This document shows positions 1-41,235 of a stretch of DNA of 41,235 nt, piece after piece. The stretch covers positions 1 through 41,235 of the forward strand of contig JAJRZA010000069.1 in assembly GCA_024275485.1 (NCBI GenBank). Direction: 5' to 3'. The position numbers and the translations under genes are program-made. How positions within the stretch are numbered: position 1 is the first letter of the stretch; every line of letters starts with the position of its first letter. Source of the stretch: Candidatus Krumholzibacteriota bacterium (GTDB lineage Bacteria > Krumholzibacteriota > Krumholzibacteriia > LZORAL124-64-63). The notes below the pieces were generated by a model, which did not search any database, was not told the DNA's origin, and saw nothing but the letters and a program-made list of their open reading frames with translations.

Positions 1-32
1 AGCCCAAGAAAGGGATCTGAAAAGAAGGATGA

Positions 33-674
33 TTAGGAAGGAAAAAAGCCGGGCCCGGAGCCCACTACTCGGCAGGCTACGCCTGCCATCGTGTGGGGAA
101 TTCTAATTGTCGCTGAGGGGAATTGTAGTTGACGCCAAGCAAAGGTGTTGTCCACCACTGCCAAGGTTCCACACTTCGTGGCAAGGGCGCAGTTGGCTTT
201 GATGTCCGTCAGTTTCAGGGTTGGGTTGGCCGGCGATTCCAACAGCAGGAGCCGGGTGGGCCGGATCAAGGCAGATTTTGTTTGCCCCGGGTCCGATGTA
301 TCCACGAATTCGCAGGTAACACCGAGTTTGGCCAGGATTTCGGTGAGAAAACGGTAGGTTCCTCCATACACCACATCGGAACAGACCACATGGTCGCCTT
401 TTTTCAGCAGTGCCAGAAAAAGAGTGGTGACGGCGGACATGCCACTGCTGAAGCTGACCGCAGGCAGGCAATCCTCCAGGGCGCCGAGACGGGATTCCAG
501 CACAGCCACGGTGGGGTTTCCCACCCGGCTGTAGCTGAATGTCTGATCTTTTCCCACAACTTTTTTGCGGAAGGTTGTGGTTTGGTAGATGGGGGGCAGA
601 ATAGCCCCATGAGTAGGATCGGCCTCTTGACCGCCTCGGATGCACAGGGTGCTGAAATCTTTGTTCGTAGACAT
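33..674 (-). pseudogene. truncated cystathionine gamma-synthase/lyase-type PLP enzyme
   Basis: The N-terminal half of a Cys/Met-metabolism PLP enzyme (MetB/MetC/methionine gamma-lyase family) is clear: YSRVGNPT, FSSGMSA, YGGTYR, ESPANPTLKL and VVDNTFA appear in family order. After VVDNTFA, where the family continues to the PLP-binding lysine (SATKY) and a C-terminal domain, the frame instead runs through about 33 unrelated residues to a stop. The product is about 213 aa against roughly 390 for the family and lacks the Schiff-base lysine, so it should be inactive as an enzyme. The ATG at 674 follows AGGAG by 8 bases; a TTG two codons upstream is less likely. The break coincides with a direct repeat and a palindrome, so either true truncation or an assembly join is possible. 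Expression is controlled by the attenuator upstream. MetB and MetC/MGL cannot be told apart from this half. Confidence 0.75.
71..131. repeat. 17-bp palindrome and paired 15-bp direct repeats at the gene break
   Basis: Positions 71-87 are a perfect inverted repeat, GGCAGGC-tac-GCCTGCC. Positions 95-109 (GGGGAATTCTAATTG) and 117-131 (GGGGAATTGTAGTTG) match at 13 of 15 bases with a 22-base period. On the minus strand the palindrome is followed by a GC-rich hairpin and six T (around 47-60), so that end could terminate transcription. All of this sits exactly where the PLP-enzyme gene loses homology. Confidence 0.6.
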
Positions 675-709
675 GATCAAATCTCCTAGACCAGGGAAAG
701 AAAGGGCAC

Positions 710-740
710 AAAAAAACCACCGAGCGGCAGGCCGGGTGGT
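710..740 (-). terminator. intrinsic terminator (attenuator) in the met-gene leader
   Basis: On the minus strand ACCACC (740-735) pairs with GGTGGT (721-716). After one mismatch the inner bases extend the stem by about three more pairs with a 5-base loop, and T residues at 715-710 follow directly. It lies after the leader ORF and 36 bases before the start codon of the PLP-enzyme gene, so it would stop transcription before the structural gene. Its 5' arm is also the target of a competing upstream segment. Confidence 0.8.
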
Positions 741-850
741 GTGCTTCCCTGGAAAATGCTTCCCTGGGGATGTTCAACATGTCGGATCAATCAGTTCAGG
801 TCAGATCATCCTCCTATGCGAACGCACAGCACCCGGCCACGGCATGGCCA
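716..850 (-). promoter_or_regulatory. alternative RNA hairpins of a Met-leader attenuator
   Basis: Four segments with the classic 1:2, 2:3, 3:4 logic can be read. Segment 1, GGCCA at 849-845, overlaps the last clustered Met codons. Segment 2 is TGGCCGGGTG at 839-830, segment 3 CACCCGGCC at 738-730 and segment 4 GGTGGT at 721-716. Segments 1 and 2 form a 5-bp protector hairpin. Segment 2 (GGCCGGGTG) is a perfect 9-bp complement of segment 3, an antiterminator. Segments 3 and 4 form the terminator. A ribosome stalled on the Met codons would cover segment 1 and free segment 2. The complementarity is seen; the mechanism is inferred from his/trp/leu-type attenuators. Confidence 0.65.
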
Positions 851-920
851 TGGACATGTCCATCATGGAACCCATGGTGGTGTGGTTCAGGTGATTCAGC
901 TGTGGATGATTCAGGTGCAC
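801..920 (-). CDS. Met-rich leader peptide (39 aa)
   Basis: A short ORF starts at GTG (920-918), six bases after a strong GGAGG (931-927), and ends at TGA (803-801). Its second half, MGSMMDMSMAMPWPG, carries six Met codons within eleven residues, and a seventh lies near the end (RRMI). The first half is HLNHPQLNHLNH. It lies between a good promoter and an intrinsic terminator in front of a Cys/Met-metabolism gene, the standard layout of an amino-acid attenuator, with Met codons as the sensor. An internal ATG at 875 is in frame but lacks a ribosome site, so the GTG is preferred. The peptide itself probably has no function beyond being translated. It has the same strand as, and lies about 125 bases before, the gene at 33-674. 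Confidence 0.75.
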   Translation of the reverse strand: MHLNHPQLNHLNHTTMGSMMDMSMAMPWPGAVRSHRRMI

Positions 921-981
921 TGTGTTCCTCCGCCGAAGCGGTTGGTTGTTGGGCCGGATTTATCCGGTTGATTGATCGGGT

Positions 982-1010
982 AACTTAGGGACTTCTTCGG
1001 TATCTGTCAA
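982..1010 (-). promoter_or_regulatory. sigma70-type promoter of the Met leader
   Basis: On the minus strand a perfect -35 TTGACA (1010-1005) is followed after 17 bases by TAAGTT (987-982). Transcription would begin near 975, about 55 bases before the leader GTG. This fits a promoter serving the leader peptide and the gene behind it. Confidence 0.6.
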
Positions 1011-1040
1011 ATTTTCTTGAATTTTGTTGCGGCAAATTTG

Positions 1041-1072
1041 AACAGCCGCCTCCCCAACAGAAAGCGGCTGTT
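1041..1072 (-). terminator. hairpin after the peroxiredoxin gene
   Basis: AACAGCCGC (1041-1049) and GCGGCTGTT (1064-1072) form a perfect 9-bp stem with a 14-base loop, 20 bases beyond the peroxiredoxin stop. The T run is better on the plus strand (TTTT) than on the minus strand, so termination for the minus-strand gene is likely but not textbook. Confidence 0.5.
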
Positions 1073-1092
1073 TTATCAAACAAAAACCAATG

Positions 1093-1560
1093 TCAGACCA
1101 GGGACTTGGTCTTTTCCAGCATTTCCATCGGCTGGCGTTCGCCACCAGGGCCAACGGAGTTGGACCAAAGAACGATGCCTTCCTTGCTGATCAGCACGGT
1201 GGCGCGGTCGCTAATACCGGCCTCTTCAAGCCAAAGGCCGTACTTCTTGGCGACTTCGCCTTTTTCGTGGAAGTCGGACAGGAGGGGGAAATTGATTCCA
1301 CCGAAGCCTTGTGCCCAACCTGTGTGACAATACTTTGAATCAATACTCATACCCAGAACCTGGGTATCAATCGCGTCGAACTGCTCCAGAAGAGAGTTCA
1401 GACCCGGGATCTCCATGCTTCAAGTAGGCGTGAAGTCAAGGGGATACGAAACAAGCAAGACGTTCTTGGTGCCCTTGAAACCCGACAGGGAAACTGTCGT
1501 ATCAAGATGGCTTTCCAAGGTAAAGTCCGGAGCTGTGGCTCCGACAGCAATCAGTGCCAT
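1093..1560 (-). CDS. selenocysteine-containing peroxiredoxin (UGA at residue 47)
   Basis: Two adjacent in-frame ORFs join into one 155-residue peroxiredoxin if the UGA at 1422-1420 is read through. Upstream: GATAPDFTLES and VSYPLDFTPT; downstream: LLEQFD, LGMSIDSKYCHTGWAQ, FPLLSDF and the conserved active-site Arg in DRATVLI. The UGA falls exactly on the peroxidatic cysteine of the family motif PxxxTxxC (P40-T44-residue 47), so the codon most likely encodes selenocysteine, as in known selenoperoxiredoxins. A SECIS-like hairpin follows at once. The start ATG is preceded by GAGG with an 8-base gap. C78 is the other cysteine seen in this segment. The enzyme would reduce hydroperoxides in the cytoplasm. 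Without selA/selB/selC in the genome it would have to be called a nonsense mutation at the catalytic codon, which is less likely. Confidence 0.85.
1389..1422 (-). promoter_or_regulatory. candidate bacterial SECIS element
   Basis: Directly after the UGA the RNA can fold GAA(1421-1419)/UUC(1391-1389), an internal bulge, then GAGA(1413-1410)/UCUC(1395-1392). The apical region carries GGUCU (1404-1400), starting about 15 bases after the UGA. A smaller AGAUCC/GGUCU hairpin (1412-1400) is an alternative. Bacterial SECIS elements sit in this position, and the E. coli fdhF element shows GGUCU in its apical loop. The fold was done by eye. Confidence 0.55.
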
Positions 1561-1755
1561 TAATTGCGCCTCTTTCTTTGGTGGGAAAATACCGACTGCA
1601 CCTCTGTGCAAAGTCTTCAATGAGTTACAGGAGTACCCATAAAAAGGTCAAGGCGCAAGGACAACGTCATCCTTCCCTGAAGTATCTGGTCAATAAACCA
1701 GAAAGTTGTTACTTTTTGCCATGGACTTCCGGATCTTTCAATCAAGGAGCTTCCC

Positions 1756-2064
1756 ATGCGCGACGGCATGAGCATTCTCAAAACGTTCTTCAATGAAACC
1801 GAAGCCCAAATTGCATTCAACCACCTCACGGCCCTTGGTGTGACGGCAACGATTCAGATGGACAATTGCGGAGGAATGCGTCCCCATTTTGACCTTTCCC
1901 GCGGCGTTGATATTCTGGTGGCGGACGAAGATCTGGAGAAGGCCAAGGATGCCCTTGCTGTACCGGTGACGGATCTGACCGCCGAGCCCTGGACCTGCCC
2001 TTCCTGCGGCGAAGCCATCGCAGCGGAATTCGATATCTGTTGGAAGTGCGGTAAGGAAAAATAG
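1756..2064 (+). CDS. DUF2007 protein with C-terminal zinc ribbon
   Basis: This 102-residue protein has an N-terminal DUF2007-type signal-transducing domain: a tail such as MSILKTFFNETEAQIAFNHL, a second strand TATIQMDNCGG, and the VDILVADEDLEKAKDAL end typical of the family. A short zinc ribbon follows, CPSCGE ... CWKCG, with four cysteines in two CxxC pairs. The start ATG has AAGGAG six bases upstream. DUF2007 folds resemble PII-like/ACT-like small domains, but no reaction is known. The gene stands alone between the minus-strand peroxiredoxin and the plus-strand protease gene, which has its own promoter. Cytoplasmic; the function is not established. Confidence 0.75.
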   Translation: MRDGMSILKTFFNETEAQIAFNHLTALGVTATIQMDNCGGMRPHFDLSRGVDILVADEDLEKAKDALAVPVTDLTAEPWTCPSCGEAIAAEFDICWKCGKEK

Positions 2065-2105
2065 GGCCTAAGTCCGAACTTTCCCTTTTTAAAACCAACC
2101 AAGTG

Positions 2106-2134
2106 TTTACAGAATCATAGTATCCTCTGACAAT
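2106..2134 (+). promoter_or_regulatory. promoter before the S41 protease gene
   Basis: TTTACA (2106-2111), 17 bases, then GACAAT (2129-2134). The predicted start near 2141 excludes the upstream ATG at 2138 and supports translation from 2204. Confidence 0.4.
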
Positions 2135-2203
2135 CAAATGTGTGGAGTTGCCATCCGGAATTCAAGCAACTTCAAGTCACTCGAGAAAGAGCGGGAACCA
2201 CCC

Positions 2204-3613
2204 ATGCCAAACTTCACAGCCGGGAGTATCCGCCCCGTTGTCTGTCTGATGATGCTTCTGATCAGCGGATTTCTCCTGACCGGTTGCGCTGCTTCGGATC
2301 AATCGGCCAATACCGAAAAAGCGGCGCCTCCGCTTACCGAGCAACAGCAGTCCCTGAACCTGGAATCTTTCGACCTGATCTGGGAAACCATCCGGGACAA
2401 GCACTACGACGAAACCCTGGGCGGCCTGGACTGGCAAGCAATTGGCGACGAGTTCCGTCCACAGGTTGCAGCAGCCACCACCATGACCGAAGCCCGTTTG
2501 CTCATGCAGGAAATGATCCTGCGCCTGGAACAATCCCACTTTGTGATCTACCCGGCCGATGTCTACGACGACGCGTCTGGCACCCACGACCCAGCCACTG
2601 AACCCAAAGGTTCGGGCCGTAGACCCAGCCAATCGGGCGAAGTTGGTCACAGCGGGCTGGAGCTTCGGGTTCTGGATGGGCGTGTCCTGGTCACCAATGT
2701 GGATGATCATTCCGGGGCGGCTGCCCTGGCTGTGGCCCCCGGTTGGGAAATCCTGACCATCGACAAGGTGGACCTGGCTTCCCGAGTGGAAAAAATGACC
2801 AAGGTTCTGGAAGGCAAGCCCATGTTGGGTTTGATTTTGAGCCGGTCCATAGAGGCTCGATTGGAGGGCGATGCCGGTGATACAGTGTTGGTGACCTGCA
2901 TCGACGCTGACCAAAACCAGGTGACCATTGATCTGGTACTTGACCCTGCACCCGGCAACCCCTTTTCCATGGGCAATCTCCCCACCATCAGGGTCTGGAC
3001 TCGCCAGGAAGTGCTTGCCGGTGGCATCGGCTATTTCCACTTCAATTATTTTCTGGATGTGATGACCGTCATGGGCGCCTACAACAAGGCCATGGGTGAA
3101 TTTCTGGAGTTGCCGGGAGTGATCATCGATTTGCGTGGCAACCCAGGTGGCCTCGGCGCCATGGCCATGGGCATGGCCGGCTGGTTTGTTCAGGAACGGG
3201 GACTGCGCCTGGGCACCATGATCATGCGCACGGGTGAGATGAACTTTATCATCAACACTCGGGCCAATGGGTATCATGGCAAGGTTGCCCTGCTCATCGA
3301 TGATCTGAGCGCTTCCACCAGTGAAATCATGGCCGGCGGTTTGAAGGATCTGGGACTGGTCCGGGTGTTCGGCATGCGCTCCGCAGGGGCGGCCCTGCCG
3401 TCCATGATTACCAAACTTCCCAACGGCGATGGTTTCCAATATGCCATCGCCAACTATATTTCCGAGGGCGGAGAGGTTCTTGAAGGCGTGGGGGTGACTC
3501 CCGATGTGGAGATCATCCCAACCAGGGAAACCCTGCTCGAGGTAGGAGATCCCATCCTGGCCGCGGCCCACCAGTGGTTGCTGCAAACAAAAACAATGGA
3601 GGAACAGCCTTGA
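2204..3613 (+). CDS. S41-family peptidase lipoprotein
   Basis: A 469-residue protein related to C-terminal processing (tail-specific) proteases. It opens with a lipoprotein signal (LLISGFLLTGC, lipobox LTGC, Cys28), so it should be anchored in a membrane on the periplasmic side. A helical N-terminal region (FDLIWETIRDKHYDE) is typical of S41. A PDZ-like stretch follows (LELRVLDGRVLVTNV to GWEILTIDKVDL). The peptidase core shows VIIDLRGNPGG (around residue 308) and LSASTSEIMAGGLKDLG (around 370), which carries the expected catalytic serine. The ATG at 2204 is chosen because the signal peptide begins there; an in-frame ATG at 2138 lies upstream of the likely transcription start. Its ribosome site is weak. 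The stop overlaps the TTG start of the next gene, so the two are translationally coupled. Confidence 0.85.
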   Translation: MPNFTAGSIRPVVCLMMLLISGFLLTGCAASDQSANTEKAAPPLTEQQQSLNLESFDLIWETIRDKHYDETLGGLDWQAIGDEFRPQVAAATTMTEARLLMQEMILRLEQSHFVIYPADVYDDASGTHDPATEPKGSGRRPSQSGEVGHSGLELRVLDGRVLVTNVDDHSGAAALAVAPGWEILTIDKVDLASRVEKMTKVLEGKPMLGLILSRSIEARLEGDAGDTVLVTCIDADQNQVTIDLVLDPAPGNPFSMGNLPTIRVWTRQEVLAGGIGYFHFNYFLDVMTVMGAYNKAMGEFLELPGVIIDLRGNPGGLGAMAMGMAGWFVQERGLRLGTMIMRTGEMNFIINTRANGYHGKVALLIDDLSASTSEIMAGGLKDLGLVRVFGMRSAGAALPSMITKLPNGDGFQYAIANYISEGGEVLEGVGVTPDVEIIPTRETLLEVGDPILAAAHQWLLQTKTMEEQP

Positions 3614-4386
3614 AAAAATACATAAGTTTGCCCTTAGCAGTACTCCTGATGTCCCTGCTCCTGATGTCCTTGCCGGGATTGTTGCTGGCCGCGGACCTGC
3701 CCGCAGCCGAAACCATCATCGACAAATTCATCGACGCCTCCGGTGGACTGAAAGCCTGGGAAGGCCATACCACAATGAAGGCCACCGGCACCCTGACCAT
3801 GCCCGCCATGGGCATCAGCGGCAAATTGGAATCCTGGCGGCAGGCCCCCAACATGTCCCGCACCCTCATCACCTCCGATGCCTTCGGCACCATAGACGAG
3901 GGTTTTGACGGCACCGTGTCCTGGGAATCGAGCATGATGTCCGGTTCCAAGGTGAAAGACGGCGCTGAATTGGCCCTGGCAAAACGTATGTCCGAGTTCA
4001 ATCCCTGGGCGGTCTGGAAAGACTATTATCAAAGTGCCACCACCCTGGGGCTGGTCACCGTCGAGGAAGTGGAATGCTACGAGGTGGAGATGGTCCCCAA
4101 CGAAGGCGAAGGCGAACCCGAGCAGGGCTTCTTTGCCGTGGACAGTGGCCTGCTGGTCAAAACCAGCATGGTGATGGTCAATGATATGGGTCGCATCACC
4201 GTGGATTCCTTCATCTCCGACTATCGGGATGTGGAGGGAATCCTGACTCCTTTCCTGGCCCGTCAGGTGTTGATGGGCATGCAGGAAATGATCATCACAT
4301 TCGAGACCCAAGAATTTGATGTGGAAATTCCCGAAGGAACCTTTGTCATGCCGGATGAGATCAAAGCCCTTCTGGAAACGAAGTAA
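3610..4386 (+). CDS. periplasmic LolA-like/DUF lipoprotein-sorting type protein
   Basis: A 258-residue secreted protein. It starts at TTG (3610), eight bases after GGAGG and overlapping the protease stop (TTGA). A signal peptide (LPLAVLLMSLLLMSLPGLLLA) ends at AADLP. The mature part begins ETIIDKFIDASGGLKAWEG, a pattern seen in proteins annotated as outer-membrane-lipoprotein-sorting/LolA-fold, followed by a beta-rich body (MKATGTLTMPAMGISGKLES, GTFVMPDEIKALLETK). The fold is probably a LolA/LppX-like half barrel that binds a lipid or lipoprotein, but the ligand cannot be read from sequence. Coupling to an S41 protease lipoprotein suggests a shared role in envelope maintenance. This is inference. 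Confidence 0.6.
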   Translation: MKKYISLPLAVLLMSLLLMSLPGLLLAADLPAAETIIDKFIDASGGLKAWEGHTTMKATGTLTMPAMGISGKLESWRQAPNMSRTLITSDAFGTIDEGFDGTVSWESSMMSGSKVKDGAELALAKRMSEFNPWAVWKDYYQSATTLGLVTVEEVECYEVEMVPNEGEGEPEQGFFAVDSGLLVKTSMVMVNDMGRITVDSFISDYRDVEGILTPFLARQVLMGMQEMIITFETQEFDVEIPEGTFVMPDEIKALLETK

Positions 4387-4391
4387 GCCGG

Positions 4392-5693
4392 ATGGCGGAT
4401 GAACTGCGTATCGTGGTGATTGGAGCCGGCGCGGCCGGCATGTTGGCTGCTGGACGCGCCGCATCCCTGGGCGCCGATGTGGTCCTGCTTGAGCGCATGC
4501 GCCAGGTGGGCCGAAAAATCCGCATCAGCGGCAAAGGACGCTGCAACCTGACCAATACCTTACCCACGGGCGAGTTCATCAAACATTTTGGCAAGGGCGG
4601 GCGATTTTTGCGGCAATCCTTTGCCCGTTTCTTTTCCGAAGACCTGCTCGAACTTCTGCACTCGGAGAATCTTCCCACCAAAATTGAACGCGGCGGACGA
4701 ATCTTTCCCCAAAGCGACAGTGCCGTGGACGTGGCCAAAACCATTGAGCACTGGATTGAAAAGCAGGGGGTGGAGGTCATTCGTGGTGCCCGGGTGCGTG
4801 GTTTGGATGTGGCTGACGGTCATGTTACCGGCGTGCACTACGACCTTTTCAGTGAAGCTGGTGTCAAAGGCAGCGGAGGAGATCGTGGTACTCATGAGTT
4901 GTCTGCGGCTGTGGTCATGCTGGCCACCGGGGGCATGTCCTACAACTCCACCGGGTCCAGTGGTGATGGGTACCAATTGGCCCGCGACCTGGGACACAAG
5001 GTGCTTAAGCCTCGCCCGTCACTGGTCCCCCTGTGCGCTCCCGGTGCACCACCTGGAGGCGTGCGCCGTTTGGCCCTGCGCAACATTGAAGCCACCCTGT
5101 GGGCCAATGGCAAACTGGTTGCGCGGGAATTTGGTGATCTCACTTTTATCGAGACCGGGTTGTCGGGGCCGGTTATCCTGGAGCTCAGCCGTATCGCGGT
5201 GGCTGCCCTTGATGAGGGACACAAAATGGAGTTGGCCATCGATCTGAAGCCCGCCTTGGATTTCAAGAAACTGGACGCCCGTCTGCTGCGGGACCTGGAC
5301 AATCGGGAACTCAAAACCTGGCGGGATTTGCTGGACGGATTGCTGCCCCAGAGCCTGATTCCGGTGGCCCTTGATGTGTGCGGTGTTCCCGAAGATACCC
5401 TCTGTCACCAGATCACGGCCAAGCAGCGCAAGACCCTGCTCAAATGGTTGAAGGATTACCGGTTCCAATTGAATGGTTACGGCACCTTCAAGGAAGCCAT
5501 CGTCACCGCAGGTGGAGTTGATACTGCCGAAGTGAATCCCAAAACCATGGAATCGAAACTGGTATCGGGGTTGCACATCATGGGGGAATTGTTGAACGTG
5601 GATGCCGATACGGGGGGCTTCAACATGATGGGTGCCTTTTCCACCGGTTGGGTGGCTGGAGAAGCCGCTGCCCGGCAGCTTCTCCAGAAATAA
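4392..5693 (+). CDS. BaiN/HI0933-family NAD(P)/FAD flavoprotein
   Basis: A 433-residue FAD-dependent oxidoreductase of the HI0933/YhiN/BaiN family. The N-terminal Rossmann motif is GAGAAGMLAAGRAASLGADV, ending in the acidic residue VLLER. The family signature SGKGRCNLTNT follows near residue 40, ATGGMSYNSTGSSGDGY in the middle, and GGFNMMGAFSTGWVAGEAAA at the C-terminal FAD site. Length fits the family (about 400-430). The gene begins five bases after the preceding stop, so it is the third member of the same run, though its ribosome site is poor. Members are often of unknown substrate; some reduce enone bile-acid intermediates (BaiN). No substrate is assigned here. Confidence 0.85.
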   Translation: MADELRIVVIGAGAAGMLAAGRAASLGADVVLLERMRQVGRKIRISGKGRCNLTNTLPTGEFIKHFGKGGRFLRQSFARFFSEDLLELLHSENLPTKIERGGRIFPQSDSAVDVAKTIEHWIEKQGVEVIRGARVRGLDVADGHVTGVHYDLFSEAGVKGSGGDRGTHELSAAVVMLATGGMSYNSTGSSGDGYQLARDLGHKVLKPRPSLVPLCAPGAPPGGVRRLALRNIEATLWANGKLVAREFGDLTFIETGLSGPVILELSRIAVAALDEGHKMELAIDLKPALDFKKLDARLLRDLDNRELKTWRDLLDGLLPQSLIPVALDVCGVPEDTLCHQITAKQRKTLLKWLKDYRFQLNGYGTFKEAIVTAGGVDTAEVNPKTMESKLVSGLHIMGELLNVDADTGGFNMMGAFSTGWVAGEAAARQLLQK

Positions 5694-5711
5694 CTCTTCA
5701 AAAATCAGGGT

Positions 5712-6440
5712 TTAAAATACCCACTTGCCCATCAACTGGACCAGGTTGTCGTCCAACCCATCTACTCCGTACTTGTTTTTGAAGTACTGGTATTCGATAC
5801 CCGCATAGAAATTACCGGGTTTACCGCTGAAATTGCTCACGTCCAGCAAGAGCTGGGGCTGGGTCAGGATCTGGTATTTGCCGTCGCCCTCGGCCCCGGT
5901 GTAATCCAGGAAACCACCAAATTCGAAGTGGGCTGCGCCAATGGTGAACGGCACATTCCAGTTGGGGCTGATCTGCCAGGTGGTGTCATCATTAATGGTC
6001 ATATCGTCGCGAATGAAAAAGTTGATGGCAAAGAAGTTGAAGTGGGGGATGTCCAGGTCAAACCCGATGCCATACAGGTAAGCGCGCCATTCTTGGGCAA
6101 CATTCAACTCGGTGGCGATCAGGACATCCTTGATGAAGGCAAAGCTCATGTCTTTGCCGGCCATTTTACCGAGGCTGAATCGAGGGTGCCATTCGCCGTA
6201 TATGCCGGTGTCCAAATCAAAAGGTTGAAAAATATCAAAGAATAAGAAGTTGTCCCCGTATTTCCAGACGCTGGCGTGTTCGATGGTGATGATGGTGGCG
6301 TTTTCGGAGGAAGCCAGTTGATAACCTTCTCCGTAGAGAAATGATGCGGAAGTCGAGGACCAGATGGCAGCGAGCGAGGGTGCGGATCCCAGTGTGAGGC
6401 AGGCCAGGGCAATGAAAAGGGATCCAGGAATTTTCTTCAT
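5712..6440 (-). CDS. Tsx-like outer-membrane nucleoside channel protein
   Basis: A 242-residue outer-membrane protein. The ATG at 6440 has AGGAG five bases upstream and opens a signal peptide (KKIPGSLFIALACLTLGSAP..LAA). The mature part matches the nucleoside-specific channel Tsx pattern: tryptophan/aromatic strands (IWSSTSASFLYGEGY), EHASVWKYGDNFLFFDI, a GEWHPRFSLGK segment, a repeated IxPHFNFFAINFFIRDD strand and a final aromatic strand (KWVF). It should form a small beta-barrel pore. The divergent neighbour is a purine permease, so the pair would move nucleosides or bases across the outer and inner membranes. Tail to tail with the BaiN gene. Confidence 0.75.
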   Translation of the reverse strand: MKKIPGSLFIALACLTLGSAPSLAAIWSSTSASFLYGEGYQLASSENATIITIEHASVWKYGDNFLFFDIFQPFDLDTGIYGEWHPRFSLGKMAGKDMSFAFIKDVLIATELNVAQEWRAYLYGIGFDLDIPHFNFFAINFFIRDDMTINDDTTWQISPNWNVPFTIGAAHFEFGGFLDYTGAEGDGKYQILTQPQLLLDVSNFSGKPGNFYAGIEYQYFKNKYGVDGLDDNLVQLMGKWVF

Positions 6441-6608
6441 GAGAGCTCCTGTCAGTTCGTTTGCCAAAGACATTTCAAGCCGAAACTCGTGGTGAAAATA
6501 AACCATAGCAGGTTGCACTTTGGCAATGATTCTTCTTGCGTGTGAGTGTATGATCCCAAATGTTCACCAATGTGATTCTGCCGGATTCCCCGGATGAAAG
6601 GCATACCA

Positions 6609-7916
6609 ATGCTTGCCAAACTGTTCGAAAAAATATTCAATTTGGGGGCCAACAAAACCACGGCCTCGCGGGAGATCGCCGCCGGGGTGACCACCTTTCT
6701 TACCATGGGCTATATCATTTTTGTTAATCCAAGTATCCTGAGCGCCACCGGCATGGACAAAGGGGCCCTCATCACGGCGACCATCCTGGCGGCCTCTCTC
6801 GGGACCCTTCTGGCGGGTTTTTGGGCCAATGTGCCTTTCGCCATGGCCCCGGGCATGGGGCTGAACGCCTTTTTCGCTTTCAGTCTGGTGATTGGTAAAG
6901 GGGTCACCTGGGAAACGGCTCTCGGTGTGGTTTTCATCTCAGGGGTGGTCTTTCTGCTGCTGACGCTCCTTGGAGTGCGCAAGCACGTGATCGCCGCCAT
7001 TCCCCTGGAGTTGAGGCTGGCCATTGCCGCTGGAATCGGGCTTTTCATCACCTTCATCGGTTTTCAGAGGTTGGGTCTCATCGTGGACAACCCGGCAACC
7101 CTGGTGGGTCTGGGGCCACTGAGCAGGCCTGTGGTTTTGGGGTTGGTGGGTTTGCTGGTCATCACCATTCTGGAGATCCGCAAGGTGCGGGGCTCCATTC
7201 TCATTGGTATTGTCCTGACCACTGTCTTGGGAATCATTTTCAAAGAAGTATCCTTGCCCAATTCCCTGGTCAGCGCCCCGCCTAGCATCGGCCCCATTTT
7301 CATGAAGATGGATATCCCCAGCGCCGTGAAGTGGGGCATGTGGGGGGCAATCTTCTCGTTCATGTTCGTGGATCTGTTTGACTCCGTTGGCACCATCGTG
7401 GCTTGCTCCTACGAGGCGGGATTTGTGGGTGAAGGCGGCAAGATCGAACGCCTGGACCGAGTGCTCGAAGCCGACGCCGTGGCCACCATCGCCGGGGCCC
7501 TTCTGGGTACAAGCACAACCACGACCTACATTGAGTCGGGGGCGGGAATTGCTGGCGGAGCCCGCACGGGGCTGGCCAATGTGGCCACCGGAGTCATGTT
7601 TTTATTGGCCTTGTTCATCACACCGATCATCGGCATCGTACCGGCATTTGCCACCGCCCCTGCCCTGATCATCGTGGGTGTGTATATGTTCAAGAATGTC
7701 AAGGAAATCGATTTCGGATCCTTCGAAAATGGGGTGCCTGCATTTTTGACCATCATCCTGATGCCCCTGACCTACAGTATCAGCATGGGGCTTGCTTTTG
7801 GTTTCATTGCCTACATCGTTGCCAACCTGGCGGCAGGCAAAGCCGGGAAGATTCATCCGTTCATGTGGGGAATCGGCACTTTTTCGGTGCTGGATGTGAT
7901 TCTGACTTCACTATAA
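6609..7916 (+). CDS. NCS2-family purine/nucleobase permease (AzgA type)
   Basis: A 435-residue inner-membrane transporter with about 12-14 hydrophobic segments. Family marks: TTASREIAAGVTTFLTMGYI at the N-terminus, FAMAPGMGLNAFFAF (TM3 motif), FMFVDLFDSVGTIVA, and LLGTSTTTTYIESGAGIAGG (TM10 motif). These match the AzgA branch, which transports adenine, guanine and hypoxanthine by proton symport. Two starts are possible: ATG 6594 without a good ribosome site, and ATG 6609 with GAAAGG seven bases upstream; the second is chosen. It is divergent from the Tsx-like gene, a sensible outer/inner membrane pairing. No purine riboswitch is evident in the 168 bases between the two starts. Confidence 0.85.
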   Translation: MLAKLFEKIFNLGANKTTASREIAAGVTTFLTMGYIIFVNPSILSATGMDKGALITATILAASLGTLLAGFWANVPFAMAPGMGLNAFFAFSLVIGKGVTWETALGVVFISGVVFLLLTLLGVRKHVIAAIPLELRLAIAAGIGLFITFIGFQRLGLIVDNPATLVGLGPLSRPVVLGLVGLLVITILEIRKVRGSILIGIVLTTVLGIIFKEVSLPNSLVSAPPSIGPIFMKMDIPSAVKWGMWGAIFSFMFVDLFDSVGTIVACSYEAGFVGEGGKIERLDRVLEADAVATIAGALLGTSTTTTYIESGAGIAGGARTGLANVATGVMFLLALFITPIIGIVPAFATAPALIIVGVYMFKNVKEIDFGSFENGVPAFLTIILMPLTYSISMGLAFGFIAYIVANLAAGKAGKIHPFMWGIGTFSVLDVILTSL

Positions 7917-7931
7917 ATTGTTGACTGCGAC

Positions 7932-7954
7932 AGGACCAACAGGATGGTTGTCCT
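7932..7954. terminator. hairpin between convergent permease and symporter genes
   Basis: AGGAC (7932-7936) with GTCCT (7950-7954) and AAC (7938-7940) with GTT (7947-7949) form an 8-bp stem with a one-base bulge. It lies in the 76-base gap between two convergent stops. The T run is poor, so this is a weak call. Confidence 0.35.
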
Positions 7955-7992
7955 ATAACCGGCCGACCTTCGGGCCCATCGATTGGGCGACT

Positions 7993-9564
7993 CTATTGAT
8001 GCTGGTTGGTTTTTCTTTTCCCTTTCAGAAAATTCAACAGTCCCAGCACCAACAGGACAATGCCCCATTGAACCACGGCCGTACCGATTGTGAAGGTACC
8101 CAGGGGATTCCACCATTGTCCCGGGTCCCAGGAAACCGATTGACTGAACCACCAAAGAATCATTCCGACAAACTGGGCGGGGATGGCCACGCGGACCCAG
8201 AAATCGAATTTTCGCCCCAGCAAGGATGCTTCATGGGTTGCCAACTGCTGTTGGCGAAACCGGACCGGGCCGTGTATGGAAACGGTTACCGCCACAAACA
8301 ATCCTGAGAGCATCAGGCCCACGCCCCATACCCAATCCTGGTTTTGAAAAAAAGTGAGGTTGGTGGCTGATGGAAATCCCATCAGGAAGCCTACCCCGGT
8401 GACCAGGCCCACTGACTTTGGGCGGGACCAACCAAGATCCAGCAAGACCCGCACGGCCAACTCGATCATGGCGATCAGCGAAGAAAGAGCAGCGAAGAAG
8501 AGAGTCAAAAAGAAGAGAAATGTGAAAATGGAACCACCGGGCATCTTTTGAAAAAGGGCGGGGATCCAGATAAAAGTCAGGCCCGTGCTGGCCGGCCCAC
8601 CGTTTTGCAGAAAACCAGCCACCCCACCCATCTCCAATAAGGTCTTTTCGTCCAGGATGGCAGGGGCCAGGGCAAACACAGCCGGGATGATGGCGCAGGC
8701 GGCAATGATGGAGGCGAGATTGTTGCCCAGTCCCGTGATGATGGCAGTGGAGACTATTTTCTCTTTTTTGGGCATGTAAACTCCATAGGTGAGAATCAGG
8801 CCCCAACCCGCCCCGGTGCTCCAGGCGGATTGGCTGAGTCCTTCCAGCCAGACGTTGGCATCCTTGAGACTGCTCCAGTCCACTCCAAAAATAAACCGCA
8901 ATCCCTCACCTGATCCGGGTAGCGTCAGAGTGCGAAAAAGAGCCACCAGCAACAAGGCAAACAGGGTCGGGATAAGAACCCGGTTGGTTTTTTCGATGCC
9001 CCTGACCACACCTCGCAGCACAACCAGTCCGGCCAATCCAATGGCCACAAACTGAAAAAGCACAGGTCGGAAAGAATTTGCAAAGGAGACAAAAACATCC
9101 TGGGCGGGGCCACCGGCCAGTCCCTGCAACTCGCCGCTCAGGCTGGCTGTCATGTATTTCAGGCACCAACCGGCCACCACCGCGTAATAAAAGAGAATGG
9201 CCGTGGCGCAAAAAGCGACAAAACCACCCAGCCACGCTCGGTTTTTCCCGGCAAATTTGGCAAAGGCACCCACACAGCCCTGACGGGCACCTCTTCCCAG
9301 ACCGAATTCCATGATCAGCAGGGGAATGGACCAGGCAAAGAGAAAGACCAACCAGGTAATGATCAGGGCACCGCCGCCGTTTTGGGCCAGGATTCGGGGG
9401 AAACGCCAGATGTTGCCGGTACCCACGGCCATGCCCAGGGTGGTAAGGATGAGTCCCAGTCGGGAACTGAATAATTCAGGTGAGGGATTCAATTGGTCGT
9501 GCCCCTGGAAATGTTGCTGATAGAAAAGTGGTAGATCTGCCTCGCGTTTGTATAGCCAAGTCAC
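7993..9564 (-). CDS. sodium-dependent transporter, NSS/SNF family
   Basis: A 523-residue inner-membrane protein with the neurotransmitter:sodium symporter fold. TM1 carries RLGLILTTLGMAVGTGNIWR, the classic unwound TM1 with Na+/substrate residues, followed by FPRILAQNGGGALIITW and IMEFGLGRGARQGCVGAF. TM6-8 features include WGLILTYGVYM and a long TM8-like segment. NSS members usually import amino acids with Na+; the substrate cannot be told. The GTG at 9564 has GGTGG about six bases upstream and leaves a 34-residue cytoplasmic N-terminus. The C-terminus ends with a short basic tail (KGKRKTNQHQ). Convergent with the purine permease and divergent from fpr. Confidence 0.85.
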   Translation of the reverse strand: MTWLYKREADLPLFYQQHFQGHDQLNPSPELFSSRLGLILTTLGMAVGTGNIWRFPRILAQNGGGALIITWLVFLFAWSIPLLIMEFGLGRGARQGCVGAFAKFAGKNRAWLGGFVAFCATAILFYYAVVAGWCLKYMTASLSGELQGLAGGPAQDVFVSFANSFRPVLFQFVAIGLAGLVVLRGVVRGIEKTNRVLIPTLFALLLVALFRTLTLPGSGEGLRFIFGVDWSSLKDANVWLEGLSQSAWSTGAGWGLILTYGVYMPKKEKIVSTAIITGLGNNLASIIAACAIIPAVFALAPAILDEKTLLEMGGVAGFLQNGGPASTGLTFIWIPALFQKMPGGSIFTFLFFLTLFFAALSSLIAMIELAVRVLLDLGWSRPKSVGLVTGVGFLMGFPSATNLTFFQNQDWVWGVGLMLSGLFVAVTVSIHGPVRFRQQQLATHEASLLGRKFDFWVRVAIPAQFVGMILWWFSQSVSWDPGQWWNPLGTFTIGTAVVQWGIVLLVLGLLNFLKGKRKTNQHQ

Positions 9565-9749
9565 ATTAAACCACCATTTTGTATTATTCTACACACAATA
9601 TTGGGCCCCCAGCAGCAGCAATGAAGGACGGACTTTGAACTGTCGGGCTGAGCTGGAGAATTGGGGGAAAATCCGGAGGTTGCGTCCAGACGCAAGCGAC
9701 CGTACACTCTCAGATAATGCCATTGTCGACCCAACCGAGTGGAGCCACC

Positions 9750-10562
9750 GTGTCCGATCAATTGAACGCCATCGTCAGTCAGCGAATCGAAGTGGCTTCC
9801 GGCCTGATCGTCCTCCGAGTCAAACCCGACGGCTGGCAGTTGCCCCAGTGGAAGTCGGGGCAATTCGGTATTCTCGGCCTGCCGGTTTCCGCCCAGCGAA
9901 TAAAGCTCTCCGATCCTGAAGAAGCCGAGTTGAAACCCGACAAATTGATCAAGCGGGCTTACAGCATCTCATCATCCAGCGAGGAAACCGACTACCTGGA
10001 ATTTTTCATTACCCTGGTGCACTCCGGAGCCTTGACTCCACGCCTTTTTCATCTGCAGCCGGGGGACCGCGTCTTTTTGGGGGAACGCATCAGTGGGATG
10101 TTCACCCTGGACAGGGTGCCCGAAGGCACGAACCTCATCTTTATCGGCACCGGCACCGGTCTGGCTCCCTACATGAGCATGCTACGCGGAGAAATCGAGT
10201 GTGATGCCAACCGTCAAACCGCAGTCTTGCTGGGTGCCCGCCACAGTTGGGACCTGGGCTACCGGGGAGAGCTCATTGCCATGCAGCGTTTTTGTCCCAC
10301 CTTCCATTACCTGCCCGTGGTCAGCAGGCCCGAAGAGGAAATAGTTCCCTGGAGCGGCCAGCAGGGATATGTGCAGGGGTTGTGGGAGAGCGAAAAGTTC
10401 AGCAAAATCTGGGGTGGCCGTCCCAGCCCGGATGATACGCACATCATGATTTGCGGCAATCCCGGCATGATTGAAGGCATGCTCAAGGTGCTGGCTGCCG
10501 AAGGTTTTCGGGAGCACAAGAAAAAGGAACCCGGCCAGGTGCACGTGGAGAAATACTGGTAG
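9750..10562 (+). CDS. fpr: ferredoxin-NADP+ reductase
   Basis: A 270-residue FNR-type flavoprotein. The FAD domain carries KRAYSISSSSEE (RxYS motif) and the NADP domain IGTGTGLAPYMSML and LLGARHSWDLGYRGEL. It ends in VEKYW, the aromatic C-terminus of bacterial Fpr enzymes. It moves electrons between NADP(H) and ferredoxin or flavodoxin, a natural partner of the PFOR 4 kb downstream. The GTG at 9750 follows GGAG by six bases; the in-frame ATG at 9717 has no ribosome site, so the shorter form is preferred. An insert of about ten residues (KLSDPEEAELKPDK) sits before the FAD motif. The stop abuts the stop of the convergent cytochrome gene with no gap. Confidence 0.85.
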   Translation: MSDQLNAIVSQRIEVASGLIVLRVKPDGWQLPQWKSGQFGILGLPVSAQRIKLSDPEEAELKPDKLIKRAYSISSSSEETDYLEFFITLVHSGALTPRLFHLQPGDRVFLGERISGMFTLDRVPEGTNLIFIGTGTGLAPYMSMLRGEIECDANRQTAVLLGARHSWDLGYRGELIAMQRFCPTFHYLPVVSRPEEEIVPWSGQQGYVQGLWESEKFSKIWGGRPSPDDTHIMICGNPGMIEGMLKVLAAEGFREHKKKEPGQVHVEKYW

Positions 10563-12452
10563 TCACCGAACCTGGCTCAGCTCCGCCGTTTCTTCTTCTG
10601 TGTAGCCTAGAACTTGCCAGTTCATGACTCCGTCCGGGCCATGACAATCGTCGCAACCGAGGGCACCTTCCAGACGAATGGCGTGGCTGATTTCCAGCAT
10701 GGCATCGGTGGGCAGCCAGCGGGGTTCCATGTTGCGACCGGCTCTCAGATCGTCGAGGCCGCTGGTATTCCAGGTATCAATGCTCATGTAGGACATGAAC
10801 CGGTCCAGCATGTAGAACTTGAACATCCAACCGTACATCATGCCCATCATGCTCTTGTGCATCTCCGTCCTGGCAGCCTGCCCTGGTTTGCCATCCCGGT
10901 AGTATTCGGGCAGGTTGTAGGGGACGAACATACCGCCAAATGGTCCGATGTTGGTCAGGTCAATGTGCTGGCGTCCGTTGAACCTCTTCATGGGATAGAT
11001 CTTGGATGGACGACCGGCCCGGGCGATGGGCCGCATCACGTCTTCGAACCAACCTTCGTAATCGAAGTCTTCGAATTCAGGCCAGCGATGTTTGGCGTCA
11101 TAAAAAGTATATAGCCCGGCGCCGTTGGGGTTGTCGCCGATGGGGTTGCCCAGGAAAGTTCCATCACCGTTCCACCAGACGTAGGCGATTCCCTCACCAG
11201 GGTCGGCCTGCTTCAACACGTCATTGTATATGTGGATACCGGGATGTTCTTCGAACACGGTAGTGCCGAAATCACGCCGAGTGACATTGTCCGGATGAAG
11301 CGAAGGAATGTGGCAGGTTTGGCAGGCCAGTCTCTCAAGGTGATCGTTGAGGCCGGTCCCGAATTCGCTGTTCGGGTCATGGGGTGGATCATCATGGCAA
11401 TCCAGGCAGGAGACTTCAACTTCCGGTAGATCATTGGCCATCAAGGTGGTGGTGTGGGTGCCTTTGGCAATGAGGTGGCCACGGGTTTGGTGACATTCCA
11501 AGCAGCTCATGCCAGCCGCCGCATGCACATCCCAGGTGGGAGAGTAGGGGGTGCCCCGTTTGGATCCGGGATGCTGAATTCGCGGACGTTCTTGGCCCAG
11601 GTTCTGCAAACTCTGAAAGTATCCAGGCCCGGCCGGATCCACATATATGTCTCCGCCAAAATTGTGTTGATGGCAACGCAAGCAGGCTTCGGCCGAGGGG
11701 GTGATCACCGAGAGGGCGGCTTTGAAACTGCGGTCCTGACCCCAGCGTGCCCGGCCATTGTCATCAACAACCACCTGTTTGCGATTCATGTCGTAGGCGG
11801 CGGCATGACAAATCAGGCAATCGATGGCGTCTGTTTCCCTCGTCAGGGTTTTGTACAGGGGCATCATCTCGCCAAGGGGAGCTTGGTATTGGCCGCCGAT
11901 GTGACACTGACCGCATCCTTCACTCAAGGTATCGCCGGTGGCGGTGACGACAATTTCAGCCCAGGCGGTCATGGCAAAAGATCCAGGTTTGGGGCAGGGG
12001 CGATTCAGTTTTCCCATGGCGAAATTATCGGCCAATTCTCCATTGAAACCCCATACGTTTTCGTGGTCGGTGGTGAAAAAACGGTAGTGTGCGGAGCTGG
12101 TCAGGTTGTCCATCAGGTTTACGTCGCGGGTTTCACCGGCACCATCGTCGAGCATTATTGTTTCGTGACAGCGAAGGCAGGTTGTTGGGCCTTCATAGGC
12201 TACGATACCGTCTTCACGAAACCGTTCCACATGATCAAAACGGCCGGAAATTTTAGGGAATTCAGCTATTAATTCTTCTGTCAGGAGATCAAACTCCGCG
12301 GGAGAAACCTTTTCGGAATGCTGGGGAATCACTCCGGGGCGACTGTCTGCAGGCATCATGACGTTGATCAGGTGTGACCAGACTAGGGCGATTACTATCA
12401 GGAGGATAAGTAAAGTTATTGAAAACAATGCTTTACGGAGACGTAGGGACAT
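10563..12452 (-). CDS. octaheme c-type cytochrome, tetrathionate-reductase-like
   Basis: A 629-residue multiheme cytochrome with one N-terminal membrane helix or uncleaved signal (LFSITLLILLIVIALVW). Eight CxxCH heme sites are at residues 92, 180, 212, 257, 317, 349, 377 and 600. The wide gap between the seventh and eighth holds a block, KIYPMKRFNGRQ to ISHAIRLEGALGCDDCHG, that resembles the layout of octaheme tetrathionate reductase (OTR) family proteins. Those face the periplasm and can reduce tetrathionate, nitrite or hydroxylamine; the natural substrate here is unknown. AGGAG five bases before the ATG supports the start. There is no quinol-dehydrogenase (NapC/CymA) neighbour, so the electron donor is not evident. 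Heme sites are certain; family placement is less so. Confidence 0.75.
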   Translation of the reverse strand: MSLRLRKALFSITLLILLIVIALVWSHLINVMMPADSRPGVIPQHSEKVSPAEFDLLTEELIAEFPKISGRFDHVERFREDGIVAYEGPTTCLRCHETIMLDDGAGETRDVNLMDNLTSSAHYRFFTTDHENVWGFNGELADNFAMGKLNRPCPKPGSFAMTAWAEIVVTATGDTLSEGCGQCHIGGQYQAPLGEMMPLYKTLTRETDAIDCLICHAAAYDMNRKQVVVDDNGRARWGQDRSFKAALSVITPSAEACLRCHQHNFGGDIYVDPAGPGYFQSLQNLGQERPRIQHPGSKRGTPYSPTWDVHAAAGMSCLECHQTRGHLIAKGTHTTTLMANDLPEVEVSCLDCHDDPPHDPNSEFGTGLNDHLERLACQTCHIPSLHPDNVTRRDFGTTVFEEHPGIHIYNDVLKQADPGEGIAYVWWNGDGTFLGNPIGDNPNGAGLYTFYDAKHRWPEFEDFDYEGWFEDVMRPIARAGRPSKIYPMKRFNGRQHIDLTNIGPFGGMFVPYNLPEYYRDGKPGQAARTEMHKSMMGMMYGWMFKFYMLDRFMSYMSIDTWNTSGLDDLRAGRNMEPRWLPTDAMLEISHAIRLEGALGCDDCHGPDGVMNWQVLGYTEEETAELSQVR

Positions 12453-12554
12453 GGCTTCTCCTGGGGACTGGCATCCTGGAAGACCATTGTTGAGAGTAAT
12501 GTTAAAAAATAATCAACTGAGCTGGTGGGTCAAGATTTTCCCGCAGGAAATAAA

Positions 12555-13559
12555 TCAAAAGTGGGCGTTGATTCCCGGAAGCCATTGCAAGCCCGAGGGG
12601 TTGTTTCCAGCATAATTGAGAAGTCCGATTTGAACGCCATGGAGCACATCGGTCCGGTTGACAATACCAATGCTCAGCCCGGTCGATTCTTGAGTTTGTG
12701 TCAAGGCGCCGGTGGCCAATCCGGTCATGACCCTGGTGTGCATGTAGCCAATGGAAATAGCAACTCCGGTAATGTCGTCACCCTTGAGAACGGTACCTGC
12801 CAGTAATCCTTTGATGGTGTGGCCACCAACACCAAGGCCACCAATGGCGATGCCGGAGATGTCGTGTCCTCCAACACCAAGGCCACCCAGGGCCACACCG
12901 GTGATGTCGTGGCCACCGACGCCGAGCCCTCCAATGGCAAGCCCCCGAATGTCGTGGGCACCCACACCGAGTCCTCCAATACCAATGCCGGTAAGATCAT
13001 GCAATCCCAGCCCCAATCCCCCAAAAACCAACCCCTGTATATCCCCCGCTCCCATGCCCAAGCCTGCCAAGGCAACACCTTGAACGTTGCTGGCACCTAT
13101 GCCCAGACCGCCCACAAACACCCCCTGGAGATCGTCGGCTCCAATGCCGATGCTACCGAGGCCAATACCCTGCATGTTGCCGGCCCCAATGGCGATACCG
13201 CCAATGGTCACACCTTGCATGTTGCCTTTTCGGCTCCCAATTCCTGCCAGGGTGATGCCTTGAAAGTTGCGGCCGTTGACACTTACCAAGCCAAAATTGA
13301 GGCCCTGGTAAGCAGCCTGCTCATTTTCCACATGGGCCCAGAGGGTGAGATTGATACCCTGAACCGATTGCACATTCCGGTCCCGGAAGTTCAAGCGAAG
13401 ACCATGGAATTGAGGGAGATTTCCGAATCCGAGACCGGTGCGGCTGGTGGGGATGCCCAAACCGCCCGCCTGGGCTGCTGGAACCAATGTCAGGAGACAT
13501 GCCAAGATCATTAAGTTAGCTGCAGAGCTGAGGCGTTTTGGGAAACAGGTTTGTAACAT
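12555..13559 (-). CDS. LA_2272-type surface repeat protein
   Basis: A 334-residue secreted protein: signal peptide (ILACLLTLVPAAQA), a short N-terminal part, then about ten tandem 17-residue repeats (unit like GGLGVGGHDITGVALGG) from roughly residue 95 to 260, and a C-terminal block GLSIGIVN ... IGLLNYAGNNPSGLQWLP. The Gly-rich repeats with hydrophobic residues at fixed spacing predict a beta-solenoid. The C-terminal block is typical of LA_2272-family surface repeat proteins. At DNA level the repeat period is 51 bp, which makes the array prone to length change. ATG 13559 has GAGAGG six bases upstream. Function is unknown; outer-membrane or surface location is likely. Same strand as the cytochrome gene, which begins 102 bases downstream. 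Confidence 0.7.
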   Translation of the reverse strand: MLQTCFPKRLSSAANLMILACLLTLVPAAQAGGLGIPTSRTGLGFGNLPQFHGLRLNFRDRNVQSVQGINLTLWAHVENEQAAYQGLNFGLVSVNGRNFQGITLAGIGSRKGNMQGVTIGGIAIGAGNMQGIGLGSIGIGADDLQGVFVGGLGIGASNVQGVALAGLGMGAGDIQGLVFGGLGLGLHDLTGIGIGGLGVGAHDIRGLAIGGLGVGGHDITGVALGGLGVGGHDISGIAIGGLGVGGHTIKGLLAGTVLKGDDITGVAISIGYMHTRVMTGLATGALTQTQESTGLSIGIVNRTDVLHGVQIGLLNYAGNNPSGLQWLPGINAHF

Positions 13560-13600
13560 GGGAAGCCTCTCTAATTCCGGAAAATTGCCGGGAACGTTGA

Positions 13601-14023
13601 GATAAACGTATTGCGTCCAGAAAGGTTATCCCAAAATGGGCGTATTCTCATGCGGAATTCGAAAGCTGTGATTGCGATGCCTCTACCAACCTGGCCGTTG
13701 ATATTGGCGGCAAGCTTATCGCCGTCCCCATGGATGTTGGAGATCACGGTCCTATGTCGGTGATTGCTGATCCGGCCGGAGCTGTCTTCTGCATCTGGCA
13801 CTGCTTCAACAAACACGGAGTGGAACTGCGCGATGAAAACAACACCGTTTGCTGGTCCAACTATTTCCGGATGGAAGATTGCGGGGCAGCCGGAAAACGG
13901 GCCTTGGATTTGGGAGCCAAGAGCATGATACCGACAACCCCCATTCCTGAAAAAGGGTTTTTCTGCCTTTTGGCCGATCCCACTGGTGCCGTCTTTGGAC
14001 TGTATCAGTCGCTGGAAAAATAA
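13601..14023 (+). pseudogene. remnant of a two-domain VOC (glyoxalase-like) protein
   Basis: The open frame from 13601 to the TAA at 14023 contains the end of one VOC domain (LAVDIGGKLIAVPMDVG and MSVIADPAGAVFCIW), a linker (HGVELRDENNTVCWSN) and then directly the end of a second (YFRMEDCGAAGKRALDLGAK, FFCLLADPTGAVFGLYQ). In intact CFP30B-like proteins each domain is about 120 residues; here the first lacks its N-terminal half and the second has lost about 60 internal residues between CWSN and YFRMEDC. The only in-frame ATG (13730) lies inside domain one without a ribosome site. Decay by deletion is the simplest reading; a 97-residue product from 13730 cannot be excluded. Confidence 0.65.
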
Positions 14024-14044
14024 CTGCCGCCTTCAACATTCACC

Positions 14045-14067
14045 GGGCCGGGTTCAATCCCCGGCCC
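14045..14067 (+). terminator. hairpin after the VOC remnant
   Basis: GGGCCGGG (14045-14052) and CCCGGCCC (14060-14067) form a perfect 8-bp stem with loop TTCAATC, 21 bases after the stop. Only a few T follow. The loop mimics a tRNA T-arm, but no tRNA body precedes it. Confidence 0.5.
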
Positions 14068-14153
14068 TTGTAATTCCTCGCATTCATGATGATATTGCCT
14101 CGGTATTTATCATGTCCCTCATTCTTCCATCCGATCTTTCGAGGTGAATGCCC

Positions 14154-14240
14154 ATGGAATTCCTGAAGAAAAATCCCCTTGTCTTTACTCTGGCCCTGGT
14201 CGCCGGTGCCGTGGTCCTCATCACGGTCCTGTCCCTGTGA
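14154..14240 (+). CDS. 28-aa single-helix membrane peptide
   Basis: A short ORF with a well-placed ribosome site (GAGGT, eight bases before ATG). It encodes a basic N-terminus (MEFLKKNP) followed by one hydrophobic helix (LVFTLALVAGAVVLITVLSL). The stop overlaps the ATG of the next gene (TGATG), so the two are probably translated in tandem. It may be a small subunit of, or a translational lead for, the membrane protein downstream. No family is recognised. The good ribosome site, hydrophobic pattern and overlap argue that it is real. Confidence 0.5.
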   Translation: MEFLKKNPLVFTLALVAGAVVLITVLSL

Positions 14241-14671
14241 TGACCCTGATCCTGGCATTGTTTTTTGTTATCCGTTTTTTTGATATCAGCCGGCAGCTGC
14301 CGCCATTGGCCGCCAGCTATGCAGATGATCTGCTTTGCTTGCCCCTGGTTCTCGGTCTGGCTCTTTGGGCTCAACGCAGGCTGTTGGGCCGGGGCTCAGC
14401 CTACACTCTGCCCCGATCCCACGGATTGTTGACCGTGCTGCTTTTTGCCGGTTATTTTGAAGCCTTGTTGCCCCTTTGGCAAGGAAGCGCCGTTGCTGAT
14501 CCCTGGGATTTGCTGATGTATGGCCTGGGGTATTTGGCCTTTGAAATAATGTTGAATAATCCGTCCAGCCATGTCAGTGGGGAACCTCGTCAAGAACCTG
14601 CCGTTTTCAACACTGCAAACAGAAAAGGCCGCCCAGAAAGGCGGCCTTTTCCCAGCAATCAGCCAGGCTGA
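14240..14671 (+). CDS. small polytopic membrane protein (Bacteroidetes 'Mg-citrate transporter'-like)
   Basis: A 143-residue protein with about four membrane segments. The pattern ASYADDLLCLPLVLGLAL, then GYFEALLPLW and ADPWDLLMYGLGYLAFEIML, resembles a small membrane family usually labelled magnesium citrate secondary transporter in Bacteroidetes. That label is not experimentally firm, and no function is claimed. The start overlaps the 28-aa gene. Family members end soon after the last helix; here the frame continues about 40 residues through the strong hairpin at 14623-14650, giving a basic tail (NRKGRPERRPFPSNQPG). The true C-terminus may be altered by a frameshift or may simply run over the terminator. 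Confidence 0.55.
   Translation: MTLILALFFVIRFFDISRQLPPLAASYADDLLCLPLVLGLALWAQRRLLGRGSAYTLPRSHGLLTVLLFAGYFEALLPLWQGSAVADPWDLLMYGLGYLAFEIMLNNPSSHVSGEPRQEPAVFNTANRKGRPERRPFPSNQPG
14623..14650. terminator. strong bidirectional terminator
   Basis: AAAAGGCCGCC (14623-14633) and GGCGGCCTTTT (14640-14650) form a perfect 11-bp stem with loop CAGAAA, with A and T runs on both sides. It ends the PFOR transcript on the minus strand (22 bases beyond its stop) and can end the plus-strand membrane-gene transcript, although it lies inside that ORF. Confidence 0.85.
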
Positions 14672-17600
14672 TCATTTCTCTTCAAACGTCAAACTAGCCA
14701 GGTGCACCAAAGACGTCCAGCGCCGGTCGATGAAATCCTGTCCAAGTTTGGTCAGTGCCGTAGCCATCTCCGGATCCGATTTCTGCAGCATGCGGAAACG
14801 ATTCTCGGTAGCGGCATAGTCGGCGAAGGTGAAAGTGGGAGCCTTGCAGTCCAGCTTCAATGGTGCCTTGCCGGTGGGGATCCGTCTAGGATCGTACCGG
14901 TAAATAGGCCAGTAGCCGGACTTGACGGCCAGATCCTGGTGGGTGTTGCCGTCACCCAGATCGTATCCATGCTCAATGCAGGGGCTGTTGGCAATGATCA
15001 GGCTGGGCCCGTCGTAGCTTTCAGCTTCCTTGATGGCGTTGATGGTCTGGGAATCCTTGGCGCCGAAAGCCACCTGGGCCACATAAACGTGGCCGTAGCT
15101 CATGGTGATCAGGCCGAGATCCTTCTTACCGATGGCCTTGCCACCGGTGGCAAACTTGGCCACCGCGGCAATGGGCGTGGCTTTGGAGGCCTGCCCACCG
15201 GTGTTGGAGTAGACCTCGGTATCCAGCACCAGCACGTTGACGTTCTTGTCCGACGCCATCACGTGATCCAGGCCACCGTAGCCGATGTCATAGGCCCAAC
15301 CATCGCCACCAACAATCCACACGCTCTTTTTGACAAGGTAGTCGGCCAATTCCATCAGGCGATGGGCATCGCCAGACTCGTTTCCTTTCAGCTTTTGCTT
15401 CAAGGCTTCTACTCGCAGGCGTTGGTCCACGAAGTCCTGCTCGGTCTCCATACCAGCTTCCAGGAGGTCCGAAACCAGGTCGGCACCAATTACCTTTGAC
15501 AGCTTGCTGGTCAAGTGGTGCGCTTCTTGGGTCATCATGTCCACTGAAAGACGGAAGCCAAAGCCGAATTCGGCGTTGTCCTCGAACAGACTGTTGGACC
15601 AGGCCACACCGCGACCGTCGCTGTTCTGGCTGTAGGGTGTCGTTGGCAGGTTGCCACCGTAGATGCTGCTGCAGCCGGTTGCATTGGCCATCATGGTGCG
15701 GTCACCAAACAACTGGGTGACCAGCTTGATGTAGGGAGTTTCACCACATCCGGGGCAGGCACCGGAAAACTCGAACAGGGGCTCGAAGAACTGGCTGCCC
15801 TTGATGTTGGTCTTGACCTTGGTCCGGTCGGGGTTGGGAAGGTCCAGGAAGAAGTCCCAGTTGTCGCGCTCGCTGTCCCGCAGGGGAGCCTGGTCGGCCA
15901 TGAACAGAGCCTTGCGCTCGGGATTCGCCCGGTCCACACCGGGGCATTCCTCGACGCACAGACGGCAACCGGTGCAATCTTCAGGGGCCACCTGGATGGT
16001 GTATTTGGTGCCGGCGAAATCCTTGGCCTTGTAATCGAGGGCCTTGAATGTATCCGGGGCTCCGACCAGCAGCTCCGGCTCGTAAACCTTGGCGCGGATG
16101 GCCGCATGGGGGCAAACAAACGCGCACTTGTTGCACTGGATACAAAGTTCGTCCTCCCACACGGGAATTTCCTGGGCGATGTTGCGTTTTTCCCACTTGG
16201 CGGTACCGGTGGGCCAGGTGCCGTCGGGCGTAAAGGCACTGACCGGGAGCAGGTCGCCGTTTCCGGCCAGCATCATGGCCGATACCTGTTTGACGAACTC
16301 GGGGGCATCATCGGACACTATGGCAGAGCGAACCTTGGTGCTGGTCACTTCGCCTGGCAGTTCAACCTCGTGCATGTTCTCCAGGGCCGAATCCACCGCC
16401 GCATAGTTCATGTCGACGATCTTCTTGCCCTTTTTGCCGTAGGTCTTGTCGATGGCGTCCTTGATCTTGGCGATGGCCTCGTCAGGCTCCAGCACGCCAC
16501 TGATGGCAAAGAAGCAAGTCTGCATGACGGTGTTGATGCGTCCGCCCATGCCGGCTTCCCGGGCCACCTTCACGGCGTCGATAACATAGAGCCGGGCCTT
16601 GCGGCTCAGCAGACTGTCCTGCACCTCGCGGGGCAGTTTGTCCCAGGCTTCGTTGGGCCCGTAGGGGCTGTTGACCAAGAAGGTCCCGCCGGGCATGAGT
16701 GCTTCCAGCATGTCGAACTGGTCGAGGAAGGTCCACTGATGGCAGGCCACGAAATTGGCATGCCGAATCAGGTAGGGGGTGCGCAGGGTCTCGGGGCCGA
16801 AACGAAGGTGGCTGATGGTCACCGCACCGGCCTTCTTGGAATCGTAAACGAAATAACCCTGGGCGTGGTTGTCGGTGCCCTCGCCGATGATCTTGATGGA
16901 GTTCTTGTTGGCACCCACGGTACCATCGGAACCCAGACCGTAGAACATGGCGCGCACCACTTTGTCGTCTTCGATGTCGAAGCTCGCGTCGAAATCCAGC
17001 GAGGTGCCGCTGACATCATCGTTGATACCGACGGTGAAATGGTTCTTTGGTTTGTCCTGGGCCAGGTTTTCGAAAACCGACTTGATCATGGCGGGGTTGA
17101 ATTCCTTGCTGGAGAGACCGTAACGTCCACCAACGATCTTCACATCGTCGGCAAAGGGGCTGGTTCCTTCGGCCTGGGCTTCTGCCATGGTAGTCAGAAC
17201 ATCCATGTACAGGGGTTCGCCGGGACAGCCGGGCTCTTTGGTGCGATCCAGCACGCCAATGCTCTTGACGGTGCTGGGCATGGCAGCCAGGAAGTGTTCG
17301 GCGCTGAAGGGCCGGAAAAGGCGCACTTTCAGCACGCCGACCTTGGCGCCCTGGGCATTCATGTGGTCGACCACATTGTGGATGGCGTCGCAACCACTGC
17401 CCATGGCCAGGATCACGTGCTGAGCATCGGCGGCTCCGTGATACTCGAACAGTTTGTACTGCCGGCCGGTGAGGGCGGCAAACTTGTCCATGGCCTTGAC
17501 CATCACTTCGGGACAGGCGGCGTAGAAGGGAGACGAGGCCTCACGGGCCTGGAAGAAGCAGTCCGGGTTCTGGGCTGTTCCCCTGAGCTGGGGCTTGTCC

Positions 17601-18229
17601 GGAGTCAGGCCACGACCGCGGTGGGCGCTGACCATCTCTACAGTGATCATGTGCAGGATGTCGTCGTTGGTCAGCTCTTCGATCTTGCTCACTTCATGAC
17701 TGGTTCGGAACCCGTCAAAGAAGTGCAGAAAGGGAATGCGACTTTCCAGGCTTGCGGCCTGGGAGATCAGGGCAAAGTCGTGGACTTCCTGCACCGTGGT
17801 GGCCCCCAGCATGCCCCAGCCGGTCTGGCGACAGGCATAAATGTCCGAGTGATCGCCAAAGATGGACAAGGCGTGGGTGGCAATGGTGCGAGCAGCGATG
17901 TGAAAGACTGTGCCGGTCAACTCACCGGCTATCTTGTACATGTTGGGGATCATCAGCAGAAGACCCTGACTTGCGGTGAAGGTGGTGGTCAGGCTGCCCG
18001 CCTGAAGGGCTCCGTGCACGGCGCCTGCGGCCCCACCTTCGGATTGCATCTCCGTCACGTTCGGAACAATGCCCCAAACGTTTTTATCACCATTGGCACT
18101 CCAGGCATCGGAATGCTCGCCCATGGGGCTGCTTGGGGTGATGGGGTAAATGGCGATGACTTCATTGGCCCGGTGTGCAACCGAGGCGGCGGCTTCATTG
18201 CCGTCAACGAGGATCATCCTGCGTGTCAT
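14672..18229 (-). CDS. nifJ: pyruvate:ferredoxin (flavodoxin) oxidoreductase
   Basis: A 1185-residue single-chain PFOR, the usual length. Domain I carries YPITPSSPMGE (residues 28-38). A 2x[4Fe-4S] ferredoxin domain follows with CIQCNKCAFVCP (about 695) and CTGCRLCVEECPG (about 755). The C-terminal TPP domain has GACPGCGE (about 820, cluster-binding Cys) and GGDGWAYDIGYGG (about 972). It converts pyruvate and CoA to acetyl-CoA and CO2, reducing ferredoxin in the cytoplasm, and is oxygen sensitive in most organisms. AGGAG five bases before ATG fixes the start. The fpr gene nearby could pass the electrons to NADP+. It may be co-transcribed with the secreted-protein gene upstream (131-base gap), which contains a hairpin. 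Confidence 0.95.
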   Translation of the reverse strand: MTRRMILVDGNEAAASVAHRANEVIAIYPITPSSPMGEHSDAWSANGDKNVWGIVPNVTEMQSEGGAAGAVHGALQAGSLTTTFTASQGLLLMIPNMYKIAGELTGTVFHIAARTIATHALSIFGDHSDIYACRQTGWGMLGATTVQEVHDFALISQAASLESRIPFLHFFDGFRTSHEVSKIEELTNDDILHMITVEMVSAHRGRGLTPDKPQLRGTAQNPDCFFQAREASSPFYAACPEVMVKAMDKFAALTGRQYKLFEYHGAADAQHVILAMGSGCDAIHNVVDHMNAQGAKVGVLKVRLFRPFSAEHFLAAMPSTVKSIGVLDRTKEPGCPGEPLYMDVLTTMAEAQAEGTSPFADDVKIVGGRYGLSSKEFNPAMIKSVFENLAQDKPKNHFTVGINDDVSGTSLDFDASFDIEDDKVVRAMFYGLGSDGTVGANKNSIKIIGEGTDNHAQGYFVYDSKKAGAVTISHLRFGPETLRTPYLIRHANFVACHQWTFLDQFDMLEALMPGGTFLVNSPYGPNEAWDKLPREVQDSLLSRKARLYVIDAVKVAREAGMGGRINTVMQTCFFAISGVLEPDEAIAKIKDAIDKTYGKKGKKIVDMNYAAVDSALENMHEVELPGEVTSTKVRSAIVSDDAPEFVKQVSAMMLAGNGDLLPVSAFTPDGTWPTGTAKWEKRNIAQEIPVWEDELCIQCNKCAFVCPHAAIRAKVYEPELLVGAPDTFKALDYKAKDFAGTKYTIQVAPEDCTGCRLCVEECPGVDRANPERKALFMADQAPLRDSERDNWDFFLDLPNPDRTKVKTNIKGSQFFEPLFEFSGACPGCGETPYIKLVTQLFGDRTMMANATGCSSIYGGNLPTTPYSQNSDGRGVAWSNSLFEDNAEFGFGFRLSVDMMTQEAHHLTSKLSKVIGADLVSDLLEAGMETEQDFVDQRLRVEALKQKLKGNESGDAHRLMELADYLVKKSVWIVGGDGWAYDIGYGGLDHVMASDKNVNVLVLDTEVYSNTGGQASKATPIAAVAKFATGGKAIGKKDLGLITMSYGHVYVAQVAFGAKDSQTINAIKEAESYDGPSLIIANSPCIEHGYDLGDGNTHQDLAVKSGYWPIYRYDPRRIPTGKAPLKLDCKAPTFTFADYAATENRFRMLQKSDPEMATALTKLGQDFIDRRWTSLVHLASLTFEEK

Positions 18230-18255
18230 GTTTGCTCCTTTTTACGGTCAACAAG

Positions 18256-18283
18256 GAAGGCGACCCCCGCTTGGGGGGCCTTC
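18256..18283. other. GC-rich hairpin in the PFOR leader
   Basis: GAAGGC (18256-18261) pairs with GCCTTC (18278-18283), and CCCCC (18264-18268) with GGGGG (18273-18277), loop GCTT. On the plus strand ATTTTTC follows, so it has the form of a terminator there, yet no plus-strand gene ends here. On the minus strand it lies 27 bases before the PFOR start with no T run. It may block antisense transcription or act on the PFOR leader. Confidence 0.5.
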
Positions 18284-18360
18284 ATTTTTCTTGGGTTTTG
18301 TTAGATGTTAGGCAAGAAAAGGTGCCCGGTCCAGGAAGCATTGCGATTTGGCGTATTTTG

Positions 18361-18963
18361 TCAGCGATAAAGGGCTTTCACTTGATCCCAGTCTTGGCCG
18401 TCAGTGGCCTGGGGAATGTTGATAATCTGGAACACCGGACAGTCTTCACAACGATTGGGCCAGTTGAAAGGTTGCCGCATCGATGGCGAGGTTTCCCAGG
18501 CAAACCCCATGTATTCGTGGTCAACCCACAAGGGATCCGCCGACAGGAAGAACTGTTGGGGATCGTCGTCGATAACCAACAGATCCAGCGTGGCCAGGTG
18601 GACCATGCCGTTGACCGCCATCAGGGGCTCCAGGGTGGTAACCTGGAAGTTGTAGGGTTGTGGATGGGCGTTGATGCCGCGTCCCATGAAGTTGGTGTCG
18701 GTCAGCAAGATCCCGGGCGGAAGGATGATGGCGCAATCCCAGGCCACAATGCCTTGGGGGTGATCATAACCATAAACCATCAAATACAGACTAAGAGGGC
18801 CGGCAGGATAATCGGCCAATTCGAAAACACCGGTTTCATCTGCCTCGGTGGAAAGCCCCAGGACGTCGTGGCCAGCATGGATGTCGGCAAAAGCGGATTG
18901 GCAAGCGACCGTGACCAACAGAAGAGCCACCATTGTGGCAGGGATATTCAATTGCAACTTCAT
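18361..18963 (-). CDS. secreted protein of unknown function
   Basis: A 200-residue protein with a clear signal peptide (MKLQLNIPATMVALLLVTVA to SAFA), so it is exported. The mature part contains LADYPAGPLSLYLMVY, GIVAWDCAIILPPG and FFLSADPLWVDHEYMGFAW. The GIVAWDC type of segment recurs in secreted proteins of Krumholzibacteria/Eisenbacteria-like genomes, where it remains uncharacterised; that comparison is from memory. Two cysteines (CEDC) lie near the C-terminus. Start ATG 18963 follows GGGAG by six bases. Upstream of PFOR on the same strand; no functional link is evident. Confidence 0.6.
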   Translation of the reverse strand: MKLQLNIPATMVALLLVTVACQSAFADIHAGHDVLGLSTEADETGVFELADYPAGPLSLYLMVYGYDHPQGIVAWDCAIILPPGILLTDTNFMGRGINAHPQPYNFQVTTLEPLMAVNGMVHLATLDLLVIDDDPQQFFLSADPLWVDHEYMGFAWETSPSMRQPFNWPNRCEDCPVFQIINIPQATDGQDWDQVKALYR

Positions 18964-19089
18964 GATCGTCTCCCTGAAAATGTAACTGCTTCGGCAGATG
19001 ATGAGATCTACGGTGAATGTTTGCTGCTGGCCTCGCCGTGTCCAAAGGGGATTTTGCCGGATTTCACATCACAATTCAAGACCAAAAAG

Positions 19090-19773
19090 TCAGTCCTCAG
19101 TTTGATTCCAGTCGTGTTCCGGGTTATTGAAGGCTCCAAATCCCGAAGAGCGGGTTGCAGCCAACTCAATTGCCCAATTGTTTTCGGATTTTTTTACGTC
19201 GGTACCCACGAGGTAAATGCTCAGTCCCAGGAGGGTCAGCAGCAGGGAGTCCAGTCCGGAATCGGCAATTTTTCCCAAGGGGGGCAGCACTCCCAGAATC
19301 CTGAATCCAATTTTAATAAACTGAAGCAGGGCCGCGGTCACCATGAGATTCGAGGACCATTTCCCCAGCAACTTCCTTTCCTGGAAGACAAAAAAGACCA
19401 GCAAAAGATTTCGCCCAATAGACAATGAAATGTTCGGCAGGGGCGGAGCGACCCCGGCAAAAAGAACCACCAGGAGAAAAACTCCATTCAGAAGATGGAA
19501 CCCGCCGACAAACAGTCCAAAACGGCTGAGAAAGGGCTGCACCCCGATCCAGACGAACCCGGCGGCCAGCAGCCACAAGGCCAGAATCCAGCTGAGCCAA
19601 GCGACGGTGACCAGCAAACCCGGAGCCGGCCCTGCGCTGGACGCAATAAAGTCGGAGACAAAATTTCCGACCGTGCCGACGATGGTCATCAGCGCACCCG
19701 CATGCAGCAAGGTGCTGCCGCGCAGGCCGCCGTTGATTTCAGCCCAGGGATTTTCGGGTTTTGATTGATTCAT
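19090..19773 (-). CDS. polytopic membrane protein, unknown
   Basis: A 227-residue protein with about six hydrophobic helices (for example LLVTVAWLSWILALWLLAAG, LLNGVFLLVVLFAGV and LDSLLLTLLGLSIYLVGTD). The N-terminus is hydrophilic (MNQSKPENPWAEINGG) and the C-terminal tail is polar, about 30 residues. AGGAG six bases before the ATG makes the start firm. No family is recognised; the even spacing of helices and lack of charged residues in them do not point to a transporter class. Divergent from the P-loop gene with a 158-base gap in which no clear promoter was seen. Confidence 0.6.
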   Translation of the reverse strand: MNQSKPENPWAEINGGLRGSTLLHAGALMTIVGTVGNFVSDFIASSAGPAPGLLVTVAWLSWILALWLLAAGFVWIGVQPFLSRFGLFVGGFHLLNGVFLLVVLFAGVAPPLPNISLSIGRNLLLVFFVFQERKLLGKWSSNLMVTAALLQFIKIGFRILGVLPPLGKIADSGLDSLLLTLLGLSIYLVGTDVKKSENNWAIELAATRSSGFGAFNNPEHDWNQTED

Positions 19774-19931
19774 TTTTGGCTCCTGCCGGCAGACACGGCT
19801 TCAGGGTTATGCGCGCGAAGCTTAGTATTCTCTCAGAGATTATTCAACCCCGGCTTTGCTGCCGACCTTTCGGGATGATATTTGTCTCTCCACTCTTTGA
19901 CATTTTTGGCCCACGGGGCTTTAATGCTCAT

Positions 19932-20486
19932 ATGAAAATCGCATTCATCGGCACCCACGGGGTGGGCAAAACCACCCTCTGTTTCGAACTGGCCGCAGCC
20001 CTCAAACGGCTGGATTTGAGTGTTGACCTGGTCAAGGAGGTGGCTCGGGGTTGTCCTTTGCCCATCAACCGAAACACCACCAGGGACGCTCAGAACTGGA
20101 TCTTGCATACCCAGGTGGCCAGTGAAATCGAGCTGGCCGCGGATTTCGACGTCATCGTGTGCGATCGGGCAGTGCTCGACAACTATGCCTACATGGTTCA
20201 TGCCGAAGGGCGGCGTCCGGAAATTGAACCATTCATCCGACATTGGCTCGAAAGTTATGACCTGCTGGTCAAGGTCCCCGTCATCAACGCCCCATCATTT
20301 GATGGTACGCGCGACACCTCGGTGTAATTCCAGATGGGTATCGACCAACTCATCGACCAACTTTTGGCCGAATTCGAGGTGCAGTGCCTGGAATTGCCCA
20401 GCGGCTCCCATGACGGTTGGGTGGGTAGGGTGCTGGAGGCCATGGACCTGCCCGGAGAACCACCCCAATTGGACCTCTTTTCCTGA
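19932..20486 (+). pseudogene. NadR/Ttd14-like P-loop ATPase, interrupted by in-frame TAA
   Basis: The frame from ATG 19932 encodes a P-loop protein: FIGTHGVGKTTLCFELAAAL (Walker A at residues 7-15), a base-binding-like middle, VIVCDRAVLDNYAYMVH and DLLVKVPV. Codon 132 (20325-20327) is TAA, just after the conserved DGTRDTS. The same frame then continues 52 codons (FQMGIDQLIDQLLAEFEVQC to PPQLDLFS) to TGA at 20484, exactly as AAA_28/NadR-kinase-like proteins do. A single G-to-T change (GAA to TAA) would explain it; frame and codon pattern are intact on both sides. Alternatives are a sequencing error or a truncated but active product. The substrate is unknown. Confidence 0.65.
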
Positions 20487-20620
20487 CCTGAACCCTTCTG
20501 GTTCAATCATTGCTACAATTTGAGGTGGAAGACGAATGGGAACCTATTGACGTTCCGGGGTTGAAGAGAAACCACCGGAAACCCACTTTCGAACAGGCGG
20601 AGCGCTACACCTTGTCCGGC

Positions 20621-21481
20621 ATGAAACTTCGAGTGATGACTTTTAATCTTTTGACTTCCACCAAGCAGAAGCGTCGGCATCCGTGGCGTTTGCGCCGGCG
20701 GAACATCGCCCGGATTTTCAAGCGATGGCAGCCCGATGTGGTGGGCACCCAGGAGGCCAATTTTCGCCAATTGAAAGAATTGTCCGAGCTGCTGCCCGAT
20801 TACGATTTTCTGGGTGAAGGAAATCTGGGCAGAAGCATGGCCCACAGCGACAGCAACTGGTATTGCGCCACATTCTACCGCAGGGATCGGGTTCGACCCA
20901 TGTACTCTTCTGGATCCGGCGAAGCCCTTTGGCTGTCTCCTACACCAGAAATCCCCGCTTCTCAGTTTCATCTTGGCACCCGTCCGCGTCTGGTAACCTG
21001 GAACAACTTCGAATTCCTCGGCTCGGCCCAGCCGTTTGTTTTTGGCACCACCCATCTGGAGGCGGTCAACAGCTGGCACCGGCAACGCAGTGTCGACCTG
21101 CTGCGCCAGCATGTCAGTGGCAAAGTTGCCGAACTGGGTTCCGAAATTCCCGTTTTCCTGACCGGCGACTTCAACGCGGTGGCGGATTCACCGGAGATCA
21201 AGGCCCTGTTGGACCAGAGTCTACCCCACGAGTCAATGTTTGATGCCTGGGCCGAGGCTCACGGCGGTGAATCACCCGAAGGCGCCACCTTCCGCGGCCT
21301 CGGGTTGCGCGATCGCCTCGGTCATGCCCTGCTGGGGCCGCGGCGCATCGACTACGTATTCTTCCGTCCCCGTCTGGAAATTCAAACCGTGCAACGAGTT
21401 GGCTTCGAAGGGTTTGACCACCGCCGCCTTGCTCTACCATCGGATCATTATCCGGTGTGTGCCGATTTTCACCTTGCCTGA
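20621..21481 (+). CDS. endonuclease/exonuclease/phosphatase family protein
   Basis: An EEP-fold metal-dependent hydrolase of about 286 residues from the ATG at 20621. Motifs in order: LRVMTFNLL, VVGTQEANFRQLKEL (metal Glu), FGTTHLEAVNSWHRQRSVDLL (HLE), PVFLTGDFNAVADSPEI (GDFN), IDYVFFRP and LALPSDHYPVCADF (SDHYPV catalytic His). All catalytic residues are present. Related proteins act on nucleic acids, phosphoinositides or sphingomyelin; no substrate can be chosen, and no signal peptide is seen. The frame is open to TTG 20510, but that stretch has no ribosome site, so the start is uncertain by up to 37 residues. Confidence 0.8.
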   Translation: MKLRVMTFNLLTSTKQKRRHPWRLRRRNIARIFKRWQPDVVGTQEANFRQLKELSELLPDYDFLGEGNLGRSMAHSDSNWYCATFYRRDRVRPMYSSGSGEALWLSPTPEIPASQFHLGTRPRLVTWNNFEFLGSAQPFVFGTTHLEAVNSWHRQRSVDLLRQHVSGKVAELGSEIPVFLTGDFNAVADSPEIKALLDQSLPHESMFDAWAEAHGGESPEGATFRGLGLRDRLGHALLGPRRIDYVFFRPRLEIQTVQRVGFEGFDHRRLALPSDHYPVCADFHLA

Positions 21482-21553
21482 AAAGCGTCCAGCTGGTAAA
21501 ACAAGCGGCAGAAGTTACCTGCAGTGACCTGAATCTTTTTCTGGATGGTACCC

Positions 21554-22054
21554 ATGCCCGACCAGCATCCGACAATTTCCCCCGAAGTCCTGGAAAATGC
21601 ATTGCGAAAAATGCCGGCTCCTGTGGCGGTGATCGGCGCAGCCCACCAGGGGACCCTTGGCGGTCTGACCGCAGCCTGGTTGACTCGTGTATCCCTGGAT
21701 CCACCGCTTCTGCTGGTTGCCGTGGGGCACGAGCGTTTCACCTGGGGGCTGATGGACTCTTCTGATCAATTCACCGTGAGCCTGCCCACCGTGGAGCAGG
21801 TGCCCGAGGCCCGTCTTTTTGGCTTGAAAAGTCGGCGGGATGTGGACAAATGGTCCCAAGTGGACCACGTCTTGCTTGGAGATGGCATCCCGGCCCTGGA
21901 ACATTGCAGTGCGCGATTCCTGTGCCGCAAAACCGATGCTTTCACCACCGGAGACCACGATTGTTTCGTGGGACTGGTGATTGATGTGGGAATTCCTGGT
22001 GATCAGCCAGCCTTGCCCATGCGAGGTGCGGATTATGCTTCGGGCAGTGAATAA
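21554..22054 (+). CDS. flavin reductase-like FMN-binding protein
   Basis: About 166 residues with the flavin-reductase-like (split-barrel) pattern: LRKMPAPVAVIGAAHQGTLG, GLTAAWLTRVSLDPPLLLVA, FTWGLMDSSDQFTVSLP, LFGLKSRRDVDKW and an acidic DHDCFVGLVIDV strand. Members bind FMN and usually pair with an oxygenase or act as flavin or iron reductases. No partner is adjacent. ATG 21554 has GGATGG five bases upstream; ATG 21545, three codons earlier, is also possible. The gene follows the EEP gene by 72 bases on the same strand. Confidence 0.7.
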   Translation: MPDQHPTISPEVLENALRKMPAPVAVIGAAHQGTLGGLTAAWLTRVSLDPPLLLVAVGHERFTWGLMDSSDQFTVSLPTVEQVPEARLFGLKSRRDVDKWSQVDHVLLGDGIPALEHCSARFLCRKTDAFTTGDHDCFVGLVIDVGIPGDQPALPMRGADYASGSE

Positions 22055-22194
22055 CCGAGGCGTTTTAACCAGAATATGCCCAGGTCGCGGTTGCAATATT
22101 GTTCATTTCGGTTAGACTGTTATTATCCGGTTACGGGCGGATTGGTCGTTCGCTGACCGGGTGCGCGAGCTCAAAACGAAGGAGGGCCCGACGT

Positions 22195-22554
22195 ATGGAA
22201 CCTGCTACAAGCCTACCCATCTCTGAAATCTTCCCCCCTGAAATTCTATCTCTGCCCAAAGTCGAAGTTCCGGTGTCCGGTGTTTCCGGTTATTGCCTGA
22301 AAAACGACGAAAAGCAGGTGGTCTTTTTTGTATTTGAAGAGGGCGTGAGTGTACCGGACCATTCACACTGTGAGCAAAAGGGCATGGTGATTTCCGGAGA
22401 GATGATGATTGAAATCGGAGGCGAGACGAATCTCTACCAGGATGGAGATTCCTACATTATTCCCAACGATGTTAACCATCGGGTGAACTTCAGCCAGCGT
22501 ACGGTGCTGATCGACATGTCGGCCGCACCCAATCGATACGCTGTAGCCCCCTGA
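22195..22554 (+). CDS. single-domain cupin protein
   Basis: A 119-residue protein with a cupin_2-type barrel. VPDHSHCEQKGMVISGEMMI matches motif 1 (HxH then Glu then Gly), and GDSYIIPNDVNHRVNF matches motif 2 with the third His. A metal site of HxH ... E ... H is plausible. Such small cupins act as metal-dependent enzymes or ligand sensors, and the role cannot be read here. AAGGAGG lies nine bases before ATG 22195; the longer in-frame opening to 22099 has no such site. A strong terminator follows 26 bases after the stop. Confidence 0.75.
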   Translation: MEPATSLPISEIFPPEILSLPKVEVPVSGVSGYCLKNDEKQVVFFVFEEGVSVPDHSHCEQKGMVISGEMMIEIGGETNLYQDGDSYIIPNDVNHRVNFSQRTVLIDMSAAPNRYAVAP

Positions 22555-22579
22555 TTTGATTTTTTTCCTTGATCGGCAA

Positions 22580-22609
22580 AATGCCCGCTCCATTTTCGGA
22601 GCGGGCGTT
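22580..22609. terminator. bidirectional terminator between cupin and M16 genes
   Basis: A 12-bp stem, AATGCCCGCTCC (22580-22591) with GGAGCGGGCGTT (22598-22609), one G-U pair, loop ATTTTC. It lies between two convergent genes, with GCTTTTC on the plus side and an A/T-rich run on the other. Confidence 0.75.
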
Positions 22610-22635
22610 GCTTTTCAAACCAATTGATCCGACCA

Positions 22636-25329
22636 TCAATTGGGGCCGATGACCACTTCGAAACGTTGATCCCTGGTGATGTATTTGCGAGCCGTGGCCA
22701 ACACCGTTTCAGGGGTGCAGCCGCGAATTGCCGTCACGACATTCTCCAGGTCATTGGCGTTCCTGCCAAACATGCGGTCTCGCGCCGTACGGCTGACCCG
22801 TGCCGAATTGGATTGTGAGCCGATCAGCAGATTGCCCAACAGTTTGGCTCTGGCCATTTCGAATTCCTCGGTTTCCACCTCCCGGATGGCCACGTCGCTG
22901 AGAACATCAAGCATTGTTTGACGGGCTTCTTCTTCGCTTTCGGGTGCTGTCAGAACATAGGACAGGAACATTCCCTGGCCATATCCCGCCGTGCTCATGG
23001 TTCCAGTGTTGTAGCAAAGTGATTTTTGGTTTCGCAGGTATTCGAACAGGCGTCCGGCCTGGCCGTTGAGGATTTCCTTGAGCATCATCAGGGCGATGCG
23101 GTCCTCATCCACATTCATGGGGCCGGGCCAGGCAGTCAGCACAATGCTCTGGTTCTGCTGTCGGATGATGCGGGCGGAAACCACCTTGTCTGGCTGAAGG
23201 GTGGGACCGGGCTGGGGGTTGTCGGGCACCGGAGCCTGAGGCAAGTCCCGGACAAGATCCTCCAGGCGCCTGAGCATATCATCGGGATCAAAACTTCCGG
23301 AGGCGGTGATTTGCAGGTTGCCGGTTGTCCAGTTTTCAGCATGCCTTGCCACCAGGTCCTGGCGGGTGAGCAAGGGCAGACTATCCGCGGTGCCTATCAT
23401 GGGTCGACCGTAGGGGTGGTCCCCATAAATCAGTTCCCGCAGCCGGACCGCGGCGGCCTGGAATGGGCTGTCCTGTAGGGCCGCCAGCTGTTCCAGGGCC
23501 AGGCGACGTTCCTGTTCCAATTCCGCCTCCGGAAAAGACGGAGTATTGATCAGGCGGCCAACCAGGTCCAAGGGCAGGTCCAGTCGATCACTCATGGTGC
23601 TGAGAAAAAGACCTGTAAAATCACGTTCCGTTCGTGGAGAAATGCTGGCACCGGCACCTTCCAGGGATTCAAATATTTCTTCGGACTTCAGATTTCCGGT
23701 GCCTTTGATTTGAACCATCTGGGTCAGGGTGGACAGGCCGCTGTTTTGGGCGGTTTCATCGGTGGCGCCACCCCGGTTGGTCATGGCCATGGTAAAAATG
23801 GGTAGCGCATCATCTGGACGCAGGCAAACCTCGGTGCCCCCCTTGAGGTGATGAATTTCGAATGGTTGGTCGGTCGTGGCGATTTTCGACTGGTGGTTGG
23901 CAGAGGTTTGAAAAGCCAGGGTTTTGAATTTTTCGTTTCCCTGGGCGCTGGGCAAAATCCCGGCCAGGAGTTGATCGAGTTCCCGTACGTCGGTGGGAAT
24001 GCCAAGATCTACCGGCTCAGTTCCGTTGGGCAGGTATACCACGCAACTCAATTCGTTGCGCCGGAAATACTGCCGGCAAAAGGCGGCCACCTGATCGCTG
24101 GTGACGGCGGCCACCTGCTGGGGGAAGTTGAAGGCCGACGGCAGGTCACCCATGGCCTCATTGTGTCCCAGGGTTGAAGCCTGTCCCTGAACCGTTTCTT
24201 GTCCAAACAGGAAGGACCGGTTCACCCGCACCCGGGCCCGATCCAGTTCCTTCTGCGTGCAGCCATTGCGGCCCAGATCGGCCAATATGTTGGCCACCGC
24301 TTTGATGGCTTCGGTCAATCGCTCGGCATCGGTCTCCATATCAAACAGCAGTACGCCTTCGCGGGGTCCGGTTTCGGTCATGACCGTGGCGTCGTCCACC
24401 AACTTGAGATCTTCCTGGATTTGACGATACAGACGGCAACTACGGCCATCGTTCAGCACTCGTTGGACCACGCTGAGGGTGGCCGAGAGATTGTCGACCT
24501 CGCCGGGACCCGGGAAAATGAGTTTGCAATAGGCGCGCTGGATGTCGCCATATTCCACCCGCAATCGGCAATGGTCGTGGGGGTTTTCGGTCAGGGGGGC
24601 GGCAACCAGGGTCTTTTCCGGGTCCTGATCGCCCACGGGCGCCTGGGCTGGACCAAACTTGTCCTGCACCAGGGAGAAAGCAGCCTGGGGATTCACGTCT
24701 CCGCAAATCACCACCGTCATGTTGTCCGGACGATAGGACGAGCGCCAGAATTCCAGGATGTCATCCCGGTCCCGCTCCAGCAGGTTCTCGTCCCGGCCAC
24801 CGATGGGATTACTGTAGGGGCTGCGATCGAAGGCCAGTTCAAGTCCCCAGCGCCAGGTCACGCCAAATCCAAAAGGAATGTCGTCGTACATATGGTTTTC
24901 GTGGACCAGAACCTGGCGTTCGGCATCGAGACTTTCAGGCTCAAAGCTCGAATTGAAAAGAGAATCGCCCAAAATATCCACCGCCCTGGGCAGCTCTGCA
25001 GCGGGGGTGGTGATGTGGAAATTGGTGGTTTCGTAACCCGTGCCCGCGTTTGTGCTGCCTCCCGCAAAGGCGACCTCTTTGGCAAAGTCGCCTTCATTGC
25101 GTTTTTCAGTGCCCTTGAAAAGCATGTGTTCGATGCCGTGGGACCAGCCCCGTAATGACTGGGGCTCCCGATTGGAACCCACCTTCACCCAGACGTTGCA
25201 CACTGCCACAGGTGTGCGGTGGTCTTCCTTGATGATCACTTTCATGCCATTGGGCAACAATGCCAGGTGCAGACCGCCACACAGTTCGCTTGGGTGCAGT
25301 GAGCCGTCGGGATGGAACAGGTTGGACAT
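22636..25329 (-). CDS. two-domain M16 (pitrilysin-family) zinc metalloprotease
   Basis: An 897-residue protein with the inverted zinc motif HxxEH: GWSHGIEHMLFKGT, His64-Glu67-His68. It is followed by GGSTNAGTGYETTNFHI and a typical core. The second half (from about residue 480) repeats the fold without the zinc motif (NRGGATDETAQNSGLSTL), as in two-domain pitrilysins. No signal peptide is apparent in the first 30 residues, so it may be cytoplasmic. M16 enzymes degrade peptides or process unfolded proteins. GAGAG before ATG 25329 supports the start. Divergent from the methyltransferase gene. Confidence 0.9.
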   Translation of the reverse strand: MSNLFHPDGSLHPSELCGGLHLALLPNGMKVIIKEDHRTPVAVCNVWVKVGSNREPQSLRGWSHGIEHMLFKGTEKRNEGDFAKEVAFAGGSTNAGTGYETTNFHITTPAAELPRAVDILGDSLFNSSFEPESLDAERQVLVHENHMYDDIPFGFGVTWRWGLELAFDRSPYSNPIGGRDENLLERDRDDILEFWRSSYRPDNMTVVICGDVNPQAAFSLVQDKFGPAQAPVGDQDPEKTLVAAPLTENPHDHCRLRVEYGDIQRAYCKLIFPGPGEVDNLSATLSVVQRVLNDGRSCRLYRQIQEDLKLVDDATVMTETGPREGVLLFDMETDAERLTEAIKAVANILADLGRNGCTQKELDRARVRVNRSFLFGQETVQGQASTLGHNEAMGDLPSAFNFPQQVAAVTSDQVAAFCRQYFRRNELSCVVYLPNGTEPVDLGIPTDVRELDQLLAGILPSAQGNEKFKTLAFQTSANHQSKIATTDQPFEIHHLKGGTEVCLRPDDALPIFTMAMTNRGGATDETAQNSGLSTLTQMVQIKGTGNLKSEEIFESLEGAGASISPRTERDFTGLFLSTMSDRLDLPLDLVGRLINTPSFPEAELEQERRLALEQLAALQDSPFQAAAVRLRELIYGDHPYGRPMIGTADSLPLLTRQDLVARHAENWTTGNLQITASGSFDPDDMLRRLEDLVRDLPQAPVPDNPQPGPTLQPDKVVSARIIRQQNQSIVLTAWPGPMNVDEDRIALMMLKEILNGQAGRLFEYLRNQKSLCYNTGTMSTAGYGQGMFLSYVLTAPESEEEARQTMLDVLSDVAIREVETEEFEMARAKLLGNLLIGSQSNSARVSRTARDRMFGRNANDLENVVTAIRGCTPETVLATARKYITRDQRFEVVIGPN

Positions 25330-25488
25330 CGTCTCTCATTTCGGTTGAAGTGGGAGGCCATTATCCCCCGGTGGGCCGAATTGTAAACGTCGGATATGAA
25401 TCCCTGTGGTTGACTCTGGTTAAACCAATGGCCAATTTTCCTTTTGACCCCTGATTTCTACATCCGGGCCCCGCTGAAGGAGAACCGT

Positions 25489-26139
25489 GTGAACAACCCC
25501 GAGTATTATGGCCACCCTCGCCGGGAAATGGGACCATTTGTTCCTGTTTCCGCACGCAGGCTGCTGGATGTCGGGTGCGGGGCGGGGGCTTTTGCCGCCG
25601 GCCTGAAGCAGAGCCGCGCCGGCTCGGACGGTGATCTGGAAATCTGGGGTGTGGAAATGTGTCCCGAGGCGGCCAAATTGGCGGCCGAGGTTATGGACAA
25701 GATCCTGGCTGGAGATTTTTTCTCGGCACTGCCGGAGCTTCCCGAAGGACATTTTGACTGCATCGTACTTAACGATGTGCTGGAGCACATGGTTCATCCG
25801 GATGAATTGTTGCGCCGAATCAAGCCGTTGCTGGCCCCCGGCGCCGTGGTGGTCGCTTCCATCCCCAACGTGCGTCATTTCTTCACCGTAATGAACCTGG
25901 CTGCACGCGGTCGCTGGGATTACACTGACGAAGGTATTCTGGATCGCACCCACCTGCGGTTTTTTACCCGACGCAGCATGAAACAGATGTTTCAGGACAC
26001 CGGGTATCGGGTCGATACCATGCAAGGCATCAACGCTACCGGCTCACTCAAGTTCAAGCTGGTGAATCTGCTGACTTTCGGCCGGTGGTCCGACATGAAA
26101 TTCCTTCAGTTCGCCGTGGTGGCCTCGCCGCAGGATTGA
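25489..26139 (+). CDS. class I SAM-dependent methyltransferase
   Basis: A 216-residue protein of Methyltransf_23 type: motif I LLDVGCGAGAFAAGL, acidic motif II region WGVEM, motif DCIVLNDVLEHMVHPDELL, then APGAVVVASIPNVRHF and LDRTHLRFFT. It should methylate a small molecule or a sugar/lipid-linked substrate in the cytoplasm. The GTG at 25489 has AAGGAG six bases upstream, which decides the start over the open frame back to TTG 25444. The deacetylase gene follows after 27 bases, so both may serve surface polysaccharide synthesis; that is inference. Confidence 0.8.
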   Translation: MNNPEYYGHPRREMGPFVPVSARRLLDVGCGAGAFAAGLKQSRAGSDGDLEIWGVEMCPEAAKLAAEVMDKILAGDFFSALPELPEGHFDCIVLNDVLEHMVHPDELLRRIKPLLAPGAVVVASIPNVRHFFTVMNLAARGRWDYTDEGILDRTHLRFFTRRSMKQMFQDTGYRVDTMQGINATGSLKFKLVNLLTFGRWSDMKFLQFAVVASPQD

Positions 26140-26166
26140 CCACGTTGCGGGAAAGGGCGAGTCGCT

Positions 26167-27039
26167 TTGGTCATCGACCCTCGCACCATCATCACCGTGG
26201 ACGTGGAAGAATGGTTCCACGGTCACAACTATCTCGACCTAGTACCGGCTGATAAGTGGGACGGCCTGGAATCCAGGGTGCGGCAGGGGATGGAACTTTG
26301 TCTCGATTTGCTGGACCGCCATCAGGTGCAAGCCACCTTTTTTGTTTTGGGATGGACGGCAGAACGTCATCCCGAAGTGGTTCGTGATATTCTGGCGGCA
26401 GGACACGAGGTGGCTTGCCACAGCTATTCTCATCCGGTGGTCTTCGAAATGAGCGAAGATGATTTTCGTGAGGACTGCCTGCGCGCCAGGGATGCCCTCG
26501 GCAAGGCCGGTGCCGCCGGAGTGGTTGGTTACCGGGCGCCCAGCTTTAGCATTACCCCTGTTGTTCATCACTACCTGAAGATTCTTCAGGAGTGCGGTTT
26601 CACTTTCGATTGCAGTATCTTTCCGGTGCGGCACCCCCGCTACGGCCAGCCCAACAGCCCCCGAGAACCGTTCCTGCTGGGAAAGGAAGCCAACAGTCTG
26701 GTGGTGGTCCCCATGCCCACCTGGCGTGTTTTAGGCCAGAATATTCCCTACTCTGGAGGCGGGTATCTACGGATACTGCCCTGGCAGGCCTTCAAAATCC
26801 TACGAGTTTTGGCTGCCCGGCAGGGAATTCCCTGCATTGTCTATCTGCATCCTTGGGAGTTGGACAGTTTCAAACCCCGGGTTGGTCAGTCGAAAGCCAC
26901 AAGTTTGCGCAGCCAGGGTGGGCAGTCCTCCATGCCCCTCAAACTGGACCGCATTCTGAAGCAAGGGGATTTCGAAACCCTGGGACAATATGTGGGAAGA
27001 CTTAGAAAGGCCGGTACTCTGCCCATTCGGGCGGTTTGA
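26167..27039 (+). CDS. polysaccharide deacetylase (DUF3473/XrtA-associated type)
   Basis: A 290-residue NodB-type deacetylase. Motifs: ITVDVEEWFH (catalytic Asp-Asp/Glu region), EVACHSYSHP (metal His pair), GYRAPSFSITP, and the DUF3473-like C-terminal block YSGGGYLRILPW and IVYLHPWELD. The DUF3473 branch is usually found in XrtA/PEP-CTERM exopolysaccharide clusters, but no exosortase is in this window. It would remove N-acetyl groups from polysaccharide. The TTG at 26167 is the likely start since the domain begins at once, though the ribosome site is weak. Probably co-transcribed with the methyltransferase. Confidence 0.8.
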   Translation: MVIDPRTIITVDVEEWFHGHNYLDLVPADKWDGLESRVRQGMELCLDLLDRHQVQATFFVLGWTAERHPEVVRDILAAGHEVACHSYSHPVVFEMSEDDFREDCLRARDALGKAGAAGVVGYRAPSFSITPVVHHYLKILQECGFTFDCSIFPVRHPRYGQPNSPREPFLLGKEANSLVVVPMPTWRVLGQNIPYSGGGYLRILPWQAFKILRVLAARQGIPCIVYLHPWELDSFKPRVGQSKATSLRSQGGQSSMPLKLDRILKQGDFETLGQYVGRLRKAGTLPIRAV

Positions 27040-27059
27040 ATCACCAACCTAAAGACAAA

Positions 27060-27093
27060 CAGGAGCGGACCCTTCGCCATGGGTCCGCTCCTG
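27060..27093 (+). terminator. hairpin after the deacetylase gene
   Basis: CAGGAGCGGACCC (27060-27072) and GGGTCCGCTCCTG (27081-27093) form a perfect 13-bp stem with an 8-base loop, 20 bases after the stop. The T run is weak, so it could also be an RNA stability element. Confidence 0.6.
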
Positions 27094-27206
27094 TCGTTCA
27101 CTTGTCCCTGTTCTGACCTTCGCCCTTGAATCACGCGTCCGAGTTTTCAAAAACCGCAAAGGGGGGAAGCGGTGGTTGTCATCTTCGGTCATGGTGGTAT
27201 GGTACG

Positions 27207-27236
27207 TTGCCGGTAAGAGGAAGTTCCCTGTATTTT
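27207..27236 (+). promoter_or_regulatory. candidate promoter of the galT-glg run
   Basis: TTGCCG (27207-27212), 18 bases, TATTTT (27231-27236), 55 bases before the galT start. The same hexamer pair occurs before pyrR, which slightly supports it. The rest of the 252-base gap holds only the hairpin at 27060-27093 and a short GGGTTT/AAACCC repeat. Confidence 0.35.
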
Positions 27237-27291
27237 CAAATAATGCCGGGGTTTTTTAAACCCATCAACTTGTCGGAAGGAACCTGGGACA

Positions 27292-28422
27292 ATGTCTTCG
27301 CTACGCCAAGACCCATTAACAGGGCGTTGGGTGATTATTGCAGCGAAAAGAAGAGGGCGTCCCAACGATTTTAGGCGCCATAGGGATGATGAACCCCAAA
27401 ACCGGTCTCCCATGGCGGACAACTCCTCTTTTGAGCCGGTTCGGCGCTCCATGGTCCAACACGCTGATTGTCCTTTTTGTCCTGGCCAGGAGCACCAAAC
27501 TCCATCTGAGGTTGTGGCCACCGGGCGGTCTGCGGGTGAGGCAGCCAATTCGCCCGGTTGGAGGGTGCGGGTCTTTGCCAACAAATTCCCTGCCATGCAA
27601 GCCACCGCAACACCTTTGGATGAAACAGGAGATCCCTTGCTGCGACCCCAGGGGTCCGCCTCGGGAGGGCATGAGGTCCTGGTGTGTGGCCCTGCACATC
27701 AGGAGAGTCTGGTCAACTTGCCGGTGGACCATTTGGCGGAGGTTTTTTTCACCGTTCGTCAGCGGATCCTGGTTCTGGGTCAGCAGCACACCGCTGCCCG
27801 TTATGTCTTGGTTTTTGGCAACCACGGCCCCGAAGCTGGGGCAACCCTGGCACATCCCCATCTTCAAATCATCACCACGCCGGTGGTGCCGACCTTGGTG
27901 GTGGATAAAGTGGCCAATTTCATCCGCCATGGCGAGGTTGCCGGTTCGTGCCTGCTTTGCGATACCCTGGAGTCGGAAGAGTCGGAGGCTGTTCGGGTGG
28001 TCGCCTCGAATCCGGGTTGGGTGGCGGTGACGCCATGGGCAAGTCGTTTTGCCTTTGAAATGAAGTTGATTCCCCGACGACATGCCGCCAGTTTGCTGGA
28101 GGCCACCGATTCAGAGATACATCACTTGGCCCAGGTGTTGAGGGGATGCCTGAAGTGTTTGATTGATTGCTGCCCGAACACTGATTATAACCTGATTTTT
28201 CACAATGCACCGGTGGCATCATCAGAAGGATCCGGGTATGGTAATTAACGGTTGGATGCCTTGGTGGGAACATCGGGCGATTCAATGGATTTTTTTCACT
28301 GGCACGTGGAAATCTTGCCCCGCTTGAGCCGGCTGGCCGGTTTCGAGACCGGCACCGGATTTGCCATCAACAGTTTGCCCCCGGAAAAAGCGGCGGCCCT
28401 TCTCCGCCCGGAAGGAAGTTGA
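27292..28422 (+). pseudogene. galT: galactose-1-phosphate uridylyltransferase with in-frame TAA
   Basis: A GalT homologue (UDP-glucose + Gal-1-P exchange, Leloir pathway). It begins SSLRQDPLTGRWVIIAAKRR and has the zinc pair CPFCPGQE, the WRVRVFANKFPA region, the active-site LAHPHLQI (HPHxQ) and a second Cys pair (CLLC). At 28246-28248 the frame meets TAA, after NLIFHNAPVASSEGSGYGN. Without any shift it then continues 57 codons with the expected C-terminal part, FFHWHVEILPRLSRLAGFET and TGFAINSLPPE, which holds the conserved HWHxE metal site. The region around the stop is about 15 residues longer than usual, so a small insertion carrying the stop is possible. Read as a damaged gene or a sequence error. 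The glgA start lies two bases past the final stop. Confidence 0.7.
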
Positions 28423-28423
28423 A

Positions 28424-29896
28424 TTGAATATCCTGATGGTCAGCGCCGAGATGGCTCCTTTCGCCAAGGTTGGTGGTTTGGCCGATGTTGCTGCGGCCCT
28501 TTCCAGGGCCTTGGCCGCTCGGGGTCACGATGTGCGGGTGGTCTTGCCACTATACGGAAATCTGGACCGGGAAAGCGAAAACATCAGGCCGTTGAAGAAG
28601 CTGCCGCCTTTGGCCCTGCGCGTTGGCCAGATGGTTCACGATGTGCGATTCCATGTTCGTGGTTCCACTTCCTCTGCGGTGAAAATCTATCTGGTGGAGT
28701 GCCCATCGCTGTTTGAAAAACACGGAATCTATACCTATGGCGACGGCACGGGTTTTGAAGACAGTCTGTCACGATCAAGTTTGCATGCCCAGGCAGCCCT
28801 GCTGTTGCCCCGCTTGCTGGATTGGCCCGTGGATGTGGTGCATGCCCACGACGCCAGTTCGGTGCCAGCTGTATTGTATCGACAGAACTGGTACGCTGGG
28901 CGCCGGATTCCCGGGCCCGCCGGCACCCTGTTGACCATTCACAATCTGGCCCACCAGGAGACTCACCCCATCAATGCTGTGGACACCCTTGGCCTGTCCC
29001 GCTCCCTGGCCTCGTATCCGGGGTTGCTGGAGTTCCACGGGCAAATCAATCTTTTGAAGGCTGGAATTCTGGGAGCCGATCTGGTCAACACCGTGAGCCC
29101 CAACTACGCCCTTGAAACCACCCGCAATCAGGTATTCGGGTGTGGTTTGCAGGAAATTCTCCTGAGTCGTGGCGATGACTATTCGGGCATTCTCAACGGT
29201 GGTGATTACGAGACCTGGGATCCAACCCGGGACCGGGATTTGTCTGCCTCCTATGGTCCCGACCGGTTGGCGGGCAAGGCGAAATGCCGGACTGCCCTTC
29301 TGGAGGAACTGGAAATTTCACCCGAGTCGGGCAAGCCGGTTTGTGGCTTTGTCGGACGATTGGTCGGGCAAAAGGGAGTGGATATTTTGCTGCCCATCAT
29401 GAGTCGCTTGGCGCAGGATGGTTTCGCTTTCGCCATACTTGGCACCGGTGAACCGCGGTTGGAAAAGGCCATGCGTGAGGTGGCCATCCAGCAGCCTGAT
29501 CGCATCGCCTTTGTTGATAATTTTGATGAATCCCTGGCCCACCGTATCTACGCAGGCAGTGATCTTTTTCTGATGCCCAGCCAGTTTGAACCCTGCGGGC
29601 TATCCCAGATGTATGCTCTACGCTACGGAACACCGCCGGTTGTGCGCTGGACCGGTGGTCTGGCCGACACTGTAACGGACGCCAAGCCGGATCTGGCAGA
29701 TGGCACCGGTTTCATATTCACCGAGTCACGACCTGAGAGCCTTCTGGCTGCCTTGAGACGGGCGGAAATCATGTTCGCCGATGCAGACCGGTGGCTACAG
29801 TTGCAAGCGGCGGCCATGGCCCAGGATTTTTGCTGGGGTCGGGCAGCCGAGAGCTACGAAAGGTTGTACGAAACGGCTGTCAGCAGGCAGAGCTGA
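28424..29896 (+). CDS. glgA: glycogen synthase (ADP-glucose)
   Basis: A 490-residue GT5 glycogen synthase. MNILMVSAEMAPFAKVGGLA at the N-terminus carries the ADP-glucose-binding KxGGL (Lys15). The C-terminal part has VGRLVGQKGVDILLP, FLMPSQFEPCGLSQMYALRY (GT5 acidic E-P-C-G-L motif) and VVRWTGGLADTV (second KTGGL-like site). Length matches the family. The TTG at 28424 follows AAGGA by seven bases, and the galT frame ends two bases earlier, so they are likely one transcript. It extends alpha-1,4-glucan using ADP-glucose made by the GlgC encoded 2.4 kb downstream. Confidence 0.95.
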   Translation: MNILMVSAEMAPFAKVGGLADVAAALSRALAARGHDVRVVLPLYGNLDRESENIRPLKKLPPLALRVGQMVHDVRFHVRGSTSSAVKIYLVECPSLFEKHGIYTYGDGTGFEDSLSRSSLHAQAALLLPRLLDWPVDVVHAHDASSVPAVLYRQNWYAGRRIPGPAGTLLTIHNLAHQETHPINAVDTLGLSRSLASYPGLLEFHGQINLLKAGILGADLVNTVSPNYALETTRNQVFGCGLQEILLSRGDDYSGILNGGDYETWDPTRDRDLSASYGPDRLAGKAKCRTALLEELEISPESGKPVCGFVGRLVGQKGVDILLPIMSRLAQDGFAFAILGTGEPRLEKAMREVAIQQPDRIAFVDNFDESLAHRIYAGSDLFLMPSQFEPCGLSQMYALRYGTPPVVRWTGGLADTVTDAKPDLADGTGFIFTESRPESLLAALRRAEIMFADADRWLQLQAAAMAQDFCWGRAAESYERLYETAVSRQS

Positions 29897-29911
29897 CCCT
29901 GGAGGAGCACC

Positions 29912-31687
29912 ATGAAGGAACATCCCGAGTATCTGGAAAACCGCAACGGCATTGTGGCTGCGGCCTTCGAGGAGAGCGACCAGCCGATGATGGTGGTAGA
30001 TCCGGACGGCCAGCTGATTCTGGCCAGTGACGGCGCCGGCGTATTGCTGGGCGTGGCCAGGGCGGATTTGATCGGCCAGGATTTGAAGAAATTTTTTCTG
30101 CGGCCGGAAACTCTGGTCGAATGCCGGGTTGCCTGGCACTCCGGTTCCACTGAAAGCCGAACCCTGGAGGTGCGGACCAGCCAGGGTGAGGTGCGGGCGG
30201 TGGAAGCTCGGTGCTTGCCCTTCACGGCCGAGACCCTGCAGGAGCATGAGTACGAGAACCCCGACGATCGTTACGGGTTGCTCATGCTCACGGATATTCT
30301 CCGCCAGCAGCGTGCCGACGAAAAACGCATGATGCGCCTGGCCAAACTCTCGCTGCTCAATCAGGTGAGTGAGGCTCTCTACGGGGCCCATCTCACTTTG
30401 GACCAGATACTGCAGGCGGTTCTGATCTGCATCACTTCCGGCCAGGGCTTGGGCTTCAACCGGGCCTTCCTGCTGTTGATAGACGAGGGCAGCCTGCAAC
30501 TGAAAGGTGAACTGGCCATTGGGCCGAGCAACGCCGAAGAGGCCTCCCGCATCTGGGTGGATTTGGCCTATACAGAGGTAGATCTCTTCGAAATGATGAC
30601 CAGTTACGAACATTCCATCAATACCACCGATACAGCCGTCAACCGCATCGTCGGTCAGATGAGTGTTTCGTTGAATGACCGGGAGAACCTGCTCATCAAA
30701 TGCATGGTCAATCGTGAGGTTGTGCACATCACGCCGGAAATGGTGCGGCCTGGGGTGGAAACCATTCGAGAGTGGATGGGCACCCGGGAATTTGCCCTGG
30801 CACCACTGATGACCCGGCGCGGGCCCCTAGGTGTCATCGTGGCTGACAATGCCATCAGTCATGCCCCAATTGGCAGTTTGGACCTGGAGTTCCTTTTTCT
30901 GTTCGCCAACCAGAGTGCGGGGGCCATCGAAAACAATCGCCTGTACCGCGAGTTGGAAAAGCGGCTCATCGACTTGCGCAAGGCCCATGAGCGTCAGAAA
31001 GAAGACCAGGAAACCCGGCTGCGCATGGAGCGACTCAGTGTGATGGGGGAGACATCGGCCATCGTGGCCCATGAGCTTCGCAATCCTCTGGTGGCCATTG
31101 GTGGATTTGCCCGAACTCTGGCGCGAAGCCTTGACAAGGATGACCCCAACCTTGAATTCGCCCAAATAATATCGGACGAAGTTGGTCGCATGGAGAGAAT
31201 TATCCACGACCTGCTGGATTTCATCCGGCCCAGCAAGCAATTGCGTAAATCCATCCTGTTGGATGAGTTGGTCAGGGAGTCCACCAAAAGTTTCCAGGTG
31301 GAGTTGCAGGAAAAAAATATTGAATTGCATTTGGATTTGCAGGCGGGCAAAACCGCTCTTAGCGGCCATCCTGGAGAGATCCTGCAGGTATTGCAGAATT
31401 TTTTGATCAACTCCATCCAGATGATGATCGATGGCGGAGTTTTGGCGGTGCAAAGCCGGGTTCTCGAGGGTGGAATCCGTGTTGCTGTCCTGGATTCTGG
31501 TCCGGGATTTGCTCAAGAAGTTGCGGAGAAACTGTTTTCACCTTTCTTTTCCACAAAGACCTCCGGGTCTGGGCTGGGTTTGACGATTTGTTCTCAGATC
31601 ATCAAGTCCCACGGGGGAGTGATTGGTGCCGAAAACAGGGAAGAGGGGGGCGCGGAATTTTATTTCATTTTACCCCTTCCCAAATAG
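29912..31687 (+). CDS. PAS-GAF sensor histidine kinase
   Basis: A 591-residue soluble kinase without membrane segments. A PAS domain (residues about 15-130: FEESDQPMMVVDPDGQLILA) is followed by a GAF domain (about 150-345: LNQVSEALYGAHLTLDQILQ to FANQSAGAIENNRLYREL), a short coiled coil, and HisKA with IVAHELRNPLVAIGG (phospho-His near 388). The HATPase domain follows with the N-box FLINSIQMMIDGG, G1 DSGPGFA, FSPFFSTKTSGSGLGLTI and a closing GGAEFYFILP. GGAGG lies six to seven bases before ATG. It is followed by a single-domain response regulator, a cognate pair, and both sit between glgA and glgC, suggesting control of or by energy and carbon status. The signal is unknown. Confidence 0.85.
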   Translation: MKEHPEYLENRNGIVAAAFEESDQPMMVVDPDGQLILASDGAGVLLGVARADLIGQDLKKFFLRPETLVECRVAWHSGSTESRTLEVRTSQGEVRAVEARCLPFTAETLQEHEYENPDDRYGLLMLTDILRQQRADEKRMMRLAKLSLLNQVSEALYGAHLTLDQILQAVLICITSGQGLGFNRAFLLLIDEGSLQLKGELAIGPSNAEEASRIWVDLAYTEVDLFEMMTSYEHSINTTDTAVNRIVGQMSVSLNDRENLLIKCMVNREVVHITPEMVRPGVETIREWMGTREFALAPLMTRRGPLGVIVADNAISHAPIGSLDLEFLFLFANQSAGAIENNRLYRELEKRLIDLRKAHERQKEDQETRLRMERLSVMGETSAIVAHELRNPLVAIGGFARTLARSLDKDDPNLEFAQIISDEVGRMERIIHDLLDFIRPSKQLRKSILLDELVRESTKSFQVELQEKNIELHLDLQAGKTALSGHPGEILQVLQNFLINSIQMMIDGGVLAVQSRVLEGGIRVAVLDSGPGFAQEVAEKLFSPFFSTKTSGSGLGLTICSQIIKSHGGVIGAENREEGGAEFYFILPLPK

Positions 31688-31812
31688 CTCCCTAATAATT
31701 GGACCCCGAATGCCCATATTTGGGGTTGCAGTATTCCGCCAAGTGAGGCAAGGTGTTCCCGCAAGGAAATCCTCATTTTGGCAACAGTGAGCACCATAGA
31801 GAGGTGACCAAG

Positions 31813-32184
31813 GTGAAGCGAGTTCTAATTGTTGATGATGAACCCCATCTGAGGTTGTTGTACGAGACGGAATTGCGGCGGGCAGGTTATGAAACCATGA
31901 CAGCGGACAGCGCCGTTCAGGGTCTGGAGTACGTCGAAACCATGAAGCCGGATCTGGTTGTGCTTGACATTCGCATGGCGGGCATGGACGGTATCGAAGC
32001 TTTGCAAAGAATTATCGAGCGGGACAACAACCTGCCCGTGGTTCTGAACACTGCTTTTTCCAGTTACCGGGATAATTACCTGACCTGGGCTGCCGATGCT
32101 TACGTGACCAAATCGTCGGATGTGACTGAGCTTCTGGAAACCGTTGAACGTGTCCTGATTGAAAGGATGACGGCCCAGAACTAG
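31813..32184 (+). CDS. single-domain response regulator
   Basis: A 123-residue receiver domain without an output domain: RVLIVDDEPHL (acidic pocket), phospho-acceptor Asp52 in VVLDIRMAGMDG, the switch Thr in NTAFSSY and Lys in YVTKSSD. The GTG at 31813 follows AGAGG by eight bases; an in-frame GTG at 31804 lies on top of that site and is less likely. It should receive phosphate from the kinase just upstream and act by protein contact rather than DNA binding. Located immediately before glgC. Confidence 0.8.
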   Translation: MKRVLIVDDEPHLRLLYETELRRAGYETMTADSAVQGLEYVETMKPDLVVLDIRMAGMDGIEALQRIIERDNNLPVVLNTAFSSYRDNYLTWAADAYVTKSSDVTELLETVERVLIERMTAQN

Positions 32185-32247
32185 GGGCGCTGTGGGTCTT
32201 GGTGAGTGTTGCTCCCTGGGTTGGAAACAACCCAGCGGAGGAACATC

Positions 32248-33495
32248 GTGGCCAGCTTTGAACTAGTGCGCAATACTTTGACCCTTATCCTGGCCGGCGG
32301 TCAGGGTGAGCGGCTTTATCCCCTGACCAAAGACCGATCCAAACCTGCCGTGCCTTTTGGCGGTGCCTACCGCATCATTGATTTCACCCTTTCCAATTGT
32401 ATAAACAGCGGTTTGCGTCAAATTTATGTTTTGACCCAATACAAGAGCTTTAGCCTGGACAAGCATTTGCAGCGTGGCTGGAACGTTTTCAGTTACGAAG
32501 CCGGTGAGTTTTGTTACCGGATCCCCCCCCAGCATCGCATTGGCCAGAAGTGGTACGAAGGCACGGCCGATGCCGTCTATCAGAACATTTACCTGCTGGA
32601 AAACCGCAAACCTGAACACGTACTCCTGCTGTCCGGTGATCATATTTACCAGATGGATTACGGCAAGTTGCTGACTTTCCACGGAAATCACGGCGGTTCC
32701 ATGAGCCTCAGTTGCGCGGTGGTGCCCAAAGATGGTGCCGAAGAATTCGGCATTCTGGAAGTTGATGACAACTGGAAGGTGGTGGGATTTGAAGAAAAAC
32801 CCGCCGATCCCCGCACGATTCCCGGCGATCCCGAACACTGTTTGGTGAACATGGGTGTTTATATTTTCGACACCGACTGTCTTGTTCACGAATTGAGTGT
32901 CGATGCCAGAAAATCCCAAAGCCGAAACGATTTTGGCAAGGACATCATTCCTGCTCTTGTGAAGAAGGAGATGGTGTACGCCTATCCATTCCGCGACGAA
33001 GAAACCCTGGAGAGTTGCTACTGGCGGGACATTGGAACCCTGGACAGTTATTTTGAAACCACCATGGAGTTGGTCAGCCGGGAGCCTCGCTGCGATCTGT
33101 ATGACCCGAAATGGCGCTTCCGGGCCTGGCAGCCGCCACTTCCACCCTCAAAATCGGTGCATGGCTACACCGAAGACGGCACTCTGCCTGGCATTGTGGA
33201 GGACAGCATCGTCTCCAGTGGAACCATCGTTTCAGGTGGCAAGGTCGAACGTTCGGTCATCGGCAGAGGGGTGATGGTCAATTCCTACAGCCATGTGGTG
33301 GACAGCATCATCATGGATGACGTGGTCATCGGACGCAACGCGCACCTCAACCGCTGCATCGTGGACAAGAATGTTATTATTCCCGAAGGAATGCGCATTG
33401 GTTTTGACAGGGAAAAAGATTCCCAGCTCTTCAAGATTTCACCCTCCGGAGTGGTCGTCATTCCCAAGGGGATGGATCTGACGGGCATGGCTTGA
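32248..33495 (+). CDS. glgC: glucose-1-phosphate adenylyltransferase
   Basis: A 415-residue ADP-glucose pyrophosphorylase. The nucleotide-binding signature ILAGGQGERLYPLTKDRSKP is followed by AVPFGGAYRIIDFTLSNCIN, WYEGTADAVYQNIY and LLSGDHIYQMDYGKLL. The C-terminal left-handed beta-helix shows hexapeptide repeats (GTIVSGGKVERSVIGRGVMV). It makes ADP-glucose from Glc-1-P and ATP for GlgA. The GTG at 32248 has GGAGG six bases upstream, which decides the start over the longer open frame. It completes a galT-glgA-HK-RR-glgC run. Confidence 0.95.
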   Translation: MASFELVRNTLTLILAGGQGERLYPLTKDRSKPAVPFGGAYRIIDFTLSNCINSGLRQIYVLTQYKSFSLDKHLQRGWNVFSYEAGEFCYRIPPQHRIGQKWYEGTADAVYQNIYLLENRKPEHVLLLSGDHIYQMDYGKLLTFHGNHGGSMSLSCAVVPKDGAEEFGILEVDDNWKVVGFEEKPADPRTIPGDPEHCLVNMGVYIFDTDCLVHELSVDARKSQSRNDFGKDIIPALVKKEMVYAYPFRDEETLESCYWRDIGTLDSYFETTMELVSREPRCDLYDPKWRFRAWQPPLPPSKSVHGYTEDGTLPGIVEDSIVSSGTIVSGGKVERSVIGRGVMVNSYSHVVDSIIMDDVVIGRNAHLNRCIVDKNVIIPEGMRIGFDREKDSQLFKISPSGVVVIPKGMDLTGMA

Positions 33496-33497
33496 TG

Positions 33498-33510
33498 CCC
33501 CGGCCCGGGG
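33498..33510. terminator. short GC hairpin between convergent genes
   Basis: CCCCG/CGGGG (33498-33502 and 33506-33510) forms a 5-bp stem in the 22-base gap between the glgC and nitrilase stops. A weak, T-poor candidate. Confidence 0.3.
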
Positions 33511-33517
33511 TTGGGGC

Positions 33518-34327
33518 CTACCGATAAAATTCAGGACGGCGGTCAGCGAATAAATCGTTGGCTGCCGTAATTTTTTTATCAGTTTCAACAATGTTGATGG
33601 AGGCCGTGGCGGCACCGGTTTCGTTGTTGCCCAACCGGGACAGAATGCAGCCCCCTGGTGAGACCACCTGGCTGAGTCCGATAAATTCCAGCGGTGAATC
33701 GGTGCGCATTTCCCGGCCGATGCGGTTGGCCGTCACGGTGAAAACCCTGTTCTCAAGGCTGCGGGTGATCATCGCCTCGGGACACCAGGGCAAAACCAGA
33801 TTTGAAGGATGAGCAATAACTTGGGCACCCATCAGGGCGAGGGTGCGGGCCGCTTCGGGAAAAATCCAGTCAAAACATATCATCATGCCGACTTTGATGC
33901 CACAGGCCTCCACCACGGAAAAACCAAGATCTCCGGCATCGAATAATTTTTTCTCGTCCAGAAAGAGGTGGATTTTTCGGTAGATATCACGGGTGCCGTC
34001 TGGTCGGATGAGCACCGAACTGTTGAAGACTTTTTCCGACCTACCGCGAACCAGTTCGGCCACGCCGGCGATGATGGTGGTGCCGCTGGCCATGGCAATT
34101 TCGGTGAGCCTGGATGTGATGGGGCCCGGCTCCTGTCCGGGGTCAATCACCTCGGCCATGCTCCGCAGTTCATCCCGGTCACGGTACTGGTAGCCGGTGG
34201 CACACAACTCGGGCAGAACAGCCAGATCACATTCAGCAGGAAGCAGGCCGATCAGGTCGTGCAGGTTGCCCCCGATGTTACCGAATTTCGGTTGGTTCTG
34301 GATCGAAGCTACTTTGAGAGTTTGCAT
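33518..34327 (-). CDS. nitrilase-superfamily carbon-nitrogen hydrolase
   Basis: A 269-residue amidase/nitrilase-fold enzyme with the full catalytic triad: Glu40 in LAVLPELCATGY, Lys118 in DIYRKIHLF and Cys151 in VGMMICFDWIFPE. Length and spacing fit the superfamily. The branch (amidase, N-carbamoyl hydrolase, omega-amidase) cannot be fixed from sequence. ATG 34327 follows AAAGG by seven bases; a TTG five codons upstream is less likely. The gene begins eleven bases past the glycosyltransferase stop on the same strand, so the two are co-transcribed. Confidence 0.85.
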   Translation of the reverse strand: MQTLKVASIQNQPKFGNIGGNLHDLIGLLPAECDLAVLPELCATGYQYRDRDELRSMAEVIDPGQEPGPITSRLTEIAMASGTTIIAGVAELVRGRSEKVFNSSVLIRPDGTRDIYRKIHLFLDEKKLFDAGDLGFSVVEACGIKVGMMICFDWIFPEAARTLALMGAQVIAHPSNLVLPWCPEAMITRSLENRVFTVTANRIGREMRTDSPLEFIGLSQVVSPGGCILSRLGNNETGAATASINIVETDKKITAANDLFADRRPEFYR

Positions 34328-34338
34328 GGATGGGCCTT

Positions 34339-35442
34339 TCAATTTTCAACCATGTCGAGCCCGGTCAGTTTTTCCAAATGGTCGAGGGTTCTCTCCCTAT
34401 CAAAATTCTTTTGCACAAACTGGCGACCTTCAAGGCCAAATTGCCGGGCTTTTTCCGGATCCGCCAGCAGTTGATCGATGGCTTTGGCCAGGTTGTGCGC
34501 ATCATCCACGGGCACCAGAAGGCCTGATCGATTGTGGGTAACGATTTCAGGCAAACTGCTGGCATTGGCGGCGATGACAGGCACGCCACAGGCCAAGGCC
34601 TCGGCTGCCACCAAGCCAAAACCTTCACTCCGCGAAGGCATCACCAGGATGTTGATGTTCTGGTAGAACCCGGGCATGTTTTCAGTGACCCCGCCAATGA
34701 TGACCAGATGGGGATGACGGAGATTATTCCGCCATTGTTGCAAGCGAGATCTCATGGGTCCATCGCCGACCAAGTGCAGGGTTGGCCGGTTGGTGGGGTT
34801 TGTCGGTTCCATCGATGTTCCGGTTTGTTCCAGCAGCGTCCAGGCCTGCATCAATGAGACCAGACCTTTGCGGGAGATGAATTGGCCTGCAGAACCGATC
34901 ACATTTCGAGGCGCATATTCACCCGGACAAAACTTGTCCAGGTCGATGCCTTTGTAAAGGAGATGGACTTTGTTCGGGTCAAGCCAGGGCGCGCTCTTCA
35001 AAACGGTCATTCTGGTGGCATGGGAATTGACCAAAAGCCCAGTGGAGAGTTTGTTGAAGTACCACCGGTAATAAAGTTTGTCCTTCAATGGGAAATCACT
35101 TTCCCGGCTGCCCAGAATAATTGGCACTCCTGCCGTCCGCCCAGCCACTGCTGCGGCTTTCAAGTCCTTGGTCAGGTTGGTCAGGATTGAGGTCACATTT
35201 TCCTTGTGGAAATAGGCCGTCAGTTTGGCCAGGGTCCAGGGTGCGGCATCGAAGCGAATGGCCAGCGGCAGCACTTCAAGGCCCTCCTGCCGGCACCGTT
35301 GCAACAACTGGGAATCGGGTTGGGCAACCACACTGACACGGTGGCCTCGATTTTTCAAAGCCAGGGCCGTTTCCAGAAACCACACCTCGGCTCCACCCCA
35401 GGTGCGCAGGGAATTGACCAGGCAGAGGTGGGGTTGTGGCAT
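34339..35442 (-). CDS. GT4-family glycosyltransferase
   Basis: A 367-residue GT-B glycosyltransferase. The N-terminal donor/acceptor loop is LRTWGGAEVWFLETALAL. The C-terminal domain has GSAGQFISRKGLVSLMQAW, LHLVGDGPMRSRLQQ, and the GT4 E(x7)E motif NILVMPSRSEGFGLVAAEAL, ending GLLVPVDDAHNLA. No membrane helix is apparent. It would transfer a nucleotide sugar in cell-surface glycan or lipid synthesis. GGAG lies six bases before ATG. Forms a two-gene unit with the nitrilase. Confidence 0.85.
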   Translation of the reverse strand: MPQPHLCLVNSLRTWGGAEVWFLETALALKNRGHRVSVVAQPDSQLLQRCRQEGLEVLPLAIRFDAAPWTLAKLTAYFHKENVTSILTNLTKDLKAAAVAGRTAGVPIILGSRESDFPLKDKLYYRWYFNKLSTGLLVNSHATRMTVLKSAPWLDPNKVHLLYKGIDLDKFCPGEYAPRNVIGSAGQFISRKGLVSLMQAWTLLEQTGTSMEPTNPTNRPTLHLVGDGPMRSRLQQWRNNLRHPHLVIIGGVTENMPGFYQNINILVMPSRSEGFGLVAAEALACGVPVIAANASSLPEIVTHNRSGLLVPVDDAHNLAKAIDQLLADPEKARQFGLEGRQFVQKNFDRERTLDHLEKLTGLDMVEN

Positions 35443-35495
35443 GGTGGGCTCCGGTTGGTCGCCTCAAGGCCGTAAAACTTGAAGGCCAGGAAATC

Positions 35496-35846
35496 CTATT
35501 TGAGACTTGGTCCGTACTGGTTGTCGGACTCGCTGTCCTGCACCAGGAAATAGATCAGGACCAAACCGCCCAAGGGAATGAGGCAAACCAGGTACCACCA
35601 GCCGGAGCGGCCCGTATCATGCAGCCGGCGCACCGCCAAACTGATGGAGGGCACGAGGATCACCAAGCTGAAAATGCTGGATAAGATGCCATAACCGGAT
35701 TCGGCCGCATCCAGGGCCACGAAATCAATCCCATACATCACCAGGGTAATGATATAAACGAACAGAATGAAAAACCAGTACTCCGGGCGTCTGGCCCGTC
35801 CGCTGAAATCGGCAAAATTTTTGAGACCATCCAGAAAATAATTCAA
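35496..35846 (-). CDS. DUF805 membrane protein
   Basis: A 116-residue protein with three to four helices and the DUF805 marks: N-terminal LDGLKNFADFSGRARRPEYW, and VRRLHDTGRSGWWYL between the later helices, with a short acidic end (VQDSESDNQYGPS). The TTG at 35846 (MNYFLDG) follows AAAGG by eight bases and matches the usual family start, so the 24 extra residues of the longer frame are dropped. Function unknown; inner membrane. A promoter is seen at 35904-35932. Confidence 0.8.
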   Translation of the reverse strand: MNYFLDGLKNFADFSGRARRPEYWFFILFVYIITLVMYGIDFVALDAAESGYGILSSIFSLVILVPSISLAVRRLHDTGRSGWWYLVCLIPLGGLVLIYFLVQDSESDNQYGPSLK

Positions 35847-36200
35847 GACAATGTCCTTTTGTGGTACGCAATACAAGATCCCAGAGAACCTGCTGGAAAC
35901 CACACCATAGAGTACCATTCAGGGATTTTCAACCTATATGCAGGTCTTGAATAGGCAGTTCAAATTTATGGACAGAAGGCCCCACTCATTCGCATCACCC
36001 ACTCAATTGCCGCAAATTACCCCTGGTGGCGCCGGTTTTGTTTGCATCCGGGACGTTTGCCGAGGGGGCCAAAAGTGTGGTTTCTTTCAATCCAACGGTC
36101 AGAAACCACGCCCGCAGTTGCCATCTCACCCACTGTAGTTTACCCTTCCCAAAACTACCACCGCCCCATTCCAGCGAATTCACCAATCCCGGAGCCAACC
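35847..36200. other. 354-base divergent intergenic region
   Basis: It separates the DUF805 gene (minus) and dus (plus). It holds the minus-strand promoter at 35904-35932. The plus-strand half, about 36000-36190, is C/A-rich without a convincing promoter, RNA fold or ORF with a ribosome site. The open frame extending dus upstream to 36042 looks non-coding in composition. Confidence 0.5.
35904..35932 (-). promoter_or_regulatory. promoter of the DUF805 gene
   Basis: On the minus strand TTGAAA (35932-35927), 17 bases, TATGGT (35909-35904), about 60 bases before the TTG start. Confidence 0.45.
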
Positions 36201-37280
36201 TTGTCGAAGCCCAACCAACCAAACACCATAAACCCACCTTCGGGCAATCTGGAACGCAAACCGGTGCGCATCGACCCACGGGTGCCCTGGCTGGCCGACA
36301 CCAGACGCATGCTCTCACCCATGAGCGGCGTAACCGACCGTCCGTTCCGTGATATCTGCCGTCCTTTTGGGGTGGACATGGGATTCTGTGAATTTGCATC
36401 GGCGTCCGGGCTCATGTTCGACAGCGAAGCCACCTGGCGGTTGGTTGACACCGATGGTGAAGAGGGCCGCGTCGGCATTCAGATTTTCGGTGCCGACCCT
36501 GAGCACATGGCCACCGCCGCCCGGCTTCTCAACAAAAAGCACATGGACGTTTTGGATATCAACTTTGGTTGTCCTGCCAAGAAAGTCGTCAAGAAATGTG
36601 GTGGCAGCGCCCTGCTGGCCGACCTGCCCTTGTTGGAAAAAATTATGCACGCGGTGATCGATGCCAGCGAGGCTCCTGTCACCGCCAAAATCCGCACGGG
36701 TTGGGATGAAGCCTCGGTCAACTGCAACGAAGTAGGGCTTTTGCTGCAGGAAGCGGGCTTGCCCTGGGTGACCATTCACGGTCGTACCAAGGCCCAAAAG
36801 TACCGGGGGGAAGCAAACTGGGACCACATCGCCGATCTGGTGGAAACCCTGGATATCCCGGTCATCGGCAACGGTGATGTGGTCGATGGCGAGTCCTACC
36901 GACGTATGGTGCAGCACACCCGTTGCCATGGTGTAATGATTGGTCGCGGAGCCATCGGGCACCCCTGGATTTTTGAACAGATGCGGGCGGTGGACGAAAA
37001 CCTGCCCGACCCGGTGATTGATTTCAGTGAAATGTGCAGGGTGACCATCCAACACATTTTGGGTGAAGTCGCTTTGCGGGGACCCAGAACCGGTTGCTAC
37101 GTGGTGCGCAAACATATTGCCAAGTGTTTCAAAGGGTATCCGGGGGCGGCCCATTTGCGCCGACGGCTATTCAACACCGAAGATGCCGATGAAATGATTG
37201 CCATCCTGAGCGAGGCCGCCGCTGCAGGCGACCCCAGGGTGGGGCTCTCAGCACCTGATTCGGATGGGGAACAGAAATGA
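36201..37280 (+). CDS. dus: tRNA-dihydrouridine synthase (DusB-like)
   Basis: A 359-residue FMN-dependent Dus enzyme that reduces uridines in tRNA D-loops with NADPH. Motifs: MLSPMSGVTDRPFR, VGIQIFGADPEHM, DINFGCPAKKVVKKCGGSAL (catalytic Cys124), ITVHGR-like VTIHGRTKAQKY, VIGNGDVVDGESY and GVMIGRGAIGHPWIF. The TTG at 36201 has GGAG six bases upstream; the open frame before it is not Dus-like. A 20-residue N-terminal tail precedes the domain. The stop overlaps the ATG of the lipoprotein gene (ATGA), so this starts a three-gene coupled run. Confidence 0.9.
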   Translation: MSKPNQPNTINPPSGNLERKPVRIDPRVPWLADTRRMLSPMSGVTDRPFRDICRPFGVDMGFCEFASASGLMFDSEATWRLVDTDGEEGRVGIQIFGADPEHMATAARLLNKKHMDVLDINFGCPAKKVVKKCGGSALLADLPLLEKIMHAVIDASEAPVTAKIRTGWDEASVNCNEVGLLLQEAGLPWVTIHGRTKAQKYRGEANWDHIADLVETLDIPVIGNGDVVDGESYRRMVQHTRCHGVMIGRGAIGHPWIFEQMRAVDENLPDPVIDFSEMCRVTIQHILGEVALRGPRTGCYVVRKHIAKCFKGYPGAAHLRRRLFNTEDADEMIAILSEAAAAGDPRVGLSAPDSDGEQK

Positions 37281-38044
37281 TGCGTTTCAAATTTATTCCT
37301 GTGGCACTGGTTTTCCTGGCTCTGGGTGTTGGTTGCGCCAAGCAGGTGGCCAGGCAAGGAGCCGACACCGATGCGCCCGGCCAGGGGCACTCCCTTGAAC
37401 ACACGGTGGCTGAAGGAGAAACCCTGCGCCGCATCGCCGACAACTATTTCGGCGATCCCGACCTGGCGGACCTGATCGCCACCCGCAACGGCATCACCGA
37501 TCCCGATCGCATTGTACCGGGCTCGGTGTTGATACTGGATTTTGACGAAAGTCAGTGGCAGGGTGCCAGCCGACGTTCGGTGGCTCTCGATGCCTACAAC
37601 AAGGGTGTCGATTTGATGGCCCAGGATCGTCTGGCTGAGGCCGAAAAACAGTTCCGACTGGCCCTCCAAACCGCACCCGATTTGCAGTCGGCCAGCTACA
37701 ACCTGGCCCTGGTGCTTTCCCGCCGGGGAAAGAACAGCGAGGCCCTGGTTATTTTGGAAAAGCTCACCGATGCCCGGCCGGAAGTTACCGACTTCAACTT
37801 TGCCCGGGGCCATTGCCTGTTCCAGTTGACCCGTTTTGCCGAAGCGGCCACTCAATTTGAAACGGTCCTGAAGATTGATGCCGGTCACAAGCGGGCGGCC
37901 TTTGGATTGGCCAGAAGCCTGCAGGAGGATGGGCAAAAGGATAAAGCCAGAGAGGCCTGGAAACGTTATCTGGAACTGGACAGCACCTCCAGTTGGGCCG
38001 ATGTGGCCCAGCGGAACCTTCGGAAACTACGTGATGGCTCCTGA
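37277..38044 (+). CDS. LysM-TPR lipoprotein
   Basis: A 255-residue lipoprotein: signal IPVALVFLALGVGC with lipidation Cys20, a LysM domain (about 43-90: HTVAEGETLRRIADNYFGDP to IVPGSVLILD), then about four TPR-type repeats (105-245, for example YNKGVDLMAQDRLAEAEKQF). LysM binds peptidoglycan and TPRs bind protein partners, so it is likely a periplasmic scaffold. The ATG overlaps the dus stop. The 3' end overlaps the next ATG by 11 bases. Confidence 0.85.
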   Translation: MMRFKFIPVALVFLALGVGCAKQVARQGADTDAPGQGHSLEHTVAEGETLRRIADNYFGDPDLADLIATRNGITDPDRIVPGSVLILDFDESQWQGASRRSVALDAYNKGVDLMAQDRLAEAEKQFRLALQTAPDLQSASYNLALVLSRRGKNSEALVILEKLTDARPEVTDFNFARGHCLFQLTRFAEAATQFETVLKIDAGHKRAAFGLARSLQEDGQKDKAREAWKRYLELDSTSSWADVAQRNLRKLRDGS

Positions 38045-39371
38045 ACCGGAGATCCTTCTCGAACTTGAAAACTGGTCGCTGGTGCGCCGTCAAGGTGGCC
38101 GGGAAATCACCTTGCTCGACAAAATTAATCTGCGCCTCACTCGCGGACGCTGGCTGGCTGTTTTGGGGGCCAATGGTTCAGGAAAAAGTTCCCTGCTGAA
38201 ATACCTCGCTTCCGAAGAATCTCCCCTGGCCGAAGAAACGGCCATCATGTTTCAGGACCCCGACGATCAGATCATCGCCAGCACGGTGAACCGGGAATTG
38301 ACCCTGGGTCGCGAAACCCTGCAGCCTGGTCCGATGTTGGACAAGTTCAGTCTCTCTGGTTTGGGTGGTCTGGATCCACGGCTTCTATCGGCCGGACAGA
38401 AGCAACGTTTGGTCCTGGCCGTGGCCCTCGCCGGTGATCCCCAGGTCCTTTTGGCTGACGAGCCCACAGCCTTGCAGGACGGTCAACAGGCGGCCTGGAT
38501 TCTCCAACAGTTGGCAGCTTGGCTCCACCATTCGGATCGCACCCTGATTACGGCCACCTGCTCCCGCCAGGAAGCGATTCGGGCCCATGAGATCCTGGTT
38601 CTCGACCACGGCCAGGTGATCCTTCATGGACCCACCGAAGAATTCATACACGACCCACGGGTTGTAGCTCTGTTGGGCGAGGGCATACAGGATGAGTCGC
38701 TCAAGGTGCCGTGGGATTTTTCCAAAGATTCCGATGATCCGGTGCTGAGAATCAGCGACCTCACATGTCACTTTCAAGGCCCCGGCGGAGGATTCCATAT
38801 TCCCCACCTGCGCCTTTCTTGCGGTCGACGTTTGGGCATCACTGGGAGAAATGGCAGTGGCAAAAGTACTCTGCTGGCGGCTTGTGCCGGAGTCCGCAAA
38901 CCAGACGGTGGTCAAATCATGTTGGCCGGCCATCAAATGTATGGCAGGCGAAATCCTGATTTGGACCATGGCCTGGCCATGCTGGCGCCTCAATTTCCCG
39001 AATACCTTTTCACCCGGGAAACAGTGGCTCGGGAAATTGCTGTTGATTCGGCCCTCCAGGCCCTACCGGTCCATGATTTTCTGCAAGAAATGGGACTGGA
39101 TCCTGCCCTGGAAAGCGGCAATCCCCACAGCTTGAGCAGCGGCCAACGGCGCCGTCTGGCCCTGGGGATGGTTCTTTTTTCCGGTCGTCCCCTGTTGCTC
39201 CTGGATGAGCCCACCGCTGCTTTGGATCGTCAAGGACGGCAGAGAGTCCTGGAATTGCTGGCGGATTTGCCTTCGCAGGCGATCTTGATCATCGCTTCCC
39301 ACGATCAGGATCTCCTGGCTGCGGCGGGGTGTTCTATCATGAATCTGGATGATCATTACCTGGATTCCTGA
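38034..39371 (+). CDS. fused double EcfA/CbiO-type ABC ATPase
   Basis: A 445-residue protein with two tandem ABC domains, like fused EcfA1-EcfA2 of energy-coupling-factor transporters. Domain 1: Walker A GANGSGKSS (45-53), Q-loop FQDPDDQI, signature LSAGQ, Walker B VLLADE. Domain 2: Walker A GRNGSGKST (271-279), Q-loop region APQFPEYLF, signature LSSGQ, Walker B LLLLDE and switch His423 (ASHDQ). In domain 1 the switch His is replaced (TATCSRQE, Cys176) and the D-loop is ALQD rather than ALD, so one ATP site may be impaired. No EcfT or substrate-binding S component is nearby, so vitamin or metal substrate is unknown. The start overlaps the lipoprotein gene. Confidence 0.85.
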   Translation: MAPEPEILLELENWSLVRRQGGREITLLDKINLRLTRGRWLAVLGANGSGKSSLLKYLASEESPLAEETAIMFQDPDDQIIASTVNRELTLGRETLQPGPMLDKFSLSGLGGLDPRLLSAGQKQRLVLAVALAGDPQVLLADEPTALQDGQQAAWILQQLAAWLHHSDRTLITATCSRQEAIRAHEILVLDHGQVILHGPTEEFIHDPRVVALLGEGIQDESLKVPWDFSKDSDDPVLRISDLTCHFQGPGGGFHIPHLRLSCGRRLGITGRNGSGKSTLLAACAGVRKPDGGQIMLAGHQMYGRRNPDLDHGLAMLAPQFPEYLFTRETVAREIAVDSALQALPVHDFLQEMGLDPALESGNPHSLSSGQRRRLALGMVLFSGRPLLLLDEPTAALDRQGRQRVLELLADLPSQAILIIASHDQDLLAAAGCSIMNLDDHYLDS

Positions 39372-39410
39372 ATCCCTGCCATAGGGTGCAAAATTGCGGA
39401 CACAATTCCC

Positions 39411-41067
<1,657 letters not shown>

Positions 41068-41090
41068 TTCTTTTGAGGTCATTGCGCGAT

Positions 41091-41100
41091 TGTTCGAACA
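41091..41100. promoter_or_regulatory. perfect 10-bp palindrome
   Basis: TGTTCGAACA lies in the 101-base gap between pyrB and the next gene. It could be an operator half-site pair for a dimeric regulator; nothing else supports this. Confidence 0.2.
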
Positions 41101-41168
41101 TCCGACAGACATTCAAATAACCCCGGTGGCCATATTGAGGGTCCCGGCTACCAGAAAGAGGCTGGACA

Positions 41169-41235
41169 ATGGAGTGGAGCTGGCAGCGCATTCCCGCCGA
41201 ATATGTGGTCAACAACATCAAGCTGTGCCGCAACG
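41169..41235 (+). CDS. start of an unrecognised gene, cut by the window end
   Basis: An ATG seven bases after AGAGG opens a frame (MEWSWQRIPAEYVVNNIKLC) that runs to the last base. Twenty-two residues are visible, too few to place. It is not the start of a dihydroorotase. Given its 101-base distance from pyrB it may be outside the pyr operon. Confidence 0.45.
   Translation, partial: MEWSWQRIPAEYVVNNIKLCRN

Follow-up and report, generated by a model that had tools for sequence, protein, structure and literature searches.

The window analysed here, by which we mean the entire stretch of 41,235 nucleotides, carries on its minus strand at positions 142–674 the 5' part of a gene for a cystathionine gamma-synthase (CGS)-like PLP enzyme (PF01053, E 4e-53), in line with the methionine-linked PLP family named in the initial annotation. 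The gene starts with an ATG at 674, preceded by the Shine-Dalgarno sequence AGGAG at 687–683. Its intact orthologues are 391 to 411 amino acids long, and for the full-length orthologues the best NCBIfam model is cystathionine gamma-synthase, with a score below the model cut-off. At about position 141 the gene is broken by a repeat at the contig end (1–141, no strand assigned), which also occurs terminally on contigs C55 and C20. The remaining 3' part lies on another contig of the assembly, C78 of G000, with an overlap of 124 nt and is followed there by an overlapping gene for a fused aspartokinase-homoserine dehydrogenase. Since the gene continues without interruption on C78, the repeat is either an insertion carried by some members of the population or the product of an assembly join. 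Judged from its genes, CGS-like and aspartokinase-homoserine dehydrogenase, the operon is part of the methionine branch. In 78 genomes of Krumholzibacteriota no MetX of the TIGR01392 type was found with an E-value limit of 1e-40.

Upstream of this gene, between positions 710 and 1010, the minus strand carries a leader for which all parts of a transcription attenuator had been proposed, and re-reading of the coordinates in the sequence confirmed each part at its place. The promoter (982–1010), of the sigma70 type, consists of TTGACA at 1010–1005, a spacer of 17 nt and TAAGTT at 987–982. TAAGTT is a weak -10 box, which is why a simple promoter scanner called no promoter in the window leader; yet all nine orthologous loci that reach far enough have a promoter at the same place, with the consensus TTGAC(A/G/C)-17/18-TAGATT/TAGAAT/TATCTT/TAACAT. 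A Shine-Dalgarno sequence GGAGG (927–931) is located 6 nt ahead of the GTG at 920, which opens a leader ORF of 39 codons (801–920, stop codon TGA at 803–801) for the peptide VHLNHPQLNHLNHTTMGSMMDMSMAMPWPGAVRSHRRMI. Six of the eleven codons for residues 16–26 (843–875) are Met codons, as the initial annotation had noted, and when the region was shuffled 20,000 times with its dinucleotides preserved, no ORF with six Met in eleven codons appeared.

The 3' half of the leader can adopt two alternative folds. The predicted protector hairpin P0 (837–853, CCAUGGC-CAU-GCCGUGG) is formed by the last Met codons and the first part of the antiterminator 5' arm. This arm, GGCCGGGTGCTGTGC at 824–838, is the partner of the 3' arm GCACACCACCCGGCC at 730–744. 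A perfect antiterminator of 9 bp had been claimed; the match of GGCCGGGTG with CACCCGGCC is indeed exact in the window, but the helix is longer than that, with GGCCGGGTG-C-TGTGC (838–824) facing GCACA-C-CACCCGGCC (744–730) in 14 of 15 pairs and a C-C mismatch as the only unpaired position. Between the two arms a further inner hairpin, P2 (772–823), pairs GUUC at 823–820 with GAAC at 775–772 (95% of cells paired in 10 sequences), and its loop contains a GGAGG-like sequence as well as the stop codon of the leader. Also between the arms lies a conserved ACAUCCUGAGGGAAG stretch (775–741, minus strand), and AGGGAAGCA is duplicated in the genome of the window. The intrinsic terminator (710–740) has the stem ACCACC...GGUGGU followed by seven U and was also picked up by a simple terminator scan. 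Its strand 740–735 lies inside the antiterminator 3' arm, so that the two helices are mutually exclusive. Folded alone, the whole window leader is only slightly more stable than its shuffles (z = -1.56), and the case is therefore carried by the comparative evidence.

We found the arrangement kept at all ten orthologous loci identified, which belong to five genera and two families of Krumholzibacteriota (G000, G001, G003, G004, G009, G007, G022, G013, G030 and G041; all source genomes are MAGs of uncultured organisms). The nine other orthologues are 59–80% identical to the window gene, and two of the orthologue genomes belong to the same genus as that of the window. An in-frame homologous leader ORF with clustered Met codons is present at every one of the ten loci, the complete ORFs carrying 5 to 9 Met (the leader of G004 is truncated where its contig ends); examples of the peptides are MYQRRSNSNNAHMGIMRMQMLMTMVMAMPWPGAVRSSGRLI, MSANLHTNCSRMMMRMPMAMSMPGPGSCLFVGREDR and VKHFVSGTNAQAMMAMTEAMAMPWPVRCAFPRRTIR. 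The N-terminal residues vary and the His/Leu/Asn-rich part of the window peptide is not kept among the orthologues, while the Met cluster is constant. An AGGA/GGAG-like sequence precedes the leader start in several relatives. The 5' arm differs by 1 nt in length between groups, and this is compensated by 2 nt before the stop codon, which is thereby kept within the P2 loop. All ten sequences share a mismatch about midway along the antiterminator, with C opposite a pyrimidine or an A.

In the related genomes the stems covary and the Met codons cluster, which supports the original proposal. In alignment A3 the antiterminator together with P2 has 98.1% of its cells paired, with six pairs changed on both sides, and it exceeds the shuffles on every measure (0/500 reach its values, a count which is not to be read as a probability as the Krumholzibacteriota sequences are related). 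When the partners are slid by one base, pairing falls to about 41–44%. The true arm partners have a mean energy of -32.5 kcal/mol as against -24.7 kcal/mol for swapped arms, and none of 100,000 permutations was as good. In the terminator 96.7% of cells are paired, with one A-U/G-C switch (5 AU and 5 GC); the base that switches in the 5' strand of the terminator covaries with the 5' arm of the antiterminator as well, and one base therefore serves two alternative helices. For P0 the basis is folding rather than covariation: the protector hairpin of the initial annotation is predicted as a local hairpin in all ten Krumholzibacteriota folds, in each of which the Met-codon region is paired with GGCC of the 5' arm or with bases next to it. 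Taken together, comparison of the sequences supports the ORF, its Met clustering, the mutually exclusive helices and their covariation, and also the restriction of the element to this operon, as the following searches indicate.

A covariance model (R1) run over 80 genomes of the phylum recovered one true copy per genome, always before the CGS-like gene. One match in G005 (L133, E 5e-4) proved to be only the terminator of another gene, and extra matches in the genome of the window had E values above 1. The element is missing before near-relative genes, before other members of PF01053 and before metH, and none of 27 regions upstream of metH in Krumholzibacteriota contained a Met-rich ORF (4 or more Met in 12 codons). 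No Rfam family, including the SAM riboswitch classes and T-box, matched the window leader or the orthologous leaders. This last result also bears on whether the RNA could switch independently of translation, as a riboswitch of an uncharacterized kind or through a protein-bound antiterminator, with the ORF being incidental. In favour of such a switch are the conserved C-C or pyrimidine-C mismatch and the ACAUCCUGAGGGAAG sequence between the arms, both of which plain attenuation leaves unexplained. We nevertheless regard it as very unlikely, as the ATG runs share one frame with the start and the stop codon and the indels keep that frame, and as the leaders match no Rfam family.

The reading we favour, with a rough probability of 0.85, is that of a ribosome-mediated transcription attenuator which would sense methionine, as charged elongator tRNA-Met, before the CGS-like/aspartokinase-homoserine dehydrogenase operon. 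Transcription would begin at the promoter at 1010–982, and a ribosome would translate the Met-rich leader ORF behind the RNA polymerase. With sufficient Met-tRNA the ribosome would pass the Met codons and P0 could form behind it; the 5' arm would then be unavailable, the 3' arm would join the terminator and transcription would end before the operon. With charged elongator tRNA-Met being scarce, the ribosome would stall on the Met codons and P0 could not form, leaving the 5' arm free to form 14 of 15 bp with the 3' arm, together with P2 or a UUC:GAA extension. This antiterminator would block the terminator and the operon would be transcribed. The distance from the beginning of the last Met codon to the 5' arm is 7 nt, and the stop codon is about 20–22 nt beyond the arm. 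From the sequence and the usual footprint of a ribosome it can be derived that a ribosome held at an earlier Met codon would sit on the 5' strand of P0, with the arm remaining accessible, while one at the stop codon would leave P0 free to form. The stalling itself, the direction of the response, the specificity for Met and the role of P0 are inferred. Very probably the switch allows the operon to be turned on by the cell in times of methionine shortage. A slowdown of any kind in the leader would affect the fold likewise, and the attenuator could for this reason be thought to read the general speed of translation instead of methionine; but the other leader residues vary freely while the Met codons are kept, and the operon is methionine-related, which makes that reading exceedingly improbable.

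Outside Krumholzibacteriota, relatives of the gene with Met-rich leaders ending in MPSPGAG were noticed at two Phycisphaerales loci (L077, L081). A search of the same order added L146–L152, for example with the leader MVDSLHIATDMMMSMPSPGAGVVSCGWLGVAVC. In total ten loci in Planctomycetota (Phycisphaerales and relatives) have Met-rich leaders and long-range arms before a CGS gene of their own. The leader of L174, also from this search, is MQMPMHMRSGMGALMPMRSPIAVA, and its arms are altered yet complementary (GCCCGATCG/CGATCGGGC). In the protein tree the Planctomycetota loci form one clade (100/99) apart from the Krumholzibacteriota clade (96/96), and leaderless groups stand between the two. Where checked, a homoserine dehydrogenase gene lies next to CGS in the Planctomycetota loci; homoserine dehydrogenase continues the operons of both lineages. 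The long-range pairing is kept to 97% with an invariant core, in which the MAFFT alignment of the Planctomycetota loci gave no covariation, and RNAalifold prefers a local hairpin in this set; the attenuation mechanism is therefore proposed with less confidence here. The arm-swap test was weaker than in Krumholzibacteriota (408/100,000), and the hairpin after the 3' arm is followed only by a weak U tract and is not a strong terminator, which leaves termination in this clade uncertain. A covariance model of this second form found 4 of 392 Planctomycetota genomes, with one match each, and a Met-rich ORF (4 or more Met in 12 codons) was absent from 60 other CGS/PF01053 upstream regions in the order of the second clade. 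The leader ORFs of L138, L139 and L146–L152 start only 2–11 nt after the -10 box, which makes translation from mRNA with little or no leader probable. In another Planctomycetota lineage an isolated candidate Met leader, MQRSSRLPLMKTQMLGMWKYMLCPGLGGRTRV, was seen upstream of position 3001 of L053. Other Met-rich short ORFs before CGS genes (Leuconostoc L093/L097, L090) are without an MPxPG end, partly hydrophobic, and look unrelated.

Nearly every leader of the two phyla has MP(W/G/S)PG after its last Met. This could point to an arrest by the nascent peptide, in which the conserved Met-Pro-x-Pro-Gly would stall the ribosome, with SAM, Met or another ligand as the signal, and the stall would set the RNA fold, for a purpose analogous to that of the MTO1 region of plant cystathionine gamma-synthase. 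The antiterminator arm, however, requires CCGGG, so that the PG may be a constraint of the RNA, and there are exceptions with MSSPG in L152, MRSPI in L174 and MPWPV in L016. Past the motif there is no conservation of residues, and from one genus to another this part is even translated in a different frame register, the constant feature being the Met cluster upstream of the motif. We therefore consider peptide arrest unlikely and retain stalling on the Met codons as the preferred reading.

Attenuation by leader peptides is established for Trp, His, Thr, Leu, Ile/Val and Phe, in some reports also for Cys and others, while control of methionine genes in bacteria is usually attributed to SAM riboswitches, T-boxes or repressors. 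As in trpL, hisL, thrL, leuL, ilvL and pheL of Proteobacteria, the leader described here has a short ORF that looks translated and in which codons for the product of the pathway are clustered (10/10 orthologues), a predicted protector hairpin involving these codons that competes with antiterminator and terminator, and downstream a biosynthetic operon in the pathway of the amino acid sensed. It differs from these classical attenuators in the amino acid proposed to be sensed and in its occurrence in Krumholzibacteriota and possibly Planctomycetota, and no relation to Rfam leader families was found. SAM-I, SAM-IV and SAM-I/IV riboswitches likewise control methionine genes, including PF01053 members, and often do so by transcription termination, but no aptamer was found in the window leader. 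T-box (Met) leaders of Firmicutes, also with terminator and antiterminator, would sense uncharged tRNA-Met; here there is no Rfam T-box match and sensing is predicted to proceed through translation. The closest report is that of the metL leader before metNIQ in S. lividans (PMC8079986), whose peptide has also been proposed as a methionine sensor. According to the passages of that paper considered here, MSTTSDRTPATEATTTPGARCMCRRMCAF has only two Met besides the start, interleaved with Cys, and the leader is leaderless and precedes a transporter; the authors note the lack of a typical Rho-independent terminator, and these passages show no conservation of the leader. Seliverstov et al. 2005 (PMC1262725) found no conserved RNA structures before methionine operons of Actinobacteria, and the exchange of sensors among leader peptides, T-boxes and riboswitches in general was treated by Naville and Gautheret (PMC2965389). 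Apart from the weak claim for metL, no conserved methionine attenuator was described in the literature found, a search which covered few subscription journals, and Met-sensing ribosome-stalling attenuators appear to have hardly been described before.

SAM-I riboswitches (RF00162) were not found in 58 Krumholzibacteriota relatives. Before two sister CGS genes within the same family of bacteria we found, at the position taken by the leader, a SAM-I/IV-like element (L017 1579–1726 and L019 2159–2286, both minus strand) which scores below the Rfam cut-off (30.9 and 27.1 bits, cut-off 41.1) and is apparently a divergent SAM aptamer. A lookalike of this element is located upstream of the gene in L051, from a Phycisphaerales bacterium. 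We think it rather probable that Met-specific ribosome-stalling attenuators are a real class which arose or was transferred more than once, in Krumholzibacteriota and in the clade related to Phycisphaerales, replacing SAM riboswitches before CGS/homoserine dehydrogenase operons, with a common antiterminator core GSCCGGGYG-C and an M-P-x-P-G end that possibly aids the stall. A conserved Met-codon attenuator would extend the mechanism to phyla for which no description was found so far, and would fill a gap among the amino acids sensed by leader-peptide attenuation. As the relatives lack SAM-I and sister genes carry the SAM-I/IV-like element, a change of sensor is suggested, in which comparable genes of one bacterial family would respond to charged tRNA-Met instead of SAM.
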